A stretch of DNA of 64,000 nucleotides from Hyphomicrobiales bacterium. GTDB lineage: Bacteria; Pseudomonadota; Alphaproteobacteria; Parvibaculales; Parvibaculaceae. The notes below the pieces were generated by a model. It was not told the DNA's origin. It made no database searches and saw only the letters and a program-made list of their open reading frames with translations. The stretch spans positions 186,001 through 250,000 of the forward strand of contig WGND01000011.1 in NCBI GenBank assembly GCA_016124805.1, written 5' to 3'. The position numbers were made by a program, and so were the translations under genes. This document shows positions 1-64,000 of the stretch, one piece after another (the first letter of the stretch is position 1; every line of letters begins with the position of its first letter).

Positions 1-443
1 TGATCCGTGCCGTGCGCGAAACCGGTGCCCGTGTGCAGCTCATCACCGATGGTGACGTGGCCGGCATCATCGCGACGACCGATCCTGAAACAGGCGTTGA
101 TATCTATCTGGGCGTCGGCGGCGCACCGGAGGGTGTGCTGGCGGCTGCCGCGCTCCGCTGCATCGGGGGGCAGATGCAGTCGCGTCTGGTCACCGACAGT
201 GAAGACCAGAAGGCACGCGCCCTCAAAATGGGCATCAAGGACTTCAACAAGAAGTTCGAGTTGATGGAAATGGCCTCGGGCGATGTAATCTTTGCTGCAA
301 CGGGTGTAACCGATGGCTGGCTGCTTGATGGCATCCATCAGTCGCGCGCCGGTGTGACGACCCATTCCATCGTCATGCGCTCGCACACCGGCACCGTGCG
401 TCAGGTGAAATCGTTTTATCCCGATATAGAGAAGTTCAAATAG
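1..443 (+). CDS. glpX: Fructose-1,6-bisphosphatase class II, C-terminal part
   Basis: The 5' end lies outside the window; the first complete codon starts at base 3 and about 147 residues remain. Class II FBPase dephosphorylates fructose 1,6-bisphosphate in gluconeogenesis in the cytoplasm. The sequence shows the GlpX C-terminal signature LITDGDVAGII followed by GVGGAPEGVLAAAAL, and the closing ATGVTDGWLLDG and SFYPDIEKFK-type end seen in alphaproteobacterial GlpX. It is followed after 36 bases by recJ on the same strand, a common neighbour in alphaproteobacteria, so the two may share a transcript. Family assignment is secure from these motifs; nothing can be said of the missing N-terminus. 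Confidence 0.93.
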   Translation, partial: IRAVRETGARVQLITDGDVAGIIATTDPETGVDIYLGVGGAPEGVLAAAALRCIGGQMQSRLVTDSEDQKARALKMGIKDFNKKFELMEMASGDVIFAATGVTDGWLLDGIHQSRAGVTTHSIVMRSHTGTVRQVKSFYPDIEKFK

Positions 444-479
444 GTTTCTCCTCTCACGGGAGACACCATCGGAGGATCA

Positions 480-2288
480 TTGGAGAGCGCAGCACGTCAT
501 TTTCTGGGTGTCGACCGTTCAGTGACAGGGCGGGCCTGGATCGGACGGCTTGAAGATGATCGCCAGGCGCTGGCCATTGCCCAGCGTGAGGGCATTCCGG
601 AAATCGTTGCCCGCGTCCTTGCCGGGCGGGGCGTGACGGCAGAGGAAACCGCTGCCTATCTCGCACCCAGCCTGAAAACGCTGATGCCGGACCCTTCCGT
701 GTTGAAAGACATGGACAAGGCGGCAGACCGCATCGCGCGCGCCATCATGGATGGCGAGAAGGTTGCCGTCTTTGGTGACTATGATGTCGATGGCGCCACC
801 TCCAGCGCCTTGCTGCATCGCTTCTTCCGCGCGCTTGGCGCGTCGTTGCGCATCTATATTCCCGATCGTATTCGCGAAGGCTATGGCCCCAATGCGCCGG
901 CGCTGATGACGCTGCGCGATGAAGGCATCGGCATCATCATCACGGTGGATTGCGGCACCATGGCGCATAAGCCGCTGGGTCTGGCGGCAGATGCCGGTCT
1001 TGAGGTGATTGTCATTGACCATCATCAGGCCGAACCTGCATTGCCGCCCGTCTATGCGCTCGTTAATCCCAACCGGCTGGATGATGACAGCGGGCTGGGC
1101 ACGCTGGCTGCGGCGGGTGTCACCTTCCTCTTTATCGTGGCGATCAACCGGGCGCTGCGCCAAGCCGGATTTTACGACAGTCATGACGCGCCCGATTTGA
1201 TGGCACTGCTTGATCTTGTGGCGCTGGGTACGGTTTGCGACGTGGTCCCGCTTGTTGGGCTCAATCGCGGTTTTGTGTCTCAAGGGCTGCGGGTCATGGC
1301 GGCGCGCAACAATATCGGTCTGGCAGCGCTTGGCGATGTTTCCCGTTTTGACGGCAAGCCCGGGACCTATCATCTGGGCTTTCTGCTCGGTCCCCGCGTG
1401 AATGCCGGCGGGCGCGTGGGGCGTTCCGATCTCGGCGCGCGTTTGCTCACCACCGAGAATGGTGAGGAAGCGCGCGGCATTGCCGAAGAGCTTGATGTGC
1501 TCAACAAGGAACGCCAGGCCATTGAAGCGCAGGTGCTTCAGGAAGCCATGATGCAGGTCGAGGACGCACTCGGCGCCAGCCGGGCCAATGCCATGCCGCC
1601 GTTGATCATGGCGGTCGGCAAGGGCTGGCATCCCGGCGTCATCGGCATTGTCGCCAGTCGTCTGAAGGACAAATATGAGCGTCCGGCCATCGTCATCGCT
1701 GTGGATGCCAAGGGCGAGGGCAAGGGCTCAGGGCGCTCCATTTCAGGCGTTGATCTGGGGCGTGCGGTCACAGCCGCCCTTGAAGCAGGCTTGCTGGTCA
1801 ATGGCGGCGGCCACGCCATGGCGGCGGGTCTCACCATGCGGGCTGACAAGGTTGAGGCGCTCAACGATTTTCTGGCTGCCCGCATGGCTGACAGCGTATC
1901 AGCCGCGTCCGAATCACGTGCGCTCCGTCTGGATGGCGCGATCTCGCTCAAAGGAGCCACGCGCGGCCTTCTGGAGCTTCTGGAGCGCGCCGGGCCCTAT
2001 GGTGCGGGCAATCCCGAGCCGCGCTTTGCCATTCCCTCGGTGCGGGTCGTGCGGGCCGATCTCGTCGGCGGGGCCCATGTGCGGGTCATATTGTCGGGCG
2101 ATGATGGCGGACGGCTCAAGGGCATCGCCTTTCGGGCCGCAGAAACGCCTTTAGGCACGGCATTGCTCGATAAAGGCAGCGGGTTGATGCATCTGGCGGG
2201 CCGTTTGAAGCCCGATGACTGGCAGGGGCGCCAGGATGTGCAGCTTCATATTGAAGATGCGGTTGCCACGCGGGATGCCCAGCCCTAA
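480..2288 (+). CDS. recJ: Single-stranded-DNA-specific exonuclease RecJ
   Basis: A 602-residue DHH-family 5'-3' exonuclease acting in recombination and mismatch or base-excision repair. The metal-binding motifs are visible: DYDVDG at residues 100-105, VDCGT near 156-160, the DHH motif at 180-182, and the DHHA1-type GGGHAMAAG near residue 440. An OB-like C-terminal region follows. The start is TTG at 480, chosen because GGAGG at 471-475 sits four bases upstream and no better ATG lies nearby. Length matches typical RecJ. It follows glpX closely, and the downstream region carries the tRNA-Glu promoter. Confidence 0.96.
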   Translation: MESAARHFLGVDRSVTGRAWIGRLEDDRQALAIAQREGIPEIVARVLAGRGVTAEETAAYLAPSLKTLMPDPSVLKDMDKAADRIARAIMDGEKVAVFGDYDVDGATSSALLHRFFRALGASLRIYIPDRIREGYGPNAPALMTLRDEGIGIIITVDCGTMAHKPLGLAADAGLEVIVIDHHQAEPALPPVYALVNPNRLDDDSGLGTLAAAGVTFLFIVAINRALRQAGFYDSHDAPDLMALLDLVALGTVCDVVPLVGLNRGFVSQGLRVMAARNNIGLAALGDVSRFDGKPGTYHLGFLLGPRVNAGGRVGRSDLGARLLTTENGEEARGIAEELDVLNKERQAIEAQVLQEAMMQVEDALGASRANAMPPLIMAVGKGWHPGVIGIVASRLKDKYERPAIVIAVDAKGEGKGSGRSISGVDLGRAVTAALEAGLLVNGGGHAMAAGLTMRADKVEALNDFLAARMADSVSAASESRALRLDGAISLKGATRGLLELLERAGPYGAGNPEPRFAIPSVRVVRADLVGGAHVRVILSGDDGGRLKGIAFRAAETPLGTALLDKGSGLMHLAGRLKPDDWQGRQDVQLHIEDAVATRDAQP

Positions 2289-2326
2289 TTCATGTCTCAG
2301 CGCTGAAATGAGGTGACGCTGGGGGC

Positions 2327-2355
2327 TTGTCAGACCCGGCTTCCCGCCTTATAAG
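2327..2355 (+). promoter_or_regulatory. Likely sigma70-type promoter of tRNA-Glu
   Basis: TTGTCA at 2327-2332 and TATAAG at 2350-2355 are separated by exactly 17 bases, a good match to the consensus housekeeping promoter. The -10 lies inside a perfect 14-bp palindrome (2345-2358). It would start transcription roughly 35-40 bases before the tRNA at 2401. This is inferred from sequence match and position only. Confidence 0.6.
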
Positions 2356-2400
2356 GCGCGTCTCGGCAGTGCTCGCGCATTGCCCGCGCATCGCGCAGAT

Positions 2401-2475
2401 GCGCCCTTCGTCTATCGGTTAGGACGCCAGATTTTCATTCTGGAAAGAGGGGTTCGACTCCCCTAGGGCGTACCA
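2401..2475 (+). tRNA. tRNA-Glu (anticodon TTC)
   Basis: A full cloverleaf can be folded: acceptor GCGCCCT pairs with AGGGCGT, the anticodon stem CCAGA/TCTGG encloses a loop with TTC at 2434-2436, the T arm is AGGGG-loop-CCCCT, and CCA is encoded at 2473-2475. Its 3' 32 bases recur at 5000-5031, marking it as the integration target of the small island that begins immediately after it. Confidence 0.97.
2444..2475 (+). repeat. attL: 3' end of tRNA-Glu, left border repeat of island
   Basis: These 32 bases of the tRNA (anticodon-stem end, T arm, acceptor and CCA) are repeated directly at 5000-5031 with one mismatch (C2458 versus T5014). The neighbouring TTCTGG (2438-2443 region) also recurs at 4991-4996, separated by three extra A residues. 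Site-specific recombinases of the tyrosine family commonly use tRNA 3' ends, and the intact tRNA stays on the upstream side, as here. Confidence 0.85.
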
Positions 2476-2930
2476 AAAATCTCACAATAAAATCATTGGC
2501 TTAGTCCCTGTCGCTTGCGGGCTTTGAGAAGGGTAGACACTTTCCCGACGGGCGGTTAGACAGTTTCGCGTTCTGTTATGTAATTTCGCGCTCGTTGACG
2601 GAACTCTTTCGTTTTCATTCTGACCCATCCGGTGGTCCCTGCAATTCAACTCTTATGAACTATTGCCTTTCCTATACGTTTCGACCCCGCCAACTTCATT
2701 AGCCTTTTCACCAAGTTTAGCGGATTGAAAAATGTGATCGCTTGGCTAGTGATTGGCTCAATGAATAAGGCCCCTGGTCCAGCGGTTTTCGGCACAAAGT
2801 CTTTGGCAAACTTCCTATTTTGATCATGCTGTTGTGGCAATTTCTTAGAGCATTCCCCATATTCTGTTTAATGGTACGATTCGGACCTTTGGCTTAGTTG
2901 TAAAAATGAAACTTATAGGGACGATTTCAG
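2476..2930. other. Noncoding left flank of the island, with phased TTTC motifs
   Basis: No convincing gene lies in these 455 bases. A 64-codon minus-strand frame at 2646-2840 shows no recognisable domain and no clear ribosome site. Four TTTC motifs begin at 2541, 2564, 2584 and 2607, spaced 23, 20 and 23 bases, the middle two extended to TTTCGCG. Such phased copies near an element end can be recombinase or regulator sites. The last part must hold the promoter of the three-gene cassette, but I cannot place it confidently. Confidence 0.45.
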
Positions 2931-3659
2931 ATGGAGAATAATTACGGTCGTCCTCCAATTACCGAAGCCGTAGTTGAATTTCGGCTTTTGGCACCAGTTG
3001 ATGCAAACTTGGTGCAAAGAATTGGGACATCTTTTAATTCATTCTATCCACGTTCGGAAGATCTCCAGGAAATTGAATTTCAGATCGGACCGGCGGGCGC
3101 CCAAACTAGGCGGACAGGACTGGTTGGCTTCAAGCGCACGAACGTTGATGCAAATGAAATTGTGGTGATTAAGGCCGGGTCACTAAATATTGCACAACTA
3201 GCTCCATATCCGGGATGGGATCACTTTATAGAAAGAGTGAGGCGCGATTGGAAATTATGGCGCAGTAAAACTAATTATCGCGATCTTGCGCGTATTGGTG
3301 TGCGATTTTTGAATCGGATAGATATACCTCACGGTGCGGGTGAGGTGACCTTTGTCCCTAAGGATTATGTGTTGGTTGGTCCTGCAATTCCCGAGGCTTT
3401 CGGTGACCTAAAAGCTTATCATGTGAATGCTGTGCTTCGGAGTGAAGATTTGAGGGCAGATGTTACACTGAATTCTGGAACGGTTGAGTCGCCTTTGCTG
3501 AAGCATTCATCTCTGCTGCTGGACATTGATATTGGACGAATTGAAGATATGCCCAAAAAGGAAGATGATATATTTGAATTTCTGGAAGCTGTTCGCCTGG
3601 AAAAAAATCGTCTTTTTGAGGCGTGTCTCACTGAAGATTCGCGAAAGCTTTTCTTATGA
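2931..3659 (+). CDS. TIGR04255-like protein, first gene of island cassette
   Basis: A 242-residue protein of unknown function. The N-terminal RPPITEAVVEFRL, the central GFKRTNVDANEIV stretch and the later RIGVRFLNRIDIP resemble the sporadically distributed TIGR04255 family as I remember it, for which no biochemical role is established. No signal peptide or membrane segment is seen, so it is probably cytoplasmic. AGGGA at 2917-2921 lies upstream of the ATG. Its stop overlaps the next start in ATGA, implying translational coupling. Codon use is AT-richer than that of recJ and the downstream genes, supporting transfer. The family match is from memory of motif shape and should be treated as likely, not proven. 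Confidence 0.75.
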   Translation: MENNYGRPPITEAVVEFRLLAPVDANLVQRIGTSFNSFYPRSEDLQEIEFQIGPAGAQTRRTGLVGFKRTNVDANEIVVIKAGSLNIAQLAPYPGWDHFIERVRRDWKLWRSKTNYRDLARIGVRFLNRIDIPHGAGEVTFVPKDYVLVGPAIPEAFGDLKAYHVNAVLRSEDLRADVTLNSGTVESPLLKHSSLLLDIDIGRIEDMPKKEDDIFEFLEAVRLEKNRLFEACLTEDSRKLFL

Positions 3660-4255
3660 GCACAAGGTTTTCAGTAGTAAGCAAGCCGCGGCCGGCATCA
3701 GGTTTTCCTTTGACTGAGATTCCCGGTAGTACCTCTGGTGCTATCTCGGAAAAGCTTGTGCAGGATCGTTACAGATCACTTTCACAAAGTGTGAGTGATG
3801 CACCAAAGAAGGAATCTGCAGCAACTTTGGAGCAAAAGCTGTTTGATGCATTGGTTAACGCGAAAGTGTCGACTTCCCATGTAGCAATGCATCTTGAGAA
3901 CGAATGGCGTCAAAGATTGTTTCGTCAACTTGATTCATTGATGGCTATAGAAGATTGGGATGCTTCCGACGCGCCTTTGGAGGGAAATTCATTCTCTACA
4001 TTCTTGCGCACTATTTTGTTTCTCAGGCCAAAACGTGCTCCGGGTTTAGGTATGACTTCCACAGGTGAAATTGTAGCGGCTTGGACGAGGGATCAGGACC
4101 GTCTAACGATGGAGTTTGGAAATGCAGACCAAGTTCGATGGACATTGTCGCGTGTTGACAGTGGGGGAAGGGAGCGCGCTGCCGGTGAAACTTATGCTGA
4201 TCGCATGGAGCAGGTTCTCGCACCGTATTTTCCAGATCGGTGGTTTGAACGATGA
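3656..4255 (+). CDS. Unknown protein, second gene of island cassette
   Basis: A 199-residue protein that I do not recognise as a named family. The first 60 residues look low in order (Ser, Lys and Pro-rich), followed by a more compact region: FLRTILFLRPKRAPGLGMT, then EIVAAW, then VRWTLSRV and RERAAGETYADRM, ending APYFPDRWFER. The alternating strands suggest a small alpha/beta or beta-rich domain. No transmembrane helix or signal peptide is visible. It overlaps the gene before and the gene after by four bases each (ATGA), so the three are expected to be made together. Function is unknown; a partner of the TIGR04255-like protein is the simplest inference. Confidence 0.75.
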   Translation: MSTRFSVVSKPRPASGFPLTEIPGSTSGAISEKLVQDRYRSLSQSVSDAPKKESAATLEQKLFDALVNAKVSTSHVAMHLENEWRQRLFRQLDSLMAIEDWDASDAPLEGNSFSTFLRTILFLRPKRAPGLGMTSTGEIVAAWTRDQDRLTMEFGNADQVRWTLSRVDSGGRERAAGETYADRMEQVLAPYFPDRWFER

Positions 4256-4689
4256 GTGTCGTTAATATCCCGCATGAGCATCACGTTATTCGTTATGCTT
4301 CTTGGACCAAGCTGAGGAAAGATGAGAACGACAACGTGCTCGGTATACTCCCGGATGCTTTGAGACTCCGGGAGGTTGAAACGTCGTTGTCTACGACATG
4401 GATCGAGTGGTTTGATGGCCCACCGCAGAACCAATATCTCAATGCAGTAGAAATGATACGGAGGACAATGTCAGTCTCGCCTCGCGGAGGTATGTCTAAG
4501 GCGAATGTTGGAAATCTCCGCGAGCTGTGCCAAACAGAAAATGTTTCTATTCGTATAGTACATGAACCGACTGACGAGAATGATGCCCATGCTAGCATTC
4601 GTCGGTTGCCTCGCGATAATTTGGACTTGCTTGAATTGCTAGCGGCAGAGGCTTTTACGGAAACGATTTTGAATCGCGATCTTCCTTAG
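4252..4689 (+). CDS. Unknown protein, third gene of island cassette
   Basis: A 145-residue acidic protein of no recognised family. Visible features are an N-terminal HHVIRYASWTKLRKDE segment, a LREVETSLSTTWIEWFDG stretch and an Ala/Leu/Glu-rich C-terminal helix (LLELLAAEAFTETIL). No membrane segment, metal motif or nuclease motif stands out. The ATG overlaps the previous stop. I have the impression that genes of this kind recur next to TIGR04255 genes in other proteobacteria, which would make a conserved three-gene unit, but that is an unverified recollection. Confidence 0.72.
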   Translation: MSVVNIPHEHHVIRYASWTKLRKDENDNVLGILPDALRLREVETSLSTTWIEWFDGPPQNQYLNAVEMIRRTMSVSPRGGMSKANVGNLRELCQTENVSIRIVHEPTDENDAHASIRRLPRDNLDLLELLAAEAFTETILNRDLP

Positions 4690-4999
4690 TCTGTATGCAC
4701 CCGATTTACTTGCTCCGCCTTTAAAAAAAGACGTGTCTAAACCGATAACAATATGTCGTTCGCAAAGTCTGGTGGCATCGCAGGATGAAGGTCAAGTAAG
4801 TTTGCTTTCAAATCTAGATAGCCAACGTCATGGCCATTCGACTTTGCATTATTTAATTTACGAACCTCAATATTTTCTTGAGTGAAAGGTGTGGTCAGTT
4901 TTTACTTTAAGTTACTGATGTATATATGAATTATTTGACGGAAAAATCTATCTAACCCATTGAAATTATTTAATTCTCTCCCTCTTTCCTTTCTGGAAA
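4690..4999. other. AT-rich noncoding right flank of the island
   Basis: About 310 bases without a credible gene. The stretch 4840-4990 is strongly A/T-rich with several TTATTTAATT-like tracts, unlike the chromosomal background. It ends at the TTCTGG-A-tract that precedes the repeated tRNA end. It could hold recombinase arm sites or a decayed gene; nothing specific can be claimed. Confidence 0.5.
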
Positions 5000-5031
5000 A
5001 AAGAGGGGTTCGATTCCCCTAGGGCGTACCA
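5000..5031 (+). repeat. attR: truncated copy of tRNA-Glu 3' end
   Basis: A 32-base direct copy of 2444-2475 with one substitution in the T loop (T at 5014). It lacks the D arm, the anticodon and the 5' acceptor strand, so it is not a functional tRNA. It marks the right border of the island. Normal GC-rich coding resumes within about 220 bases. Confidence 0.85.
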
Positions 5032-5190
5032 TTATTGAGCATCTCCCGAACTTATTGAACGGCTCACGCAGGGTTTGCCTTGCGCGCGCGTGCGAACTGA
5101 AATTCCTCGTTCATTCTTGCAAAGCCGGGCTTGCAAAGCTTGCCTGTGGGCGCGATTGCGGCACAATGCTAAAAAGAAACTCAGGTCAGG

Positions 5191-5212
5191 GGGGCAACCG
5201 GATGGTTGTCCC
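5191..5212 (+). promoter_or_regulatory. Hairpin in leader of nitronate monooxygenase-like gene
   Basis: GGGGCAACC and GGTTGTCCC can form a nine-pair stem (one G-U) with a GGAT loop, about 43 bases before the start codon at 5256. It is followed by TGAAAAA rather than a T tract, so a leader structure is as likely as a terminator for reading from the island side. The role is unknown. Confidence 0.3.
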
Positions 5213-5255
5213 TGAAAAATGAATTCGGCGGCACGCCGTTCAGCAGGGCAGGAAC

Positions 5256-6233
5256 ATGAAAACACGCATTACAGAGCTTTTTGGAATCCAGCACCCGATC
5301 ATTCAGGGCGGCATGCATTTTGTGGGGCTGGCCGAGATGGCTTCGGCCGTGTCCAATGCCGGCGGCCTTGGCATCATCACGGGGTTGACCCAGCCGACGC
5401 CGGAAAAGCTGGTGGAGGAAATTGCCAAATGCAGCAAGATGACGTCCAAGCCCTTTGGCGTGAACCTCACCTTCCTGCCGGGCTTTGCCAATCCGCCTTA
5501 CCCGGAATATATCGACGCGATCATTGACGGCGGCGTGAAGGTCATCGAAACAGCCGGTCGCAGCCCGGAAGCCTATATGGACAAGATCAAGGGCGCGGGC
5601 ATCAAGGTCATCCATAAATGCACCTCGGTCCGCCATTCCCTCAAGGCCGAGAAAATCGGCTGCCATGCCGTCAGTGTCGATGGTTTTGAATGCGGCGGTC
5701 ATCCCGGCGAAGATGACATTCCCAACATGATCCTGCTGCCGCGCGCGGCTGAAGAGCTGAAGATTCCCTTCGTCGCCTCAGGCGGCATGGCCGATGGCCG
5801 TTCGCTCGTCGCCGCCATGGCCCTCGGCGCTGAAGGCATGAATATGGGCACGCGCTTCATCGCCACCAAGGAAGCGCCCGTTCATATCAATGTGAAGAAT
5901 GCGATTGTCGCGGCAAGCGAGCTCGACACGCGCCTCGTCATGCGGGGCCTGCGCAATACAGAGCGCGTGCTCACCAATGCGGCGGTTGAAAAGATCGTCG
6001 AGATTGAAAAAGAGAAGGGCGACAGCATCGCCATTGAAGATATTCGCGAACTGGTGGGCGGTGTCTATCCGCGCGTCATGCAGGAAGGTCTGATGGATGC
6101 AGGTGCCTGGAGCTGCGGCATGGTTGCAGGTCTCATCCACGACATCCCGACCTGTCAGGAGCTGATCGACAACATCATGAATGAAGCTGAAGCGATCATT
6201 CGCAAGCGTCTTGAAGGCTTCCTTGCCGCCTGA
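5256..6233 (+). CDS. Nitronate monooxygenase-like flavoprotein
   Basis: A 325-residue TIM-barrel FMN enzyme of the 2-nitropropane dioxygenase/nitronate monooxygenase family. It opens with HPIIQGGMHFVGLAEMASAV and has the GGLGIITG turn near residues 37-43, the SVDGFECGGHPGEDD segment (residues 140-154) with the conserved His, and the phosphate-binding ASGGMADGRS near 174-183 followed by GAEGMNMGTRF. Family members oxidise nitronates such as propionate 3-nitronate, but many are uncharacterised. The gene stands alone between the tRNA-Glu island and a bidirectional terminator. The start follows a weak AGGG-type ribosome site. Confidence 0.88.
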   Translation: MKTRITELFGIQHPIIQGGMHFVGLAEMASAVSNAGGLGIITGLTQPTPEKLVEEIAKCSKMTSKPFGVNLTFLPGFANPPYPEYIDAIIDGGVKVIETAGRSPEAYMDKIKGAGIKVIHKCTSVRHSLKAEKIGCHAVSVDGFECGGHPGEDDIPNMILLPRAAEELKIPFVASGGMADGRSLVAAMALGAEGMNMGTRFIATKEAPVHINVKNAIVAASELDTRLVMRGLRNTERVLTNAAVEKIVEIEKEKGDSIAIEDIRELVGGVYPRVMQEGLMDAGAWSCGMVAGLIHDIPTCQELIDNIMNEAEAIIRKRLEGFLAA

Positions 6234-6256
6234 TGCTGCCAACGCCTGAATAACAA

Positions 6257-6285
6257 ACGGCCCGCTTTTCAGCGGGCCGTTTTCG
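6257..6285. terminator. Bidirectional Rho-independent terminator
   Basis: ACGGCCCGC (6257-6265) and GCGGGCCGT (6272-6280) form a perfect nine-pair stem with a six-base TTTTCA loop. It is followed by TTTTC on the plus strand and preceded by an A-containing stretch that serves the minus strand. It sits between two converging genes that end at 6233 and 6287. Confidence 0.85.
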
Positions 6286-6286
6286 T

Positions 6287-6706
6287 TTACCAGTGACCGA
6301 TATTTTCCATCGAGGCCCAGGGCTCCTGCTTGGGCAGGGCGTCGCCCTTTTGCAGCAGCTCAATCGAGATATTGTCCGGCGAGCGCACAAAGGCCATATG
6401 CCCGTCGCGGGGCGGGCGGTTGATGGTGATGCCCGCATCCATCAGCTTCTGGCACAGGGCATAGATATCATCGACCTCATAGGCGAGATGGCCGAAATTG
6501 CGGCCTTCACCCAGTTCTTCCTTGTCCCAGTTATGGGTCAGCTCCACCTGGGCTTCTTTCTGGCCGGGGGCTGCGAGAAAGACGAGGCTGAAGCGACCGG
6601 CTTCAATGTCATATTGGCCGAGCTTTTCGAGGCCCAGCGCATCGCAGTAGAACGCCAGCGATTTGTCGAGATCATTGACTCGCACCATGGTGTGGAGATA
6701 TTTCAT
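6287..6706 (-). CDS. gloA: Lactoylglutathione lyase (glyoxalase I)
   Basis: A 139-residue VOC-fold metalloenzyme that isomerises the methylglyoxal-glutathione hemithioacetal to S-lactoylglutathione. All four metal ligands are in place: H5 in LHTMVRV, E55 in QVELTHNW, H73 in FGHLAYEV and E116 in SIELLQ. NDLDKSLAFYCDALGL is the usual first helix. It is a single-gene unit divergent from the sirtuin gene, with a 76-base intergenic region that must hold both promoters. It ends at the shared terminator with the upstream flavoprotein gene. Confidence 0.9.
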   Translation of the reverse strand: MKYLHTMVRVNDLDKSLAFYCDALGLEKLGQYDIEAGRFSLVFLAAPGQKEAQVELTHNWDKEELGEGRNFGHLAYEVDDIYALCQKLMDAGITINRPPRDGHMAFVRSPDNISIELLQKGDALPKQEPWASMENIGHW

Positions 6707-6782
6707 CTTCGCCTCTTGTCTTACTTTTGGATGTGTCCTGTGACTAATATGGGCATCATAACCCGAAAGTCACGAGGCTGTT

Positions 6783-7520
6783 TTGAACGAATTGAAGCGT
6801 GCCATAGACGAAGCCGCCCTGATTGTTGTGTTCACGGGCGCGGGCATCAGCACGGAATCCGGTGTGCCGGATTTCCGCAGCCCCGGTGGTCTGTGGACCA
6901 AAATGGCGCCGATCGAGTTCAAGGATTTTCTGGCCTCGCCCGAGTTGCGCGTGGAAGCCTGGAACCGGAAATTCGAAATCGACAAGACCATGATCAACGC
7001 CCAACCCAACAAGGGCCATATGGCGATTGCCAAGCTTGTCGATGAGGGGCGCGTGAGCCATGTCATCACGCAGAATATTGACAATCTGCATCAGCATTCC
7101 GGCGTGCCGCCTGAACAGATCATCGAGCTGCATGGCAATGGCACCTATGCCAAATGCTTAAGCTGCGGTCAGCGGCATGAGCTCACCGACGTCAAAGCCA
7201 TGCTTGAGGCGACGGGGCAGGCGCCCGAATGCGTCTCATGTGGCGGCATCGTCAAGGGGGCGACCATCTCCTTTGGCCAATCCATGCCGGAGGATGAGAT
7301 GATGCGGGCGCAGGAGGCGACCCTTGGCTGCGATCTCTTCATTGCCATAGGGTCTTCGCTGCAGGTTTATCCGGCTGCCGGTTTTCCCATTCTCGCCAAG
7401 AAAAACGGTGCGCTGCTAGTCATCCTCAATCGCGAACCCACGCCGCTCGACGAGATCGCTGATCTGGTGATCCATGACGAGATCGGCCCGACACTTGGCG
7501 CCGTCGCGATGCTGAACTGA
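6783..7520 (+). CDS. cobB: NAD-dependent protein deacylase, Sir2 family
   Basis: A 245-residue sirtuin that removes acyl groups from protein lysines using NAD. The motifs are complete: GAGISTESGVPDFR near residues 19-32, QNIDNLHQHSG at 97-107, the catalytic His in ELHGN (H117), and a zinc site with C125, C128, C150 and C153. GSSLQVYPA and a closing ILNREP follow. The start is TTG at 6783, supported by GAGG five bases before and the lack of an in-frame ATG. Its stop abuts the stop of the converging VOC gene with no base between. Confidence 0.92.
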   Translation: MNELKRAIDEAALIVVFTGAGISTESGVPDFRSPGGLWTKMAPIEFKDFLASPELRVEAWNRKFEIDKTMINAQPNKGHMAIAKLVDEGRVSHVITQNIDNLHQHSGVPPEQIIELHGNGTYAKCLSCGQRHELTDVKAMLEATGQAPECVSCGGIVKGATISFGQSMPEDEMMRAQEATLGCDLFIAIGSSLQVYPAAGFPILAKKNGALLVILNREPTPLDEIADLVIHDEIGPTLGAVAMLN

Positions 7521-8012
7521 TTATTCCGGTTTCAGCTTTGTGACCGGATTGAGAAATGCCGTCATCTCGTCCCACCGCCTTGCAATCATGTCGCGTGCGG
7601 CCCGCCGTGTCATCACTTCCAGCCGCAGCCCGTCGGGATCATTGAAAAAGGTCGCGTAATAATCCGGCGCATAGTCAGTGTGGAAGGCCGGGGCGCTGGC
7701 CCCAATGTCCATCCGGTTGAGAGCCGCCGCCAGCCGATCCACATCCTCATTGCTTGCGACCTGCAGGCAGAGATGATGCAGGCCGGGCGAATAGGAATCA
7801 TGGGGCGTGAAGCCCTCCCGTGCCGGGCGAATGGTGATCTGCATCACCGGATTGAAATAATGCCGGTGCGGTGTGTTGGCGATGGTGAAGTCGCTTTTGC
7901 GGAAATCAAGCAGCCCCAGCACCTTGTCATACCAGGCTTCGGACCGGGCCATATCGGAAACGGTCAGATAGATGTGATCAAGGCCGACAACGCGGATGGG
8001 AGTGTCTGCCAT
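7521..8012 (-). CDS. VOC-family protein paired with halohydrin dehalogenase
   Basis: A 163-residue vicinal-oxygen-chelate protein. Likely metal ligands are H13 (LDHIYLTV), H79 or H80 (GLHHLCLQV) and E132 (LRLEVM), the usual His/His/Glu pattern. The frame is open further upstream, but the ATG at 8012 is chosen because the residues before it overlap the preceding gene and are low-complexity. It starts four bases after the stop of the SDR-fold gene, so the two are probably co-expressed. VOC members include glyoxalases, extradiol dioxygenases and FosA/FosB epoxide-opening enzymes; the last would fit an epoxide-forming partner, but this is inference only. Confidence 0.85.
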   Translation of the reverse strand: MADTPIRVVGLDHIYLTVSDMARSEAWYDKVLGLLDFRKSDFTIANTPHRHYFNPVMQITIRPAREGFTPHDSYSPGLHHLCLQVASNEDVDRLAAALNRMDIGASAPAFHTDYAPDYYATFFNDPDGLRLEVMTRRAARDMIARRWDEMTAFLNPVTKLKPE

Positions 8013-8016
8013 GATC

Positions 8017-8757
8017 CTATCGCGATGTTGCCCAGCCGCCGGCCACCGGGATGAGCTGGCCGGTGATGAAGTCTGATTTCTGGCTGGCGATGAAGGCGAC
8101 GAGGGCGGCGGCTTCCTCCGGTTTGCCAAGGCGGCGCATCGGGATATTGCCGAGAATCTTGTCGCGCGTGCGCGGGTCTTCCATCAGCGAGGCGGGGAAA
8201 TAATCCGGACTCTCGATAAAGTTGAAGGCCAGCGCATTGACCTGAATATTGTCGCCCGCAAGTTCTTTCGCGAGCGTCAGGGCCAGTGAATTGGTTGCGC
8301 CTCTGGCGGCCGCATAGATGCTGTAATTGGGAATGCCATTCAGCGGCGCGGCTGAGGAGAGAAAGAGTATTTTTCCCTGCTTGCGCGATTTCATGTGCGG
8401 GGCGGCGGCACGGGTAATGGCGAAGGATTTGAAGACCAGTGCCTCGAATGATTCGTGGAGGTCCTTGTCCGTTGCCTCTGCGATCGGGCCGCGCACGGCG
8501 GGCCAGGCATCATTATTGATGAGAATGTCGAGCTGGCCTTCCTTGGCGAGGATTTCAGCCACCACATCGGCCGGTGATCTCGGCGTCAGGAGCGTTGCGC
8601 CGGGCAGGGTTTTTGCAAAGTCGGTCCGCGTCGCCTCATTGGCAAAGGCTGAGTCCAGCCCGTAAATTGTGACGTCTTCCGCCATCAGGGCGCGTGCCGA
8701 CGGACCGCCCAGAAAATGGGTGATGTCGGTTATCAGTGCCACGCGTTTGTCGCTCAT
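8017..8757 (-). CDS. Probable halohydrin dehalogenase (SDR fold)
   Basis: A 246-residue SDR-fold protein that lacks the glycine-rich NAD(P) motif. Instead it has T10-x4-F15-x-G17 (TDITHFLG), and the catalytic set is S135, Y148 and R152, i.e. S-x12-Y-x3-R with Arg in place of the SDR Lys. Those two patterns are the established signatures of halohydrin dehalogenases (HheA-HheG), which convert vicinal haloalcohols to epoxides and release halide without a cofactor. NNDAWP near 81-86, KSRKQGKILFLSSA and the SPDYFP segment also recall HheC. No halide-handling neighbour except the VOC gene is visible. Alternative: an uncharacterised, cofactor-less SDR relative. Confidence 0.8.
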   Translation of the reverse strand: MSDKRVALITDITHFLGGPSARALMAEDVTIYGLDSAFANEATRTDFAKTLPGATLLTPRSPADVVAEILAKEGQLDILINNDAWPAVRGPIAEATDKDLHESFEALVFKSFAITRAAAPHMKSRKQGKILFLSSAAPLNGIPNYSIYAAARGATNSLALTLAKELAGDNIQVNALAFNFIESPDYFPASLMEDPRTRDKILGNIPMRRLGKPEEAAALVAFIASQKSDFITGQLIPVAGGWATSR

Positions 8758-8867
8758 GGGGCCTCCGGCAAGCCGTTTCCTGATTATTCAGCGCTGGGAT
8801 GAAATGCGCTGTTTGCCTCGTCAGCACAACGCATTAGGCTTGAGGGGTCAAGTATACAAAATACGGA

Positions 8868-10508
8868 ATGACTTCGTTGAATATGAACATCCAGAACATC
8901 ACGGCGCCCTGGTGGCAGGGGGCCGTTGTCTACCAGATTTATCCGCGCAGTTATCGCGACAGCAATGGCGACGGCATCGGCGATCTGAAGGGCATCGAGG
9001 AACGACTGGACTATATCGCCACACTGGGCGTGGATGCGATCTGGCTCTCGCCATTCTATCCCTCACCCAATCGCGACTTCGGCTATGACGTGTCGGATTA
9101 TTGCGCGGTGGCGCCTGACATGGGAACGATGGAAGACTTTGACCGCATTGTTACCGGCGTTCATGAGCGCGGCATGAAGCTGATCATTGATCTGGTGCTC
9201 TCGCATACATCCGAGGAGCATGAATGGTTCCAGAAAAGTCAGCTCTCGGACGATAATGACAAGTCAGACTGGTATGTCTGGGCCGATGCCAAGGAAGATG
9301 GCACGCCGCCAACAAACTGGCTGAGCCCTTTTGGCGGCACCACCTGGTCGTGGCATCCGCTGCGCCGGAAATATTATTTCCACAAATTTCTCAAGAGCCA
9401 GCCCAAGCTCAATTTCCACAATCCCGATGTTGTGGATGCACTGATGGATGTGCTGCGCTTCTGGCTTGACCGGGGCGTGGATGGCTTCCGCCTCGATGTC
9501 GCCAATTCCTATGTGCATGATCTTGAGTTGCGGGACAATCCGCCGGTACCGATGGACGAGCGCACCCTGTTCGACTGGGGCCATGCGCCGCGTCTGCAAC
9601 GCCATATCCACGATTCCAATACGCGCGAAAATGAGGAAGCCATGAAGCGCGTGCGCGCTGTCATGGATGAATATAATGACCGCTTCGCCTTTGGTGAATT
9701 CTCCGAAGAGCCTTCCATGCTGGAGCTTTATGCCGGCGGGCCGGAACTTCTACATACGGGCTACACATTCCATTTTCTGGAATCCTGGGATCTGTCACCG
9801 GCAACGGTTGAGGCCAATTATCAGGCACCTTTTGGCGGGCACGCCGAACTCTTTCCCTGTGTGACTTTTTCCAATCATGACTTTGTGCGGCCGGTCACGC
9901 GCTGGGGCGGCGGGCTGGGCGACGATCCGCTTGCCATGCTGATGATGACGCTGCTCATGACGCTGCGCGGCACGGTGCTGATGTATCAGGGCGAGGAGCT
10001 TGGCCTGCCTGAAACCGATCTTGCGCATGAAGATATTCGCGATCCCGTGGGCGAACTCTATTTTCCATGGGTCAAAGGCCGGGACGGGTGCCGCACGCCC
10101 ATGCCGTGGCAGGCGATGGCCGATCATGCCGGTTTCAGCAAGGTGAAACCCTGGTTGCCGATCCCGGAATATCACAGCATCCGCGCCCATGACATGCAGG
10201 AGCGGGAAAGTGACTCCGTGCTGGCCCATTCACGGCGCATCATCGCGCTGCGCAAGGCGCATCCGGCGCTGCGGCTCGGCACCATCCATTTCATGAAGAT
10301 GCCCGATCCCGTTCTTGGTTTTGAGCGCGTCCATGAGAATGAAAAAATTGTCTGCTTCTTCAATCTGGGTCGTGAAGAGTTGCGCATAACGCTGCCCATC
10401 GATACCAGCCAGATTGTGGAAGAACTCAATGTCCGCACCGGTCTTGTCCAGCGCGAGGGCAATGAACTTCTCATGGGACCGCGCTCGGTCTTCATGGCCA
10501 GACTTTAG
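8868..10508 (+). CDS. Alpha-glucosidase, glycoside hydrolase family 13
   Basis: A 546-residue retaining alpha-amylase-fold enzyme, likely cleaving terminal alpha-glucosyl bonds of small maltooligosaccharides, isomaltose or sucrose-type substrates. The barrel opens with WWQGAVVYQIYPRSYRDSNGDGIGDL in the form typical of oligo-glucosidases. The nucleophile is D210 (FRLDVAN), the acid/base E277 (FGEFSEE) and the third carboxylate D338 (FSNHDFVR). No signal peptide is visible, so it is probably cytoplasmic. It is divergent from the dehalogenase gene, and a globin gene follows after 40 bases. Confidence 0.92.
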   Translation: MTSLNMNIQNITAPWWQGAVVYQIYPRSYRDSNGDGIGDLKGIEERLDYIATLGVDAIWLSPFYPSPNRDFGYDVSDYCAVAPDMGTMEDFDRIVTGVHERGMKLIIDLVLSHTSEEHEWFQKSQLSDDNDKSDWYVWADAKEDGTPPTNWLSPFGGTTWSWHPLRRKYYFHKFLKSQPKLNFHNPDVVDALMDVLRFWLDRGVDGFRLDVANSYVHDLELRDNPPVPMDERTLFDWGHAPRLQRHIHDSNTRENEEAMKRVRAVMDEYNDRFAFGEFSEEPSMLELYAGGPELLHTGYTFHFLESWDLSPATVEANYQAPFGGHAELFPCVTFSNHDFVRPVTRWGGGLGDDPLAMLMMTLLMTLRGTVLMYQGEELGLPETDLAHEDIRDPVGELYFPWVKGRDGCRTPMPWQAMADHAGFSKVKPWLPIPEYHSIRAHDMQERESDSVLAHSRRIIALRKAHPALRLGTIHFMKMPDPVLGFERVHENEKIVCFFNLGREELRITLPIDTSQIVEELNVRTGLVQREGNELLMGPRSVFMARL

Positions 10509-10548
10509 GGGCCCGCAAAGAGGCACCTCATACAAGGGAGACAACCCG

Positions 10549-10956
10549 ATGAATGGTGATCTGATACTTCGCTCGCTTGATCTCGTTGCTGAACGCTGCG
10601 AGGACCCGACACCGCTTGTCTATGAAAGGCTGTTTGCGCGCCACCCCGAAATGGAGCCGCTATTCGTCATGGACAAAAGCGGTGCCGCCCGCGGCCATAT
10701 GCTCAGTGAGGCCATTGAAAGCCTGATCGATTTTGTCGGGCCGCGCAGCTATGCCGTTACGCTTTTGCAAAGCGAACACATCAATCACAACAATCTCGGC
10801 GTGCCTTCGGACATCTTCACGACCTTTTTCGACAATATGAAAGAGAGCTTCCGCGCGATCCTCGGGGATGAATGGACGGATGAGACCGATGCCGCCTGGT
10901 GTGAGGCGCTTTTGGCCATTGACGAGGTGATGAAATCGACCAGCCTGCCGCATTAG
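10549..10956 (+). CDS. Globin-family protein
   Basis: A 135-residue single-domain protein resembling bacterial globins of the Hmp/Vgb type. The LVYERLFARHPEMEPLF segment matches the A-to-C helix region, and SEHINHNNLGVPSDIF supplies the probable proximal heme His, followed by the helix-G and H region ending LLAIDEVM. The ATG at 10549 is chosen over upstream starts because AAGGGAG lies nine bases before it and the preceding codons overlap the alpha-glucosidase gene. Function (oxygen or NO binding) is unknown; heme binding should be regarded as probable. Confidence 0.8.
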   Translation: MNGDLILRSLDLVAERCEDPTPLVYERLFARHPEMEPLFVMDKSGAARGHMLSEAIESLIDFVGPRSYAVTLLQSEHINHNNLGVPSDIFTTFFDNMKESFRAILGDEWTDETDAAWCEALLAIDEVMKSTSLPH

Positions 10957-11035
10957 CCTAGTCAGTTCTAAAAAAGCATTGATTATCGTCTTTGCCTTCC
11001 CATATGGTTTGAACCAGCAAAATGGGGAGCGGATC

Positions 11036-11776
11036 ATGGATAAACCAACAGCGGTTGTATTGGGCGTCGGTGCGGAAAATGGCGTGGGGGCGGCTGTCTG
11101 TCGCCGCTTTGCGGCGGAAGGGCATCACGTGCTCGTGGCCGGTCGGACGCAGGACAAGATTGATCAGATTGTTGATACGATCTCGCAGTCGGGCGGCACG
11201 GCGGAAGCTGTGCTTGTGGACGGGACGAAGCAGGATCAGGTCGTCGCACTGTTTGATCGCGCCATGGCACCGGGCAAGGGGTTTGCACCCGCAGATGCCG
11301 CCATTTTCAATATGGGCAACAACCAGTTTATTGATTTTCTCAAAGTCGATGCTGCCAAGTTTGAGGATTTCTGGCGCGTGGGCTGTTTTGCCGGGTTCCT
11401 TTTCGGGCAGGAGGCCGCGCGCCGTTTCATGCCGCTTGGGCGCGGCACAGTCATTTTCACCGGCGCATCAGGCAGCCTGCGCGGCAAAGCGGGTTTTGCC
11501 CAATTTGCGGCCGCCAAGGCAGGTCTGCGCATGATCTCGCAGAGCATGGCACGCGAATTTGGTCCTGGCGGGCTGCATGTGGCGCATGTCGTGATCGATG
11601 GTGGCATCAATGGCGAAAGGCTGCGAACCGGCGCACCCAAATATGTCGAGTTCAAGGGCGAGGATGGTTTGCTCGAAGTTGACGACATTGCCGCCAATTA
11701 CTGGATGTTGCATCAGCAGCCGAAATCAGCATGGACGCAGGAACTTGATCTGCGCCCCTTCAAGGAAGTCTATTGA
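11036..11776 (+). CDS. Short-chain dehydrogenase/reductase-like protein with Tyr-to-Phe change
   Basis: A 246-residue Rossmann protein with a normal dinucleotide motif (GVGAENGVG near residues 9-17) and a Ser in TGASGS. At the catalytic YxxxK position the sequence reads FAAAK, so the usual Tyr is Phe while the Lys is kept. This variant occurs in a family of proteobacterial SDRs whose substrates are not known. The ATG at 11036 follows GGGAGCGG and is preferred to an upstream start. It is convergent with the molybdopterin gene (11783), with only six bases between the stops. Confidence 0.85.
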   Translation: MDKPTAVVLGVGAENGVGAAVCRRFAAEGHHVLVAGRTQDKIDQIVDTISQSGGTAEAVLVDGTKQDQVVALFDRAMAPGKGFAPADAAIFNMGNNQFIDFLKVDAAKFEDFWRVGCFAGFLFGQEAARRFMPLGRGTVIFTGASGSLRGKAGFAQFAAAKAGLRMISQSMAREFGPGGLHVAHVVIDGGINGERLRTGAPKYVEFKGEDGLLEVDDIAANYWMLHQQPKSAWTQELDLRPFKEVY

Positions 11777-11782
11777 CGGCTT

Positions 11783-13399
11783 TCACCTTTTGCGGTGATC
11801 GGCCAGCGCCTCTGCCGTGTCGATGTCCCTGAGCGGGGCATCGTCCGGCATGGGCACCTCCACCACGTCTTCCTCATGCAAGCCGATAAGATGCTTGGCG
11901 CCGACATCGCCTTTGAGATCGCGCATCTCGTCCAGAAAGCTTGCCCCCCACAATACGGGGTTACCGCGCTTGCCTTCAAATGTCGGCACGCAAACGTTGC
12001 GGCCCTCTTCCGGATCGAAGGCGGCGATCAGCCGGTTCAGATGCGCCGGGGTGATGGAGGGCATGTCGGCAAGGCAGATGATGACGCCATCAATATCCTC
12101 GGGCAGGGCGGCAAGCCCCGCTTTCAATGAGGTACTGAGGCCGTCGGCATAATCCGGATTATGCGCCAGCGTGACCGTGAGGCCGCCCAGTGCATCTCGC
12201 ATCTTGTCGGCCTGATGGCCGGTCACAACGAATACGCCGCTGGCCTGGCTGTCCAGCGCGGCCTTGACCATATGGGTCACCATTGGTTGGCCGTCGATCT
12301 CGGCGAGCAGCTTGTTGGGCCCCTGCATGCGGCTTGAGCGGCCGCCAGCCAGAATGAGCGCGGCAATGCGCGGCGCGCTTGCAGAGGTGGCTTGCGTGCC
12401 GTCGCGCGGCTGGGGTCTTGTCCGGATTTCCTTCAGCAGGCCGCCCACGCCCATCTGCATTACATCGCCCGGCGTCACAGGGAGATCGGCAAGCAGCCGG
12501 GCCAGCACAAAATCAAAGCCATTGAGCGCGGGCGAGCGGGCGCAGCCGGGCAGGCCGATCACGGGTACCTTGCCGTGTCTCGCCAGCAGCATCAGATTGC
12601 CGGGGTCCACGGGCATGCCGAAATGCAGGACGTCGCCCCCGGCGCGCGCAATCCCGGCAGGTACCACGTCCGCGCGGTCGGAAGTCGCCGATGCGCCGAA
12701 TATCAGCACCGGCGAACAGCCCTCATCCAGCAGGTCGCGAATGGCGGTCGTCACCTCTGCTTCGTCATGATGGCAGCGGATCTCGCGGGCGATCCGGCTG
12801 CCCATTGCCTCCAGCCGCGCCTCAAGCACCTTGCGGGACTTGTCATGGATCGAGGCTTTCATGCCCGGCAGTGTCGTGGCGACAAGCCCGACCTTGTGAG
12901 GCGTGAAGGGGCGGGTGCTGATGAGCGGGCCTGCTTCCCGGGCAATTTCGATGGCGTGATCGAGATGGGCCTGCTTCACGGCATAGGGGATGATCTTGAT
13001 CGTGGCGAGCATCTGGCGCGCCTCCACCCGTTCAAAGGGGGCCAGCGTCGCGATGGTGATGGCCTCGCCCAGCAGGTTGATGCGGTTCACGCGGGCCCGG
13101 TCAATGGTGACGAGGCCTGCCACCTCGGCATAGAGATTGGCCCGCCCGGTGAAGGCTTCGGCGCGCTTGATGCCGCTACCGGCCAGTGCATCTGCCAGGG
13201 CGGCGGCAGCCTCATCCTCAGGCACGTCGCCTGCTTCAAGTCTTGCCCCGACAATCTTCAGAATATCGGCCTGGGTCAGCGTTTCGATATCGGCGGCGCT
13301 CAGCACCCGGCCTTTGCGGAAATGCACCTCACCGACATGGATGGAATGGGCGAGGATCGCCCCTTCGGCCTCGGCGGCGAGCATCTGGCCGAAGATCAT
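11783..13399 (-). CDS. MoeA-like/MobA-like fusion, molybdenum cofactor cytidylyltransferase type
   Basis: A 538-residue two-domain protein. Residues 1 to about 350 resemble the molybdopterin-binding MoeA/MogA-type domain, with GLPGCARSPALNGFDF near its end. From about residue 365 a nucleotidyltransferase domain starts with ALILAGGRSSRMQGPNKLL and contains LADMPSI, the acidic metal site of MobA/MocA. Such fusions are thought to attach CMP to molybdopterin for xanthine-oxidase-family enzymes, which fits its place at the end of the cox/xdhC operon. It overlaps the xdhC C-terminal-domain gene by four bases. Confidence 0.85.
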   Translation of the reverse strand: MIFGQMLAAEAEGAILAHSIHVGEVHFRKGRVLSAADIETLTQADILKIVGARLEAGDVPEDEAAAALADALAGSGIKRAEAFTGRANLYAEVAGLVTIDRARVNRINLLGEAITIATLAPFERVEARQMLATIKIIPYAVKQAHLDHAIEIAREAGPLISTRPFTPHKVGLVATTLPGMKASIHDKSRKVLEARLEAMGSRIAREIRCHHDEAEVTTAIRDLLDEGCSPVLIFGASATSDRADVVPAGIARAGGDVLHFGMPVDPGNLMLLARHGKVPVIGLPGCARSPALNGFDFVLARLLADLPVTPGDVMQMGVGGLLKEIRTRPQPRDGTQATSASAPRIAALILAGGRSSRMQGPNKLLAEIDGQPMVTHMVKAALDSQASGVFVVTGHQADKMRDALGGLTVTLAHNPDYADGLSTSLKAGLAALPEDIDGVIICLADMPSITPAHLNRLIAAFDPEEGRNVCVPTFEGKRGNPVLWGASFLDEMRDLKGDVGAKHLIGLHEEDVVEVPMPDDAPLRDIDTAEALADHRKR

Positions 13400-14073
13400 G
13401 TGCGCAGGCTTTCGGTGATCTGCGCCATGATCGAGATGGCAATTTCAGCGGGGCTGCGCGCACCGATGGCGAGGCCCACAGGGCCATGAATGCGGGCAAT
13501 ACTGGCTTCATCAAAGCCTGCCGCTTTCATCCGGTCGATGCGGGCGCCATGGGTTTTGCGGCTGCCAAGTGAGCCGATATAGAAGGCGGGGCTCCGGAGG
13601 GCTGCCATCAATGCGGGGTCATCGAGTTTCGGGTCGTGGGTCAGGGTCACGATTGCCGTGCGCGTGTCTGGTGTCAGCGCTGACATGGCCTCGTCGGGCC
13701 ATTCCGTCACCAGATTGAGGCCGGGAAAACGCGCCTCGGAGGCAAAGGCGGTGCGCGGATCAATGAGGCTCACGTCATAGCCGGCAAGCAGCGCCATGCT
13801 GGCGAGCGGCTGAGCGATATGCACGGCACCGACAATGATCATGCGCAATGGCGGGTTGAAGCCATTGAGGAACCACTCACTGCCACTATCTTCAACGATG
13901 CGCGATTTGTCGGACGCCAATACCTCAGATGCTGCTTTAAGAAGCGGCATATCTGATTCAGTTTCATGGGGATAGAGAAGTTTCTCGCTGTCATCTCTGA
14001 GCCTCGTAGCCAACACCACGGCACGCTTGGCCGCGCGATCGGCGATGAGCTGATCGAGTATTGCGCGTTTCAT
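13396..14073 (-). CDS. XdhC-family protein, C-terminal (Rossmann) domain as a separate gene
   Basis: A 225-residue protein matching the XdhC C-terminal domain: a Rossmann start MIIVGAVHIAQPLASMA, then VTLTHDPKLDDPAL, YIGSLGSRKTHGARIDR and IHGPVGLAIGARSPAEIAISI at the end. In full-length XdhC/CoxI this domain is joined to a small N-terminal domain; here that is the preceding gene, one base away. XdhC proteins bind the molybdenum cofactor and help insert it, in sulfurated form, into hydroxylases. The ATG at 14073 is preferred because the longer frame overlaps the upstream gene. Confidence 0.87.
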   Translation of the reverse strand: MKRAILDQLIADRAAKRAVVLATRLRDDSEKLLYPHETESDMPLLKAASEVLASDKSRIVEDSGSEWFLNGFNPPLRMIIVGAVHIAQPLASMALLAGYDVSLIDPRTAFASEARFPGLNLVTEWPDEAMSALTPDTRTAIVTLTHDPKLDDPALMAALRSPAFYIGSLGSRKTHGARIDRMKAAGFDEASIARIHGPVGLAIGARSPAEIAISIMAQITESLRT

Positions 14074-14074
14074 C

Positions 14075-14410
14075 TCAGTCCAGCACCGGCTCGACAAGCA
14101 CCTTGATGCGGCCCCCGCAGGCCAGACCCACCTCCCAGGCGGCGGCATCTGCGACACCATATTCGAGCAGTTCGCTTTTGCCACTGGTCAGCGTGTCGAG
14201 GGCGCGGGTCACGACATCACCCTCAATGCAGCCACCCGACACAGAGCCCACAAAGCTGGCATCATCGCGGATTGCGAGCTGGGCCCCGACGGGGCGCGGC
14301 GCGGAGCCCCATGTCTCGATTACGGTTGCTAGCGCCACCTGATGTCCCTCGGCGCGCCACGCGGCGGCCTGTTCCAGCACATTGTCATGATGGCTGGCAG
14401 GGACACTCAT
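14075..14410 (-). CDS. XdhC/CoxI-family N-terminal domain protein
   Basis: A 111-residue protein equal to the XdhC_CoxI N-terminal domain. It has ATVIETWGSAPRPVGAQLAI, the signature SGGCIEGDV near residue 58-66 and the closing GLACGGRIKVLVEP. The Cys of SGGC is the one implicated in cofactor handling in relatives. It lies exactly between coxM (adjacent, no gap) and the C-terminal-domain gene (one base), so the maturation factor is encoded in two pieces. Confidence 0.88.
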   Translation of the reverse strand: MSVPASHHDNVLEQAAAWRAEGHQVALATVIETWGSAPRPVGAQLAIRDDASFVGSVSGGCIEGDVVTRALDTLTSGKSELLEYGVADAAAWEVGLACGGRIKVLVEPVLD

Positions 14411-15211
14411 TTAAGTCAGCGATGCTTCGACGGCACGCTTGGCCATCACGGTGATGAGATGGGCGCGATACTCTGCCGTGCCATGCATGTCCGAATTGAG
14501 GCCCTTGGCGGCAATCTTGATATTGGCGACAGCCTCCGGCGTCCAGCTTTTGGCGAGAGCTGCTTCCATTTCCTCGCAGCGATAGACACCGTTCTGGCCT
14601 GCACCGGTCACAGCCACACGAATACCCCAGGGACCCTTGGCCACAAAGACGCCGACCATGGCGTAGCGTGAGGCGGGGTTGCGGAATTTCGCATAGGCGG
14701 CTTTCTCCGGATGCGGGAACGTAACTTCCTTAATGATTTCATCCGGTTCCAGGGCTGTCTCAAACATGCCTGTGAAGAACTTGTCAGCCTCGATCAGTCG
14801 CTTGGTCGTATGGATTTTGGCATCCAGCGCAAGGCAGGCCCCAGGATAATCAGCCGCCGGGTCATTATTGGCGATGGAGCCGCCAATCGTGCCGCGATGG
14901 CGGACAGCCGGATCACCGATCATGCCAGCGAGATGGGCAAGAGCCGGAATGGCCTTCAGCACCTCGGGGGACACCGAGACATCGGCATGGGTCGTGCCCG
15001 CGCCAATGGTGATGGCATCGCCTTCAGCCCGAATGAAGGCAAGTTCCTTCAGCGCGCTGATATCGATCAGGTCGCTGGGCATGGCGAGCCGCGCCTTGAG
15101 TGTCGGAATCAGGGTCTGGCCGCCCGCGAGCAGCTTGGGATCATCGGCAGATCCGAGCTGGGCGGCGGCATCATCAAGAGTGGTCGGGCGAATATAGTTG
15201 AACTGATACAT
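14411..15211 (-). CDS. coxM: CO dehydrogenase-type FAD-binding medium subunit
   Basis: A 266-residue FAD subunit of a molybdenum hydroxylase (aerobic CO dehydrogenase/xanthine oxidase family), which passes electrons from the 2Fe-2S subunit to the acceptor. FAD-pyrophosphate motifs are visible: LAGGQTLIPTLKARL near residues 28-42 and TIGGSIANNDPAADYP near 110-125. The ATG at 15211 is used because the longer frame runs back into coxS. It starts ten bases after the coxS stop. The substrate may be CO or an organic compound; subunits S and M alone cannot tell. Confidence 0.9.
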   Translation of the reverse strand: MYQFNYIRPTTLDDAAAQLGSADDPKLLAGGQTLIPTLKARLAMPSDLIDISALKELAFIRAEGDAITIGAGTTHADVSVSPEVLKAIPALAHLAGMIGDPAVRHRGTIGGSIANNDPAADYPGACLALDAKIHTTKRLIEADKFFTGMFETALEPDEIIKEVTFPHPEKAAYAKFRNPASRYAMVGVFVAKGPWGIRVAVTGAGQNGVYRCEEMEAALAKSWTPEAVANIKIAAKGLNSDMHGTAEYRAHLITVMAKRAVEASLT

Positions 15212-15221
15212 CGTCGGCTCC

Positions 15222-15686
15222 TCAGCGCATGTCTTCGGCAGCAGCCAGCACGGCCTTGACGATATTGTGGTAGCCGGTGCAACGGCAAAGATTGCCTTCC
15301 AGTTCCTCGCGCACGGTGTGCTCGTCAAGGTCGGGCTTGCGGCGGATCAGATCGACCGCCGTCATCATCATGCCGGGGGTGCAGAAACCGCATTGCAGGC
15401 CATGATGTTCGCGGAAGGCTTTCTGCACCGGGTGAAGTTCACCATCCACCTCGAGGCCCTCGACAGTTGTAACCTCGGCGCCGTCAGCCTGGACAGCCAG
15501 CACGGCGCAGGATTTTACGGCCTTGCCATCCAGCAGCACGACGCAGGCGCCACACTGGCTCGTGTCGCAGCCCACATGTGTGCCCGTCAGGCCCAGCGAA
15601 TTTCGGAGAAAATCGGCCAACAGGGTGCGGGTTTCCACCTCGCCGCTTGCTGATTTGCCATTCACATTCACGTTGATAGCGGGCAT
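15222..15686 (-). CDS. coxS: CO dehydrogenase-type 2Fe-2S small subunit
   Basis: A 154-residue iron-sulfur subunit with two 2Fe-2S clusters. The plant-type cluster uses [11 protein letters not shown] plus a later Cys in KSCAV, and the second uses CGFCTPGM and [10 protein letters not shown]. The start at 15686 ([11 protein letters not shown]) follows GGGAG; an alternative ATG lies 12 bases upstream. It should pair with the FAD subunit and a large molybdopterin subunit, but no large-subunit gene follows or precedes it here. Confidence 0.92.
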
Positions 15687-15777
15687 AGGGGCTCCCATTG
15701 GGGGTCGAGGCTGCTTGATATGCAGCGAATTATTGCTGAATGACCGGATTGTCAGTCTTAGTCAGGCTGGCGTCAAG

Positions 15778-16419
15778 TCAGCCCTGAAAAAGATAAAGGC
15801 CGACGACAAGGGCGATGATGAGAAGCGGGCCCCAGATCCAGGGCGAGAGACCAATCCCGGCCTCCTCATTGGGCATCATCGGTACGCCCGTTGGCGAAAT
15901 CGTATCATAATCGGGCGACTTGGTGCCGATTGCATCCTCAATGTCGTCGAGCACCTCGTCCGCCTCCACGACTTTGCTGCCGCCGGTCAGCTCGGAAAAA
16001 TTATTGAAAAACTCGTCGGCCATTTTGGCAGCGGTTGAATCAATGAAGCGCTGTCCGATCTGGGCGAGCTTGCCGCCGACCTGCGCGTTGACGCTGTAGG
16101 AGAGCAGTGTGCCGCCATCATCGCTGTCGGCAAGGCTTACCTTGGCCGCGCCCTTGGCAAAACCGGCTGCACCGCCATTGCCTTCACCCGAAATGGTATA
16201 GCCATTCGGTGGGTCGATATCGGTCAGATATACCTTGCCCTTGAAGCGGGCGCTCACCGGCCCGACCTTGGCTTTGGCCACCGCCTCAAACTCATTCTCG
16301 CCGGTTTTGACAACGGATTCGGCGCCGGGAATGGATTTGCGCAACATCTCGGCGTCGTTCAGGGCCTCCCAGACCGTTTGGCGCGAAGCCGGAATTTTAT
16401 ATTCGCCGGACATTTCCAT
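15778..16419 (-). CDS. coxG: CoxG-like membrane-anchored SRPBCC protein
   Basis: A 213-residue protein of the CO dehydrogenase subunit G family. Residues 1-145 form an SRPBCC/START-like domain (SGEYKIPASRQTVWEALND, IPGAESV, TISGEGNGGAAGFAKGAAKV). A linker rich in Asp/Glu follows and a single C-terminal membrane helix (IWGPLLIIALVVGLYLF). CoxG is reported to tether CO dehydrogenase to the membrane and to recruit quinone. It is the first cox gene, 91 bases before coxS, and begins 58 bases after the end of the Mrp operon on the same strand. Confidence 0.87.
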   Translation of the reverse strand: MEMSGEYKIPASRQTVWEALNDAEMLRKSIPGAESVVKTGENEFEAVAKAKVGPVSARFKGKVYLTDIDPPNGYTISGEGNGGAAGFAKGAAKVSLADSDDGGTLLSYSVNAQVGGKLAQIGQRFIDSTAAKMADEFFNNFSELTGGSKVVEADEVLDDIEDAIGTKSPDYDTISPTGVPMMPNEEAGIGLSPWIWGPLLIIALVVGLYLFQG

Positions 16420-16477
16420 GGGGGCATTCCTTTAAAACGACTGAGAGATATTCATTCGGGGGGCGATTGGAGCACCC

Positions 16478-18187
16478 TTATAGATAGGTAAGCAGCAGGG
16501 TGGTTCCAAGTAGGGCCGCAATCCACAGAACCATGGAGCCTGTCGGCCAGGTTCTCGCCAGCGGTCCCTGCGGACCATGGGCACGATAGACAACCACAAG
16601 GAAACGGTCGAGACGATAAAGCGCCAGCCGTGTCATGGCATGCCAGCTGCGCTCGATCATACGCGCCAAACCGCGGAAAATCGACGGCAGGAGACGGCGA
16701 TAGAGCCAGTCAAAGTCGAGATTGACCGAGCGGAATTCCGGCGGATAAAGGCCGAAGCGGATGAGCATGGCAAAGGCGAGGCCTGCGAACATGAGCAGCT
16801 GCAATTGCGAGACGACATGGGATGTCGTGTAGGGCACATAATCCACGTCATAGGGCAACATGGCGTATAGCGCCTGCGGATAGACACCAATGCCGATGCA
16901 GAAGAAGGCGGCAATGCCCATGGCGATGAGCATGTGCGGCGGCGCTTCCTTCACGCGCTTGCCGGTGTCATGGGCAAAGAAAGTGAAATAGGGGATCTTG
17001 ATGCCGGAATGTTCGAGCACACCGACCGAGGCGATGATGAGTACCAGCCAGATCCAGAACTGGCCCTGATCGGCCGCTGCCGAAAGAATGAGGCTTTTGG
17101 AGACAAAGCCTGAAAAGAGCGGGAAGGCGGAAATGGACATGGCGCCGATGATGCAGAAAATCATCGTGATCGGCATGGACTTGTAAAGCCCGCCCAGTTC
17201 TGAGGCCTTGCTGGTGCCGGTGCGGAACATGACCGCGCCCACGCTCATGAAGAGCAGTGACTTGTAGAGAATGTGACAGAAAGCATGGGCGACGGTGCCG
17301 TTGAGCGCGAGCGGTGTGCCGATGCCGATTCCGACCACCATGAAGCCGAGCTGGTTGTTGATGCTGTAGGACAGCACGCGCCGCAGATTGTTCTCAATGG
17401 CGGCAAAGAAGATCGGGAAGAGCGTCATGGCCGCGCCGATATAGATCAGCAATTCTGTGCCTGGAAAGCCGCGCGCCAGCGCATAGATGGCAAGCTTCGT
17501 TGTGAAGGCCGACAGCGTCACCGTGCCGGTCACTGTTGCGGCGGGATAGGCATCCTGCAGCCAGTTATGCAGCAGCGGGAAGGCGCATTTGATGCCGAAG
17601 GCGATGAAAATCGCCCAGGTGCCGGCATTCTCATAGGAGAAGCTGCCCAGTGTCATGGCGTCAAAGGCGAGCGACCCGGTTTGCTGATATTGCAGGATGA
17701 TGCCGCCGAGAAGGATCACGCCGGATGAAATCTGGATAATCAGATAGCGCATGCCGGTGTAATAGGCGCCGGGTGTCCGCCGCGCCCAGATCAGGAAGAC
17801 CGAGGCGATGGCCGTTGCTTCCCAGAAGACAAACAATGTCACGAGATCGGCAGCGAAGACCGCGCCGATGGCGGCACCTGCATAGAGGAGGGTTGCCACC
17901 TGCTGCAGCTTGTCCTTCACATGCCAGGCATAGAGAACCGAGATGAAGGCAGCGATGGAGAAGATCAGCCCGAAAATGAAAGAGAGCTTGTCGACCCGCA
18001 TCAATCCGATCTGCATGTTCATCAGATTGAAGACGGCATAGGTGCCCTCATGCAAGTTCCAGAACAGCGACAGGGCGAGCACCGGAATGGTGAGCATGAA
18101 AATCTGGCGCAGTCTTTCATTGAGGATGAAAGGCGTGAGCGCCGCGCCACCGGCATAGACCAGCGCTGGAGAGAGCACATCAAACAT
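16478..18187 (-). CDS. Antiporter-like (MrpD/NuoL-M-N type) subunit, last gene of Mrp operon
   Basis: A 569-residue proton-translocating polytopic membrane protein. Key charged residues of the family are present: Glu in LFVFWEATAIAS, Lys in FGIKCAFPLLHNWL and Lys in CHILYKSLLFM. A C-terminal extension of about 130 residues after ALYAML has few helices until the last one (MVLWIAALLGTTLLLTYL). It is the third large antiporter-like subunit of the operon and overlaps the small gene upstream by eight bases. It may take the place of the missing MrpA N-terminal part, which is an inference. Confidence 0.88.
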   Translation of the reverse strand: MFDVLSPALVYAGGAALTPFILNERLRQIFMLTIPVLALSLFWNLHEGTYAVFNLMNMQIGLMRVDKLSFIFGLIFSIAAFISVLYAWHVKDKLQQVATLLYAGAAIGAVFAADLVTLFVFWEATAIASVFLIWARRTPGAYYTGMRYLIIQISSGVILLGGIILQYQQTGSLAFDAMTLGSFSYENAGTWAIFIAFGIKCAFPLLHNWLQDAYPAATVTGTVTLSAFTTKLAIYALARGFPGTELLIYIGAAMTLFPIFFAAIENNLRRVLSYSINNQLGFMVVGIGIGTPLALNGTVAHAFCHILYKSLLFMSVGAVMFRTGTSKASELGGLYKSMPITMIFCIIGAMSISAFPLFSGFVSKSLILSAAADQGQFWIWLVLIIASVGVLEHSGIKIPYFTFFAHDTGKRVKEAPPHMLIAMGIAAFFCIGIGVYPQALYAMLPYDVDYVPYTTSHVVSQLQLLMFAGLAFAMLIRFGLYPPEFRSVNLDFDWLYRRLLPSIFRGLARMIERSWHAMTRLALYRLDRFLVVVYRAHGPQGPLARTWPTGSMVLWIAALLGTTLLLTYL

Positions 18188-18545
18188 CCGGCTCTCCCTT
18201 CTGGCTCAGCAGGCTTTCGGTACCAGCGAGGTCTTCAGGTTCGCTGTCGGTGGCATGGGTGCCGTAATAATCTTCCGGGCGGCGGATGAAGACGCGCAGG
18301 CCCTTGGCCAGAAAAACGACGGTGCCATAGACGAGAAAACCGAAAATGCCATAGACGAAGGTGATGTGCTCAACATCGAAATAAGTGTGGCGATGGATCA
18401 CGAAGTCGATGGCGGCCAGTGCCAGGCAGATGGCGATCAGCCCGTAAAAGATGCCATTCACCGCTTCCGGCTTGTCGGTCCAGAGCAGTCGGCGCGACAG
18501 CCAGGACATGTCGCTTGTCGGTTTCTTGGTGTCAGGCGGCGTCAT
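18180..18545 (-). CDS. Small membrane protein of unknown function within Mrp operon
   Basis: A 121-residue protein without a recognised family. Two hydrophobic helices are seen, about residues 31-50 (GIFYGLIAICLALAAIDFVI) and 62-83 (FVYGIFGFLVYGTVVFLAKGL), followed by FIRRPEDYYG and a hydrophilic Glu-rich tail. It overlaps the antiporter-like genes on both sides (four and eight bases), so it is almost certainly translated with them. A structural accessory subunit of the complex is the most reasonable guess. Confidence 0.8.
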   Translation of the reverse strand: MTPPDTKKPTSDMSWLSRRLLWTDKPEAVNGIFYGLIAICLALAAIDFVIHRHTYFDVEHITFVYGIFGFLVYGTVVFLAKGLRVFIRRPEDYYGTHATDSEPEDLAGTESLLSQKGEPDV

Positions 18546-20053
18546 GGCGTGACCCCTTCCAGCGGCAGGAGCGGAATGCGGAGCAGGAACTCATAGAGAT
18601 CGCCAATGGTGAAAAAGAGGACAATGCAGCCCAGCGCCGTGATGCAGAGCGGCACCACGCAGAACCAGGGTGCTTCGGCCATTTTGACGGGCGGCAATTT
18701 TTCCGTAGACATGTCATAGCCGCGCTGGCGCGATGGCGGATAGAAAAAGCCGCGCGCCGAGATCGGCAGCAGATAGGCGACATTCAACAACGAGCTGATC
18801 ATCAGCACGACAATCAGAACCTGATGACCGGCTTCGGCGCTGCTGAGCATCAGATACCATTTGGTCCAGGCCCCACCCAGTGGGGGCAGGCCGATTATGC
18901 TCAGCGCGGCAATGGTGAAGGCAGCGAATGTAAAGGGCATCTGGCGGCCCAGGCCATCCAGCTCGCTGACATGCGTTTTGTGGGTGGCGACATAGATCGC
19001 GCCTGCCGCCATGAAGAGCGTCACCTTGCCCAGTGCATGCGTCATGATCTGCAGCGCCCCGCCGATGACCCCCATCTGGTTGGCGAGCGCCAGCCCCAGC
19101 GTGACGTATGCAAGCTGGGAAATGGTGGAATAGGCCAGCCGCGCTTTCAGATTGTCCTGATTGAGGGCGATGATGGACGAAATCAGGATGGAGGCAGCAG
19201 CCAGCCACATCAGCCATTCCGAGGCGCCGGTGCGGGAAAGCAGGCCAATCCCGAAAATATAGATACCGATTTTGAGGAGTGTGAAGACGCCTGCCTTCAC
19301 AACGGCAACAGCATGCAGCAGCGCACTGACAGGCGTTGGCGCGACCATGGCGGCGGGCAGCCAGCGATGGAAGGGCATCAGTGCGGCCTTGCCCACGCCA
19401 AAGGCAAAGAGGGCGAGCAGCACGCCGGTAAAGACCGGGCTGATATGACCCGACAGGATGCCGCCTGGCGTGAATTCCAATGTCCCCGTCAGGCTCCATG
19501 TCCAGATGATCGCCGTCAGGAAGAAGGCAATGGATGTGCCGAGCAGGATCGAAATATAGGTGCGCGCACCGGCGCGGGCTTCAGGCGTCTGCTTGTGAGC
19601 AACCAGCGGATAGGTCACCACGGTCAGCATTTCGTAGAAAATGAAGAGCGTGAAAAGATTGCCCGCAAAGGCGATGCCGAGCGCGCCGGTAATGGCGAGC
19701 GCAAAGCAGATATAGAAGCGCGTCTGGTTTTTTTCGCCCGCGCCGCGCATATAGCCGACCGAATAGATCGCGGTGATGATCCAGAGGCCCGAGGCGACGG
19801 TCGCAAAGACCATGCCCAGCGGTTCCAGCGTGAAATTGAGCGTGAGACCCGGCATTACTTCAAAGAGTGTGATCGACAGCGGCGTGCCTTCGAGGAATGC
19901 CTGAAGGGTCAGGAGCACCGCGCCGAATGTTGCAAGCGCACCGAGAATGCTCACCCCGTCGCGCATGTCGGGCAGGGCGTCCAGCCGCGAAACGATCAGC
20001 GCCGTCAGCGCGGGCATCAAGAGGGCGATCAGGATGATGTTGGGATCCGTCAT
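18542..20053 (-). CDS. Antiporter-like (MrpD type) subunit, second copy
   Basis: A 503-residue polytopic membrane protein of the ND2/4/5 superfamily. The family residues are visible: Glu in LFIFYEMLTVVTYPL, Lys in FGVGKAALMPFHRWLP and Lys in HALGKVTLFMAAG. The ATG at 20053 is chosen, one base from the stop of the gene before. Together with the genes at 16478 and 20055 it gives three large ion-translocating subunits in one operon, more than the two (MrpA, MrpD) of the standard Mrp system. Confidence 0.9.
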   Translation of the reverse strand: MTDPNIILIALLMPALTALIVSRLDALPDMRDGVSILGALATFGAVLLTLQAFLEGTPLSITLFEVMPGLTLNFTLEPLGMVFATVASGLWIITAIYSVGYMRGAGEKNQTRFYICFALAITGALGIAFAGNLFTLFIFYEMLTVVTYPLVAHKQTPEARAGARTYISILLGTSIAFFLTAIIWTWSLTGTLEFTPGGILSGHISPVFTGVLLALFAFGVGKAALMPFHRWLPAAMVAPTPVSALLHAVAVVKAGVFTLLKIGIYIFGIGLLSRTGASEWLMWLAAASILISSIIALNQDNLKARLAYSTISQLAYVTLGLALANQMGVIGGALQIMTHALGKVTLFMAAGAIYVATHKTHVSELDGLGRQMPFTFAAFTIAALSIIGLPPLGGAWTKWYLMLSSAEAGHQVLIVVLMISSLLNVAYLLPISARGFFYPPSRQRGYDMSTEKLPPVKMAEAPWFCVVPLCITALGCIVLFFTIGDLYEFLLRIPLLPLEGVTP

Positions 20054-20054
20054 G

Positions 20055-21569
20055 TCATCCGCCTGATTGCCAGAAAATGTTGGAAGCACCAATCAGCGCA
20101 TTGGCCGCACGGCTGGCGGCAGACACGGTGATGTCGGCGCTGACACCGAAATAGACCGACAGCAGAAGCAGGCCCCACATCGGCACGAGCATGGTGAGCG
20201 GGACGGCGCGCACGTCATTCTTTTCGGGCAGGTCGCGCAGATAGAGCACTTCGACCATGCGCCAGACATAGATCACGGCAAGCAGCGAGGAGGCCACGAT
20301 CAGCAGCGCAATCGGCCACCAGTCAAGTTCAAAGGCAGCCTGCATCAGATACCATTTGCTGATGAAACCGGCCGTCATGGGCACGCCGATGAGGCCCAGC
20401 CCGCCCAGCACAAAGGCGGCTGATGTCCATGGCATGATGCGACCCAGGCCCTTGAGGTCGTCAATGCGCGAGGAGTTGACGGCATAGATGAAGCAACCCG
20501 CCGCCATGAACAGCCCGCCCTTGATCAGTGCATGGTTGAACATATGCACGACCGTCGCGGTCAGACCCAGCTGTGTCAGAAAGGACATGCCGAGCAGCAT
20601 GTAGCCAACCTGCGCGACGCTGGAATAGGCCAGCATGCGTTTCAGGTCTTCCTGGAAAATGGCCACTGTTGAAGCGGCAAACATCGCCACCAGCGCCAGC
20701 GGCAGCATAATGAATTGCATCGTGTTGGCCTGGAAGTCGTAGTCAAATCCGAAGATCGAGAACATGAACCGCGCCATCACATAGATGGCGACCTTGGTGG
20801 CGGTTGAGGCCAGAAAGGTCGTCACGGCCGAGGGCGCATAGCTATAGGCATTGGGCAGCCAGAGATGCAGCGGGAACATGGCGAGCTTCAGGCCGATGCC
20901 CACAAGCACGAAGGAGAAGCCCATGCGCAGCGTGCGGCTGTCGCCATTGGCGGCAATCTTCTGTGCCAGATCGGCCATGTTGAGCGTGCCGGTGACCATA
21001 TACATCATGCCCAGACCAATGACGAAGAAGGTCGCGCCGATCGTGCCCATGATCAGATAGTTGAAGGCCGCCGTCAGTGCGCGTTTGTCGCGGGCCGCCC
21101 CCATGGCGACGAGGGCATAGGTCGAGAGCGAGGAGATTTCGAGAAACACAAAGACATTGAAGGCATCGCCTGTGATGGCCACACCCATGAGACCGGTCAT
21201 GCAGAGCAGGAAGGCGGTATAGAAATAGGCGTGCTGTGATTCATGCAGTTCGGAGGCAACGCTTTTCAGCGCATAGGGCATGACAAAGGAGGTCATGCCG
21301 GAGACGATCATCAGCACGAAGGCGTTGAGCACATCCACGCGATATTCAATGCCGAGCGGCGGGGCCCAGCCGCCCATGTCATAGCTGATCACCGTGCCGT
21401 CGCGCACGCTCAGAAAGAGCAGTATCGAAATGGCAAAACTTGCCCAAGCCACAAGTGTTGCCAGACCCCAGGCAAATTTCGGCCGCCCGACCATGGCGCA
21501 GATCGGCGCGGCCATCAGCGGAAGGATGATCTGCAACGCCGGCAGATTGGACATGAAAGCGGCCCCCAT
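20055..21569 (-). CDS. mrpD: Na+/H+ antiporter subunit D
   Basis: A 504-residue membrane protein with the conserved Glu (VFVFLEISSLSTYAL), Lys (GIGLKLAMFPLHLWLP) and the HALIKGGLFM helix of MrpD. It follows mrpC directly, as MrpD does in Mrp and MbhH does in the archaeal membrane-bound hydrogenase operons, so it is the best MrpD of the three homologues. The start at 21569 shares its A with the mrpC stop; ATG at 21554 is an alternative. Confidence 0.9.
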   Translation of the reverse strand: MGAAFMSNLPALQIILPLMAAPICAMVGRPKFAWGLATLVAWASFAISILLFLSVRDGTVISYDMGGWAPPLGIEYRVDVLNAFVLMIVSGMTSFVMPYALKSVASELHESQHAYFYTAFLLCMTGLMGVAITGDAFNVFVFLEISSLSTYALVAMGAARDKRALTAAFNYLIMGTIGATFFVIGLGMMYMVTGTLNMADLAQKIAANGDSRTLRMGFSFVLVGIGLKLAMFPLHLWLPNAYSYAPSAVTTFLASTATKVAIYVMARFMFSIFGFDYDFQANTMQFIMLPLALVAMFAASTVAIFQEDLKRMLAYSSVAQVGYMLLGMSFLTQLGLTATVVHMFNHALIKGGLFMAAGCFIYAVNSSRIDDLKGLGRIMPWTSAAFVLGGLGLIGVPMTAGFISKWYLMQAAFELDWWPIALLIVASSLLAVIYVWRMVEVLYLRDLPEKNDVRAVPLTMLVPMWGLLLLSVYFGVSADITVSAASRAANALIGASNIFWQSGG

Positions 21570-22015
21570 CAGCGATTGCCCCTGATGCGCGCCATCAGCG
21601 CATTGGCCGGATTGGTGGGGGAGGGATCGGGATCGTCGATCTGGTGCTCGATCTCGAGAATTTCATCGGCCTCAATGGTGCCATAGCTTTCGCGAATGCG
21701 GATGATGAGCGCGAGCGCCAGCGCTGTCGTTGCAATGCCCACCACAATGGCCGTCAGGATCAGCACATGGGGCAGGGGGTTGGAATAGACCGTTGCCGGA
21801 TCGTCCGTCAGGATCGGCGCGGTGCCGCCCTTGATCTTGCCCATGGAGATATAGAGCATGAAGACGGAGGTCTGGAACAGGTTCAGCCCGACGATCTTCT
21901 TGATCAGATTGCCGCGGCTCACCGTAATGAAAAGACCCGTCATCATCAGCACGACGACGAGCCAGTAATTATAATGACCTGTCACGAGGTCCATATTGAT
22001 CATTGTATCGGGCAT
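21569..22015 (-). CDS. mrpC: Na+/H+ antiporter subunit C (NuoK-like)
   Basis: A 148-residue protein with three membrane helices, related to NuoK. Characteristic segments are VVVLMMTGLFITVSRGNLIKKIVGLNLFQTSVFM and PLPHVLILTAIVVGIATTALALALIIRI, with the ALxLTAIVI-type helix of the family. A charged tail follows. It starts immediately after the mrpB stop. Confidence 0.9.
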   Translation of the reverse strand: MPDTMINMDLVTGHYNYWLVVVLMMTGLFITVSRGNLIKKIVGLNLFQTSVFMLYISMGKIKGGTAPILTDDPATVYSNPLPHVLILTAIVVGIATTALALALIIRIRESYGTIEADEILEIEHQIDDPDPSPTNPANALMARIRGNR

Positions 22016-22453
22016 CTACCACTCCTCGTCGCTGATGGAGGGGATGCGGGAAGCAAAGGCGATGAAGATAGCAATCATCACCGTCGCCACTGTCAGGCCC
22101 ACGCCGAATTCGACGAGCAGAATGCCCCATTCCTGCGCATGAACCGGATCATGGCCGAGATAGGAGTAGTCGAGAAAATTCTTGCCGAAAAACATCGCGA
22201 CAAAGCCGGTGCCGGCATAGATCAGCACGCCGAGGCTGAAGAGAATGCGAATGACAGCCGTGGGAAAAACGCGCACCAGCGCATCCAGCCCGAAAACCAG
22301 CGCATAGAGAATGAAGGCCACGGCGAAAATCACACCGGCCTGAAAGCCGCCGCCGGGGCCGTAATCGCCATGCCATTGCACATAAAGCGCATAGAGAATA
22401 ATAGGCGGAATGAGAAACTTGGCGACAACGCGCAGAATGGTGTGATGGCTCAT
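22016..22453 (-). CDS. mrpB: Na+/H+ antiporter subunit B
   Basis: A 145-residue MnhB-domain protein with four predicted helices. The GPGGGFQAGVIFA motif near residues 31-43 is the hallmark of MrpB/MbhF, and WGILLVEFGVGLTVATVMIAIF lies near the C-terminus. It overlaps the preceding DUF4040-type gene by four bases. Confidence 0.9.
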   Translation of the reverse strand: MSHHTILRVVAKFLIPPIILYALYVQWHGDYGPGGGFQAGVIFAVAFILYALVFGLDALVRVFPTAVIRILFSLGVLIYAGTGFVAMFFGKNFLDYSYLGHDPVHAQEWGILLVEFGVGLTVATVMIAIFIAFASRIPSISDEEW

Positions 22454-23055
22454 GCCTCATCCCCCTTCTCGCGGTCCTCTTCGCGGCGGCGCGCATTGCG
22501 CGCCAGCGAGCGGTTCTTCGTGTCCCAGCCCAGCAGCATCAGCACGGCAATGACGGCGGTGAAGATCACTGTCGTCTCGCCCAGCGTGTCATATCCACGA
22601 TAGGAGGCGAGCACAGCGGTCACGATATTGGGAACACCCGTTTCAACAGGGGTGCGGGCGATATAGTCCGGCGCCACATGCGTCTGCACGGGCGCATCGG
22701 GTGACCCGAAAGGCGGCATGTCCAGCGTGCCATAGATCAGCGCCGCGCCGGTGACGAGGCAGACGAGCAGCGGTAGAAAAATCGGATGGGGCGACTTCTT
22801 TTCCTCGCGTGCCGTCAGCGCCATGGTGCCGAGCATCAGCACGGTCGAAATGCCGGCACCGACGGCAGCTTCGGTAAAGGCGACATCCACGGCATCCAGC
22901 GACACGAAAAGACCGGCCGAGAGAAGGCTGAAGACGCCCGCAAGCATGACGACGGCAAAGAGATGCCTCAGCTGGACAATCGCCAGCGCCGTGATCACCA
23001 GAAAGGTGAAGAGAAGCGCATCAATGACAATGGCGGCGGTATCGGGGCTGATCAT
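22450..23055 (-). CDS. MbhD/MbhE-like subunit (DUF4040), MrpA C-terminal equivalent
   Basis: A 201-residue membrane protein matching the C-terminal part of MrpA as a separate gene. The first half is MbhD-like (LRHLFAVVMLAGVFSLLSAGLFVSLDAVDVAFTEAAVGAGI). The second is MbhE-like, with RGYDTLGETTVIFTAVIAVLMLLG. In standard Mrp operons these are fused to the large antiporter part; here the large part is absent from this gene. It overlaps mrpG and mrpB by four bases each. Confidence 0.88.
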   Translation of the reverse strand: MISPDTAAIVIDALLFTFLVITALAIVQLRHLFAVVMLAGVFSLLSAGLFVSLDAVDVAFTEAAVGAGISTVLMLGTMALTAREEKKSPHPIFLPLLVCLVTGAALIYGTLDMPPFGSPDAPVQTHVAPDYIARTPVETGVPNIVTAVLASYRGYDTLGETTVIFTAVIAVLMLLGWDTKNRSLARNARRREEDREKGDEA

Positions 23056-23426
23056 GTTTTCACCCCATCCCGGACGGGTGCCGGTTTCAGAACCTTGTCT
23101 GATTCATTCCGTTTCATGCCAAGCGGCATGATGCCTGCCGTGAAGGCGGCATTGGCAAGCGCATGGGTCGATGTCGGGCTCGTCACGAACAGAAAGAGGC
23201 CGATCAGGATCAGCTTCACGGTGACCTGTGTGAAGCCCGCCTGAAACATCATGCCCGTCAGAATGAGTTCCGCACCCACCGTGTCGATGATCCCGGCAGC
23301 ATGCAGGCGGGACCAGAAATCGGGCAGCCGGATAATGCCGATGGCGCCGATCAGCATGAAGCCGCCGCCGATAATGAAAAGAAAAATGCTGATGATGTCG
23401 GCAGCCATGCCGAGGAGCTCATGCAT
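23052..23426 (-). CDS. mrpG: Na+/H+ antiporter subunit G
   Basis: A 124-residue PhaG/MnhG/MbhC-type protein with three helices. The motif GGGFMLIGAIGIIRLPDFWSRLHAAG is diagnostic, and the last helix ends in TSPTSTHALANAAFTAG, also typical. It overlaps mrpF by eight bases and the following subunit gene by four. Confidence 0.92.
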   Translation of the reverse strand: MHELLGMAADIISIFLFIIGGGFMLIGAIGIIRLPDFWSRLHAAGIIDTVGAELILTGMMFQAGFTQVTVKLILIGLFLFVTSPTSTHALANAAFTAGIMPLGMKRNESDKVLKPAPVRDGVKT

Positions 23427-23715
23427 TGCGCTGCTCCTCCTCTGGCGCCTGAACGAGACCGCGTGAGATGTCGCGATAGCGGAAGAATTTCAGGATGGCA
23501 ATCGTGCTGACGAAATTGATCAGCGCATAGAGCATCGCAATGTCGAGAAATTCGGGCCGCTCCGTCAGAAAGCCAAGCAGCCCGATCAGCAGCACCGTGA
23601 GCGTGCCGAATGAATTTGTCGCCAGCACGCGATCATAAAGCGTGGGACCGGCGAAAAGCCGGATAATGACCAGCAGCATGGTCACCATCAGCGCCAGCAG
23701 GATGGCAAAAAACAT
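23419..23715 (-). CDS. mrpF: Na+/H+ antiporter subunit F
   Basis: A 98-residue three-helix protein of the MnhF/PhaF family. RLFAGPTLYDRVLATNSFGT is the family signature, followed by FLDIAMLYALINFVSTIAILKF. The start at 23715 is chosen since the longer frame overlaps mrpE. It begins seven bases after the mrpE stop. Confidence 0.91.
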   Translation of the reverse strand: MFFAILLALMVTMLLVIIRLFAGPTLYDRVLATNSFGTLTVLLIGLLGFLTERPEFLDIAMLYALINFVSTIAILKFFRYRDISRGLVQAPEEEQRNA

Positions 23716-23722
23716 GTTCACC

Positions 23723-24196
23723 TCATGCGCCTCCCACTTTGGCTGCGCGTGCATCCATGCTGGCAAAGCCGTCCATGTCGCAGGCCGCATCCGTCAGCGC
23801 GTGGATGATGTAGCTGTCATCTGTCGTTTCCACGGTGACCGTGCCCGGTGTGAGGGTGATGGAATTGGCGAAAATGGTGTGCCCCATTTCCGTGTGCTGG
23901 GTTGTGGGCACGCGGATCAATTGCTGGGCGATGGGCATCTTGCGGGCCAGAATGACACGGGAAACGGCGATGCTTGATTTCATGACCTCGCGCCCGAGCC
24001 ATGCCCAGTAAAGCAGCAGGGTGAGGGGCAGTTCCAGCGGCACGGTTTCCCGGTCCAGCAGGCGCATGCGTTGGGCGATCAGCACTGTTGCAATGCAAGA
24101 AAGAACGCCCAGCGACAAAAGGAAGGGTTTGAAATAACCGGAAAGCGCGAGCCACAGCCCGAACAGTCCTACCCCCAAACCTATCGCCCTCATCAT
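23723..24196 (-). CDS. mrpE: Na+/H+ antiporter subunit E, first gene of Mrp operon
   Basis: A 157-residue MnhE-type protein with two N-terminal helices (AIGLGVGLFGLWLALSGYF, FLLSLGVLSCIATVLIAQRM). The soluble tail has the family motifs YWAWLGREVMKSSIAVSRVIL and ANSITLTPGTVTVE. Two tandem ATG codons at 24196 and 24193 are possible starts; GGAGAG lies upstream. The order E-F-G-A'-B-C-D-D-x-D on the minus strand follows the archaeal Mbh/Mrp order rather than the standard ABCDEFG. Confidence 0.9.
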   Translation of the reverse strand: MMRAIGLGVGLFGLWLALSGYFKPFLLSLGVLSCIATVLIAQRMRLLDRETVPLELPLTLLLYWAWLGREVMKSSIAVSRVILARKMPIAQQLIRVPTTQHTEMGHTIFANSITLTPGTVTVETTDDSYIIHALTDAACDMDGFASMDARAAKVGGA

Positions 24197-24476
24197 CCTG
24201 GTCTGCTCTCCGGTAAGTTCCCGGCGCCGCTGCAAATTGTTGCAGCGCATTCCGGGAAACGGACAATCCTTCATAAATGCTTCGATATGGGGGAGCAAGC
24301 AGAACCGGATCACGCGATGTCTATATCCCCACAATGAAGTAGGTCACTTTCATTGTCTTCACTTGACTGTTATAGTTACCAATTGTTTGGGGGTCCTGGG
24401 GAGGAACCACGGGCCGATGGCGTGCAGAGTAGCCGGTACAGCAGGGAGAGCTGTGCAGGTTGTCTGGAGTTAGATC

Positions 24477-25046
24477 GTGGTGGGGATGCAAGAGCGTTTA
24501 GACGTTGCGGGGGAGTCCGCAGATATCACTTTCGAGGTCACCGGAACTGTCAAATGGTTTGATTCAGTCAAAGGCTATGGCTTTATCATCCCCGATGACG
24601 GACGTGACGATGTTCTCGTTCATCTCTCCTGCCTGAAGCTGGCGGGGCATGAAAGTCTTCGTGAAGGCGCCACGGTGACCTGCGAGGCTGTGCGACGGCA
24701 ACGCGGCAATCAGGCTCTTAAAATCATCCATGTTGACGATTCGACGGCGATTGGCCAGTCGAGTGAGACGATCCGGCCCGAGCAGCGGTCGCCGCTCTCC
24801 GGCGTCGTGCCGATTGGTGATTTCGAGAATGTCATCGTCAAATGGTTCAATCGCACGCGCGGCTACGGGTTCGTCACGCGTGGCGAAGGCACGCCGGATA
24901 TTTTCGTTCATATGGAAACGCTGCGGCGTTTCGATGTGCATGATCTGGTGCCGGGACAGGAAATACAGGTTCGCTTTGGCGAAGGTCCCAAAGGCCTCAT
25001 GGTCGCGGAGATCGCCAATAGCGAGAGCGGTTCATCCGGCGACTGA
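24477..25046 (+). CDS. Protein with two cold-shock domains
   Basis: A 189-residue protein with two nucleic-acid-binding cold-shock domains, residues about 20-85 and 118-182. Each has the RNP1-like motif (VKGYGFI and TRGYGFV), VKWFD/VKWFN at its start and a RNP2-like DVLVHLS or DIFVHME. Double-CSD proteins are common in alphaproteobacteria and bind RNA or single-stranded DNA. The start is GTG at 24477, after GGAG at 24466-24469; a second GTG and an ATG at 24486 are alternatives. It is divergent from the Mrp operon with about 280 bases between, where no gene is seen. Confidence 0.9.
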
Positions 25047-25064
25047 CAGTCAAGAGTATGGCGT

Positions 25065-25526
25065 ATGAGTGTAAAGGCACCTTCGGGTGAGACAGCCGGG
25101 CGTGTCGTGGACGACTCCATTCCCGAGGGCTATGAGCTCTCCAGGACACGCGGGCCTTACACCACGCATAACGGGCCCTTCTATCACAAGGTCACCGACG
25201 AGAGCTTCTGGCACGGCACCCGCATTCTCAAGCGTCATTGCAACTCGGGCGGCATTGCCCATGGCGGCATGCTCATGGCCTTTGCCGATGGGTTGCTGGG
25301 CACGGCTGTCTTTCGCGAGTCGGGCCGGGCAGGCGTCACCGTGCGCATGAATTCCGATTTTCTGTCTTCCGCCCGCGAAGGCGACTGGCTGGAAGGCACC
25401 GGTCGCGTCACGCAGGCAGATGGCTCATTTCTGTTCTGTGAGGCTGAAATGATGGTGGCTGGCGAGCCTGTATTGCGCGCCAGCGGCGTCTTCAAGCTGG
25501 TAAAATGGCGCGGCGGCAAGGTCTGA
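25065..25526 (+). CDS. PaaI-type acyl-CoA thioesterase (hotdog fold)
   Basis: A 153-residue hotdog protein with the PaaI signature NSGGIAHGGMLMAFADGLLG near residues 60-80. The Asn, HGG and Asp are the usual active-site elements. VTVRMNSDFLSSAREGDWLEG forms the following strand and turn. Members hydrolyse acyl-CoA thioesters; the substrate is not predictable. It lies 19 bases after the cold-shock gene and 52 bases before tRNA-Pro, all on the plus strand. Confidence 0.88.
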   Translation: MSVKAPSGETAGRVVDDSIPEGYELSRTRGPYTTHNGPFYHKVTDESFWHGTRILKRHCNSGGIAHGGMLMAFADGLLGTAVFRESGRAGVTVRMNSDFLSSAREGDWLEGTGRVTQADGSFLFCEAEMMVAGEPVLRASGVFKLVKWRGGKV

Positions 25527-25578
25527 CCATTTGATCGGTTGCAGTCCGGCAGGGGGCAGTGTATTGACTGCCCGTCGT

Positions 25579-25655
<77 letters not shown>

Positions 25656-25685
25656 TTCATTCTTCCAATATCTTCGGATTGTGGC

Positions 25686-25904
25686 TCAGGACGCGCTTTT
25701 GCGTTTCTGGGGCAATTCGCTTTCGCCCAGCCAATAGGCGCGCGCGGCAAGCCGCTCAATGCGCTCGGCAGGCCAGAATTCCGTCTTGGCGGCCCGATAG
25801 GGGGCCGTGAGGTCGAGAATGCACTCAATATCGAGCTGGTTGAAGCCTTTGCTGGCCAGAAATGATGTCGCGGTCGCTCGATCCAGTTTCTTGTCATCCG
25901 GCAT
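25686..25904 (-). CDS. Small hypothetical protein
   Basis: A 72-residue frame on the minus strand downstream of tRNA-Pro. It is rich in charged residues and helix formers (LDRATATSFLASKGF, then RIERLAARAYWLGESELPQKRK). GGAG lies upstream of the ATG. No family is recognised. It is kept because the frame is isolated from longer genes on the opposite strand and its composition is protein-like; it could still be spurious. Confidence 0.5.
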   Translation of the reverse strand: MPDDKKLDRATATSFLASKGFNQLDIECILDLTAPYRAAKTEFWPAERIERLAARAYWLGESELPQKRKSAS

Positions 25905-26143
25905 GGCGAATCTCCTTCAGGCTGGGGGGTGCCTGGCTTCTATGGCGGGGCCTTATCAGTGGCATGTCACAAACGAGACTGTCGCGTGACAGACCGCCCA
26001 ATCCGGAGCGATCTGGCCATTGAGCTTGGTTCGGCCTCTTCTGTGCTGTTGTTATGGCTTGCAAATCTGGCTGTTTTGGGGCGATAAGATATTGTTTTTG
26101 CGACTGGTCCCGTAACGGGGACATTATGCTTCAGGAGTGATCA

Positions 26144-26452
26144 ATGGCGCGCGCCCGCATCTATAAACCCGCCAAGACAGCCATGCAGTCCGGTCGCGCC
26201 AAGACCCGCAAATGGGTGCTGGAGTTTGAGCCTGACCACGCCCGGCAGATTGATCCGCTCATGGGCTGGACCTCGTCCCGCGATACCCAGACGCAGCTTC
26301 TGCTGCGTTTCGACACGCAGGAAGAAGCCGTCGCCTATGCCAACAAGCATGGTATCGAGTTTCAGATTTCCGAGCCCAAGACGCAAAAGCGGTCCATCAA
26401 GGCCTATGCCGACAATTTCAAATATGGTCGGCAGGGTCTCTGGACGCATTGA
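26144..26452 (+). CDS. NDUFS4-like accessory subunit of NADH dehydrogenase (complex I)
   Basis: A 102-residue protein of the ETC complex I conserved-region family, homologous to the mitochondrial 18-kDa subunit NDUFS4. Features are ARIYKPAKTAMQSGRAKTRKWVLEFE, then DPLMGWTSSRDTQTQLLLRFDTQEEAVAYA and the C-terminal YADNFKYGR. Such subunits occur in alphaproteobacteria and mitochondria, where they support the NADH module. AGGAG lies eight bases upstream. The stop codon's last base is directly followed by the first base of tRNA-Arg, suggesting read-through from one transcript. Confidence 0.92.
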   Translation: MARARIYKPAKTAMQSGRAKTRKWVLEFEPDHARQIDPLMGWTSSRDTQTQLLLRFDTQEEAVAYANKHGIEFQISEPKTQKRSIKAYADNFKYGRQGLWTH

Positions 26453-26529
26453 GGTCCCGTAGCTCAACTGGATAGAGCATCAGCCTTCTAAGCTGGCGGT
26501 TGCAGGTTCGATTCCTGCCGGGATCACCA
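26453..26529 (+). tRNA. tRNA-Arg (anticodon TCT)
   Basis: Acceptor GGTCCCG pairs with CGGGATC. The anticodon loop CTTCTAA carries TCT at 26487-26489, between stem strands TCAGC and GCTGG. The T arm is GCAGG-TTCGATT-CCTGC, and CCA is encoded at 26527-26529. It starts on the base after the stop codon of the NDUFS4-like gene. Confidence 0.96.
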
Positions 26530-26626
26530 TTTGCCTTTTTCGGCGCGATTTTGCCCTTTACCTAATTTTTTTGTAATGAGTTCACAAACTCCTCTCCACG
26601 CTCCATCATATATCAGGGGGCGTTAA

Positions 26627-26645
26627 GCTGCTCGCGCGGAGCAGC
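26627..26645 (+). promoter_or_regulatory. Hairpin in leader of Sel1-repeat gene
   Basis: GCTGCTC and GAGCAGC form a perfect seven-pair stem around GCGCG, ending 37 bases before the ATG at 26683. No T tract follows, so it is more likely a leader structure than a terminator. The role is unknown. Confidence 0.3.
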
Positions 26646-26682
26646 AGGCATGGTTCTGAAAAAGAATCACCAGGAGGAAAAG

Positions 26683-27405
26683 ATGAACACATCCACATGC
26701 GTCCGGGCCCTGACAGGCAAAAGCCTTGCCGTCATGAGCGCGCTGTTTTTGGGCACGGGTCTCTCATTTGCCGTCGCACCTGCGCTCGTCTCATCCGCTC
26801 ACGCCGAGGCCGTCACCGTCAGCCCCGGCATTGAGCGTCCGACAGAGGCAAGCGGCGAGGATCTTTATCATCGGGGCTATTATCCCGAAGCCATGGCCGA
26901 ATGGAAAAAAGCCGTCGAGCAGAACAAGGATGCCGGCGCCGCCTATCGTCTGGGTGAAGAATATCTCGATGCCAAATTCGTCAAGCGCGACATCGAACAG
27001 GCGCTGAAATATTACAAATTCGGAGCCGAGGGCGGCGACATGCGCGCCCAGATGGATTACGGCATGATGTATGACAAGGGCTATGGCGTGAAGTCCGATC
27101 TTGCGACGGCGGCCAAATGGTATGAAGCCTCCGCCCAGCAGAATTTCGGCTCTGCCCAGTTCAATATCGGCGTCATGTATGAAGAAGGCGCGGGCGTCGA
27201 AAAGGACCCGGTGAAGGCCTATATGTATCTGCTGCTGGCCTCGCAGAACGGCTTTGCCCAGTTTGCCGGGCCCGAGCTCGACAAGCTCTCGACCTCCATG
27301 AAAACCGAGGACATCAAGAAAGCCAATCAGATGGCGCGTGATTTCAAGGCCGCCCATGCCGAGAGTGGCGATGCTGAAAAGACGAAGGAAAGCGAGAGCC
27401 TGTGA
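26683..27405 (+). CDS. Secreted Sel1-repeat (TPR-like) protein
   Basis: A 240-residue exported protein. Residues 1 to about 42 are a signal peptide (positively charged start, hydrophobic run LAVMSALFLGTGLSFAVAPAL, cleavage after SAHA). Four or so Sel1-type helical repeats follow, e.g. AYRLGEEYLDAK, AQMDYGMMYDKGYGVKSD and AQFNIGVMYEEGAGVEKDP. These repeats form protein-binding solenoids in the envelope. AGGAGG lies five bases before the ATG, which decides the start over an ATG 33 bases upstream. It overlaps the next gene by GTGA. A related protein is encoded at 61769. Confidence 0.87.
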   Translation: MNTSTCVRALTGKSLAVMSALFLGTGLSFAVAPALVSSAHAEAVTVSPGIERPTEASGEDLYHRGYYPEAMAEWKKAVEQNKDAGAAYRLGEEYLDAKFVKRDIEQALKYYKFGAEGGDMRAQMDYGMMYDKGYGVKSDLATAAKWYEASAQQNFGSAQFNIGVMYEEGAGVEKDPVKAYMYLLLASQNGFAQFAGPELDKLSTSMKTEDIKKANQMARDFKAAHAESGDAEKTKESESL

Positions 27406-28715
27406 CAACTGCATGGTCCAACTGGTCGGGATGGGTCAAGGCGTGGCCTCAGGCATTGCCAACGCCTGCAAGTGAAGACGAACTTTCCAAAACCGTTGCC
27501 TCGGCAGCCGCACCCATTCGTGTGGCCGGACGTGGCCACAGCTTCACGCCCATCGTCGCCAGTCAGGGCACGATTATCAGTCTGCAAAAACTGAGCGGCG
27601 TGCTGGATCATGATCCGGAGGCGCTCACCGCCCGCATCAAGGCGGGCACAAGCATTCGCGACCTCGGGCCCGAGCTTTTCGAGCGTGGTCTGGCGCTGCT
27701 CAATCAGGGTGATATTGACCGTCAGGCGATTGCCGGGGCGGTCGGCACCGGTACGCATGGCACCGGCGCGGGCATCGGCTCGCTTTCCTCGGCAGTCAAA
27801 GGCTTCCGCCTGGTCACTGCCAGTGGCGAGGTGCTGACCTGTTCGGCAACGGAAAACAGCGATGTCTTTGATGCAGGGCGTGTGTCGATTGGTTCGCTGG
27901 GCGTGATGTCTGAAATCACCATGCAATGCCGGGCGCCCTATGCCCTGGCTGAATCCGGCGGGCGCATGCCCATCGAAGACGCGCTGGCGCAGGTCACATC
28001 GCTGCGCGACAAGCATCGCCATTTCGAGTTTTTCTGGTTTCCCTTCGCCAGGGAGGCCATCGTCAAATTTCTCGACGAGGTGCCGGGCACGCCCAAGCCG
28101 CGCCGCCGCCGACCGGATGGCGAAGACTCGCGTGACGACAAGCTGTTCCGCACGCTGTGCAATGTTGCCATTGTGGCGCCTTTCCTGCGGGGCCCCCTGC
28201 AGCGCTTCATCACATCGAACAGCGGCTCGCGCTATTCATCGGGTTCGCTCACGGGCGGCGGCCATATGCGCTGGTCGCATGATGCCTTTCCGAGTGATCG
28301 CAATGTGCGTTTCAACGAGATGGAATATGCCGTGCCCGCCGAGCGCGGGCCGGACTGTGTGCGCGATGTCGGTGCCTATATCCGCAGTTGCGGCATCAAC
28401 AATATGTTCCCCATCGAATATCGCTATGTTGCTGCCGATGATGCCTGGCTCAGCCCCTTCTATCAGCGCGACAGCGTGACGATTTCGGTGCATCAATATC
28501 ACCGCCAGCCTTATGACACGCTCTTTGCCGGCATTGAAGCGATCTTCCGTCGCTATGACGGTCGCCCGCATTGGGGCAAGCTGCATACGCTCACCTATGA
28601 TGATCTGGCTGCGGTCTATCCGCGCTTTGAGGATTTCGTCGCCCTGCGCCAGCGGCTCGACCCGGAAGGTAAGTTCCTCAATCCCCATCTCAGGGCGCTC
28701 TTCACGAAAGATTGA
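27402..28715 (+). CDS. FAD-linked oxidoreductase, aldonolactone oxidase type
   Basis: A 437-residue flavoprotein of the VAO/PCMH fold with a C-terminal D-arabinono-1,4-lactone oxidase domain. The FAD-binding region includes PIRVAGRGHSFTPI, LNQGDIDRQAIAGAVGTGTHGTG and GVMSEITMQC. The C-terminal part ends HWGKLHTL and then RFEDFVALRQRLDPEGKFLNPHLRALF, typical for alditol, gulonolactone or arabinonolactone oxidases. The start is GTG at 27402, overlapping the previous stop. The substrate is unknown. It is convergent with modC, with six bases between stops. Confidence 0.9.
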   Translation: MTTAWSNWSGWVKAWPQALPTPASEDELSKTVASAAAPIRVAGRGHSFTPIVASQGTIISLQKLSGVLDHDPEALTARIKAGTSIRDLGPELFERGLALLNQGDIDRQAIAGAVGTGTHGTGAGIGSLSSAVKGFRLVTASGEVLTCSATENSDVFDAGRVSIGSLGVMSEITMQCRAPYALAESGGRMPIEDALAQVTSLRDKHRHFEFFWFPFAREAIVKFLDEVPGTPKPRRRRPDGEDSRDDKLFRTLCNVAIVAPFLRGPLQRFITSNSGSRYSSGSLTGGGHMRWSHDAFPSDRNVRFNEMEYAVPAERGPDCVRDVGAYIRSCGINNMFPIEYRYVAADDAWLSPFYQRDSVTISVHQYHRQPYDTLFAGIEAIFRRYDGRPHWGKLHTLTYDDLAAVYPRFEDFVALRQRLDPEGKFLNPHLRALFTKD

Positions 28716-28718
28716 GGC

Positions 28719-28739
28719 GTCTCAATTCACAATTGAGAC
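28719..28739. terminator. Possible bidirectional terminator hairpin between converging genes
   Basis: GTCTCAATT (28719-28727) and AATTGAGAC (28731-28739) pair perfectly with a CAC loop. The stem covers the modC stop codon. No long T tract follows on either strand, so termination is only suggested by the symmetric position between two converging genes. Confidence 0.4.
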
Positions 28740-29825
28740 AGATTTGATCAGTGCCCAGACGGTTTGATCCGTCTTCAGTGATAATGTCTTGGCGGCGCGC
28801 TGCGTGATGACGGCCTGCAGCAGGCCCTGCTCCGGGTGCCCATCCAGACGCAGGCCGATGATCATTTGTCCCTTGTCCGTTTCGTCTATCTGCGCGATGT
28901 GACCTTTCAGCATGTTCTGGATGCTGAGGCCGGTTGGTTTTTCCGTTGCAATGGCAATATCGCGGGCGCGCAGGCGCAACCTGACCTCGCTGTCGACGGG
29001 CCGGTCCATCTGCCCGATGGTGAGCGTGCCACCCGGAAATTCGACCTGCGTGATGTGATCGCTGTCATCATGGCCGGTGATTTTTGTATCGATAATGGTG
29101 CCGATATCGGCGTCACCGCTTTCGCCATGGATCAGTTGCTGCACATCCAGCCGGTTGAGCACCTCGGCCACTTCACCCTGCGCAAAGACAGTGCCCCTGT
29201 CGAATACGATCACCCGGTCGGCGAGCCGCGTGACCTCATCAATATTATGGCTGACCAGAATGACCGGCAGGTGCAGCCTTTCCGTCATGGCTTCGAGATG
29301 GGGCAAGATCTCGCGCCGCCGCGCCGGGTCGAGGCTTGCCATGGGCTCATCCAGCAGCAGGATTTGCGGGTTGGAGAGCAGGGCGCGGGCGATGGCGACG
29401 CGCTGGGCTTCGCCGCCGGAAAGATGCCGCGGATAGCGCATCAGCAGCGGCTCAAGCGCGAGCAGATCGATCAGTTCCTTGCGCTGTGCTTCATCCACGC
29501 CGCCATGGCGCTTGCTGCCGAAATCGAGATTGTCGATCACGCGCATATGCGGAAAGAGCAGCGCCTCCTGAAAGACATAGCCCATGCGGCGCATTTCGAC
29601 CGGCATGTTGGTGCGCTTGGCGGCATCGAAATAGACGATGTCGCCATAAGCAATATGACCGTCATCCGGTGTGATGAGACCGGCCATGGCGCGCAGCGCC
29701 GATGTCTTGCCCGCGCCTGAAGCGCCGATGATCGCGGTCACGCCCGCAATGGCTTCGATCTGCACATCCAGCGTGAAGCTGCCAAGCGCCTTTCGGATAT
29801 GGGCTGTGAAAAGACCCCGGCTCAT
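28722..29825 (-). CDS. modC: Molybdate ABC transporter ATPase
   Basis: A 367-residue ATP-binding subunit. Walker A is GASGAGKT at residues 34-41, the signature LSGGEAQ, Walker B ILLLDEPMASLD, and the H-loop SHNIDE. From about residue 290 a TOBE/Mop domain that binds molybdate follows, as expected for ModC. The ATG at 29825 overlaps modB by four bases. It supplies molybdate for the molybdenum hydroxylase genes near 14 kb. Confidence 0.94.
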   Translation of the reverse strand: MSRGLFTAHIRKALGSFTLDVQIEAIAGVTAIIGASGAGKTSALRAMAGLITPDDGHIAYGDIVYFDAAKRTNMPVEMRRMGYVFQEALLFPHMRVIDNLDFGSKRHGGVDEAQRKELIDLLALEPLLMRYPRHLSGGEAQRVAIARALLSNPQILLLDEPMASLDPARRREILPHLEAMTERLHLPVILVSHNIDEVTRLADRVIVFDRGTVFAQGEVAEVLNRLDVQQLIHGESGDADIGTIIDTKITGHDDSDHITQVEFPGGTLTIGQMDRPVDSEVRLRLRARDIAIATEKPTGLSIQNMLKGHIAQIDETDKGQMIIGLRLDGHPEQGLLQAVITQRAAKTLSLKTDQTVWALIKSVSIVN

Positions 29826-30541
29826 GACGGGCTCTTTTCGTTGCGATGTTGCTGCCGCCGGGTCAGCCATTCCGACAAGGCCAGCGCGCCGACCGCCAGA
29901 AGCACGCTCAGCATCAGCAGGCGCAGGGCCGCCGTTTCACCGCTGGGTGATTGCAGGGCGCTGTAAAGCGCAATCGGGAGTGTCTGTGTTTCGCCGGGAA
30001 TATTGGCCACGAAGGTAATGGTCGCGCCGAATTCGCCCAGCGCGCGGGCAAAGGCGAGCAGGGCGCCGGTCAACAGCCCCGGCATGATGAGGGGCAGGGT
30101 GACGTTGAAAAAAACATCCACCGGTGTCGCGCCCAATGTGCGCGCCGCTGTTTCGAGCCTTGCATCCAGCGCTTCCCATGAGAGGCGCAGCGCGCGCACC
30201 AGCAGCGGAAAGCCCATGATGGCGGAGGCAAGGGCGGCGCCTTTCCAGTTGAAGGCAAGTGTGAAGCCGATGGAGTCGAGCCAGCCGCCCAGCAACCCGC
30301 GACGGCCGAAAGTCAGCAGCAGCAGATAGCCTGTCACCACCGGCGGCAGCACCAGCGGCAGATGCACGATCAGGTCGAGCAGGAATTTGCCGGGGAAAGT
30401 CTTGCGGGCGAGCGCCCAGGCGATGACCATGCCCGGCGGCAGTGACAAGAGGGTGCCGATCACGCCGATTTTCAGCGAGAGCCAGAGGGCTTCGCTTTCA
30501 CCCGCCGACAGCGGGGTGAGCATATCGGCGAACATGCTCAA
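29822..30541 (-). CDS. modB: Molybdate ABC transporter permease
   Basis: A 239-residue inner-membrane permease with five or six helices. The ABC-interaction loop reads EALDARLETAARTLGATPVDVFFNVTLP region, and ARALGEFGATITFVAN-IPGETQTLP is the typical ModB segment after it. It overlaps modA and modC by four bases each. Confidence 0.94.
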   Translation of the reverse strand: MSMFADMLTPLSAGESEALWLSLKIGVIGTLLSLPPGMVIAWALARKTFPGKFLLDLIVHLPLVLPPVVTGYLLLLTFGRRGLLGGWLDSIGFTLAFNWKGAALASAIMGFPLLVRALRLSWEALDARLETAARTLGATPVDVFFNVTLPLIMPGLLTGALLAFARALGEFGATITFVANIPGETQTLPIALYSALQSPSGETAALRLLMLSVLLAVGALALSEWLTRRQQHRNEKSPS

Positions 30542-31326
30542 TTGACGGGCACCGACATGGGCTTGAAACCGAAATCGGCAAAGACCTTGGACGCATCATC
30601 CGACGCCAGATAAGCCATGAAGCGTTGCGCCGTGTCGTTTGTCGTCATCTGCCTGTCGGTGACAAGGGCGACGGGGTAGGTCACGGCTTCGTGGCTGTCG
30701 TCGGGCAGGGCTGCCACGATCACGACCTTGTCGGAAATGCGCGCATCCGTCCGATAGACAATGCCTGCGCGCGCTTCGCCGCGTTCCACCCATGCCAGCG
30801 CCGCGCGCACATCACCTGCCGCCACGATCTGATCGGCCAACGCGTCCCACAGCTTGAGATGCGTCAGCGCTTCTCTGGCATAAATCCCCGCGGGCACTGA
30901 AGCAGGATCAGCCAGTGCCAGCTTGCCCTTGCCGATGGCGGCCTTGAGGCTTTGGCCCTCACCGAAGCTGAATGACAGCGTCTCGTTCTTAGGGGCGATC
31001 AGCACCAGTTCATTGCCCAGCAGCTTTTGCCGTGAGGCCGTGTCGATCAGGTGATCGGCGGCGAGCTTGTCCATCCAGCTTTCATTGGCCGAGAGGAAAA
31101 TCTGCGCCGGGGCACCGGCCTCGATCTGTTTGGCAAGTGTCGAGGAACCTGCAAAGACTGTCGTGATCTTGCAGCCTGTTCTGGTTTCAAAATCGGCAGC
31201 TATTGTCGTCACGGCATCTGTCGTGCTGGCCGCGGCGAATATCGATGTCGGCTCGCAAGCCCGGATCGCTGTTGGCAGACAGGCAAGGGCGAATGACAGG
31301 AGCGCCGTTTTGAAGGTGATCGGCAT
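30538..31326 (-). CDS. modA: Periplasmic molybdate-binding protein
   Basis: A 262-residue substrate-binding protein. A short signal peptide (ITFKTALLSFALACLPTAIRA) precedes the mature start. Ligand-site segments are FAAASTTDAV, VFAGSSTLAKQIEAGAPAQIFLSA and LADPASVPAGIYAREAL, followed by GEARAGIVYRTDA, all typical of ModA. One base separates its start from the metC stop, so the transporter appears to be transcribed from upstream of metC. Confidence 0.93.
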   Translation of the reverse strand: MPITFKTALLSFALACLPTAIRACEPTSIFAAASTTDAVTTIAADFETRTGCKITTVFAGSSTLAKQIEAGAPAQIFLSANESWMDKLAADHLIDTASRQKLLGNELVLIAPKNETLSFSFGEGQSLKAAIGKGKLALADPASVPAGIYAREALTHLKLWDALADQIVAAGDVRAALAWVERGEARAGIVYRTDARISDKVVIVAALPDDSHEAVTYPVALVTDRQMTTNDTAQRFMAYLASDDASKVFADFGFKPMSVPVN

Positions 31327-31327
31327 C

Positions 31328-32497
31328 TTACCCTGTCACTGTTTTCATGTTGGCGAAGGCGGCCTCAAGGTCGGCGATGAGATCGCCCACATCCTCAAGC
31401 CCGGCATGGAAACGGATAAGCTGGCCCTCGGCTTCCCATTTGGTGGCCGTGCGATAGTCGCCGGGGTTTTGCGGCATGACGAGGCTTTCAAAACCACCCC
31501 ATGAATAGCCGATGCCGAAAAGCTCAAGATGATCGACAAAGGCGGCGACGGCGTCCTGCGCATGGGTTTTAAGCACGATGCTGAAAAGCCCGCTCGCGCC
31601 GGTGAAATCACGCTTCCAGATTTCATGACCCGGGTCCGTCGGCAAGGCGGGATGAATGACGCGGGCGACTTCGGGCCGGTCCTCAAACCATTTGGCGAGG
31701 GTGAGGCCGGTTTCCATATGACGGGCAAGACGCACCGACAGCGTGCGCAGCCCGCGCATGGCCAGATAGACATCATCTGGGGCCACCGCCATGCCGATAT
31801 CGCCATGCATGTCGAGCGTTGCCTTATAGGCCGCCTCCGTCGTTGTGATCGATCCCATCATCACATCGGAATGGCCGCAGATATATTTGGTCACCGCCTG
31901 AATCGAAACATCGACGCCATGCTCGAAAGGCTTGAAATAGAGTGGCGAGGCCCAGGTATTGTCCATCATGACAAGGGCACCGGCCGCATGGGCAATCTCG
32001 GCCATGGCGGGAATGTCCTGCACCTCGAAGGTGTTGGAGCCCGGCGCTTCGACAAACAGAACTTTTGTATTTGGGCGTAGCAGCGCGGCGATGCCGTTAC
32101 CAATCAGCGGATCGTAATATTCGACCTCAACGCCATAGCGCTTGAGCACCTTGTCGGCGAAATTGCGTGTCGGCCCGTAGACACTGTCGGTAATCAGCAC
32201 ATGGTCACCGGCATGGAGATGGGCGAGCAGGGCAATGGTGCAGCCCGCAAGCCCCGAAGCTGTGAGGACCGTCTTGTAGCCGCCTTCAAGCTCGGCAATG
32301 GCATCCTGCAGGGCGAACGTGGTGGGCGTCCCGCGTCGGCCATAGGTCACCAGCGGGCGCTTCTTGGCCCGCAGCGTCGCCATATCGGGATAAAGCACAG
32401 TTGAAGCGTGATAAACCGGCGGATTAACGATGCCGAAATTGGCTTCCGGGTCGCGTCCTGCAGAAATAATGACGGTATCGGTTTTTTTCTCGCTCAT
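31328..32497 (-). CDS. metC: Cystathionine beta-lyase
   Basis: A 389-residue PLP enzyme of the Cys/Met metabolism family. It cleaves cystathionine to homocysteine, pyruvate and ammonia in methionine synthesis. The PLP Lys is K204 (SIQAVTKYICGHSDVMMG). ASGLAGCTIALL, the DNTWASPLYFKP region and GAPGSNTFEV fit cystathionine beta-lyase rather than gamma-synthase. It is the first gene before modABC and divergent from aapJ. Confidence 0.91.
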   Translation of the reverse strand: MSEKKTDTVIISAGRDPEANFGIVNPPVYHASTVLYPDMATLRAKKRPLVTYGRRGTPTTFALQDAIAELEGGYKTVLTASGLAGCTIALLAHLHAGDHVLITDSVYGPTRNFADKVLKRYGVEVEYYDPLIGNGIAALLRPNTKVLFVEAPGSNTFEVQDIPAMAEIAHAAGALVMMDNTWASPLYFKPFEHGVDVSIQAVTKYICGHSDVMMGSITTTEAAYKATLDMHGDIGMAVAPDDVYLAMRGLRTLSVRLARHMETGLTLAKWFEDRPEVARVIHPALPTDPGHEIWKRDFTGASGLFSIVLKTHAQDAVAAFVDHLELFGIGYSWGGFESLVMPQNPGDYRTATKWEAEGQLIRFHAGLEDVGDLIADLEAAFANMKTVTG

Positions 32498-32622
32498 CCT
32501 TCGTCCTTGTTCCTCGCGCGCAGTAGGGTGATTACGCTCGTTGATCGGGCCGGGGTGGCCTCAGACCGGCAGTTAGGGTAAAAATGATCCCGCAGCGCTT
32601 CGGGGGACGCGGTCTGGCGGTC

Positions 32623-32650
32623 TTGCGCTGACAGTTTCAGGCTCTATTCT
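32623..32650 (+). promoter_or_regulatory. Possible promoter of the aap operon
   Basis: TTGCGC at 32623-32628 and TATTCT at 32645-32650 are 16 bases apart, about 70 bases before the aapJ start. The match is moderate. The whole 32498-32718 region is a divergent promoter region for metC and aapJ; I see no riboswitch-like fold that I can defend. Confidence 0.3.
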
Positions 32651-32718
32651 TTCCATTACCCGTCAGCATAGCATCTCGGACCGGGATTCCATCAAGGAAC
32701 CCAGCAAAAGGAAGTCGC

Positions 32719-33813
32719 ATGAATAATCGCTATATCGCCCTGATCGTAGGTGTGTTTCTCGGCGCTATCGTGACCTATCTGCTGGTTCCCAATGCGCCGC
32801 CGCCGGCCCCTGTCGACCAGGCGGCCGAGACGGCGCCTGCCGAAACATTGCGCGACGCCGCCGGGCTCACGCTCAAGGCGGTGAAGGAGCGCGGCTACCT
32901 GCAATGCGGCGTGACGCAAGGCTTGCCCGGTTTTTCCAATCCCGATGACAAGGGCAACTGGAAGGGCATGGATGTTGATTATTGCCGTGCCGTGGCGGCT
33001 GCCATTTTCGGCGACGACACCAAGGTCAAATATCGTCCGCTCTCGGCCAAGGACCGTTTCACGGCGCTGCAGTCGGGCGAAATCGACATTCTTTCACGCA
33101 TCACCACATGGACCATGTCGCGCGACACCTCGCTGGGCTTCAATTTTGCCGGCATCATCTATTATGACGGGCAGGGCTTCATGGTCCGCAAGTCGAGCGG
33201 CATCACCAGCGCCATGCAGCTTGATGGCGCCACCATCTGCACCCAGACAGGCACCACCACCGAGCTCAATCTTGCTGACTTCTTCCGCACCATGGGCATG
33301 AAATATGACGTGCTCGCCTATGAGAAGAATGACGAGGTCAGCGCCGCCTATGATCAGGGCCGCTGCGATGCCTATACGACCGACGCGTCCGGCCTTTATG
33401 CCGAGCGCCTGAAGCTCAAGAACCCCGCCGATCACATCATTCTGCCGGAAATCATTTCCAAGGAACCGCTCGGGCCGCTCGTGCGTCAGGGCGATCCGCA
33501 GTGGGAAGACATTGCCCGCTGGACGCTCAATGTCCTCATCAATGCCGAAGAGTTGGGTGTGACACAGGCCAATGTCGAGCAGATGAAGTCGAGCGACAAT
33601 CCCGAAATCAAGCGCATGCTTGGGTCGGAAGGCGCTTATGGCGACGGCATCGGTCTTGGCAAGGAATGGGCCGCGCAGGCCATTGCCGCGACAGGCAATT
33701 ATGGCGAGATTTTCGAGCGCAATATTGGCGTCAACACGCCGCTGGGCATTACGCGCGGGCTCAATGCCCTGTGGAAAAATGGTGGCCTGCAATATGCGCC
33801 GCCGATCCGTTGA
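32719..33813 (+). CDS. aapJ: General L-amino acid ABC transporter, substrate-binding protein
   Basis: A 364-residue solute-binding protein of the AapJ type. Family segments are VKERGYLQCGVTQGLPGFSNPD, WKGMDVDYCRAVAAAIFGD, LSRITTWTMSRDTSLGFNFAGI and GRCDAYTTDASGLYAERL. It should deliver polar L-amino acids to AapQMP. Unlike the usual cleavable signal peptide, the N-terminus is a hydrophobic helix (YIALIVGVFLGAIVTYLLVP) followed by a Pro/Ala-rich linker with no clear cleavage site, so it may stay anchored in the inner membrane. A good AAGGAAG ribosome site precedes the ATG. Confidence 0.93.
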   Translation: MNNRYIALIVGVFLGAIVTYLLVPNAPPPAPVDQAAETAPAETLRDAAGLTLKAVKERGYLQCGVTQGLPGFSNPDDKGNWKGMDVDYCRAVAAAIFGDDTKVKYRPLSAKDRFTALQSGEIDILSRITTWTMSRDTSLGFNFAGIIYYDGQGFMVRKSSGITSAMQLDGATICTQTGTTTELNLADFFRTMGMKYDVLAYEKNDEVSAAYDQGRCDAYTTDASGLYAERLKLKNPADHIILPEIISKEPLGPLVRQGDPQWEDIARWTLNVLINAEELGVTQANVEQMKSSDNPEIKRMLGSEGAYGDGIGLGKEWAAQAIAATGNYGEIFERNIGVNTPLGITRGLNALWKNGGLQYAPPIR

Positions 33814-33853
33814 GCCGATCATCGTCTGAATAGAACAGAACAGGGCAGACCAT

Positions 33854-35026
33854 ATGTGGTCTTTTTCGCGCGCTTCGATCAGTTGGACAAATCCGGGTTT
33901 CCGGGCCTTTGTCTATCAGGCGATCTCGCTCGTCCTTGTTGTCACGCTGTTCTGGTTTTTCATCTCGACCGCGCATGAAAACCTGCAGCGTCTGCATATT
34001 GCGACAGGTTTCGGCTTTCTGGAGAACACCGCCGGCTTCGGCATCATCCAGACCCTGGTGCCCTATAGCGAGGAGTCGAGCTATGGCCAGGCCTTTCTTG
34101 TCGGCCTGCTCAACACCCTGGTTGTCGCCGGTGTCGGCATTTTCTTTGCCACGGTGCTGGGCTTCATCATCGGCATCGCGCGGCTCTCCAGCAACTGGCT
34201 GATTGCCAAGCTCGCCATGGTCTATATCGAGGTGCTGCGCAATATCCCGCTGCTGCTGCAGCTCTTCTTCTGGTATTTCGCGATCCTGCGCCCGCTGCCC
34301 AAGCCCATCGACAGCATCACGCCGCTGCCGGGTGTCTATCTCAATAATCGCGGCATTGTGTTGCCACAGCCCGTGATGGATGGCAGCGCAGGTGCCTTCT
34401 TTCTGGTGCTGTTCCTCGCGCTCTGCTTTGCCTATGGCCTGCATCGCTGGGCACTGAAGCGTCGGCTGGCAACGGGGCATACCTTTCCGGCGCTGCCTGT
34501 GGGCGCTGCCGTGGTCGTCATTCTGCCGCTGCTCGTCTGGCTCATTGGCGGTGCGCCCCTGCATCTGGAATTTGCCGAGCATGGCCGTTTCGATCTTACC
34601 GGCGGCATGCGTCTCCTGCCGGAATTCATCGCGCTCACGCTGGGCCTGGCGCTCTACACCGCCGCCTTCATTGCCGAGATCGTGCGGGCAGGCATTCTGT
34701 CCGTCAGCAAGGGCCAGACGGAAGCGGCTTATGCGCTGGGTCTCAAGCCCGGCCAGACATTGCGCTTCGTCGTGATCCCGCAATCCATGCGGCTCATCAT
34801 CCCGCCGCTCACAAGCCAGCTCCTGAACCTCACAAAAAACTCCTCGCTTGCTGTCGCCATCGGCTATCCCGATCTCGTGGCGGTCTTTTCCGGCACGGTG
34901 CTCAACCAGACGGGGCAGGCCATAGAAGTCATCTCCATCACCATGGCTGTCTATCTTGTGCTCAGCCTCATCACTTCCTTCCTGATGAATATTTATAATG
35001 CGCGCGCCGCGCTCAGGGAGCGCTGA
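33854..35026 (+). CDS. aapQ: General L-amino acid ABC transporter permease Q
   Basis: A 390-residue permease of the His/Glu/Gln/Arg family. It has an N-terminal helix and then the transporter domain interrupted by a large insertion, as in AapQ. The loop that contacts the ATPase reads TEAAYALGLKPGQTLRFVVIPQSMRLIIPP. It follows aapJ after 40 bases and precedes aapM by three. Confidence 0.94.
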   Translation: MWSFSRASISWTNPGFRAFVYQAISLVLVVTLFWFFISTAHENLQRLHIATGFGFLENTAGFGIIQTLVPYSEESSYGQAFLVGLLNTLVVAGVGIFFATVLGFIIGIARLSSNWLIAKLAMVYIEVLRNIPLLLQLFFWYFAILRPLPKPIDSITPLPGVYLNNRGIVLPQPVMDGSAGAFFLVLFLALCFAYGLHRWALKRRLATGHTFPALPVGAAVVVILPLLVWLIGGAPLHLEFAEHGRFDLTGGMRLLPEFIALTLGLALYTAAFIAEIVRAGILSVSKGQTEAAYALGLKPGQTLRFVVIPQSMRLIIPPLTSQLLNLTKNSSLAVAIGYPDLVAVFSGTVLNQTGQAIEVISITMAVYLVLSLITSFLMNIYNARAALRER

Positions 35027-35029
35027 GCC

Positions 35030-36082
35030 ATGGAATGGATGCGCAAGAACCTGTTTTCAAGCTGGGGCAATTCGCTGCTCACCATTGTAGCGCTCTATCT
35101 TGTCTACATCATCATCGTGCCTTTTCTCGACTGGGCGGTCTTCAGCGCCGTCTTTACCGGCGACAGCCGCGCGGCCTGTCTCGGACCCGACAAGGGCGCC
35201 TGCTGGCCATTTGTCTATGCCAATTGGGACCAGTTTGTTTACGGGCGCTATCCCGAAGCCGAAAGATGGCGCGTCAATATCGTCTTCTTCCTGGGCGCGG
35301 CGGGTCTCATTCCGCTGCTCATGCCCTCGGTGCCCGCCAAACTCTATAACGTGATCTTCCTGCTGGTGGCCTATCCGGTGCTCGCCGTCATTCTGCTGGT
35401 CGGCGGGCGGCCCGGTCTGCCCATGGTCGATACGAGCTATTGGGGCGGGCTTCTCGTCACGCTTGTCGTGGCGGTCACCGGCATTGTCGTGTCGCTGCCG
35501 CTCGGCGTGCTGCTGGCGCTGGGCCGACGCTCCGAAATGCCGGTCATCCGCATGTTCTCGGTCATTTTCATCGAGGTCTGGCGCGGCGTGCCACTCATAA
35601 CGGTTCTCTTCATGGCGAGCGTCATGCTGCCCATGTTCCTGCCCGAGGGTGTGACGCTTGATAATCTGCTGCGCTGCCTCATTGGTGTGGCGCTTTTCTC
35701 CTCGGCCTATATGGCGGAGGTCGTGCGCGGCGGCCTGCAATCCATGCCCAAGGGGCAGGAGGAGGCGGCGCGCGCTCTGGGCCTCAGCTATCCCCAGACC
35801 ATGATCTTCATCATCCTGCCGCAGGCGCTGCGCCATGTGATCCCCGGCATCGTCAACACCTTCATCGGTCTTTTCAAGGACACGACGCTGGTACTGATCG
35901 TCGGCATTTTCGACCTGCTGGGGCAGGTGCGCACGCAGCTTTCCGACCCCAACTGGTCCGCACCGCAGACTGCCGTTACCGGCTATGTCTTTGCGGCAGC
36001 GCTGTTCTGGATTTTCTGTTTCGGCATGTCGCGCTATTCGACATTCATGGAACACCGGCTCAATGCCGGGCATCAACGCTAG
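35030..36082 (+). CDS. aapM: General L-amino acid ABC transporter permease M
   Basis: A 350-residue permease, partner of AapQ. The ATPase-contact loop is [31 protein letters not shown] periplasmic segment with two Cys ([15 protein letters not shown] near residues 47-61) lies after the first helix. Its TAG stop is part of the TAGGAG ribosome site for aapP, so translation of the two is linked. Confidence 0.94.
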
Positions 36083-36092
36083 GAGTGCCGAC

Positions 36093-36869
36093 ATGAGTGA
36101 CGCTGCATCCAATGCTGCACCGGCCGCCTCGGGTCGTCCCGCTATCGAGATCGAGCATGTCGATAAATGGTTTGGTGATTTTCAGGTGCTGCGTGACGTG
36201 GACCTGACGGTCAACCGGAACGAGCGCATCGTCATTGCCGGACCGTCCGGTTCGGGCAAGTCGACGCTCATCCGCTGCATCAACCGGCTTGAGAAGCACG
36301 ACAAGGGCGTCATCCGCGTCGATGGCATCGAGCTTACCGAAGACCTCAAGCGCATTGACGAAGTGCGCCGCGAGGTTGGCATGGTCTTTCAGCAGTTCAA
36401 TCTCTTTCCGCATATGACGGTGCTGGAAAACTGCATGCTCGCCCCCATCTGGGTGCGCAAAATGCCGGAGAAGGATGCCCGCGAAACGGCGATGAGCTAT
36501 CTGGAGCGGGTACGCATTCCCGAACAGGCACTCAAATATCCGGGCCAGCTTTCAGGCGGCCAGCAGCAGCGTGTCGCCATTGCCCGCTCGCTCTGCATGA
36601 ATCCCAGGATCATGCTGTTTGACGAGCCGACCTCGGCACTTGACCCTGAAATGATCAAGGAAGTTCTTGACGTGATGGTGGGCCTTGCCGAAGACGGCAT
36701 GACCATGATCGTCGTCACCCATGAGATGGGCTTTGCCCGTCAGGTGGCCGACCGCGTCGTCTTCATGGATGAGGGCGACATTGTGGAAAGCGCGGACCCG
36801 GAAACTTTCTTCAACAATCCGCAGAATGACCGCACCAAGGCGTTTCTCGCGCAGATTCTGCACAACTGA
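36093..36869 (+). CDS. aapP: General L-amino acid ABC transporter ATPase
   Basis: A 258-residue ATPase with Walker [10 protein letters not shown], the signature [15 protein letters not shown], Walker [15 protein letters not shown] and the H-loop VTHEMGFA. The ATG at 36093 with AGGAG seven bases before it is preferred over the longer frame that runs back into aapM. It completes the four-gene aapJQMP operon. Confidence 0.95.
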
Positions 36870-36878
36870 TCGCCGGGC

Positions 36879-37394
36879 CTAAAGCCCTTCCAGCTCCACG
36901 ACTTCCTGTCCGCAGGGATTGAAGCCGAATTTCTGGTAAAGCGGCAGCGCGCTTGGGTGGTCGAGCGTGCAGGTCTGCACGATCAGGCGATTGGGGCGAT
37001 GCGCCCAGGCCATGGTGATGGCTTCCCCGAGCAGGAATTTGCCGAGCCCCATGCCGATATGTTCCGGCATCATGCCGAGGAAATTCAAGTCGGCGCGGGG
37101 CATGTGGCGGAAGTCGAGTTCGAAAAATCCGGCCGGCGCCCCGTTCACATAGAGCACATAGATTTCGACGCGCTCATCCTGAATGGCGACTGCGAGGGCG
37201 GCGTCACTCAGGCGGCGCCGGTTGACCCAGAGATAGCTCTCGCCAATCGTGTTGTAGAGATAGCGGTAGAAATGCACCGGCGGCTTGTCGGCGCGCAGCA
37301 GGGCGTATTTGCCGCGTGGCCGGGGAATATGCGGCAGCTTCGGCTCCGCCAGCATTTCCAGATGGGTGACGATGGTCCGATGTCGCTCGCCCAT
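36879..37394 (-). CDS. GNAT-family N-acetyltransferase
   Basis: A 171-residue acetyltransferase. The acetyl-CoA-binding segment is MMPEHIGMGLGKFLLGEAI (the R/Q-x-x-G-x-G/A-like loop), preceded by GFFELDFR and followed by the terminal helix-strand PLYQKFGFNPCG. The acceptor is unknown. It starts three bases after the stop of the sulfurtransferase gene on the same strand and may be co-transcribed with it. It is convergent with aapP. Confidence 0.85.
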   Translation of the reverse strand: MGERHRTIVTHLEMLAEPKLPHIPRPRGKYALLRADKPPVHFYRYLYNTIGESYLWVNRRRLSDAALAVAIQDERVEIYVLYVNGAPAGFFELDFRHMPRADLNFLGMMPEHIGMGLGKFLLGEAITMAWAHRPNRLIVQTCTLDHPSALPLYQKFGFNPCGQEVVELEGL

Positions 37395-37397
37395 GGC

Positions 37398-38246
37398 TCA
37401 CACCTCGACGGGAAGGCCCTTGATCGCGCCCCATTCGGCCCATGAGCCGTCATAGATCGCGACTTCTTCATGCCCGAGGCGCGCCAGCGCCAGCGCCAGC
37501 ACCGCCGCGCTCACGCCGGAACCGCAGGTCGTAACCACGGGGCGCTTGAGGTCCACGCCTGCGTCATTGAAAAGCTGCGTTAGTTCTTCCACCGGCTTCA
37601 TGGTGCCGTCATCCCGCATCAGGCGATCATAGGGCAGGTTGCTGCTGCCGGGAATATGGCCGCTTGCCAGTCCCTGACGCGGTTCGGGCTCGGTGCCCTT
37701 GAAGCGCCCGGCGCTGCGGGCATCGACAACCTGCTCGCTGCAGGTATCGAGATTGCGCAGCATGGCATCCTTGTCGCGGATCAGAAAGGCGTTCTTGCGC
37801 GCCGTAAAGTGGCGCTTGCCGATGACGCTGCTGTCGCTTGTCACGGGATGGCCTTCCGACTTCCATTTCGGCAAGCCGCCATCCAGCACCACCACATCAT
37901 CATGGCCCATCACGCGGAACATCCACCAGACGCGCGCCGCGCTGAAAATGCCCGCGCCGTCATAAACCACCACGCGCACGCCATCGCCCAGGCCCATGGC
38001 CCGCACGCGGGAGGAGAATTTCTCCGCTGGCGGCAGCATATGCGGATAGGGCGAGTCGAGATCGGCGATTTCATCTATGTCGAAAAAGCTCGCACCGGGA
38101 ATGTGGCCGGCGGCATATTCCGCCTTGGCGTCGCGCTTCTGCTGCGGCAGATACCATGATGCATCAACGATGCGCACATCAGGGGCCTGCATGTGGCGGG
38201 CGAGCCATTCAGTCGTCACGAGCGGATTTTCGGTTGTCAGCGACAT
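37398..38246 (-). CDS. sseA: 3-mercaptopyruvate/thiosulfate sulfurtransferase
   Basis: A 282-residue two-domain rhodanese. The second-domain catalytic loop starts at C241 and reads CGSGVSA, the mercaptopyruvate sulfurtransferase form rather than the CRKGVTA-like loop of rhodanese. The first domain (DASWYLPQQKRDAKAEYAAGHIPGA) is inactive, as normal. It moves sulfur from 3-mercaptopyruvate to thiol acceptors. The cysteine synthase gene ends only 30 bases upstream of its start region, which suggests a sulfur amino acid unit. Confidence 0.9.
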   Translation of the reverse strand: MSLTTENPLVTTEWLARHMQAPDVRIVDASWYLPQQKRDAKAEYAAGHIPGASFFDIDEIADLDSPYPHMLPPAEKFSSRVRAMGLGDGVRVVVYDGAGIFSAARVWWMFRVMGHDDVVVLDGGLPKWKSEGHPVTSDSSVIGKRHFTARKNAFLIRDKDAMLRNLDTCSEQVVDARSAGRFKGTEPEPRQGLASGHIPGSSNLPYDRLMRDDGTMKPVEELTQLFNDAGVDLKRPVVTTCGSGVSAAVLALALARLGHEEVAIYDGSWAEWGAIKGLPVEV

Positions 38247-38276
38247 CTTGGTCTGTTTCCTGCGGGTATTTCTTGT

Positions 38277-39281
38277 TCAGTGATCAAGCCATGCCGGAAC
38301 GGGCAGGCCTTTTTCCTTCAGGAAAGCGGGGTTGAACATTTTGCTCTGATAGCGCGTGCCATAGTCGCAAAGGATTGTCACAATCCTGTGGCCGGGCCCC
38401 AATTCTCGGGCAAGCCGCATGGCACCGGCGATGTTGATGCCACTGGAGCCGCCAAGGCAGAGCCCTTCTTCCTTGAGCAGATCAAAGACGATCGGCAGTG
38501 CTTCGGCATCCTCGATCTGGAAGGCGGTATCAATCGGCGCATCGACGAGATTGGCGGTGATGCGGCCCTGACCGATGCCTTCGGTGATGGAGGAGCCCTC
38601 GGCTTTCAACTCGCCATTCTTGTAGAAATTATAGAGCGCGGCCCCCATCGGATCAGCCAGCCCGATGACGATGTCATTGTTGCGCTCTTTCAGTGCCATG
38701 CCGATGCCGGCCAGCGTGCCGCCGGTGCCGACCGCGCAGACGAAACCGTCCACTGTGCCGTCTGTCTGGTCCCAGATTTCGGGGCCCGTGGTTTCGATAT
38801 GGGCCTGCCGGTTGGCGACATTGTCGAACTGGTTGGCCCAGATCGCGCCATTGGGTTCCTTGGCGTTCAGTTCCTCGGCCAGACGACCGGAATATTTCAC
38901 GTAGTTATTGTCGTCCTTATAGGGCACGGCGGGCACTTCAATGAGCTCGGCGCCGCACAGACGCAGCATGTCCTTCTTTTCCTGCGACTGAGTTTCCGGG
39001 ATCACGATGACCGAGCGGAAGCCCATCGCATTGCCGACAAGGGCGAGGCCGATGCCGGTATTGCCTGCCGTGCCTTCCACGATCACGCCGCCGGGGCGCA
39101 GGCGCCCGCTTTTGACCGCATCCTGAATGATGAAAAGGGCGGCGCGATCTTTCACCGACTGGCCGGGATTGAGAAATTCCGCCTTGCCCAGAATTTCGCA
39201 GCCCGTCTCTTCCGAGGCGCGTTTCAGGCGAAGCAGCGGGGTGTTGCCGATTGACTCGACCAGTCCGTTTTTAATGTTCAT
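38277..39281 (-). CDS. cysK: Cysteine synthase A (O-acetylserine sulfhydrylase type)
   Basis: A 334-residue fold-type II PLP enzyme that makes cysteine from O-acetylserine and sulfide. The PLP Lys is K44 in NPGQSVKDRAA. The phosphate and substrate loops EGTAGNTGIG and GTGGTLAGIG are present. The ATG at 39281 is used because the longer frame lacks homologous sequence at its N-terminus. Variants acting on cystathionine (CBS) or other donors share this outline, so the exact reaction is probable rather than certain. Confidence 0.88.
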   Translation of the reverse strand: MNIKNGLVESIGNTPLLRLKRASEETGCEILGKAEFLNPGQSVKDRAALFIIQDAVKSGRLRPGGVIVEGTAGNTGIGLALVGNAMGFRSVIVIPETQSQEKKDMLRLCGAELIEVPAVPYKDDNNYVKYSGRLAEELNAKEPNGAIWANQFDNVANRQAHIETTGPEIWDQTDGTVDGFVCAVGTGGTLAGIGMALKERNNDIVIGLADPMGAALYNFYKNGELKAEGSSITEGIGQGRITANLVDAPIDTAFQIEDAEALPIVFDLLKEEGLCLGGSSGINIAGAMRLARELGPGHRIVTILCDYGTRYQSKMFNPAFLKEKGLPVPAWLDH

Positions 39282-39394
39282 CTTGTCCGGTCTTGTTGGG
39301 CATCTCGGCCGGTTGTGGTTGCATAACCCGCAACATACGAAGGCAGGCAGGCGCATTCAAGGGAATGCGGGCTTTTTGGCCTGTTCCCGCCCGT

Positions 39395-40009
39395 TCAGGC
39401 GAGTTTTGCCTTGTTCAGCACGAGCCACTGGATCATCAGCATGGTCTTGGCGTCCTCAATGCGGCCATCCTGCGTTGCGGCATAGGCATCTTCCAGCGGC
39501 ACCACCACGGCGCGGATGTCCTCATGCTCATGGGCAAGGCCGTGAAACCCGCCCATGCCGGTCAGATCGGTCGGGGCGGCAAACATGTAGCTGCGTTCGC
39601 CATAGCCGCCGGGGGAGGAATAGGCCCGCGTGATGAGCACGGGTTCGCCGATCTCGCAGCCGGCTTCTTCCAGCGCCTCGCGCTTGGCGACACCTTCCGG
39701 CGTCTCGCCCTGATCGATCATGCCGGCGATCACTTCAACAAGCCATGTCGGTTCGTGATGGATGAGGCCACAGGTGCGGAACTGCTCGATCAGCAGCACC
39801 GCGTCCTGCCGCGGGTCATAGGGAATGACCATCGAGACTTCGCCAATGTAATAGATGTCGCGTGTCACCACATCGGACCAGTCGCCGTCAAAACGACGAT
39901 GGCGAAACTGGTAGCGCTGAAGCACGCCCCAGCCGCGACCCAGTTCCTCGCATGAGATGACATTGATGTCGTCCATGCTGCGCGGCGTGGGGATGAGTTT
40001 CTTTTCCAT
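39395..40009 (-). CDS. NUDIX hydrolase, ADP-ribose pyrophosphatase type
   Basis: A 204-residue enzyme with a complete Nudix box: G96-x5-E102-x7-R110-E111-x2-E114-E115-x-G117 (GMIDQGETPEGVAKREALEEAG). YSSPGGYGER follows, at the position that in ADP-ribose pyrophosphatases holds the Pro/Gly loop. It probably hydrolyses ADP-ribose or related nucleoside diphosphate sugars to recycle them. It lies between cysK and cfa on the same strand but with gaps of over 40 bases. Confidence 0.88.
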   Translation of the reverse strand: MEKKLIPTPRSMDDINVISCEELGRGWGVLQRYQFRHRRFDGDWSDVVTRDIYYIGEVSMVIPYDPRQDAVLLIEQFRTCGLIHHEPTWLVEVIAGMIDQGETPEGVAKREALEEAGCEIGEPVLITRAYSSPGGYGERSYMFAAPTDLTGMGGFHGLAHEHEDIRAVVVPLEDAYAATQDGRIEDAKTMLMIQWLVLNKAKLA

Positions 40010-40055
40010 GAGGACTCCGACTGGCAGGCGTTGATCCCGCCAGTCTAACAGTCCC

Positions 40056-41336
40056 TCAGGGGCGTGCCAGCGTAAGCTGCGTCACATCGACATTGCCGCT
40101 CCGGAATCCGGCCTCGCAATAGCAGAGATAATATTCCCACATGCGGCGGAAGCGCTCATCAAAGCCCTGTGAGCGGATTTCCGGCCAGGCCGCCTTGAAG
40201 CGATCATGCCACTGATGCAGCGTTTCGGCATAGTCGAGACCGAAATCCAGATTGCCGACCCATGTCAGCCCCGCCTTGGCGACCTGATTTTTCAGTGCGG
40301 TGGGCGAGGGCAGCATGCCGCCGGGGAAAATGTAACGCTGGATGAAATCGGCGCTGCGGCGATAGCGCTGGAATGACTTGTCGTGAATGGTGATGATCTG
40401 CAGGCCGGCGACGCCGCCCGGTTTCAGGCAGTCATGCACCTTGCCGAAATAGGTCGGCCAATATTGCTCGCCGACGGCCTCGAACATTTCAATCGAGGCA
40501 ATGCGGTCATAGCTTTCGTTGACATCGCGATAATCCTGATAGCGGATTTCGACGCGGTCGCTCAGCCCCTGTTTTTCCATCCGCTCGCGGGCAAAGGCGA
40601 GCTGCTCTTTGCTGATGGTGATGCCGGTCACGCGGCAGCCCACTTCGCGCGCGGCATATTCGGCAAAGCCGCCCCAGCCGGAACCGATTTCGAGCAGGTG
40701 ATGCTCGGGTTTGAGGTCGATGCGTTCAGCCAGTGAGCGGTATTTGTTGATCTGGGCTTCCTGCAGCGACTGGCCGGGATGTTCGAAGCGGGCCGAAGAA
40801 TAGGTCATCGAGTTGTCGAGCCAGCGCGTATAGAAGCTGTTGCCCAGATCATAGTGATATTCGATGTTGCGCTTGGAGCCCGCCTTTGAATTGGCGCTGA
40901 GCAGATGCCCCATGCGTTCGATCAGGCGGGCGAGCGGCATGCCCTTGAGCCTGTTCTGCAGGCTTTCGCGGTTGCGCTCGAAAAAGGCCAGAAATTTCGT
41001 CAGGCTGGGTGTTTCCCACATGCCGTCGAGAAAGGCTTCGGCGGCGCCGAGATCCCCCTTCAGGAAAAAGCGCCAGGCCATGGCATAGTCATGGATCACC
41101 ATTTCCACCTCTTCGCCGGGCTGCGTGCCGGTGAAGCGCAGACGCCGCCCGTCGGGCAGAACAGCGATGAAACTGCCGGATTTGATTTTCAGGAGAATGC
41201 CGAAGGCTACACGCACCAGACGCGGAATGTCGGGCAGGGCCTTCAGGGATGCCGGTGTCATGTCGATCATGGCGTCCGCTGCCAGGGTCTCGGCAGGGGC
41301 AGGAACCTCTTGGGTGTCGAGTGGCGCATGTGTCAA
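40056..41336 (-). CDS. cfa: Cyclopropane-fatty-acyl-phospholipid synthase
   Basis: A 426-residue SAM-dependent enzyme that adds a methylene bridge to unsaturated acyl chains of membrane phospholipids. Signature segments are NIEYHYDLGNSFYTRWLD, MTYSSARF, the SAM loop LEIGSGWGGFAEYAA and IEMFEAVGEQYWPTYF, ending near RRMWEYYLCYCEAGF. The start is uncertain: TTG at 41336 has a strong GGAGGAGG six bases before it, while ATG codons at 41369 and 41360 lack one. I chose the TTG. Confidence 0.9.
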   Translation of the reverse strand: MTHAPLDTQEVPAPAETLAADAMIDMTPASLKALPDIPRLVRVAFGILLKIKSGSFIAVLPDGRRLRFTGTQPGEEVEMVIHDYAMAWRFFLKGDLGAAEAFLDGMWETPSLTKFLAFFERNRESLQNRLKGMPLARLIERMGHLLSANSKAGSKRNIEYHYDLGNSFYTRWLDNSMTYSSARFEHPGQSLQEAQINKYRSLAERIDLKPEHHLLEIGSGWGGFAEYAAREVGCRVTGITISKEQLAFARERMEKQGLSDRVEIRYQDYRDVNESYDRIASIEMFEAVGEQYWPTYFGKVHDCLKPGGVAGLQIITIHDKSFQRYRRSADFIQRYIFPGGMLPSPTALKNQVAKAGLTWVGNLDFGLDYAETLHQWHDRFKAAWPEIRSQGFDERFRRMWEYYLCYCEAGFRSGNVDVTQLTLARP

Positions 41337-41527
41337 AGCCAGTCCTCCTCCATATTCCATCGGTTCCATAATAGACCCAACTGGCAGCAGACATAAGTGT
41401 CTTGAGCTTATGTCTTTCTGCACTGCTTACGAGAAGGAGGGGGCGATGGTTCAAGCCCAAATGCGCGATCAGGCGTCATTCCAGAGAAAAAGGGCCCGGC
41501 GCGTGATGCGCTCAGGCCCCTTGAAAC

Positions 41528-41602
41528 TGGCTCCCCGGGCCGGATTCGAACCAGCGACCGATCGGTTAACAGCCGATTGCTCTACCACTGAGCTACCGAG
41601 GA
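41528..41602 (-). tRNA. tRNA-Asn (anticodon GTT)
   Basis: On the minus strand TCCTCGG pairs with CCGGGGA, with one wobble pair. The anticodon loop CTGTTAA carries GTT (complement of 41568-41570). The T arm is CTGG-TTCGAAT-CCGG-like, and CCA is encoded (complement of 41528-41530). Confidence 0.96.
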
Positions 41603-41639
41603 ATATTGGTCAGGCACTTGTCTCAACCAATGGAGGCTG

Positions 41640-41669
41640 CATATAGCAAAGAGACCCGCCGGATGCCAA
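41640..41669 (-). promoter_or_regulatory. Likely promoter of tRNA-Asn
   Basis: Read on the minus strand, TTGGCA (41669-41664) is followed after 18 bases by TATATG (41645-41640), about 38 bases before the tRNA. The -35 matches the consensus at five of six bases. The alternative -10 CTATAT gives 17-base spacing. Confidence 0.55.
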
Positions 41670-41761
41670 CCTTAATCTTGTATTGGCCCATTGATAGTCC
41701 CATGACTGCCATATTCGCAGTCTATTGATTGAGGCGCGAAAGTCTCAAGGAGTAGGTTTTT

Positions 41762-42073
41762 ATGGCGTCCGTGAAGTTTGGTAGCAGGAAATTCAAGGTT
41801 CCCGGCTCTCCGCTGATCCGCATCGTCAGTGGTATCCTGCTCATCATCGGCGGTATTCTGGGTTTTCTGCCCATTCTCGGTTTCTGGATGATTCCGCTCG
41901 GGGTCATCTTCCTGTCGGTCGATTTTCACCCCATTCGCCGGTTTCGTCGTCGATTCGAGGTCAAATATGGCCGCTGGCAGCGCCGCCGCCGTCGCGCGCG
42001 CCGTAAAGGCAGTGAATATGCCTCCAAAAAGCCCGCCGAGCCCCGGCAATTGCCGCTAGTCGATTCCGAGTGA
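41762..42073 (+). CDS. Small membrane protein with basic tail
   Basis: A 103-residue protein with one helical hairpin, about residues 19-53 (IRIVSGILLIIGGILGFLPILGFWMIPLG then VIFLSVDF). A strongly basic segment follows (RRFRRRFEVKYGRWQRRRRRARRKG). It resembles the short PGPGW-type transmembrane proteins of unknown function. Its last 18 bases overlap the end of the converging polysaccharide deacetylase gene. Confidence 0.75.
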   Translation: MASVKFGSRKFKVPGSPLIRIVSGILLIIGGILGFLPILGFWMIPLGVIFLSVDFHPIRRFRRRFEVKYGRWQRRRRRARRKGSEYASKKPAEPRQLPLVDSE

Positions 42074-43138
42074 GGCGAAAGGCTTGCCCATGGCGAAGGG
42101 CAGGCCGGAGAGCAGCACCTCCAGCATTCTTTTATCCTGATAGAGCCCGTTCAGTGACAGGCGCGGCAGCCGCATCATGTTTTGCGCATGGCGCGGCTGG
42201 ATCAGTCCCTTGCGGGTTGTCGTCGCGGAGATGAACCCGAATTCGCCCGCCAGCGTGAAATCACGCGGCCCGGCCGAATCGGGACCGCCATAGGGATAGG
42301 AGAAATGGGTCGGGCGCCGCCCAAGCTCGGCTTCATGGCGGTCGAGGCCGCGAGCGATCTCGGCGCGCACGCGCTCAGCCTCCAGACCAGCCAGTGCGAA
42401 ATGCCCGGCCGTATGGGCCTCGATGCTGGCAAGCGGGTTGGTCGCCAGCTGTCGCAGGTCGTCCCAGCCCATGGCGAGTTCGCGCGTCAGCGCCGTCATG
42501 TCGACATCATGGGCTTTCGCCAGCGCCCGCACCTTCAGGCGCAATTCATCTTCCGGCAGGGCGCGAAGGGCCCAGTAGATTTTATCATAGGCGCGATATT
42601 TTTCTGCCGTTGTCGCGGTCGGCAGCACCAGCGACTGATCCTCAAGGGTGATCTGGATTTGCGTTGCCGCTGCAATCGCACGTTCCAGTGCCACCCACCA
42701 GATTTCGGCGGTGCCATCGGCCATGTCGGTGGCGAGATAGACCGTGAAGGGCACGTCATGTCGCGCAAAGACGGGCAGGGCCTCGGTCAGATTATCGCGA
42801 TAGCCGTCATCCAGCGTGAAGACCGCGAAGCGTTCACTGCTTTCACCGGCCCGCAGCCTCTTTGTTGCGGCATCCAGCGACAGGCATTCATAGCCGCGCG
42901 CCTTCACAAGCCGGATCGTCTCATCGAGAAAATCGGGTGTCACTTCGAGCAGGCGATTGGGCGCGAAGGCAGCGCCGTCATCCGGGCGTACCCGATGCAG
43001 CATGAAGATCACGCCGATACCCCCCAGCACAGGCGTTGCGAGGCGATGGGCCTGCGCGGCATGCATCGCCAGCAGGGCCTTGCCCATGCGGGTTCTCGGG
43101 GTCAGGGGTCGTGTTGCGATCTCGCTCACAGCATCCAC
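42056..43138 (-). CDS. Polysaccharide deacetylase (NodB-type)
   Basis: A 360-residue carbohydrate esterase family 4-like protein. The catalytic motif FTLDDGYRDN (TFDDG-like) and the metal-binding EAHTAGHFAL (H-x3-H) are visible, as are YPYGG and a C-terminal MMRLPRLSLNG. It removes N-acetyl groups from glycans. It is divergent from the acyltransferase gene at 43339 and sits at the border of the polysaccharide cluster. A role like HfsH of holdfast synthesis is possible by analogy. Confidence 0.87.
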   Translation of the reverse strand: MDAVSEIATRPLTPRTRMGKALLAMHAAQAHRLATPVLGGIGVIFMLHRVRPDDGAAFAPNRLLEVTPDFLDETIRLVKARGYECLSLDAATKRLRAGESSERFAVFTLDDGYRDNLTEALPVFARHDVPFTVYLATDMADGTAEIWWVALERAIAAATQIQITLEDQSLVLPTATTAEKYRAYDKIYWALRALPEDELRLKVRALAKAHDVDMTALTRELAMGWDDLRQLATNPLASIEAHTAGHFALAGLEAERVRAEIARGLDRHEAELGRRPTHFSYPYGGPDSAGPRDFTLAGEFGFISATTTRKGLIQPRHAQNMMRLPRLSLNGLYQDKRMLEVLLSGLPFAMGKPFASLGID

Positions 43139-43181
43139 TTCAGCTTGCTCTTCATCTTGCCTGCTTATCGCATGCGCGTCG

Positions 43182-43196
43182 TTAACGTCTGACTAA
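43182..43196. promoter_or_regulatory. CtrA-like box in divergent promoter region
   Basis: TTAA at 43182-43185 and CTAA at 43193-43196 are separated by seven bases, one base off the CtrA consensus TTAA-N7-TTAA. A further GTTAAC lies at about 43201-43206. The site is in the 200-base region between the deacetylase and the acyltransferase genes. One near-match can occur by chance. Confidence 0.3.
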
Positions 43197-43338
43197 CTCT
43201 GTTAACGATTAGCACGCCGTTTGCAGTCTTTCAGGGCAAGACCCCGCATCCTGTACGGAATTGAGAAATCATTGCCGCTTTAAGCTCCCGGGGCGGACCG
43301 AGTGTCCCAAGCTGAAGCAATTGACGAGTTGAGGCCCT

Positions 43339-44634
43339 ATGAGCGTGGAAATGAAACCCATTTCGGGACTGACATCAACAGAACCGGCGGACGACGCGCT
43401 TGTTTATGAATATGTCGGAATCCGCCCCAGACAGGTTCAGGCCGAGATCATTGAAGGGCCGTGGACGCTCAAGCGCGAGATCGAGGTCTCTGTTCATGAC
43501 TCGCTGGATGGACTGGAAATGGTCTGGCGCCAGCTGGAGGATAATGGCGACTGTCTGCCCTTTCAGAGCTATGCCTGGCTCAGCACCTGGCAGCGCCATG
43601 TCGGTCGGCACGAGTCGGTCACGCCCTGCGTCGTTGTAGGCTGGGACCAGTTCGGCAACGCGATGTTCATTCTGCCGCTTGGCATCAAGCGCGGCCTGAC
43701 GGCGCGCACGCTTGTCTGGCTGGGTGGCAAGCTCTGCGATTATCAGGGCCCGCTGCTGGCGGCCTCCTTCTCGCGCCATGTCGGCATTCAGTTCCGCCGT
43801 CTCTGGGATGACGTCCGGGCCATGTTGCCAAGGCATGACGTGATCCTGCTGGACCGCATGCCCGAATATATCGGAGCGCAGGCCAATCCCTTCATGCAGG
43901 TCGATCAGCTGGCCCTGCATTGCAGCGCCGCGCATCTCACAAAGCTGAACGGCAACTGGGATGACTATTACGGCCGCAAGCGGTCCTCCGGCAGCAAGAA
44001 GCGTGATCGCCAGAAGCGCCGCAAGCTGGCTGAATTCGGCGAGGTGGAACTGGTTTCGCCCGACGACATGGCAGGCCGGCTTGCCTCCTTCGATGCGCTG
44101 GTCGAGCAGAAAACACGCAGCTTCAAGCGCATGGGCATCGCCAATATTTTTGACCGTCCCGGCTATCTCGATTTCTACCGCGATCTCATTTGCAATCCGG
44201 CGGCTGATGACGGCATCCAGATTTCTCATCTGCGTTGCGGCAGCGATATTGTTGCCACCAATTGGGGTCTCAGCTTCAAGGGTCGCTACAGCTACATTCT
44301 CGCCAGCTATGATGATCGCCATGAGGCCGCCCGCTTCGGGCCCGGCATGGTTCAGCTCATGGAGCTGATGAAGAAAATGGCCGACACCGGCCATGACGAG
44401 TTTGATTTCAGCATCGGAGATGACGGCTACAAGGAACAATGGTGTGAAGTGGAAGTGCCGCTTTACGACCATCTGGCCGCCGCCAGCCTGCTCGGTCGAC
44501 TGGCGCTTTTGCCGCAGCTTTTGATGCAGCGGGCTAAACGTTTCATCAAGCAGACGCCGCTAGTCTGGGCCTGGTTCACACGGTTGCGGGCAGCCCTTGC
44601 CGCCTTTCCGAAAATTCGTCCGGCCAGTAGCTGA
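43339..44634 (+). CDS. CelD/BcsL-like GNAT acyltransferase, first copy
   Basis: A 431-residue protein of the GNAT_acetyltransf_6 (CelD/BcsL) group. The N-terminal half has ESYAWLSTWQRHV-like and VWLGGKLCDYQGPLLA segments. The second half has the GNAT core: RSSGSKKRDRQKRRKL, then AFDALVEQKTRSFKRMG-like, SHLRCGSDIVATNWGLSFKGRYSYILASYD and FDFSIGDDGYKEQW. Members are thought to acylate sugars of exopolysaccharides in the cytoplasm; HfsK of holdfast is one. It starts the plus-strand arm of the cluster. Confidence 0.85.
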   Translation: MSVEMKPISGLTSTEPADDALVYEYVGIRPRQVQAEIIEGPWTLKREIEVSVHDSLDGLEMVWRQLEDNGDCLPFQSYAWLSTWQRHVGRHESVTPCVVVGWDQFGNAMFILPLGIKRGLTARTLVWLGGKLCDYQGPLLAASFSRHVGIQFRRLWDDVRAMLPRHDVILLDRMPEYIGAQANPFMQVDQLALHCSAAHLTKLNGNWDDYYGRKRSSGSKKRDRQKRRKLAEFGEVELVSPDDMAGRLASFDALVEQKTRSFKRMGIANIFDRPGYLDFYRDLICNPAADDGIQISHLRCGSDIVATNWGLSFKGRYSYILASYDDRHEAARFGPGMVQLMELMKKMADTGHDEFDFSIGDDGYKEQWCEVEVPLYDHLAAASLLGRLALLPQLLMQRAKRFIKQTPLVWAWFTRLRAALAAFPKIRPASS

Positions 44635-44650
44635 AAGACGGCAGATATTC

Positions 44651-46033
44651 ATGGTTCTCGCGCTGACAGAAAAACTCGACACCGGCCTCATGCAGCTGCG
44701 TGAAAAGCTCTCTGATGCGCATTTGCGTCAGGTCGTGCGCGGGGCGGCCTTTGTGATGGGAATCCGCATTGCCGGGGCGGCTATCACGCTGCTCAGCCAG
44801 GTGTTGCTCGCCCGCTGGCTTGGCGCTTTCCAATACGGCATTTTTGCCTATGTCTGGGTCTGGGTCATCATGCTGGGCATCATTGTGCCGCTCGGCTTTG
44901 GTACCTCGGTCCTGCGTTTCGTGCCGGAATATACGACCCATCAGAAATGGGACTGGCTGCATGGCATGCTACGGGCCTCTTTCGGCATCGTGGCGCTCAT
45001 GTCGCTGGCCTGTCTTGCCATTGGCGCGATGGTGCTCTGGCTCACCGCCAGCATTCTGCCTTTCTATTATGTTGTGCCGCTGGCCATCGGACTGGCGACC
45101 GTGCCCGCCTTCGCACTGACCGACTGGCAGGAAGGGGCCGCGCGCGCCTTTGGCTGGGTCAATCTGGCCTATGTGCCGGCCTATATCATCCGCCCGATCT
45201 GCATTGTCCTTTTCACCGGCGTCATTCTGGCCTTCATGCATCAGCCCCGCGCGGTTGACGCCTGCATGGCCGCGCTGGTTGCGAGCTTTGTCACCTTTGC
45301 CGGTCAGCATGTCCTGCTGCGCCTGCGTGTCGCCGATCATGTGCCCGCCGCGCGTCCGACCTATAATATCGGCCACTGGTTTGCGATCTCGGCGCCGCTG
45401 GTGCTCGTGGAAGGGCTTTATCTTCTGCTTGCCAATACCGACATCGTGCTGCTCGGCCATTTTGTGACGCCGGATGAAATCGCCGTCTATTTTGCTGCCA
45501 CGCGTATCGCCAATCTGATCGCTTTCATCTATTTCGCCATGGCAGCGCTTGCTGTGCCGAAATTTTCCGAGCTTCATGCGGCAGGCGACATGCACGGGCT
45601 GCAGCATTTTGTCAGCAACATCATTCACGCCATTTTCTGGCCGACGCTTGCCGCCTCGCTCTTTCTGGGAGTCTTTGGCGATGTGGCGCTATCGCTTTTC
45701 GGTGCCCGTTTCGACGCCGGGTCTTCGCTGCTCTGGTGGCTGATGATCGGCTTTCTGGTGCGCGCCGCCACAGGCCCCGTCGAATATCTGCTCAACATGA
45801 CGGGACATCAGAACATGACAGCCCTTGCCTATGGTAGTGCCGTCATTCTCAACATCGGGCTCAATTTCCTGCTGGTGCCGTCCTACGGCATCAATGGCGC
45901 GGCGGCAGCCACTTCCATTTCCGTCAGTCTGGCCACGCTCTCGCTCGCCTTTTTCGTCAAGCGCCGTCTTGGCATCACAGCTTTCATCGCCGCGCGGGTC
46001 TTTTCCTCGCGCCGGTCGATGCTCAATGCATAG
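44651..46033 (+). CDS. Polysaccharide flippase (Wzx/MVF type)
   Basis: A 460-residue membrane protein with about 12 to 14 helices of the MOP flippase superfamily. The N-terminal segment VMGIRIAGAAITLLSQVLLARWLGAFQYGIFAYVW is the usual polysaccharide-transporter start, and YLLNMTGHQNMTALAYG and GINGAAAATSISVSLA occur in the C-terminal half. It would flip lipid-linked oligosaccharide to the periplasm. The ATG at 44651 is used because the longer frame overlaps the previous gene. It starts 16 bases after the first acyltransferase gene. Confidence 0.88.
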   Translation: MVLALTEKLDTGLMQLREKLSDAHLRQVVRGAAFVMGIRIAGAAITLLSQVLLARWLGAFQYGIFAYVWVWVIMLGIIVPLGFGTSVLRFVPEYTTHQKWDWLHGMLRASFGIVALMSLACLAIGAMVLWLTASILPFYYVVPLAIGLATVPAFALTDWQEGAARAFGWVNLAYVPAYIIRPICIVLFTGVILAFMHQPRAVDACMAALVASFVTFAGQHVLLRLRVADHVPAARPTYNIGHWFAISAPLVLVEGLYLLLANTDIVLLGHFVTPDEIAVYFAATRIANLIAFIYFAMAALAVPKFSELHAAGDMHGLQHFVSNIIHAIFWPTLAASLFLGVFGDVALSLFGARFDAGSSLLWWLMIGFLVRAATGPVEYLLNMTGHQNMTALAYGSAVILNIGLNFLLVPSYGINGAAAATSISVSLATLSLAFFVKRRLGITAFIAARVFSSRRSMLNA

Positions 46034-46041
46034 AGGACGTC

Positions 46042-47331
46042 ATGGCGCAGCTTCGTCGTAACAGTTTCGTTCCCTTTTTCCAGCGCGATCTGCGCCCTGA
46101 TCCGGCAGCCCTTCTTTCCGTGACTACGCTGGTCCATGCCGCTGGCCATCTGCTCGGTCGCGAAGTGGCGAGTGACATTCTGGTGCTTGAAAAGGGCGAT
46201 GCGGTTGCGCCCTTTGTCGATGCCATCAATGAACTGGCATCCGACACGATTGACAGCAATCCCCAGTTTGAGGGCGATGCACTGCAGGCAGCCATGACCT
46301 ATCTGGGTGGCGATGACGAGGCGCGGATCGCCCTTGTCTGGGGTCGTGCCGCCCATGATGGCAAGCGCATCCTGCTGGGCGTTTTTCCTTATCGCGAAAG
46401 CCGTTTTCTCTTCGGCCTGCCGGTCCGTGTCTGGTCGATCTGGACCCATATTCACAGCTATATCGCCACGCCGCTCATTCGCAAGGGACATGAAAAACAG
46501 GCTGTCGCCATGTTCCTCAGCTTTGCCGACAAGGCGGGCGCAGGGCTTGTGCGCATGCCGCTCTTTGAGGGTGTGGGCGGATTTGATGCCGCGCTCACGC
46601 AGGTCATGGCGGAGGAGGGCCGCGTTGCCCGCGAAACCGAACGCCACGAACGCGCCTTCCTGCAGTCCGATGCCGAAACGGGCGAGGCTTATCTCGCGGC
46701 CCATATGCGCAAGAAAAAGCGCAAGGAATTCAACCGGCTCTGGAACCGGCTTTCCGAGCAGGGCGATCTTCAGTTCCTCACGCATGAAGGCGGCGAGGAT
46801 ATCGACCACACGATAGATCGCTTCCTGCGTCTGGAAGCCAAGGGCTGGAAGGGCAAGCGCGGCACCGCGCTGCGTGTCCGCCCGTCCGAAAAACGCTATT
46901 TCGAAACCATCTGCAAGGCAGCCTATCGCGAGGGCAAGCTGCATGTGACCGAGCTCACACTCGATGGCGAAGCCATTGCCATGCTGGCGAGCTTCCGTGC
47001 CGGTGAGGGGCTCTACACTTTCAAGATCGGCTTTGATGAAGCTTGGGGCAAATATTCACCCGGCGCCCTGCTGATGATGAAGGTAATCGATCCCTTCCTG
47101 CGCGATCCACGCACGGCCTGGGTTGATTCATGCGCCATCCCCAATCACCCGATGATTGATCACATCTGGGCCGAGCGTCGCCTCATGCGCAGCCTCATTG
47201 TTGGCACCAGCCATCGGGCAAGCCCGCTTTTCGTCTTTTACGCCGGCATCATGACGCGTCTGGTCGACAAGGCCCGCGATGTTGCCCGGCACTATTACCA
47301 CCGCATGCGCAAGGAGATTGAGCATGAATAG
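46042..47331 (+). CDS. CelD/BcsL-like GNAT acyltransferase, second copy
   Basis: A 429-residue protein of the same broad GNAT_acetyltransf_6 group as the gene at 43339, though clearly divergent in sequence. Segments include LVWGRAAHDGKRILLGVFPY, a central basic AHMRKKKRKEFNRLWNRL and a C-terminal SFRAGEGLYTFKIGFDEAWGKYSPGALLMM. It starts nine bases after the flippase and its end overlaps the next gene by eight bases. Two such enzymes could decorate the repeat unit at different positions. Confidence 0.83.
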   Translation: MAQLRRNSFVPFFQRDLRPDPAALLSVTTLVHAAGHLLGREVASDILVLEKGDAVAPFVDAINELASDTIDSNPQFEGDALQAAMTYLGGDDEARIALVWGRAAHDGKRILLGVFPYRESRFLFGLPVRVWSIWTHIHSYIATPLIRKGHEKQAVAMFLSFADKAGAGLVRMPLFEGVGGFDAALTQVMAEEGRVARETERHERAFLQSDAETGEAYLAAHMRKKKRKEFNRLWNRLSEQGDLQFLTHEGGEDIDHTIDRFLRLEAKGWKGKRGTALRVRPSEKRYFETICKAAYREGKLHVTELTLDGEAIAMLASFRAGEGLYTFKIGFDEAWGKYSPGALLMMKVIDPFLRDPRTAWVDSCAIPNHPMIDHIWAERRLMRSLIVGTSHRASPLFVFYAGIMTRLVDKARDVARHYYHRMRKEIEHE

Positions 47332-48226
47332 AATCATTCACGTTGAGCCTGGCAGTGTCGGCAAGGACATGCCGACCCGCACCTTCCGCCTGCGCCATGA
47401 CCTCAAGGATCATCCGCTGTTCTCGCTGGAGCGTCTGGCCCGTCTTGCCGCCTCGCTGCCCGCCGATCAGGTGGAATTCAACGGCCCGGTCGAACCGCAT
47501 CAAGACCCGACCCTGACACCTTCCAACGGGATGAGCGCGGAAGAGACCGTGCGCCGCATCGAGGAAGCCAAGTCATGGATGGTCATCAAGAGCCCGGAAG
47601 TCGATCCGGAATATAAGGAACTTCTTGATGCCTGCCTTGATCAGGTTGCCGAGCAGACCGGGCAGGTCATGGGCGGCGCGCATCGCCGTTCCGCTTTCAT
47701 CTTTGTCACCTCGCCGGGCAATGTCACGCCGCTGCATATGGACCCGGAATATAATTTCCTTCTCCAGATTCGCGGTACCAAGCGCATGTCGCTCTGGGAC
47801 CACAAGGATCGCAACATTGCATCGGCGGAAGCGCTTGAGCTTTTCCCGGGCAAGCACCGCAATCTGCCTTATCGCGAAGAATTTGAGGCAAGCGCGACGC
47901 ATCAGCATCTCGAACCCGGTGACGCGATTTTCGTGCCGTTGTTTGATCCCCATTGGGTGAAGAATGGCGACGCCGTGTCGGTGTCCTTCTCCATCACATG
48001 GCACACGGACGAGTCAGAACGTCAGGTGAAGCTGTCCTATATCAATGCCGCCTTGCGCCGGATTGGCTTCCCGCAGGGTGAAGCCGATGCCAATCCCGTC
48101 TGGGACGGCATCAAGGTCGCCGCCTATGACACGCTGCGCCCGATCTATGACACGGTGAAGCGTTTCGTCGGTGATCGTCAGAAAGCGGTAAAGCTGTTTT
48201 TCGGCAAGACGGAAAACGCGATCTGA
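47324..48226 (+). CDS. Cupin-like (JmjC-fold) protein in polysaccharide cluster
   Basis: A 300-residue protein of the cupin-like/JmjC group. The metal-site pattern H-x-D is visible in PLHMDPEYNFL (residue ~140) with RGTKRMSLWD after it, and a distal His in FVPLFDPHWVKN. Relatives are Fe(II)/2-oxoglutarate-type hydroxylases or inactive cupins. The ATG at 47324 overlaps the acyltransferase gene end. Such a gene in a glycan cluster suggests hydroxylation of a sugar or a protein, but that is inference. Confidence 0.78.
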   Translation: MNRIIHVEPGSVGKDMPTRTFRLRHDLKDHPLFSLERLARLAASLPADQVEFNGPVEPHQDPTLTPSNGMSAEETVRRIEEAKSWMVIKSPEVDPEYKELLDACLDQVAEQTGQVMGGAHRRSAFIFVTSPGNVTPLHMDPEYNFLLQIRGTKRMSLWDHKDRNIASAEALELFPGKHRNLPYREEFEASATHQHLEPGDAIFVPLFDPHWVKNGDAVSVSFSITWHTDESERQVKLSYINAALRRIGFPQGEADANPVWDGIKVAAYDTLRPIYDTVKRFVGDRQKAVKLFFGKTENAI

Positions 48227-48244
48227 AGCCCTTATGGCTTGATG

Positions 48245-50425
48245 CTAGACGGCTGCCTGGGCACTTCGTGGGGTATAGGCCTCAAGCGAAGCGTCCGAGT
48301 AGCGGCGATAGCGCTTCAGGTTGACGCGCGTCATCAAAATACCCACACGCTGCCCGCCCGTGGCCGACAGCATCTTCAGGGCGCGTGTCACCACGCGGCG
48401 GCTTGTCTTGCGCCAGCGCACATTGAGCACGGTCACATCGGCCAGACGCACAAGGATCTGCGCGTCCGCCGCTGACATGGCGGCCGGTGAATCGATAATC
48501 ACGAAATCATAGGTCTGCTGCAGGGCGGCCAATACCGACACCATTTGTGCCGAAGCCAGAGCCGCTGTCGGATTGGGCAGTCTTGCCCCCGCCTGCATGA
48601 CATGGGCATGGCTCATGTGGTCGCGGGTGATGACGTGATGGAAGGCCGCGCGACCTGTCAGCAATTCGGCAAGGCCTGCCTGTGGCGGCACACCCAGGGC
48701 GCTCGGCAGGGCCGGGCGATGCATGTCCGCATCGATCATGATGGTGCGGTAGCCGGCCATGGCCAGCATGCGGGCAAGGCTTGCTGCTGTCGTTGTCTTG
48801 CCCTCGGCGGATTGGGCGGAGGCAATGAGCACGGTGCGGGCCCGGCGATCGCCGATCCGGGCTGTCAGCACATTGGCCTGCAGCATGCGAATGGCTTCGG
48901 CGTAACCGCCATAGGGATCGCGGATCACTTCATCGGCCGGTCGTGTTGAATGGCCTTTACGGCCCAGCTCCGGCACAAGCCCGAGAAATGGCATGCCCGT
49001 GGCGCGTTCAATCTGTTCGCCGGTGCGGAAGCCGCGGGCAAAGACTTCCAGCAGGAAGGCCACCATCAGCGCGAAAATCAATCCGGCAACGGCGGCAAAT
49101 GTCAGCGCCGATTTTTTCTTCGGGAAGCTTGGCGTGCTGGGCACCTCGGCGCGCGAGACAATGCGGGCGCTTGCCGTGCGCATATCCACATCGGCGCGGG
49201 CATTGGCTTCCTCATAGCGCTTGAGGAATGATTCCAGCAGGGCGCGATTTGTTTCGGCATCCCGCATCAGAGCGCGCAATGTCACTTCATCCTGATTGAG
49301 CTTGCTCATGCGCGACTGAAAGCGGTTCAGGCTGGCGCGCAGCGAGGCCACACGGGCCGCTGCCACATTGGCCTGATTTTCCAGCGCATCAATGACCTTG
49401 CGCACTTCCTTTTCGATCTGGGCATCGAGGTCACGCAGATTGGCCTGGGCTTCCAGCATGCGCGGATGGGTCGGCAGCAGGGTTTCCGAATTCTGCGCGA
49501 TCTGGGCGCGCAAGGCGACTTCCTGCGCCCGCAGATTCTGGATCAGCGGCGACTGCAGCACTTCGGCAGCGGAATTGACTGAATTGCCCGAGGCGAGAAG
49601 CTGGCGTGCATTGATGAGCTTTGCCTGTGCTTCGGCCTGATCAGCCTGCGCGGCGGAAAGCTGCGAATTCAGATCAGTCAGCTGCTGCTGGGGCAGGGTT
49701 GATCCATTGGTGAGGAACAGGCCGGAGGCCGAGCGGAAGGCTTCGGCTTTGGCCTCGGAGTCGCGTACCTTCACGCGCAGTTCCTCGATCTGGTTTTTCA
49801 GCCATTTGGTGGCTTCATTATTGATGCCAGCGCGCTGTTCAATGAGCTGGGCGATATAGAGTTCGGCCAGACGATTGGCGATGCTTGCTGCCGTTTCCGG
49901 GCGCGAAGCGGTAAAGCTGATGGCGATGACGCGCGAGGCGGTCTTCTGATAGACGGTCAGCCTTGAGAGCACCTGGCCCACCACGACGTCAATATCGGTC
50001 GGGCGGTTCTTGCGTCCGCCGAAAAAGCCCCGGCGGATCGCCGGATTGAATTCGGGGTCGGCATCGAGATTGAGATCGGTGACCAGACGCGTGATAAGCG
50101 GGCGCGAGGTGATGACCTGAATTTCGCTTTGCAGCGTTTCAGCATCGGGCATCGCCGGCGCGCCATTGACGTCGAAATTGGACACTTCGTTATTGCGCGG
50201 CTCGAGCAGCAGGCGTGTTTCCACCGTATAGCTCGGGGTCACGGTGTTCACCCAGAAGAAGGCGAGCGCCATGAAGACGACAAAGACGGTCAGCACCAGT
50301 TCCTTGCGGGCCCAGATGCCGCGCAGGATTTCCCAGGGCGAAATATCACTGATGGCCTGCTCGTCGGGCGCGGCGCGGCGACGGTCGGCAAAAGAGACAT
50401 CTGGTTGAACGGGCATATAGGTCAT
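48245..50425 (-). CDS. Polysaccharide chain-length regulator and tyrosine autokinase
   Basis: A 726-residue inner-membrane Wzc/GumC-type protein. A Wzz domain starts with a helix near residues 40-60 (LVLTVFVVFMALAFFWV). A long periplasmic coiled coil follows (rich in Ala, Gln, Glu and Arg), then a second helix at SALTFAAVAGLIFALMVAFL. The C-terminal kinase domain has Walker A SAQSAEGKTTTAASL, Walker A' TIMIDADMHRP and Walker B DFVIIDSP. The tail has only a few Tyr (RYRRYSDASLEAYTP). It lies opposite in orientation to the wza-like gene, and both promoters must be in 50426-50678. Confidence 0.88.
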   Translation of the reverse strand: MTYMPVQPDVSFADRRRAAPDEQAISDISPWEILRGIWARKELVLTVFVVFMALAFFWVNTVTPSYTVETRLLLEPRNNEVSNFDVNGAPAMPDAETLQSEIQVITSRPLITRLVTDLNLDADPEFNPAIRRGFFGGRKNRPTDIDVVVGQVLSRLTVYQKTASRVIAISFTASRPETAASIANRLAELYIAQLIEQRAGINNEATKWLKNQIEELRVKVRDSEAKAEAFRSASGLFLTNGSTLPQQQLTDLNSQLSAAQADQAEAQAKLINARQLLASGNSVNSAAEVLQSPLIQNLRAQEVALRAQIAQNSETLLPTHPRMLEAQANLRDLDAQIEKEVRKVIDALENQANVAAARVASLRASLNRFQSRMSKLNQDEVTLRALMRDAETNRALLESFLKRYEEANARADVDMRTASARIVSRAEVPSTPSFPKKKSALTFAAVAGLIFALMVAFLLEVFARGFRTGEQIERATGMPFLGLVPELGRKGHSTRPADEVIRDPYGGYAEAIRMLQANVLTARIGDRRARTVLIASAQSAEGKTTTAASLARMLAMAGYRTIMIDADMHRPALPSALGVPPQAGLAELLTGRAAFHHVITRDHMSHAHVMQAGARLPNPTAALASAQMVSVLAALQQTYDFVIIDSPAAMSAADAQILVRLADVTVLNVRWRKTSRRVVTRALKMLSATGGQRVGILMTRVNLKRYRRYSDASLEAYTPRSAQAAV

Positions 50426-50678
50426 GCGTCGTGCGTGCTTTCACACCTTTGGCTTCTATCCGCATTCTGCGGTGTCAAAAAGCCTGTGGATCCGGTTTCA
50501 GTAGACCTTCTTTAAGTAACTTAAGTTTTAACAGGGGAGGATAAGTGGCGTATTTATTCACCAGTTTCCCTTTCCTGAACCGCAGAAATGCGAAGGAAAA
50601 AGCGACAAATTCCCAAAAAATTAACCATTGGGGCTCTAGCTTGGGGCTCAATACTGCCCACAGCACAGGCAAATCATC

Positions 50679-51242
50679 ATGCTGCGCTCCGCCATTCTGG
50701 CTCTGCTTTTGACTATCGGACTGGGCCTTGCGGCCTGTTCCTCGACGGGTATCGTGAATGAACGCCCGGCAGAAACCATGGGCGAGAGCTATCGGCTCGA
50801 TTCCGGCGACAAGCTTCAGATTACCGTCTTTGGTCAGGAAGACCTCAGCGGTGCTTTCACGGTCAATAGTGCCGGCGCCGTGGCGCTGCCGCTCATTGAG
50901 CCGGTTCAGGCGCGCGGTCTGACCGTGCCCGAATTCTCCCAGGCCATTTCCGTGGAACTGGGGCGCACCTTGCTGCGCAATCCCAATGTCAGTGTGCAGA
51001 TCACCGAATTCCGCCCCTTCTTCATTCTGGGTGAGGTCGCGCGCGCGGGGCAATATCCCTATATCGCCGGCATGACAGTGCAGAGCGCCGTTGCTGTCGC
51101 AGGCGGATTCTCCTATCGCGCCAATCAGGATATCGTGCGCATCACGCGTCAGCGCGGTGACAAGATCATTGAGCTGAACGCCGATATTTCTGCAAGCGTT
51201 CTGCCGGGTGACACGATTCTCGTGAAAGAGCGTTATTTCTGA
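50679..51242 (+). CDS. Polysaccharide export lipoprotein (Wza-like)
   Basis: A 187-residue outer-membrane export protein. A lipobox LAAC (Cys near residue 20) ends a signal peptide. A poly_export domain (YRLDSGDKLQITVFGQEDLSG and SAGAVALPLIEPVQARGLT) and an SLBB domain (FFILGEVARAGQYPYIAGMTVQSAVAVAGGFSYRANQ) follow. Its length matches short HfsD/GumB-type members rather than full Wza. The final A of its stop region overlaps the glycosyltransferase start by one base. Confidence 0.9.
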   Translation: MLRSAILALLLTIGLGLAACSSTGIVNERPAETMGESYRLDSGDKLQITVFGQEDLSGAFTVNSAGAVALPLIEPVQARGLTVPEFSQAISVELGRTLLRNPNVSVQITEFRPFFILGEVARAGQYPYIAGMTVQSAVAVAGGFSYRANQDIVRITRQRGDKIIELNADISASVLPGDTILVKERYF

Positions 51243-52456
51243 TGACGGGTCCCCATCCCCTTGATGCCGACCATGAAAAGCGGCCTCTGCGCATCGTTCA
51301 TATTCTGCGCCAGCCACTTGGCGGGCTGTTTCGCCATGTCTGCGATCTGGCAGCCGGACAGGCGGCGCTGGGCCACAAGGTCGGGATCATCAGCGGCATT
51401 GCCGAAGGGCCGGTCGCCACGGCCATGATGGCCGAACTTGCCAAAAACGCATCGCTCGGCGTTCACCAGATTCATGTCAGCCGCTTGCCGGGTATTGGCG
51501 ATCTGTGGACCATGGGACAGATCAACGGTCTGGTGACAAACATGTCGCCTGATGTCGTTCATGGCCATGGTGCCAAGGGCGGGGCCTATGCGCGCCTGCT
51601 GCCGCGCCGCAAACATTATGCGCGCTTCTACACACCGCATGGCGGCTCGCTGCATTATTCGCCGCGAAGCCTTCAGGGCCGGGTCTATCTGGCCATGGAG
51701 CGCCATCTGCTCCGGCGTACCGATGGTCTTTTGTTCGAGTCGGAATTCGGACGCAAAACCTTTGAGGAAAAGGTCGCGCCTGTGAATGTCAGCCATACCG
51801 TCGTGCATAATGGCGTGACACTTTCCGAGTTCAACATTGTCGAGCCTTTTCACGATGCGGCGGATCTCGTTTTCATTGGCGAATTGCGGACGCTGAAAGG
51901 TGTCGGCACGCTGATCGAGGCGATCAGCGGCATGGGGCGCTCTCTCTCCCTGCGCATTGTCGGCTCGGGTCCCGACCGGGAAGCTTTTGAGGCCATGGCC
52001 GCCAAGGTCCCGGATCACATCCGGATTTCATTTCTCGGGCCGATGCCCGCGCGGCGGGCCTTTGCGCTTGGTCGCATGGTTGTCATGCCGTCCTATGCTG
52101 AATCGCTTCCCTATGTGGCGCTCGAGGCGATTGCCGCCGGTCTGCCCCTGATCGCGACCAATGTCGGCGGGGTTAGCGAGATATTCGGTCCGGACAGTAC
52201 GTCACTGATTGCACCGGGGAATGCCTATATTCTGCGTGGCGCCATTCTGCGGGCGCTCGCCGATGTGGCGCAGACAAAGGCACGGGCCGTCCGGCAGCGC
52301 GAATATGTGCGTAGGCATTTTTCCGTCAAGGACATGGTGCAGGGCATCAATCGCTTCTACAGGCAGGTCATTGACGCCAAAGCGTCGGATGAGTTGGCGG
52401 GGCGTGCTGCGTCCAGCGTGTCGTCGCTCGCACATGGGGGGCAGGATCGCCCATGA
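51242..52456 (+). CDS. Glycosyltransferase family 4
   Basis: A 404-residue GT-B enzyme. The N-terminal domain begins RIVHILRQPLGGLFRHVCDLAAGQAALGH and has HGHGAKGGAYARLL. The donor-binding half contains GELRTLKGVGTLIEAI and the E-x7-E motif in YAESLPYVALEAIAAGLPLIATNVGG. It likely adds one sugar of the repeat unit at the cytoplasmic face. It is the only obvious glycosyltransferase in the cluster and overlaps the neighbouring genes at both ends. Confidence 0.9.
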   Translation: MTGPHPLDADHEKRPLRIVHILRQPLGGLFRHVCDLAAGQAALGHKVGIISGIAEGPVATAMMAELAKNASLGVHQIHVSRLPGIGDLWTMGQINGLVTNMSPDVVHGHGAKGGAYARLLPRRKHYARFYTPHGGSLHYSPRSLQGRVYLAMERHLLRRTDGLLFESEFGRKTFEEKVAPVNVSHTVVHNGVTLSEFNIVEPFHDAADLVFIGELRTLKGVGTLIEAISGMGRSLSLRIVGSGPDREAFEAMAAKVPDHIRISFLGPMPARRAFALGRMVVMPSYAESLPYVALEAIAAGLPLIATNVGGVSEIFGPDSTSLIAPGNAYILRGAILRALADVAQTKARAVRQREYVRRHFSVKDMVQGINRFYRQVIDAKASDELAGRAASSVSSLAHGGQDRP

Positions 52457-53778
52457 ATGGCTGGCAGCTCGAACCGGAGGCACGCGCGAAAGGTCCCCGC
52501 GGATATTTCCTCGGCATGGATTTTCACGAGTGGCTTGTCTCTCTGGTCATGCTCACCAGCTTCTATGTGAAATCAACGCAAGGGGCCGATCAGGCCGCGC
52601 CGTTTGATCTCATGCTTGTCGGCACAATCGCGCTGCTCTTTGCGCTTGGCTTGCGGTTTCCGCGCGGCATTGGCTGGCCGACGCTCCTCTGGGGGCTGGT
52701 CATTATGGGCTATGGCATTGGTGGCATGTATGCCGTTTATGAGGAGCGGGCGCGCTCGGCCTTCATGGCCTCGGTCTATCTGGTCGGTGTGTTTCTGTTT
52801 TTTGCTTCCTTCATCAGCAAGGATCCCGACCGGCGTTTCAACATCGTCATGAATGCCTATTCGATTGCAGCTGTCTTTGCGGCCCTCACTGGCATTGCCG
52901 GCTATTTCGGCATCCTGCCGCCCGAGCAGTTCACCGATTATGGACGCGCCTCTGGCACCTTCAACGACCCCAATGTGTTCGGGCCCTATCTCATCGCACC
53001 GGCGATCTATCTCGGCATGCGCGTCTCGACGGCGAAGGGCAGTCAGGCCCTGTTGCTGCTTGTTCCGCTCGGCATTCTGGTTCTGGGTCTTCTGCTCAGC
53101 TTTTCGCGCGGCGCCTGGGGTGGCTTTCTGCTGGCCGGAATCATCTTCATGGGGCTCACGCTTGCCACATCGCAATCGAGCCGCCAGACCATGCGCCTCC
53201 TTCTCTTTGGCGGCGGCATGGCGCTCTTTCTGGCCATCGTGGTGGTGGTGGCGCTGTCCACGCCCCAGATTGCCGGTCTCTTTGCCGAGCGTGCCTCGCT
53301 GGTTCAGGAATATGACGTCAATATCGAATATGGCCGTTTCGAAAGTCAGGCACGGGCTTTCATGATGGCCCTGCAGCAGCCATGGGGCATTGGGCAGGGG
53401 CAATGGGCGATGATCAACCGTCTCGACACCCACAATGTCTATCTGCATGTGCTGGTATCGGGTGGCTTCCTTGCGGGCTTTGCCTTTCTTGCCTTCATGG
53501 TCGCGACGATCTGGCGCGGCTGGCGGGCGGCCTGTGTACCAAGTGCCTTTCAGGGAGCGCTGATTGTGGTTCTGGCCTCGGTCATTGCGCATTTCGCGGA
53601 GGCCGCGATTATCGACATCGACAACTGGCGGCATTTCTTCGTGATGCTGGGCATGCTGTGGGGCGGCCTTCTCAGCATTGAGGGCCGGAAGCTTGTCAGC
53701 GCCGGAAATGCGGGACCCGTGATTCGGGGCCGTGCATCGGCCACATCAACGCATTTTGAGGGCAGGGGATTTGCCTGA
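52453..53778 (+). CDS. O-antigen ligase/polymerase-like membrane protein
   Basis: A 441-residue inner-membrane protein with about ten helices and a large periplasmic loop. The motif SFSRGAWGGFLLAG marks the Wzy_C/O-antigen ligase family, and GRASGTFNDPNVFGPYL precedes it. It would polymerise or ligate lipid-linked repeat units. It overlaps the glycosyltransferase gene by four bases and ends the plus-strand arm of the cluster. Confidence 0.87.
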   Translation: MNGWQLEPEARAKGPRGYFLGMDFHEWLVSLVMLTSFYVKSTQGADQAAPFDLMLVGTIALLFALGLRFPRGIGWPTLLWGLVIMGYGIGGMYAVYEERARSAFMASVYLVGVFLFFASFISKDPDRRFNIVMNAYSIAAVFAALTGIAGYFGILPPEQFTDYGRASGTFNDPNVFGPYLIAPAIYLGMRVSTAKGSQALLLLVPLGILVLGLLLSFSRGAWGGFLLAGIIFMGLTLATSQSSRQTMRLLLFGGGMALFLAIVVVVALSTPQIAGLFAERASLVQEYDVNIEYGRFESQARAFMMALQQPWGIGQGQWAMINRLDTHNVYLHVLVSGGFLAGFAFLAFMVATIWRGWRAACVPSAFQGALIVVLASVIAHFAEAAIIDIDNWRHFFVMLGMLWGGLLSIEGRKLVSAGNAGPVIRGRASATSTHFEGRGFA

Positions 53779-53829
53779 TGCCCTGACGGGTCAGCTCTTT
53801 TGAAGTATTTCAGGCTGGATCGTCTGTAA

Positions 53830-53903
53830 TGGAGGCCTCGCCCGGAATCGAACCGGGGTAAACGGATTTGCAGTCCGGCGCGTAACCACTCCGCCACGAG
53901 GCC
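53830..53903 (-). tRNA. tRNA-Cys (anticodon GCA)
   Basis: On the minus strand GGCCTCG pairs with CGAGGCC. The anticodon loop CTGCAAA carries GCA (complement of 53869-53871). The T arm is CCCGG-TTCGATT-CCGGG, and CCA is encoded (complement of 53830-53832). The outermost anticodon-stem pair is a C/T mismatch. Confidence 0.95.
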
Positions 53904-53922
53904 GTCTTCAGAACAGGGGCGC

Positions 53923-53951
53923 TGTATAGCAATTCCCCCTGACACGCACAA
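53923..53951 (-). promoter_or_regulatory. Likely promoter of tRNA-Cys
   Basis: On the minus strand TTGTGC (53951-53946) is followed after 17 bases by TATACA (53928-53923), about 20 bases before the tRNA. The -10 is good and the -35 moderate. Confidence 0.5.
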
Positions 53952-54104
53952 TCACCATTCTGGCCTGAGGGTCAATCGACCCTTAAAATGGGGCCATGCG
54001 CCGGTTTTGCCCGGATCGCGAATTGAGTTTGCGCGCCGGGATGCTTATAAACGCCTTAGGTTTCCCGTTACTGTCATTTGCCCGCCTTCGATCAGGAATC
54101 TCCC

Positions 54105-54767
54105 ATGAATGATTTTGATGTCAGCCGCCTCAATATGGTTGAGAGCCAGGTTCGCTGTAATGGCATCACGGATGGGCGGCTGATCGACGCCATGCTGGCA
54201 GTGCCGCGTGAGCGTTTTGTCGGGCCGGGCAAGCAGAGCCTTGCCTATATGGATGCCTGTGTGAGCATCGGTGATGACACGGTCAGTCGTTACCTCATCG
54301 AACCGCGTGTTTTTGCCAAAATGCTTCAGCTCGCAGCCATTGGCCCCGAGGATGTGGTGCTCGATGTCGGCTGCGGCAGCGGCTATTCCACGGCGGTTCT
54401 CTCCCATCTGGCGCGCGCCGTGGTGGCTGTGGAAAGCCATGAAGGGCTGAGCGAACTGGCCAATGCCAATCTGACGTCGCTGAGCATTGATAATGCCGCC
54501 GTGGTGACAGCGGCCCTGACAGAGGGTGTCGCCCGTCAGGCCCCTTATGACGTGATCATCATCAATGGCCGGGTCGAGACCATTCCGCAGGCCCTTCTGG
54601 ATCAGCTCAATGAGGGCGGCCGACTGGTGGCCGTCGTCGGAACGGCCAGATCGGCCCGGGCGCGACTATATGTCCGCTCGGACGGCAAAATCAGCTCACG
54701 GGATGATTTTGACGCCCAAATCGTTGCTTTGCCGGGCTTTGAACAGAAGCCCAGCTTTGTTTTCTGA
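54105..54767 (+). CDS. pcm: Protein-L-isoaspartate O-methyltransferase family protein
   Basis: A 220-residue SAM-dependent methyltransferase that in its family repairs isoaspartyl residues in proteins. The N-terminal RLNMVESQVRCNGITDGRLIDAM and the SAM loop VLDVGCGSGYSTAVLSHLA are typical of the alphaproteobacterial form found upstream of tolC. The later DVIIINGRVETIPQALLDQLNEGGRLVAVVG also fits. The ATG at 54105 is supported by AGGAA nine bases before it. Members of this branch sometimes lack key substrate residues, so true repair activity is not certain. Confidence 0.88.
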   Translation: MNDFDVSRLNMVESQVRCNGITDGRLIDAMLAVPRERFVGPGKQSLAYMDACVSIGDDTVSRYLIEPRVFAKMLQLAAIGPEDVVLDVGCGSGYSTAVLSHLARAVVAVESHEGLSELANANLTSLSIDNAAVVTAALTEGVARQAPYDVIIINGRVETIPQALLDQLNEGGRLVAVVGTARSARARLYVRSDGKISSRDDFDAQIVALPGFEQKPSFVF

Positions 54768-54906
54768 TCCCAAGGGCGACTGACTGCTGGCAGATTGATT
54801 GTATCTGGCCGACAATCCGGTAACAGACCTCAAATTATGTTTCATTCGTCGGATAATTTTTCTGCCGGATGGTCGAATCTGTCTGAAAACGCCTATATAA
54901 GACCCA

Positions 54907-54912
54907 TATAAT
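54907..54912 (+). promoter_or_regulatory. Possible -10 element for tolC
   Basis: A perfect TATAAT lies 56 bases before the tolC start, but the matching -35 region (54884-54889, TGAAAA) is poor. A second A/T-rich TATATAAG lies just upstream at 54894-54901. The exact promoter is uncertain. Confidence 0.3.
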
Positions 54913-54967
54913 TAGAGAACCGCGGAAACGTTGAGGGGCGCAACCGCCATTTGCGGAGAGTTACAGA

Positions 54968-56365
54968 ATGACGCGATCCTTGAATAAGCCTCTGACCCGG
55001 ATCAGAGCCTTGGCGCTTGCCTCAACGGCGCTGACCATGCTGGCCGGGGTTTCTCTGGCCCAGGCCGAAGGCCTCACCGACGCCCTCTCTTCTGCCTATG
55101 AAGGCAATCCCACATTGCAGAGCCAACGGGCTTCACTGCGTGCCACCGATGAAGGCGTGTCGCAGGCCGTGTCCGGATGGCGTCCGACCTTGCAGGCGCA
55201 GGGGGCCTATGGCTATACCGATAGTGACACGACCACCAATGCCGGCTTGAGCGCGCAGTCCGAGTATCGTCCGCTGAGCGGCACGGTCACCCTCAACCAG
55301 AATCTTTTTCAGGGTGGTCAGACCGTCAACACCACGCGCCAGGCCAAATATAATGTTGAGGCCGGTCGCAATGTTCTGACAAGTACCGAGCAGGACACGC
55401 TGCTTGCAGCTGTTCAGAGCTACATGAATGTGATCCGCGATCAGCTGACCATGGAACTGCGGAAGAACAACGTCACGGTTCTGACCCGCCAGCTTGAGCA
55501 GACGAAAGACCGCTTTGAAGTGGGTGAGTTGACACGCACGGATGTGGCGCAGTCTGAATCGCGTTTGAGTTCGGCCAAGGCCGGGCTGATTGCCGCTGAA
55601 GCACAGCTGACGGCCAGCCGCGCCTTTTATGAGCGTGTTGTTGGCCATGCGCCGGGCACGCTGGAAAAGCCAAGCGCGCTGCAGGGCTTGCCCGCCAGCG
55701 AGGATGAAGCGCTGGAAATCGCGATGAAGAACAATCCTGATTTCCTGTCGGCCCAGAATGCCGAAGCGGCCAGCCGCGCGGCTGTTTCCGCCGCCAAGGG
55801 CGCGCTGCTGCCGAGCTTTGATATTCAGGCATCCTATTCCTACGCCCGCGATCCCAGCAGCTCGATCCGCGACAATGAAGAATCCGCCATCCTCGGTGTG
55901 CTGACCATTCCGCTCTATCAGAGTGGTGCGGAATATTCCCGCGTGCGTCAGGCCAAGGAAAACAACAATGTCAATCGCATGAACATCATCGCCGCCCAGC
56001 GCAGCGTTGAAGAGGGCGTGCGCAATGCCTGGGAGCAGCTTCGTGCATCGCAGGCCTCGATCACGTCCAACAAGGAAGCGGTCAAGGCAAGCGAGATTGC
56101 TCTTGAAGGTGTGCGTCAGGAAGCCGAGGTCGGCTCGCGCACCACGCTGGACGTGCTCAATGCCGAGCAGGAACTGCTCGATACACGCGTTTCGCTGGTG
56201 TCAGCCGAGCGCGATCTGGCCGTGTCGGAATATGGCCTGTTGTCTGCCATCGGCAATCTGACGGCCCGCAAGCTTGCCCTGCCGGTCAAATATTATGACC
56301 CGAAGGAAAATTATGACGAAGTGAGTGGCAAATGGATCGGCTTTGGCACTGCTGGGGACGAATGA
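54968..56365 (+). CDS. tolC: TolC-family outer membrane efflux protein
   Basis: A 465-residue outer-membrane channel for type I secretion and drug efflux. A signal peptide (RIRALALASTALTMLAGVSLAQA) ends near residue 34. Two OEP repeats of the trimeric barrel-tunnel fold follow, e.g. GVSQAVSGWRPTLQAQGAYGYTDSDT, RFEVGELTRTDVAQSESRLSSAKAGL and EVGSRTTLDVLNAEQELLDTRVSL. The order pcm-tolC-popZ-valS is typical for alphaproteobacteria. AGAG-type ribosome site precedes the ATG. Confidence 0.93.
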   Translation: MTRSLNKPLTRIRALALASTALTMLAGVSLAQAEGLTDALSSAYEGNPTLQSQRASLRATDEGVSQAVSGWRPTLQAQGAYGYTDSDTTTNAGLSAQSEYRPLSGTVTLNQNLFQGGQTVNTTRQAKYNVEAGRNVLTSTEQDTLLAAVQSYMNVIRDQLTMELRKNNVTVLTRQLEQTKDRFEVGELTRTDVAQSESRLSSAKAGLIAAEAQLTASRAFYERVVGHAPGTLEKPSALQGLPASEDEALEIAMKNNPDFLSAQNAEAASRAAVSAAKGALLPSFDIQASYSYARDPSSSIRDNEESAILGVLTIPLYQSGAEYSRVRQAKENNNVNRMNIIAAQRSVEEGVRNAWEQLRASQASITSNKEAVKASEIALEGVRQEAEVGSRTTLDVLNAEQELLDTRVSLVSAERDLAVSEYGLLSAIGNLTARKLALPVKYYDPKENYDEVSGKWIGFGTAGDE

Positions 56366-56469
56366 TTGCTGCCTGTTAAGACTATTTAAGTCTCGCGGTG
56401 GCATTCCCGTTTAACTTCTCCTAAGGTTCTACTGATACTAATGGTAGTCCCGAGTAGCAGGACGCAGTT

Positions 56470-57213
56470 ATGAGCAATCAAAATACGGCACAGGAACCGA
56501 CAATGGAGGAAATTCTCGCCTCCATCCGCCGGATCATCTCCGAAGACACCGACGCTGAAGACATGGGCGCCGGTGAGCAGGCATCCGCCGAGGAGGCGCC
56601 TGCGCCTGTCGCGGAAGCCTCGCCACCACCGCCTCCGGTCATGGAAGAAGCCGAAGCCGAGGATGATATCGGCTTTGAGGAGGTTGAGGACGAGGGCGAA
56701 GTTCTCGAACTCACCGAAGCCTTGCCGGAAGAGCCCCAGCCCGAGCCTGAGCCTGCTTATATGGCCGAGCCGGAACCTGAACCCGTTCCGGAGCCGGAAC
56801 CAGCGCCCGAGCCCGTTGCGCCTTACAGCGCGCCTGAGCCTGAGCTCGTTGAGGCCGCCAATGATCTGGAAGGGTCGGATGATGTCGACCTGCCAGATGA
56901 TGCCCCAAATAATTTTGAAGAATATCTTCCTGAAGATGATGTAGCTTTTGAGGAGCCTGCCATGAACGCCCAGTCGGCCCCCGCAGATAGCGGTATTCTT
57001 TCAAACGAAACAGAATCGGCGGCAGCCGCTGCGTTTGGCGCGCTGACCAGCAGCATTCAGACATCCATTGGCGGCTCCAGCCGCAACCTTGAAGAGCTTG
57101 TAGCTGAAATGCTGCGGCCCATGCTCAAGGATTATCTCGACGCCAAGCTGCCTGAACTGGTGGAACGGCTCGTCAAAGAAGAAATCGAACGCGTTGCGCG
57201 CCGCGCCCGCTAA
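56470..57213 (+). CDS. popZ: Polar organising protein PopZ (DUF2497)
   Basis: A 247-residue protein matching PopZ. It has the short N-terminal helix EPTMEEILASIRRIISED, a long acidic Pro/Glu-rich linker (about residues 35-150) and C-terminal helices ending LEELVAEMLRPMLKDYLDAKL then PELVERLVKEEIERVARRAR. PopZ forms a polar network that anchors chromosome origins and cell-cycle regulators in Caulobacter and relatives. Its linker is longer than that of Caulobacter as I recall it. A terminator separates it from valS. Confidence 0.92.
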   Translation: MSNQNTAQEPTMEEILASIRRIISEDTDAEDMGAGEQASAEEAPAPVAEASPPPPPVMEEAEAEDDIGFEEVEDEGEVLELTEALPEEPQPEPEPAYMAEPEPEPVPEPEPAPEPVAPYSAPEPELVEAANDLEGSDDVDLPDDAPNNFEEYLPEDDVAFEEPAMNAQSAPADSGILSNETESAAAAAFGALTSSIQTSIGGSSRNLEELVAEMLRPMLKDYLDAKLPELVERLVKEEIERVARRAR

Positions 57214-57260
57214 GATTTGAATTCCGGGCCGATTGGCCCGCATTATCCTTGCGCTTGATA

Positions 57261-57312
57261 GGCCCCCAAGCCTGTGCTGTAACACGGCACGGTAACTGGG
57301 GGCCTTTTCTTT
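57261..57312 (+). terminator. Rho-independent terminator after popZ
   Basis: GGCCCCC (57261-57267) pairs with GGGGGCC (57298-57304) around an inner hairpin (GTGC/GCAC), and TTTTCTTT follows at 57305-57312. It ends 46 bases before the valS start, so valS probably has its own promoter or escapes by read-through. Confidence 0.8.
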
Positions 57313-57357
57313 GTGCCCCTTGCGATTCTCCTTCACTTCGATCCGGACCCATAATCA

Positions 57358-60087
57358 ATGCTCGACAAGAATTTTCAGCCTCAGGATGTCGAAAAACGCC
57401 TTTATGAGGCCTGGGAACAGAGTGGCGCTTTCAAGGGCGGTCAGCCGGATCGGGTCGCCGCCGGTGCCAAGCCCTATTGCATCGTCATTCCGCCACCCAA
57501 TGTCACGGGCAGCCTGCATATGGGCCATGCGCTCAACAATACGTTGCAGGATATCGTCATCCGTTTTGAGCGCATGCGCGGCAAGGATGTGCTGTGGCAG
57601 CCGGGGCTCGATCACGCGGGTATCGCGACGCAGATGATTGTCGAGCGCCAGCTTGAAGGCGAGGGCAATATCCGCCGTCGCGACATGGGTCGTGAGGCCT
57701 TCATCGAACGCGTCTGGAAATGGAAGGGTGAGTCTGGCGGCATTATTATTGATCAGTTGCGCCGGTTGGGCGCCTCCTGTGACTGGAGCCGTGAACGCTT
57801 CACACTGGATGACGGCCTCTCTAAAGCCGTGCTCAAGGTTTTCGTCGAACTGCATCGCGAGGGGCTGATCTATCGTGACAAGCGCCTGGTAAACTGGGAT
57901 CCGAAACTGCAGACGGCGGTGTCCGATCTCGAAGTTGAAAATCTCGAAATCAAGGGGCACTTCTGGCATTTCCGCTATCCGCTGGCCGATGGCAAAACCA
58001 TTGACTGGCCGCTCTTTGATGAAGAGGGTAATCCGGCGGGCAGCGAGACGCGCAATTATATCATCGTCGCCACGACGCGGCCCGAGACCATGCTGGGCGA
58101 TACGGGTGTTGCCGTGAATCCGGACGATCCGCGCTATGCCTCGCTCAAGGATTGCTTCGTCGTGCTGCCGCTTGTCGGTCGCCGCATCCCTATCGTTTTT
58201 GATGAACATGCCGATCCCGAACAGGGCTCGGGTGCCGTGAAGATCACGCCCGCCCATGACTTCAACGACTTTGAAGTCGGCAAGCGGCAGAGTCTCGATC
58301 AGATCAACATCTTCACGCCCGATGCCAAGATCAATGATGAGGCGCCCGAAGCCTATCGCGGCATGGACCGTTTCAAGGCGCGAAAGCAGATCGTCGAAGA
58401 CATCGAGGCACTCGGTCTGCTCGATCACATCGAAGACAAGATCGTCATGGTGCCGCATGATGAAAAGACCAAGGCAACGGTGATCGAGCCCTATCTCACC
58501 GACCAGTGGTATGTGGATGCGGCCACGTTGGCAAAGCCCGCCATCGAAGCCGTTGAGCGCGGCGAAACCAATTTCGTGCCGAAGAACTGGGAAAAGACCT
58601 ATTTCGAATGGATGCGCAATATCCAGCCCTGGTGCATCTCGCGCCAGCTCTGGTGGGGCCATCGCATTCCGGCCTGGTATGCCGAAGATGGCGAAATCTT
58701 TGTCGCCTATAGCGAAGAAGAAGCCCATGCCGAGGCTGAAAAGCATTTTGGCAAGAAGGTCGAACTGCGCCGCGACGAAGACGTGCTCGACACATGGTTC
58801 TCCTCGGCGCTGTGGCCGTTCTCGACGCTCGGCTGGCCCGACGAAACGCCGGAACTCAATCGCTATTACAAGACCGATCTGCTCGTCACCGGTTTCGACA
58901 TCATCTTCTTCTGGGTTGCCCGCATGATGATGATGGGGCTGCATTTCAAACAGGAAGTGCCGTTCCGCGATGTCTATATTCACGCGCTGGTCCGCGACGA
59001 GAAGGGCCAGAAGATGTCGAAGACCAAGGGCAATGTCATCGACCCGCTGCAGCTTATTGATGAATATGGGGCGGACGCTTTGCGCTTCACGCTGGCGGCC
59101 ATGGCGGCACAGGGGCGTGATCTGAAGCTTGCGACCAATCGCGTCGAAGGCTATCGCAATTTCGGCACCAAGCTCTGGAATGCCTCGCGCTTCTGCGAGA
59201 TGAATGAATGTGTCCGCGTCGAGGGTTTTGATCCCTCAAAGGTTCAGCAGACCGTCAATAAATGGATTGTCGGGGAAGCCGCGCGCACTGCGGCCAAAAT
59301 CACCGAAGAGATTGAGGCCTATCGCTTCAATGAGGCAGCCGGGGCGGCCTATAAATTCGTCTGGAATGTTTTCTGCGACTGGTATGTCGAATTCATCAAG
59401 CCGCTTTTGATGGGCGAAGATGAAGTGGCCAAGGCCGAGACGCGGGCCACCGCCGCCTGGGTTCTTGATCAGATATTGCTGGTTCTCCATCCCTTCATGC
59501 CTTTCATGACGGAAGAGCTCTGGCAGGTGACGGGCGAGCAGGGACCGGCGCACGGGTCGCAGCTCATCATGGCACCATGGCCGGTCTTGACCGGGCTTGG
59601 GTCAGTTGAGGCAGATGCGGAGATGGACTGGGTTGTCCGCTTCATTTCTGAAATCCGCTCGGTTCGCGCCGAGATGAATGTGCCCGCCGGTGCCAAAATC
59701 ACGCTTACCATCAAGGGCGCGAGCAGTGAAAGTGTTGAGCGTTTCGAACGTCACCGCGACCTCATCATGCGGCTGGCCCGTCTGGAGACGGCCGATGTTT
59801 CCGCAGATGTGCCGCAGGGTGCCGTCCAGATCGTGCTGGATGAGGCAACGCTGGTGCTGCCGCTTTCCGGCCTCATCGATGTGGCGGCCGAGACGGCCCG
59901 CCTCACCAAGGAAATCAGCAAGCTTGAGAGCGAAATGGGCAAGATCGACGCCAAGCTCGGCAATGCCAAGTTTATCGCCGGGGCGCCCGCCGAGGTGGTT
60001 GAGGAACAGCGCGAACGCCGCGCGGAAGCCGAAGCGGCCATCGTCAAGCTGCGCGACGCCCTCAAGCGCGTTGAAGCCGTGGTTTGA
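57358..60087 (+). CDS. valS: Valyl-tRNA synthetase
   Basis: A 909-residue class I aminoacyl-tRNA synthetase. HIGH is PPPNVTGSLHMGHALNN near residues 42-58 and KMSKS is KMSKTKG near 551. The editing domain has TTRPETMLGDTGVAVNP. The C-terminal arm ends in the coiled-coil tRNA-binding segment (AETARLTKEISKLESEMGKIDAKL). Its last 17 codons and the following sequence are duplicated downstream (see 60033-60403), but the gene itself is intact. Confidence 0.97.
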   Translation: MLDKNFQPQDVEKRLYEAWEQSGAFKGGQPDRVAAGAKPYCIVIPPPNVTGSLHMGHALNNTLQDIVIRFERMRGKDVLWQPGLDHAGIATQMIVERQLEGEGNIRRRDMGREAFIERVWKWKGESGGIIIDQLRRLGASCDWSRERFTLDDGLSKAVLKVFVELHREGLIYRDKRLVNWDPKLQTAVSDLEVENLEIKGHFWHFRYPLADGKTIDWPLFDEEGNPAGSETRNYIIVATTRPETMLGDTGVAVNPDDPRYASLKDCFVVLPLVGRRIPIVFDEHADPEQGSGAVKITPAHDFNDFEVGKRQSLDQINIFTPDAKINDEAPEAYRGMDRFKARKQIVEDIEALGLLDHIEDKIVMVPHDEKTKATVIEPYLTDQWYVDAATLAKPAIEAVERGETNFVPKNWEKTYFEWMRNIQPWCISRQLWWGHRIPAWYAEDGEIFVAYSEEEAHAEAEKHFGKKVELRRDEDVLDTWFSSALWPFSTLGWPDETPELNRYYKTDLLVTGFDIIFFWVARMMMMGLHFKQEVPFRDVYIHALVRDEKGQKMSKTKGNVIDPLQLIDEYGADALRFTLAAMAAQGRDLKLATNRVEGYRNFGTKLWNASRFCEMNECVRVEGFDPSKVQQTVNKWIVGEAARTAAKITEEIEAYRFNEAAGAAYKFVWNVFCDWYVEFIKPLLMGEDEVAKAETRATAAWVLDQILLVLHPFMPFMTEELWQVTGEQGPAHGSQLIMAPWPVLTGLGSVEADAEMDWVVRFISEIRSVRAEMNVPAGAKITLTIKGASSESVERFERHRDLIMRLARLETADVSADVPQGAVQIVLDEATLVLPLSGLIDVAAETARLTKEISKLESEMGKIDAKLGNAKFIAGAPAEVVEEQRERRAEAEAAIVKLRDALKRVEAVV

Positions 60088-60096
60088 TGCTGATCT

Positions 60097-60175
60097 GTCA
60101 TCCCGGGATTTATTCCCGGGATCCATAGGCGGTTCAGTCTGAGAGATGGGTCCCGGCAACAAGTGCCGGGACGAC
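60097..60175. repeat. Palindromic intergenic repeat element, first copy
   Basis: A 79-base element with near-perfect terminal inverted repeats: GTCATCCCGG at the left and CCGGGACGAC at the right (one mismatch). Two smaller hairpins lie inside (CCCGGG-ATTTATT-CCCGGG and CCCGGC-AACAAGT-GCCGGG). Elements of this outline are widespread between alphaproteobacterial genes. A second identical copy at 60255-60333 arose with the tandem duplication. Confidence 0.75.
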
Positions 60176-60254
60176 GCACTCAATGATATTAGCGGCCATC
60201 GTCAAACTGCGCGACGCTCTCAAGCGCGTTGAAACCGTGGTTTGATGCTGATCT

Positions 60255-60333
60255 GTCATCCCGGGATTTATTCCCGGGATCCATAGGCGGTTCAGTCTGA
60301 GAGATGGGTCCCGGCAACAAGTGCCGGGACGAC
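60255..60333. repeat. Palindromic intergenic repeat element, second copy
   Basis: Identical in sequence to 60097-60175 as far as I can compare, and placed exactly 158 bases later as part of the tandem duplication. Confidence 0.75.
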
Positions 60334-60406
60334 GCACTCAATGATATTAGCGGCCATCGTCAAGCTGCGCGACGCCCTCAAGCGCGTTGAAGCCGTGGTT
60401 TGAAGT

Positions 60407-60484
60407 CGTGGATGCCCCGCATGAAGCGGGGCATGACGATTTTGAATTCAGATGTCATGGCCCGGCTTGGCCGGGCCATCCACG
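60407..60484. terminator. Palindromic repeat, possible bidirectional terminator
   Basis: The ends CGTGGATG and CATCCACG are inverted copies. Inside are two strong hairpins, ATGCCCCGC-ATGAA-GCGGGGCAT and ATGGCCCGGC-TTG-GCCGGGCCAT. It lies between the end of the valS region and the end of the converging alcohol dehydrogenase (60488). No T tract is seen, so a role in ending transcription is only likely. Confidence 0.55.
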
Positions 60485-60487
60485 TCT

Positions 60488-61573
60488 TTACGCATCAAAC
60501 ATGATGACGGAGCGGGCGAGTTCACCGCGCTTCAATTCATCAAAGGCATCATTGATCTGTTCGAGCTTGATGCGGTTTGAAATCATGTCATCAAGCTTCA
60601 GCTTGCCGGACATGTAGAAGTCCACCAGACGGGGCATGTCGACCGGGAAGCGGTTGGACCCCATGAGCGAGCCCTGGATTTTCTTTTCCTGAAGGAACTG
60701 GAAGCCCGGCAGTTCAAGCGACTGGCCGATCGGGATCATGCCGATGATCGTGGCCGTGCCGCCGCGGGCCAGCATGCCGAAGGCCTGTTCGGAAGTCACC
60801 TTGAGGCCGATGGCTTCAAAGGCGTGATGCACACCGCCATTGGTCATTTCCATGACCTGCGCCACGGGATCGCCATCCTTGGCATTGACGACATCGGTCG
60901 CCCCGAAATGCTTGGCCATGTTGAGCTTGGAGCCCTGCGTGTCGACCGCGATGATGCGACCGGCACCGGCAATGGCCGCGCCATTGATGCAGGCAAGGCC
61001 GACGCCCCCGCAACCGATGACGGCAACGGTTTCGCCGGGGCGCACATTTGACGTGTGCATGACAGCGCCCACGCCCGTCATCACCGAACAGCCGATCAGC
61101 GCGGCGCGGTCCAGCGGCATGTCCTTGCGGATGGCCACGCAGGCATGCTCGTGAATAAGCATCATTTCGGCGAATGAGGAGAGGTTGAGGAACTGGTTCA
61201 CGGGGCCTGCGTCATTGTTCAGACGGGATTCCTCGCCGGCCTCGCGCTTGGTCTCCGGGCTCACGCAGCGCGACATGTGTCCCGTCAGGCAATGTTCGCA
61301 ATGGCCGCAATAGGCAGACAGGCAGGTAATGACATGGTCGCCTGGCTTGCAGGTGCGAACTTCGGAGCCGACCTGTTCGACAATGCCGGCTGATTCATGG
61401 CCGAGCACGGCGGGCATGGGATAGGGGTAGGAACCTTCGATGAAATGCAGGTCCGAGTGGCAGACGCCGGCGGCCACGGTGCGGATCAGCACTTCATGCG
61501 GGCCGGGCTTGTTGATTTGAACATCCTCGATCACGAGGGGCTTGCGCAATTCGCGCAGAACGGCAGCTTTCAT
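60488..61573 (-). CDS. Zinc-dependent alcohol dehydrogenase (MDR family)
   Basis: A 361-residue medium-chain dehydrogenase. Catalytic zinc ligands are the Cys in GVCHSDLH, the His in GHESAGIVEQVG and the later Cys in IGCSVMTGVGAV. The structural zinc uses four Cys in CGHCEHCLTGHMSRC. The NAD(P) site is GCGGVGLACINGA. The ATG at 61573 follows GGGAGGAAAT and is preferred. It resembles class III and acryloyl-CoA or benzyl alcohol-type dehydrogenases; the substrate is not settled by sequence alone. Confidence 0.9.
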   Translation of the reverse strand: MKAAVLRELRKPLVIEDVQINKPGPHEVLIRTVAAGVCHSDLHFIEGSYPYPMPAVLGHESAGIVEQVGSEVRTCKPGDHVITCLSAYCGHCEHCLTGHMSRCVSPETKREAGEESRLNNDAGPVNQFLNLSSFAEMMLIHEHACVAIRKDMPLDRAALIGCSVMTGVGAVMHTSNVRPGETVAVIGCGGVGLACINGAAIAGAGRIIAVDTQGSKLNMAKHFGATDVVNAKDGDPVAQVMEMTNGGVHHAFEAIGLKVTSEQAFGMLARGGTATIIGMIPIGQSLELPGFQFLQEKKIQGSLMGSNRFPVDMPRLVDFYMSGKLKLDDMISNRIKLEQINDAFDELKRGELARSVIMFDA

Positions 61574-61768
61574 CCGGATTTCCTCCCTTTTGCTCCGGTC
61601 TCTGGGGTCGGGGACCGGTTGCGACGAATCTTCGCCTTTTGCACGGGGCGCGGTCAACTCAACTTTCTGTCGCCGGGCGGGCGCCATTTACCCTGATCTT
61701 CAGCAAGGGGTTTGCATTGGCCCGCGATCTGCCACAATGCGGCCCAGTTCGCACGAAAGAATGGTGAC

Positions 61769-62524
61769 ATGACAAATTTCAAGCGCCTTTCCCTGCTCGC
61801 CGCCACGCTCGGGCTTTCACTCTCGCTCAACGGGCAGCTTCACGCCGAAGTCCTGCCGGAATCACAGGCTGCCTTCAATGCAGGGCTCTCGGCCTATCAG
61901 GCCGGGGATATTGCCACCGCCGTGACCGACTGGACCGATGCCGCCAAGGGGGGGCATGTCGGCGCCGCATGGATTCTGGGCAACCTCTATGACAGCGGCA
62001 AGGGTGTGCCGCAATCTGACGCCAAGGCGCATAATTATTATCTGCAGGCGGCCAAGGGTGGTCAGCCGGATGCGGCCACGCGCATCGGCCTCATCTATCT
62101 CAACGGCAAGAAGTCGATTGATGTGAAGCCGGATTATTCCGTTGCCATCCGCATGTTCGAGATCGGTGCTTTGGCGGCCAAGGCGGATGCGCAGTTCTAT
62201 CTCGCCATGATGTATTACCGCGGACAGGGTGTGGCTGTGGACCGCACCGAGGGTCTGCGCTGGCTGCTGCTCTCGGCCAAGAAACGCTACTCGCCGACTT
62301 TTGCCGAACTCGGCCGCATCTATATGGAAGGTCTGGGCGTCAGCAAGGACACGGTTCAGGGCTGGGCCTATCTGATGCTTGCCAACCGTTTCGCAACCAA
62401 TGACGACCAGCGCGGCACATCCGTGGATGCGATGAATAAATATGATGGCTGGATGCAGGCTTCCGAAAAGCAGGCCGCGGCCCGCAAGGCCGACGAGTGG
62501 CTTGCCTCTCATAAGAACGGTTGA
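61769..62524 (+). CDS. Secreted Sel1-repeat protein, second copy
   Basis: A 251-residue exported protein. The signal peptide runs to about residue 28 (RLSLLAATLGLSLSLNGQLHA, cleavage after AEV or LHA). At least four Sel1 repeats follow, e.g. AAWILGNLYDSGKGVPQSDA, AATRIGLIYLNGKKSI and AQFYLAMMYYRGQGVAVD. The ATG at 61769 follows GTGACATG with a weak ribosome site. It has the same outline as the protein at 26683 but is a different gene; no local partners are seen. Confidence 0.85.
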   Translation: MTNFKRLSLLAATLGLSLSLNGQLHAEVLPESQAAFNAGLSAYQAGDIATAVTDWTDAAKGGHVGAAWILGNLYDSGKGVPQSDAKAHNYYLQAAKGGQPDAATRIGLIYLNGKKSIDVKPDYSVAIRMFEIGALAAKADAQFYLAMMYYRGQGVAVDRTEGLRWLLLSAKKRYSPTFAELGRIYMEGLGVSKDTVQGWAYLMLANRFATNDDQRGTSVDAMNKYDGWMQASEKQAAARKADEWLASHKNG

Positions 62525-62527
62525 GGC

Positions 62528-62911
62528 CTACTCGAAGACGACTTTTTCTTCGCCCAGCCAGAGCGGTGATTTCCTGAAATCGATGAAGCTGCTTTCGTCC
62601 TCGTAAAGGGCGCGGCTGGCATTCAGGCCTTCCTCTGTTTCAAGGACCGCCAGCAGGTCCCCGGCACTCTCCCACCAGAGCTGCGCCACGCCGTCATAGA
62701 TCGCGGGCGCATTTTCCAGACCGCTGCCACGCCCTTCGCGCAAGCCATCGCTCAATTCCACGGGCAGTGAATGCATCTGGACATAGCGCTTGATGCGCAG
62801 CGCCGCGCGATGGCTTTTTACCAGCGGGGCATGTTTGTTCCACCAATAATCCTGGAATTCATCGACACTGAGATGGGGCAGGCGGGTCAGGCAGAAGGTC
62901 AGCTTGATCAT
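62528..62911 (-). CDS. EthD-domain-like protein
   Basis: A 127-residue dimeric alpha/beta-barrel-type protein. MIKLTFCLTRLPHLSVDEFQDYWWNKHAPLV matches the EthD/NIPSNAP-type opening, with the conserved His in NKHAPL. EthD proteins are linked to degradation of ethers or aromatic compounds in some clusters, but most are uncharacterised. It is convergent with the Sel1 gene (three bases between stops) and divergent from the metallopeptidase gene. Confidence 0.8.
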   Translation of the reverse strand: MIKLTFCLTRLPHLSVDEFQDYWWNKHAPLVKSHRAALRIKRYVQMHSLPVELSDGLREGRGSGLENAPAIYDGVAQLWWESAGDLLAVLETEEGLNASRALYEDESSFIDFRKSPLWLGEEKVVFE

Positions 62912-62998
62912 GGGGTTTTTCCCTCATTTTTCTTTTTTCTGGGCTGATGCCATCATGGCCGCCATCGCTCGGAAATAAAAGCTGCATCGGAGTTTTGA

Positions 62999-64000
62999 AT
63001 GCGTATCGCGGTTGGTGGATTTCAGCACGAGACCAATACATTTGCCCCCACCAAGGCTGATTACGCCGCCTTTGCGCAGTCCGATAGCTGGCCCGCCTTG
63101 CAACGGGGGCCAGCGCTGCTGACGGCCTTTGCAGACATGAATGTGCCGATTACCGGTTTTCTGGACGCTGCCAAGGCGGATAGTCAGACACTTCTGCCGC
63201 TTGTCTGGTGTTCGGCCACGCCGTCTGCCCCCGTCACGGATGATGCCTTTGAGCGCGTCATGGGGATGATGCTGGAAGATTTGGCAGCGGCCCTTTCGAC
63301 GGGCCTTGATGGCGTCTATCTCGATCTGCACGGCGCCATGGTCACCGAGACTTATGAGGATGGCGAAGGCGAAATACTGGCGCGCGTCCGCCGAATGATC
63401 GGCTCCGACATTCCTCTTGTTGCCAGTCTTGATCTCCATGCCAATGTCTCGCAGCGCATGGTCGACGAGGCTGACGCCTTGATCGCCTATCGCACCTATC
63501 CCCATGTCGACATGCGCGACACGGGCGTACGCGCCCATGCGCATCTGACAGGCCTCCTCAGCGGTCTGCCGCGACAGGCCAAGGCCTTCCGCAAACTGGA
63601 CTACATCATTCCGCTGACGGCGCAATGCACGCTGATTGAACCGGCGCGACATATCTATGCCCATGTGGCGCATCTCGACGGCAAGATGCTGGGCAATGGC
63701 GAAGTGAGCGTGACCTCCTTTGCGACCGGATTTCCACCGGTTGATATTTCGATGAACGGTCCATCTGTCTTTGCCTATGCCGACACGCAGTCTGCGGCTG
63801 ACGAAGCGGCGGGCGAGCTTGCCGATATGGTCACAGCCTGCGAGCCGCGCTTTGTCGAGCGACTCTGGTCTGCGCGTGACGCTGTTGCGCATGCCATCGC
63901 CACGTCAAGCGATGCCGGTGGTCCTGTCGTGCTGGCCGACACGCAGGATAATCCCGGCGCGGGCGGCAATGGCGATACGGTCGGCATTCTGCGCGAGATG
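62999..64000 (+). CDS. MlrC/M81-family metallopeptidase, N-terminal part
   Basis: The gene runs off the window; 334 codons are visible, beginning MRIAVGGFQHETNTFAP. The metal site of the family is present as D145-x-H147 (SLDLHANVS) and H169 (YPHVDMRDTG), with the same 2 and 22 residue spacing as in microcystinase C. LDLHGAMV near 108-115 and LADTQDNPGAGGNGDT further on are conserved family segments. GGAG at 62989-62992 lies six bases before the ATG. Members degrade linear microcystin or unknown small peptides; the true substrate here is unknown. Confidence 0.88.
   Translation, partial: MRIAVGGFQHETNTFAPTKADYAAFAQSDSWPALQRGPALLTAFADMNVPITGFLDAAKADSQTLLPLVWCSATPSAPVTDDAFERVMGMMLEDLAAALSTGLDGVYLDLHGAMVTETYEDGEGEILARVRRMIGSDIPLVASLDLHANVSQRMVDEADALIAYRTYPHVDMRDTGVRAHAHLTGLLSGLPRQAKAFRKLDYIIPLTAQCTLIEPARHIYAHVAHLDGKMLGNGEVSVTSFATGFPPVDISMNGPSVFAYADTQSAADEAAGELADMVTACEPRFVERLWSARDAVAHAIATSSDAGGPVVLADTQDNPGAGGNGDTVGILREM

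Follow-up and report, generated by a model that had tools for sequence, protein, structure and literature searches.

Three short, translationally coupled genes, here called P1, P2 and P3, were found in a tRNA-associated island of a Hyphomicrobiales bacterium, and they constitute a real unit whose members are inherited jointly. On balance we give even chances to the proposal that this cassette is a mobile, modular conflict module, most likely an anti-phage one that would act via abortive infection. The window that we analysed is the whole stretch of DNA of 64,000 nucleotides, and the features on which the argument depends are listed below with their coordinates in that window.

2401..2475, + strand: tRNA-Glu (TTC), the integration target, located by ARAGORN; the attachment-site repeat (D1) corresponds to the 3' part of this gene
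2476..5031, no strand assigned: integrated island, delimited by a direct repeat, GC content and cassette-free congener sites; three genes only
2534..2544, + strand: TAGACACTTTC, first direct copy of a repeat, just inside the tRNA end of the island
2557..2567, + strand: TAGACAGTTTC, second direct copy, 23 bp from the first
2931..3659, + strand: P1, 242 amino acids, TIGR04255 family; constant operon member and proposed sensor or scaffold
3656..3659, + strand: ATGA, in which the stop codon of P1 overlaps the start codon of P2, read from the sequence
3656..4255, + strand: P2, 199 amino acids; helices followed by a beta domain
4252..4255, + strand: ATGA, in which the stop codon of P2 overlaps the start codon of P3, read from the sequence
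4252..4689, + strand: P3, 145 amino acids, compact alpha/beta protein; proposed effector, exchangeable in related operons
4985..5031, + strand: far attachment-site copy of the 3' part of tRNA-Glu, identified as a direct repeat

The three coupled ORFs and both ATGA overlaps lie exactly where the original prediction had placed them, and its statement that only the first product belongs to a recognised family is likewise borne out. P1 matches the NCBIfam model TIGR04255 with 95.5 bits across profile positions 2-251 of 252, and, judged by this full-length coverage and a score above the curated cut-off of 30 bits, it is a member of that family. There is no credible match for P2 or P3 in Pfam, NCBIfam, PADLOC or PHROGs, all three window proteins gave zero matches in PADLOC, and searches of PDB sequences with profiles of P1, P2 and P3 returned nothing credible. 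A weak similarity of P2 to HslV (E 0.15) was discarded as noise. No member of the cassette matches any characterised toxin or sensor, nor does any match an established non-defence pathway, a possibility that the original prediction had asked to be checked. The NCBIfam entry describes TIGR04255 as a ‘sporadically distributed’ family of unknown function, and we found no mention of it in the papers that we searched. The family name is silent on P2, P3, the types of operon described below and their carriage by mobile elements.

The tRNA-Glu island and the same site in related genomes

The cassette occupies an AT-rich insert of approximately 2.5 kb between tRNA-Glu and a repeat of the 3' end of this gene. 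The repeat is identical to the tRNA at 31 of 32 nucleotides (5000-5031), with an additional 15-nucleotide partial match at 4985-4999, and the GC content of the island is 45.1%, compared with 62.2% in the left flank and 57.3% in the right. A repeat of the tRNA 3' end and cassette-free sites in related genomes, the two hallmarks of a tRNA-targeted island, are present. In these respects and in its low GC content the insert resembles the islands that tyrosine integrases direct to tRNA genes, whereas it differs from them in holding three genes only and no integrase gene. Besides P1, P2 and P3, the ORF list contains no credible reading frame within the island, and the claim that the cassette is its sole cargo holds.

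Four congeners (L109, L111, L115 and L116) carry the same tRNA-Glu and no cassette; there, a conserved neighbour gene lies 416-515 bp from the tRNA. At the same tRNA-Glu of a sister species (G660; L110 6832-9092), a divergent P1-P2-P3 cassette is present in an insert bounded by a tRNA repeat with 43 of 45 nucleotides matching. Its P1 scores 84 bits against TIGR04255, and comparison of its P1, P2 and P3 by hhalign gives probabilities of 94, 93 and 81%, respectively, against 0.1-0.2% for cross controls. This second insert also retains the C-terminus of a tyrosine integrase, LGHRTLRMVQNYTKSAAQKRL, which matches the integrase of a viral contig (L154) with an E value of 2.4e-4. In another relative, G657, the site is occupied by genes for a membrane protein, an MBL protein and an HTH protein (L117 1066-3049, and L120), and the MBL protein corresponds to the PADLOC candidate PDC-M48B (E 5e-70). 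The tRNA-Glu site thus seems to attract cargo of the conflict type, as a hotspot would.

At the tRNA end of both the window island (2534-2567) and the sister-species island (8970-9001 of L110), the sequence TAGACA(C/G)TT occurs twice, 23 bp apart; a repeat such as TAGACACTTTC/TAGACAGTTTC is expected 0.01 times in the window. On the reverse strand these repeats resemble the coding end of tyrosine integrases that specifies GKVSNP, a trace that is faint in the window island and a clear remnant in L110. The copies may be the ends of integrase genes or arm-type sites. In viral contigs, the GTTAGACA repeat is mostly scattered, and L154 alone is informative, with the repeat at an integrase end. The sequence GTTAGACASTTTC occurs a single time in the whole genome.

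Spread of the cassette and modular TIGR04255 operons

The original prediction had called for a search for co-occurrence of the three genes in other genomes, and this search succeeded. In a phylum-level sample of 398 genomes, TIGR04255 is present in 30; P3 is present in seven, with TIGR04255 adjacent in all seven, and P2 is likewise present in seven, with TIGR04255 adjacent in six. With the window genome left out, the corresponding hypergeometric p values are 9e-8 for P3 and 8e-6 for P2. A class-wide search with P2 identified two genomes, in both of which P1, P2 and P3 follow one another as in the window and overlap in the same way, and a scan of genome contigs with P1 yielded 29 loci. Overall, the complete cassette was found in order at 46 loci, although some locus counts rest on profiles that were iterated on those same loci, and borderline assignments, those of L086, L087 and L092 among them, are less certain for this reason. 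Profiles built from just two P2 or two P3 sequences recovered P1 neighbours at other loci. The hosts of P1-P2-P3 include alpha-, beta- and gammaproteobacteria, Planctomycetes and Ignavibacteriae. The spacing between P1 and P2 is -4 in 23 of the 46 loci and -1 in seven, and the distance matrices of P1, P2 and P3 correlate with one another (Mantel r 0.81, 0.80 and 0.91; 0 of 5000 permutations). The recurrence of one gene order, with the same overlaps, in several phyla makes the cassette more than a chance arrangement.

Some loci depart from this arrangement. One of them (L139 5135-7086) encodes a clear P2 and possibly a P3-like third protein, but its first gene is an unrecognised one that takes the position of TIGR04255. 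Among 72,556 plasmid records, P1 occurs in two, P2 in none and P3 in two. A plasmid of Acetobacter persici (L140 4965-6270) encodes a single protein with two P2-like domains in tandem; a short gene comes next, and TIGR04255 is absent. A plasmid of Rhizobium gallicum (L007 4938-5468) carries a P3 relative with 39% identity, P1 and P2 being absent, and this gene adjoins a VapC/DUF433 pair near nif genes.

Carriage by mobile elements extends beyond the window. In all six IMG/VR contigs that contain P1 the cassette is complete, and it lies mostly at positions typical of prophage cargo, which include the terminase-portal interval (L145) and the region from the lysis genes to the integrase (L142 and L146). 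An integrase of the element itself is visible in three of these six contigs, and an intact one resides inside the island of L093. Searches of phage records with P1 and P3 by tblastn gave no matches. In 8 of 63 loci, P1 starts no further than 500 bp downstream of a tRNA gene on its own strand, whereas the count for control ORFs is 2 of 309 (p = 1.5e-5). The association persists when the window and G660 are omitted (6 of 61 loci, p = 3e-4); the other 55 of the 63 loci are not beside a tRNA gene. The original prediction had regarded presence as the sole cargo of a tRNA-targeted island as the pattern of an anti-phage or inter-element conflict system, an interpretation that is supported in part. 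Association with tRNA genes and prophages is indeed general, but known defence genes, for which it had proposed a check, proved to be only occasional neighbours, and most cassettes stand alone among housekeeping genes.

The third position of these operons varies. A census of 32 TIGR04255 loci from a random genome sample showed that the third slot is occupied by a P3-like protein in 14 (11 of these with a recognised P2), by one of two proteins with Cys motifs in 10 and by a HEPN protein in two; six loci are unclassified. The first gene is therefore constant and the last is exchangeable. The operon on plasmid pTB1 of Thermus brockianus (L005 5001-6695) exemplifies the HEPN type, with TIGR04255 and a HEPN third gene (PF05168, E 4e-6), and it is located approximately 2 kb from cas6. 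Two further TIGR04255 operons, L090 and L096, also have a HEPN third gene. Operons whose last protein carries an SHPC or SNTCD motif are represented by L071, L074, L079, L081 and L098 and by L072, L075, L083, L085 and L088; these proteins have no match in Pfam or PADLOC, and the long Cys type is preceded by an XRE-type HTH protein. Since TIGR04255 operons form a modular family with interchangeable third genes, the original description of a single three-gene system was correct as to the unit and too narrow as to its scope: the window cassette is one version among several.

CBASS, AVAST and similar systems are modular abortive-infection systems in which a common core is combined with variable effectors. 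The operons described here are similar in their constant first and exchangeable third proteins and in their carriage by mobile elements. They differ in that they share no protein family with those systems, and their signal, sensor and effector activities are putative.

Characteristics of P2 and P3

The predicted model of P2 begins with approximately 55 residues of low confidence, followed by a confident helical and beta domain. The beta portion bears the motif WD..D / G.I.A.W, and P2 has homologues in the WDGYGA-type proteins that related operons encode; Foldseek comparison of the model with the PDB gave nothing below E 0.1. Homology to the P2 domain of relatives extends to a segment near the C-terminus of PDC-M32A, a component of the PADLOC phage defence candidate PDC-M32, which has been reported from a prophage of Sinorhizobium meliloti (PMC12429752). 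The P2 protein of L110 matches residues 260-348 of the 375 in PDC-M32A with an E value of 8e-9, and 5 of 23 P2 proteins match overall. We considered whether the cassette is itself PDC-M32 and rejected this assignment: P1, P2 and P3 of the window show no match to PDC-M32A up to E 1, and PDC-M32B, represented by one family model (PDLC04578), was found at E <= 10 in none of 11 genomes, comprising the window genome and ten others, nearly all with related operons. Unlike the three-gene cassette, PDC-M32 consists of two genes (A of approximately 375 amino acids, B of 131), and no TIGR04255 match was seen in it.

P3 is modelled with high confidence (pLDDT 96.5), and its model retrieved nothing below E 0.1 from the PDB by Foldseek. 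A viral protein in BFVD, A0A9E7QQI2, has the same fold (E 1.6e-4). Residues R14, S47 and H113 are retained in 33, 34 and 33, respectively, of 34 very divergent members, and each is located on a predicted strand. One idea for this protein with its near-invariant triad is that P3 might be a minimal ADP-ribosyltransferase (ART)-like enzyme acting on NAD+, an idea that two of its top seven PDB fold matches (AvrPphF ORF2 and DarT) and the order of R, S and H on their strands, which is that of the ART motifs, could be taken to favour. However, these two fold matches are not significant (E 0.18 and 0.42, probability 0.18), and P3 has neither the R-S-E nor the H-Y-E triad of ARTs, its third residue being H and no E being invariant. 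We regard ART-like chemistry as quite improbable and keep the two ART matches as no more than a lead.

Explanations for the cassette

In the mechanism that would fit a conflict module, the constant member P1 would serve as sensor or scaffold, P2 as an adaptor, either linking P1 with the effector or keeping the effector silent, and P3 as the toxic effector, acting through a pocket formed by R, S and H. The three genes share one translationally coupled message, and their products would assemble into a complex. On invasion by a phage or a competing element, P3 would be released or activated and growth would stop, which may confer protection against phage. In related operons the effector slot would be filled by HEPN or by one of the two Cys-motif proteins. 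The cassette would have spread by means of tyrosine-integrase islands and prophages, and the window island would have lost its integrase while keeping its cargo.

The same genes might instead be an addiction module, similar to toxin-antitoxin systems, that ensures stable maintenance of the island or prophage; P3 would be the toxin, P1 and/or P2 would neutralise it, and no phage trigger would be involved. In favour of this reading, the operon is small, coupled and carried by mobile elements, its third slot can be occupied by HEPN or come after an XRE-type HTH protein, and the cassette is retained in an island that has lost its integrase. However, three genes with a large, conserved first member of 250 amino acids would be unusual for an addiction module, and the cassette is rare on plasmids. 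We consider this reading unlikely. A role outside conflict, for example in controlling lysogeny or in the fitness of the host when it meets some stress, would agree with the prophage cargo positions and with the absence of known defence domains; the exchange of the third gene, HEPN included, the presence of different cargo of the conflict type at this tRNA site and the wide but sporadic occurrence all speak against it, and we judge it improbable. That the cassette mobilises the island, as a new site-specific insertion module for tRNA 3' ends, is highly improbable: the missing integrase of the window island, the excess of P1 beside tRNA genes and the repeats spaced 23 bp apart that two independent islands have at their tRNA end could be read in this way, but integrases or their remnants accompany the cassette in L110, L093 and half of the prophage contigs, most loci are away from tRNA genes, and the proteins contain no recombinase-like motif.

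Returning to the conflict module, we tentatively propose, at somewhat less than even confidence, that TIGR04255 is the core of a new class of immune system, a mobile three-gene system whose effectors would be interchangeable and of at least four types, and in which P3 would represent a new enzyme family. The effector types that we put forward, with similar reserve, are the R-S-H protein P3, HEPN and the two Cys-motif proteins. TIGR04255 itself gains a role as the constant member of mobile, modular operons with defined partners and a conserved triad. If these operons serve in defence, they would constitute a new system without any known component, whose range extends from alphaproteobacteria as far as Planctomycetes, and Thermus and Cyanobacteria may harbour relatives of it.

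Follow-up and report, generated by a model that had tools for sequence, protein, structure and literature searches.

The locus raises the question of whether a gene that reads at first sight as an SDR encodes a halohydrin dehalogenase (HHDH), as an earlier note had claimed, and what such an enzyme would do in its natural setting. Within the window (the whole stretch of 64,000 nucleotides analysed here), the gene, P0001, runs on the minus strand from an ATG at 8757 to a stop at 8017 and encodes 246 amino acids; the plus strand of this interval contains stops in the frame of the HHDH gene and is not open. The HHDH motifs were reportedly defined by a 2014 paper. In the portions of PMC4989007 and PMC11976700 available to us, they are given as T-x4-F/Y-x-G (motif 1) and S-x12-Y-x3-R (motif 2). 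We found that P0001 carries each of them exactly and once, with all six residues where the earlier note had placed them. Motif 1 (residues 10-17, TDITHFLG, with T10, F15 and G17; 8707-8730, minus strand) corresponds to the halide/nucleophile pocket that replaces the glycine-rich NAD(P) loop of SDRs, and motif 2 (residues 135-152, SAAPLNGIPNYSIYAAAR, with S135, Y148 and R152; 8302-8355, minus strand) holds the predicted catalytic Ser-Tyr-Arg. When the residues of P0001 were shuffled 100,000 times, both motifs arose jointly by chance in 0.063% of the shuffles. Both were also intact in 23 of 25 further aligned homologue rows, the remaining two being fragments.

The reverse comparison gave a consistent picture. 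A motif scan found neither the SDR glycine-rich motif T/S-G-x3-G/A-x-G nor Y-x3-K in P0001. As controls we used 20 SDR-type proteins of the window genome, which are its matches to an HheC query apart from P0001; they are not every SDR of this genome, since a P0001 query gave 34 matches there (E<=0.001). The glycine motif was present in 16 of these 20 and Y-x3-K also in 16, and none of the 20 carried either HHDH motif in the scan.

Comparison with known proteins pointed the same way. Among the sequences of solved structures, the closest to P0001 was 6a41, a 'dehalogenase' (4.3e-60), followed by HheC forms (2e-36 to 1e-33), HheA forms (1e-33 and 6e-33) and 8oxf (1e-31), with the first ordinary SDR, a reductase, at 1.4e-25. 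HheG forms ranked just above the ordinary SDRs and HheB forms among them, which accords with the statement, in the part of PMC4989007 available, that HHDH subtypes are <30% identical to each other. The earlier note had asked for a phylogeny, and the outcome that it would have taken as refuting, a position outside the HHDH clade, did not arise. In a maximum-likelihood tree of 37 rows, 19 HHDH-type rows were split from 18 SDRs by a branch supported at 100/100, and P0001 fell inside the HHDH side, which was represented among solved structures by two references, HheC and 6a41; HheA proper, HheB, HheD, HheE, HheF and HheG sequences were left out of this tree. Also left out were three of the 20 SDR-type proteins (L056, L067 and L069), in which the scan found no SDR Y-x3-K, and some of the SDR rows formed long branches.

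HHDHs are homotetramers with an SDR-like Rossmann fold. An AlphaFold2 model of the P0001 monomer (19 sequences; pLDDT 88.1, pTM 0.89) was most similar in Foldseek to 6a41 (TM 0.91/0.92), with HheC at ranks 2-11 and HheA at ranks 14, 16 and 17. A second structural comparison gave a Z score of 34.1 for 6a41; FabG-type SDRs scored as high as HheA in it (30.8 versus 30.6), indicating that fold alone does not separate HHDHs from SDRs. Thus 6a41, annotated as a 'dehalogenation enzyme', is the top match both by sequence (42% identity over 239 amino acids, with both motifs) and by structure, but it joins HheC in the tree (95/86) and not directly the orthologues of the window gene. HheC of Agrobacterium radiobacter AD1 is 33% identical to P0001 over 240 amino acids and shares its catalytic triad, halide pocket motif and side of the tree. 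The HheA, HheD and HheG types have the same fold and motif logic but are more distant, at 30% identity for HheA, 27-30% for HheD2/HheD8 and 29% for AbHheG in Foldseek.

Motifs, tree and structure comparison therefore agree on an HHDH rather than a cofactor-dependent SDR, and we conclude with high confidence that the earlier note named the family correctly and that P0001 is a predicted cofactor-independent HHDH of the HheA3/6a41-like branch. Pfam and NCBIfam gave it the names of SDR families only, none of them over the cut-off among the 25 NCBIfam matches listed. This accounts for the SDR label that a gene of this type would receive, and it is also what speaks for an ordinary NAD(P)-dependent SDR whose motifs match by chance. 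That reading is contradicted by the missing glycine motif and Lys, by the lack of HHDH motifs in the SDR-type controls and by the placement in the tree, and we regard it as extremely improbable. P0001 confirms that reading motifs can uncover true HHDHs beneath generic SDR labels.

Next, we considered how new this HHDH is. In G014, very probably the genome of Parvibaculum lavamentivorans DS-1, an orthologue 74% identical to P0001 lies in a syntenic position (G014:C1:3151113-3151838). It is the one HHDH candidate of that genome, where the next match to the HheC query drops to 1.6e-14, and it is therefore very probably the published HheA3 of DS-1. According to the available part of PMC4989007, HheA3 has been produced, assayed and applied in synthesis. 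P0001 is thus very probably the orthologue of an already characterised enzyme. It offers little beyond HheA3. The claim of a 'new' HHDH holds only weakly: the gene is a further HHDH, but one with a close, syntenic and very probably known counterpart. The DS-1 locus resembles that of the window in carrying both motifs and in having the GloA, Sir2, GH13 and 'MobA' neighbours described below, and differs in that the DS-1 copy has no VOC gene after it.

On the basis of this close relation to assayed HHDHs, we infer that P0001 would catalyse the HHDH reaction. The catalytic mechanism has been published (PMC4989007 and PMC11976700, as far as their accessible text goes), and its residues were transferred to P0001 by position. 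Tyr148 would deprotonate the hydroxyl of a vicinal haloalcohol, with Arg152 lowering the pKa of Tyr148 and Ser135 holding the substrate oxygen. The halide would then depart into the pocket formed by Thr10, Phe15 and Gly17, leaving an epoxide, and NAD(P) would take no part. Being reversible, the reaction would also let halide, azide, cyanide or nitrite open epoxides.

We also examined how widely the gene is distributed. Named genomes with an orthologue belong mostly to Parvibaculum and to Parvibaculaceae/Rhodobiaceae. Matches at E<=1e-38 were found in 17 of 27 genomes of the genus; by identity, 14 of the 17 have an orthologue, and G003, G004 and G007 have a more distant relative (37-40%). Among the other family genomes included as relatives, 7 of 10 have an orthologue at 54-58% identity. 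Across the class, a homologue at E<=1e-38 was present in 45 of 385 sampled genomes, so the statement that HHDHs are 'few' is out of date. Both motifs occurred in 35 of 42 HHDH-type homologues (41 of 43 loci read), the 42 being 47 matches minus five counted as plain SDRs. When plasmids were searched with the HHDH, the matches listed were generic SDRs only, at <36% identity. The chromosomal HHDH of the window was apparently inherited vertically.

The surroundings of the gene are also conserved. They comprise a GloA-like lactoylglutathione lyase gene (6287-6706, minus strand), a Sir2-type deacylase gene (6783-7520, plus strand), a GH13 glycosidase-type gene in divergent orientation to the HHDH gene (8868-10508, plus strand) and a large frame (11783-13399, minus strand) that bears the working label 'MobA', given from reading and without a family search. 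These four and the HHDH gene occur together in most of the family, and two genomes from a different family (L114 and L136) likewise have GloA, Sir2, HHDH and GH13 together, so that the neighbourhood is common to this family and at least one other. Outside the family, the neighbours that recurred in an all-against-all comparison were mostly shadow frames of the HHDH gene, SDRs and scattered families. A setting as stable as this, in contrast to that of HHDHs derived from enrichments on haloalcohols, makes the locus a fair place to probe the natural role of HHDHs.

Between the Sir2 and HHDH genes of the window lies a gene for a VOC-superfamily (glyoxalase-like) metalloenzyme of 163 amino acids (7521-8012, minus strand; Pfam Glyoxalase 1.7e-11). 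Its ATG lies four bases beyond the stop of the HHDH gene, in the same orientation, a spacing that suggests coupled translation, and the two genes are probably co-transcribed. One explanation would be a two-gene module, in which the HHDH forms an epoxide and the adjoining VOC enzyme uses water or a thiol to open it, in a Fos-like manner. Fos enzymes open the epoxide fosfomycin. In addition to the gene spacing, such a module would fit the recurrence of the pair in another genus (L034 and L037), the invariance of the candidate metal ligands H12, H78/H79 and E131 among three sequences, and weak matches of the VOC protein to Fos families (E 4e-7 to 1e-2). However, these matches are far under the curated cut-offs, the best scoring 25.1 bits where 240 would be required, and the best PDB matches of the VOC protein are glyoxalase-superfamily proteins without stated function. 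The VOC gene adjoins the HHDH gene in only 3 of 21 orthologue-bearing family genomes, namely that of the window and G029 and G033, the last two from one genus. Two sister genomes with no HHDH match (G006 and G016) retain a VOC gene, 70% identical, at the corresponding position, flanked by GH13 and Sir2, where tblastn found no trace of an HHDH; the relatives of the VOC protein are 54% identical in L034/L037 and 70% in L132/L133. The neighbour comparison further covered 29 loci, that is, 27 HHDH loci outside the family and the two HHDH-less slots of G006 and G016; none of the 27 had a VOC match at 1e-10, and the only matches at this threshold came from the two slots. A broad HHDH-VOC association was accordingly rejected, and we consider a two-gene module unlikely. 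Each of the two genes is found without the other, so calling the VOC gene a 'conserved partner' was too strong and an obligate link is not supported; most likely, the two were present together in an ancestor and were each lost several times. We give equally little credence to the wider proposal that the pair is an ancestral module leading from halohydrin through epoxide to an opened product, in which the VOC enzyme would be a new kind of epoxide-opening partner whose loss was made good by unlinked epoxide hydrolases.

No epoxide hydrolase gene adjoins the HHDH gene; HheC, in contrast, shares an operon with one, according to the available part of PMC11976700. Unlinked epoxide hydrolase families are present over the cut-off in the window genome (two of PF07858 and one of PF06441), so that an epoxide could be handled in trans. 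Our guess is that P0001 may serve to remove small haloalcohols and that the epoxide may pass to these unlinked hydrolases or to the adjoining VOC enzyme. The other explanation is that the reaction is right but the natural substrates are not haloalcohols, the enzyme having some other physiological lyase or epoxide-opening role. The broad spread of HHDH homologues across the class and the conserved neighbours without a link to halogens are in keeping with such a role. The part of the review available (PMC4989007) leaves room for other physiological functions and counts only two HHDH genes, among those known then, that share an operon with an epoxide hydrolase gene. A literature search on natural role, gene cluster and Parvibaculum HHDHs yielded nothing beyond that review and the other cited papers, as far as their text was accessible. 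On the other side, P0001 retains all six catalytic and pocket residues, and its DS-1 orthologue has very probably been assayed as an HHDH. A different natural substrate therefore seems to us possible but the less favoured reading; it touches the physiological role and leaves the HHDH reaction itself untouched.

Several variant loci were also seen among the homologues. In one of the genus genomes with a distant relative, locus L045 (G004:C23:95054-107785; positions 4877-12117) contains an HHDH-type gene, 38% identical to P0001 and with both motifs. This gene and a haloalkane dehalogenase gene (NF002043 over the cut-off; 6f9o at 3.5e-98) are divergently oriented, and two flavin monooxygenase-like genes and a P450 come after the HHDH-type gene. 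The combination of haloalkane dehalogenase and HHDH in one natural locus resembles the engineered trichloropropane route, in so far as the available text describes it. A haloalkane dehalogenase was over the family cut-off in all three genomes with the distant HHDH-type gene (G003, G004 and G007); none was over it in the window genome or in G014, where the scores were 247 and 134 bits, respectively, against 265. Other loci contained altered or duplicated copies. At L129 (5998-7478), there is a tandem HHDH-type pair whose second copy lacks both motifs, with Gly in place of the aromatic residue of motif 1 and Tyr-x3-Gln; neighbouring pairs of matches also occur in G240 and G329. In L047 (G025:C12), the HHDH is a C-terminal remnant of 116 residues within a long contig, with no GH13 match beside it. 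In the homologues of L131, L137 and L138 (G070, G182 and G387), motif 1 and the Arg are retained but Pro takes the place of the catalytic Tyr; these are possibly non-catalytic or differently acting members. Finally, motif 1 has Trp for Phe/Tyr in L118 and L121 (T-x4-W-x-G) and Ser for Thr in L123.
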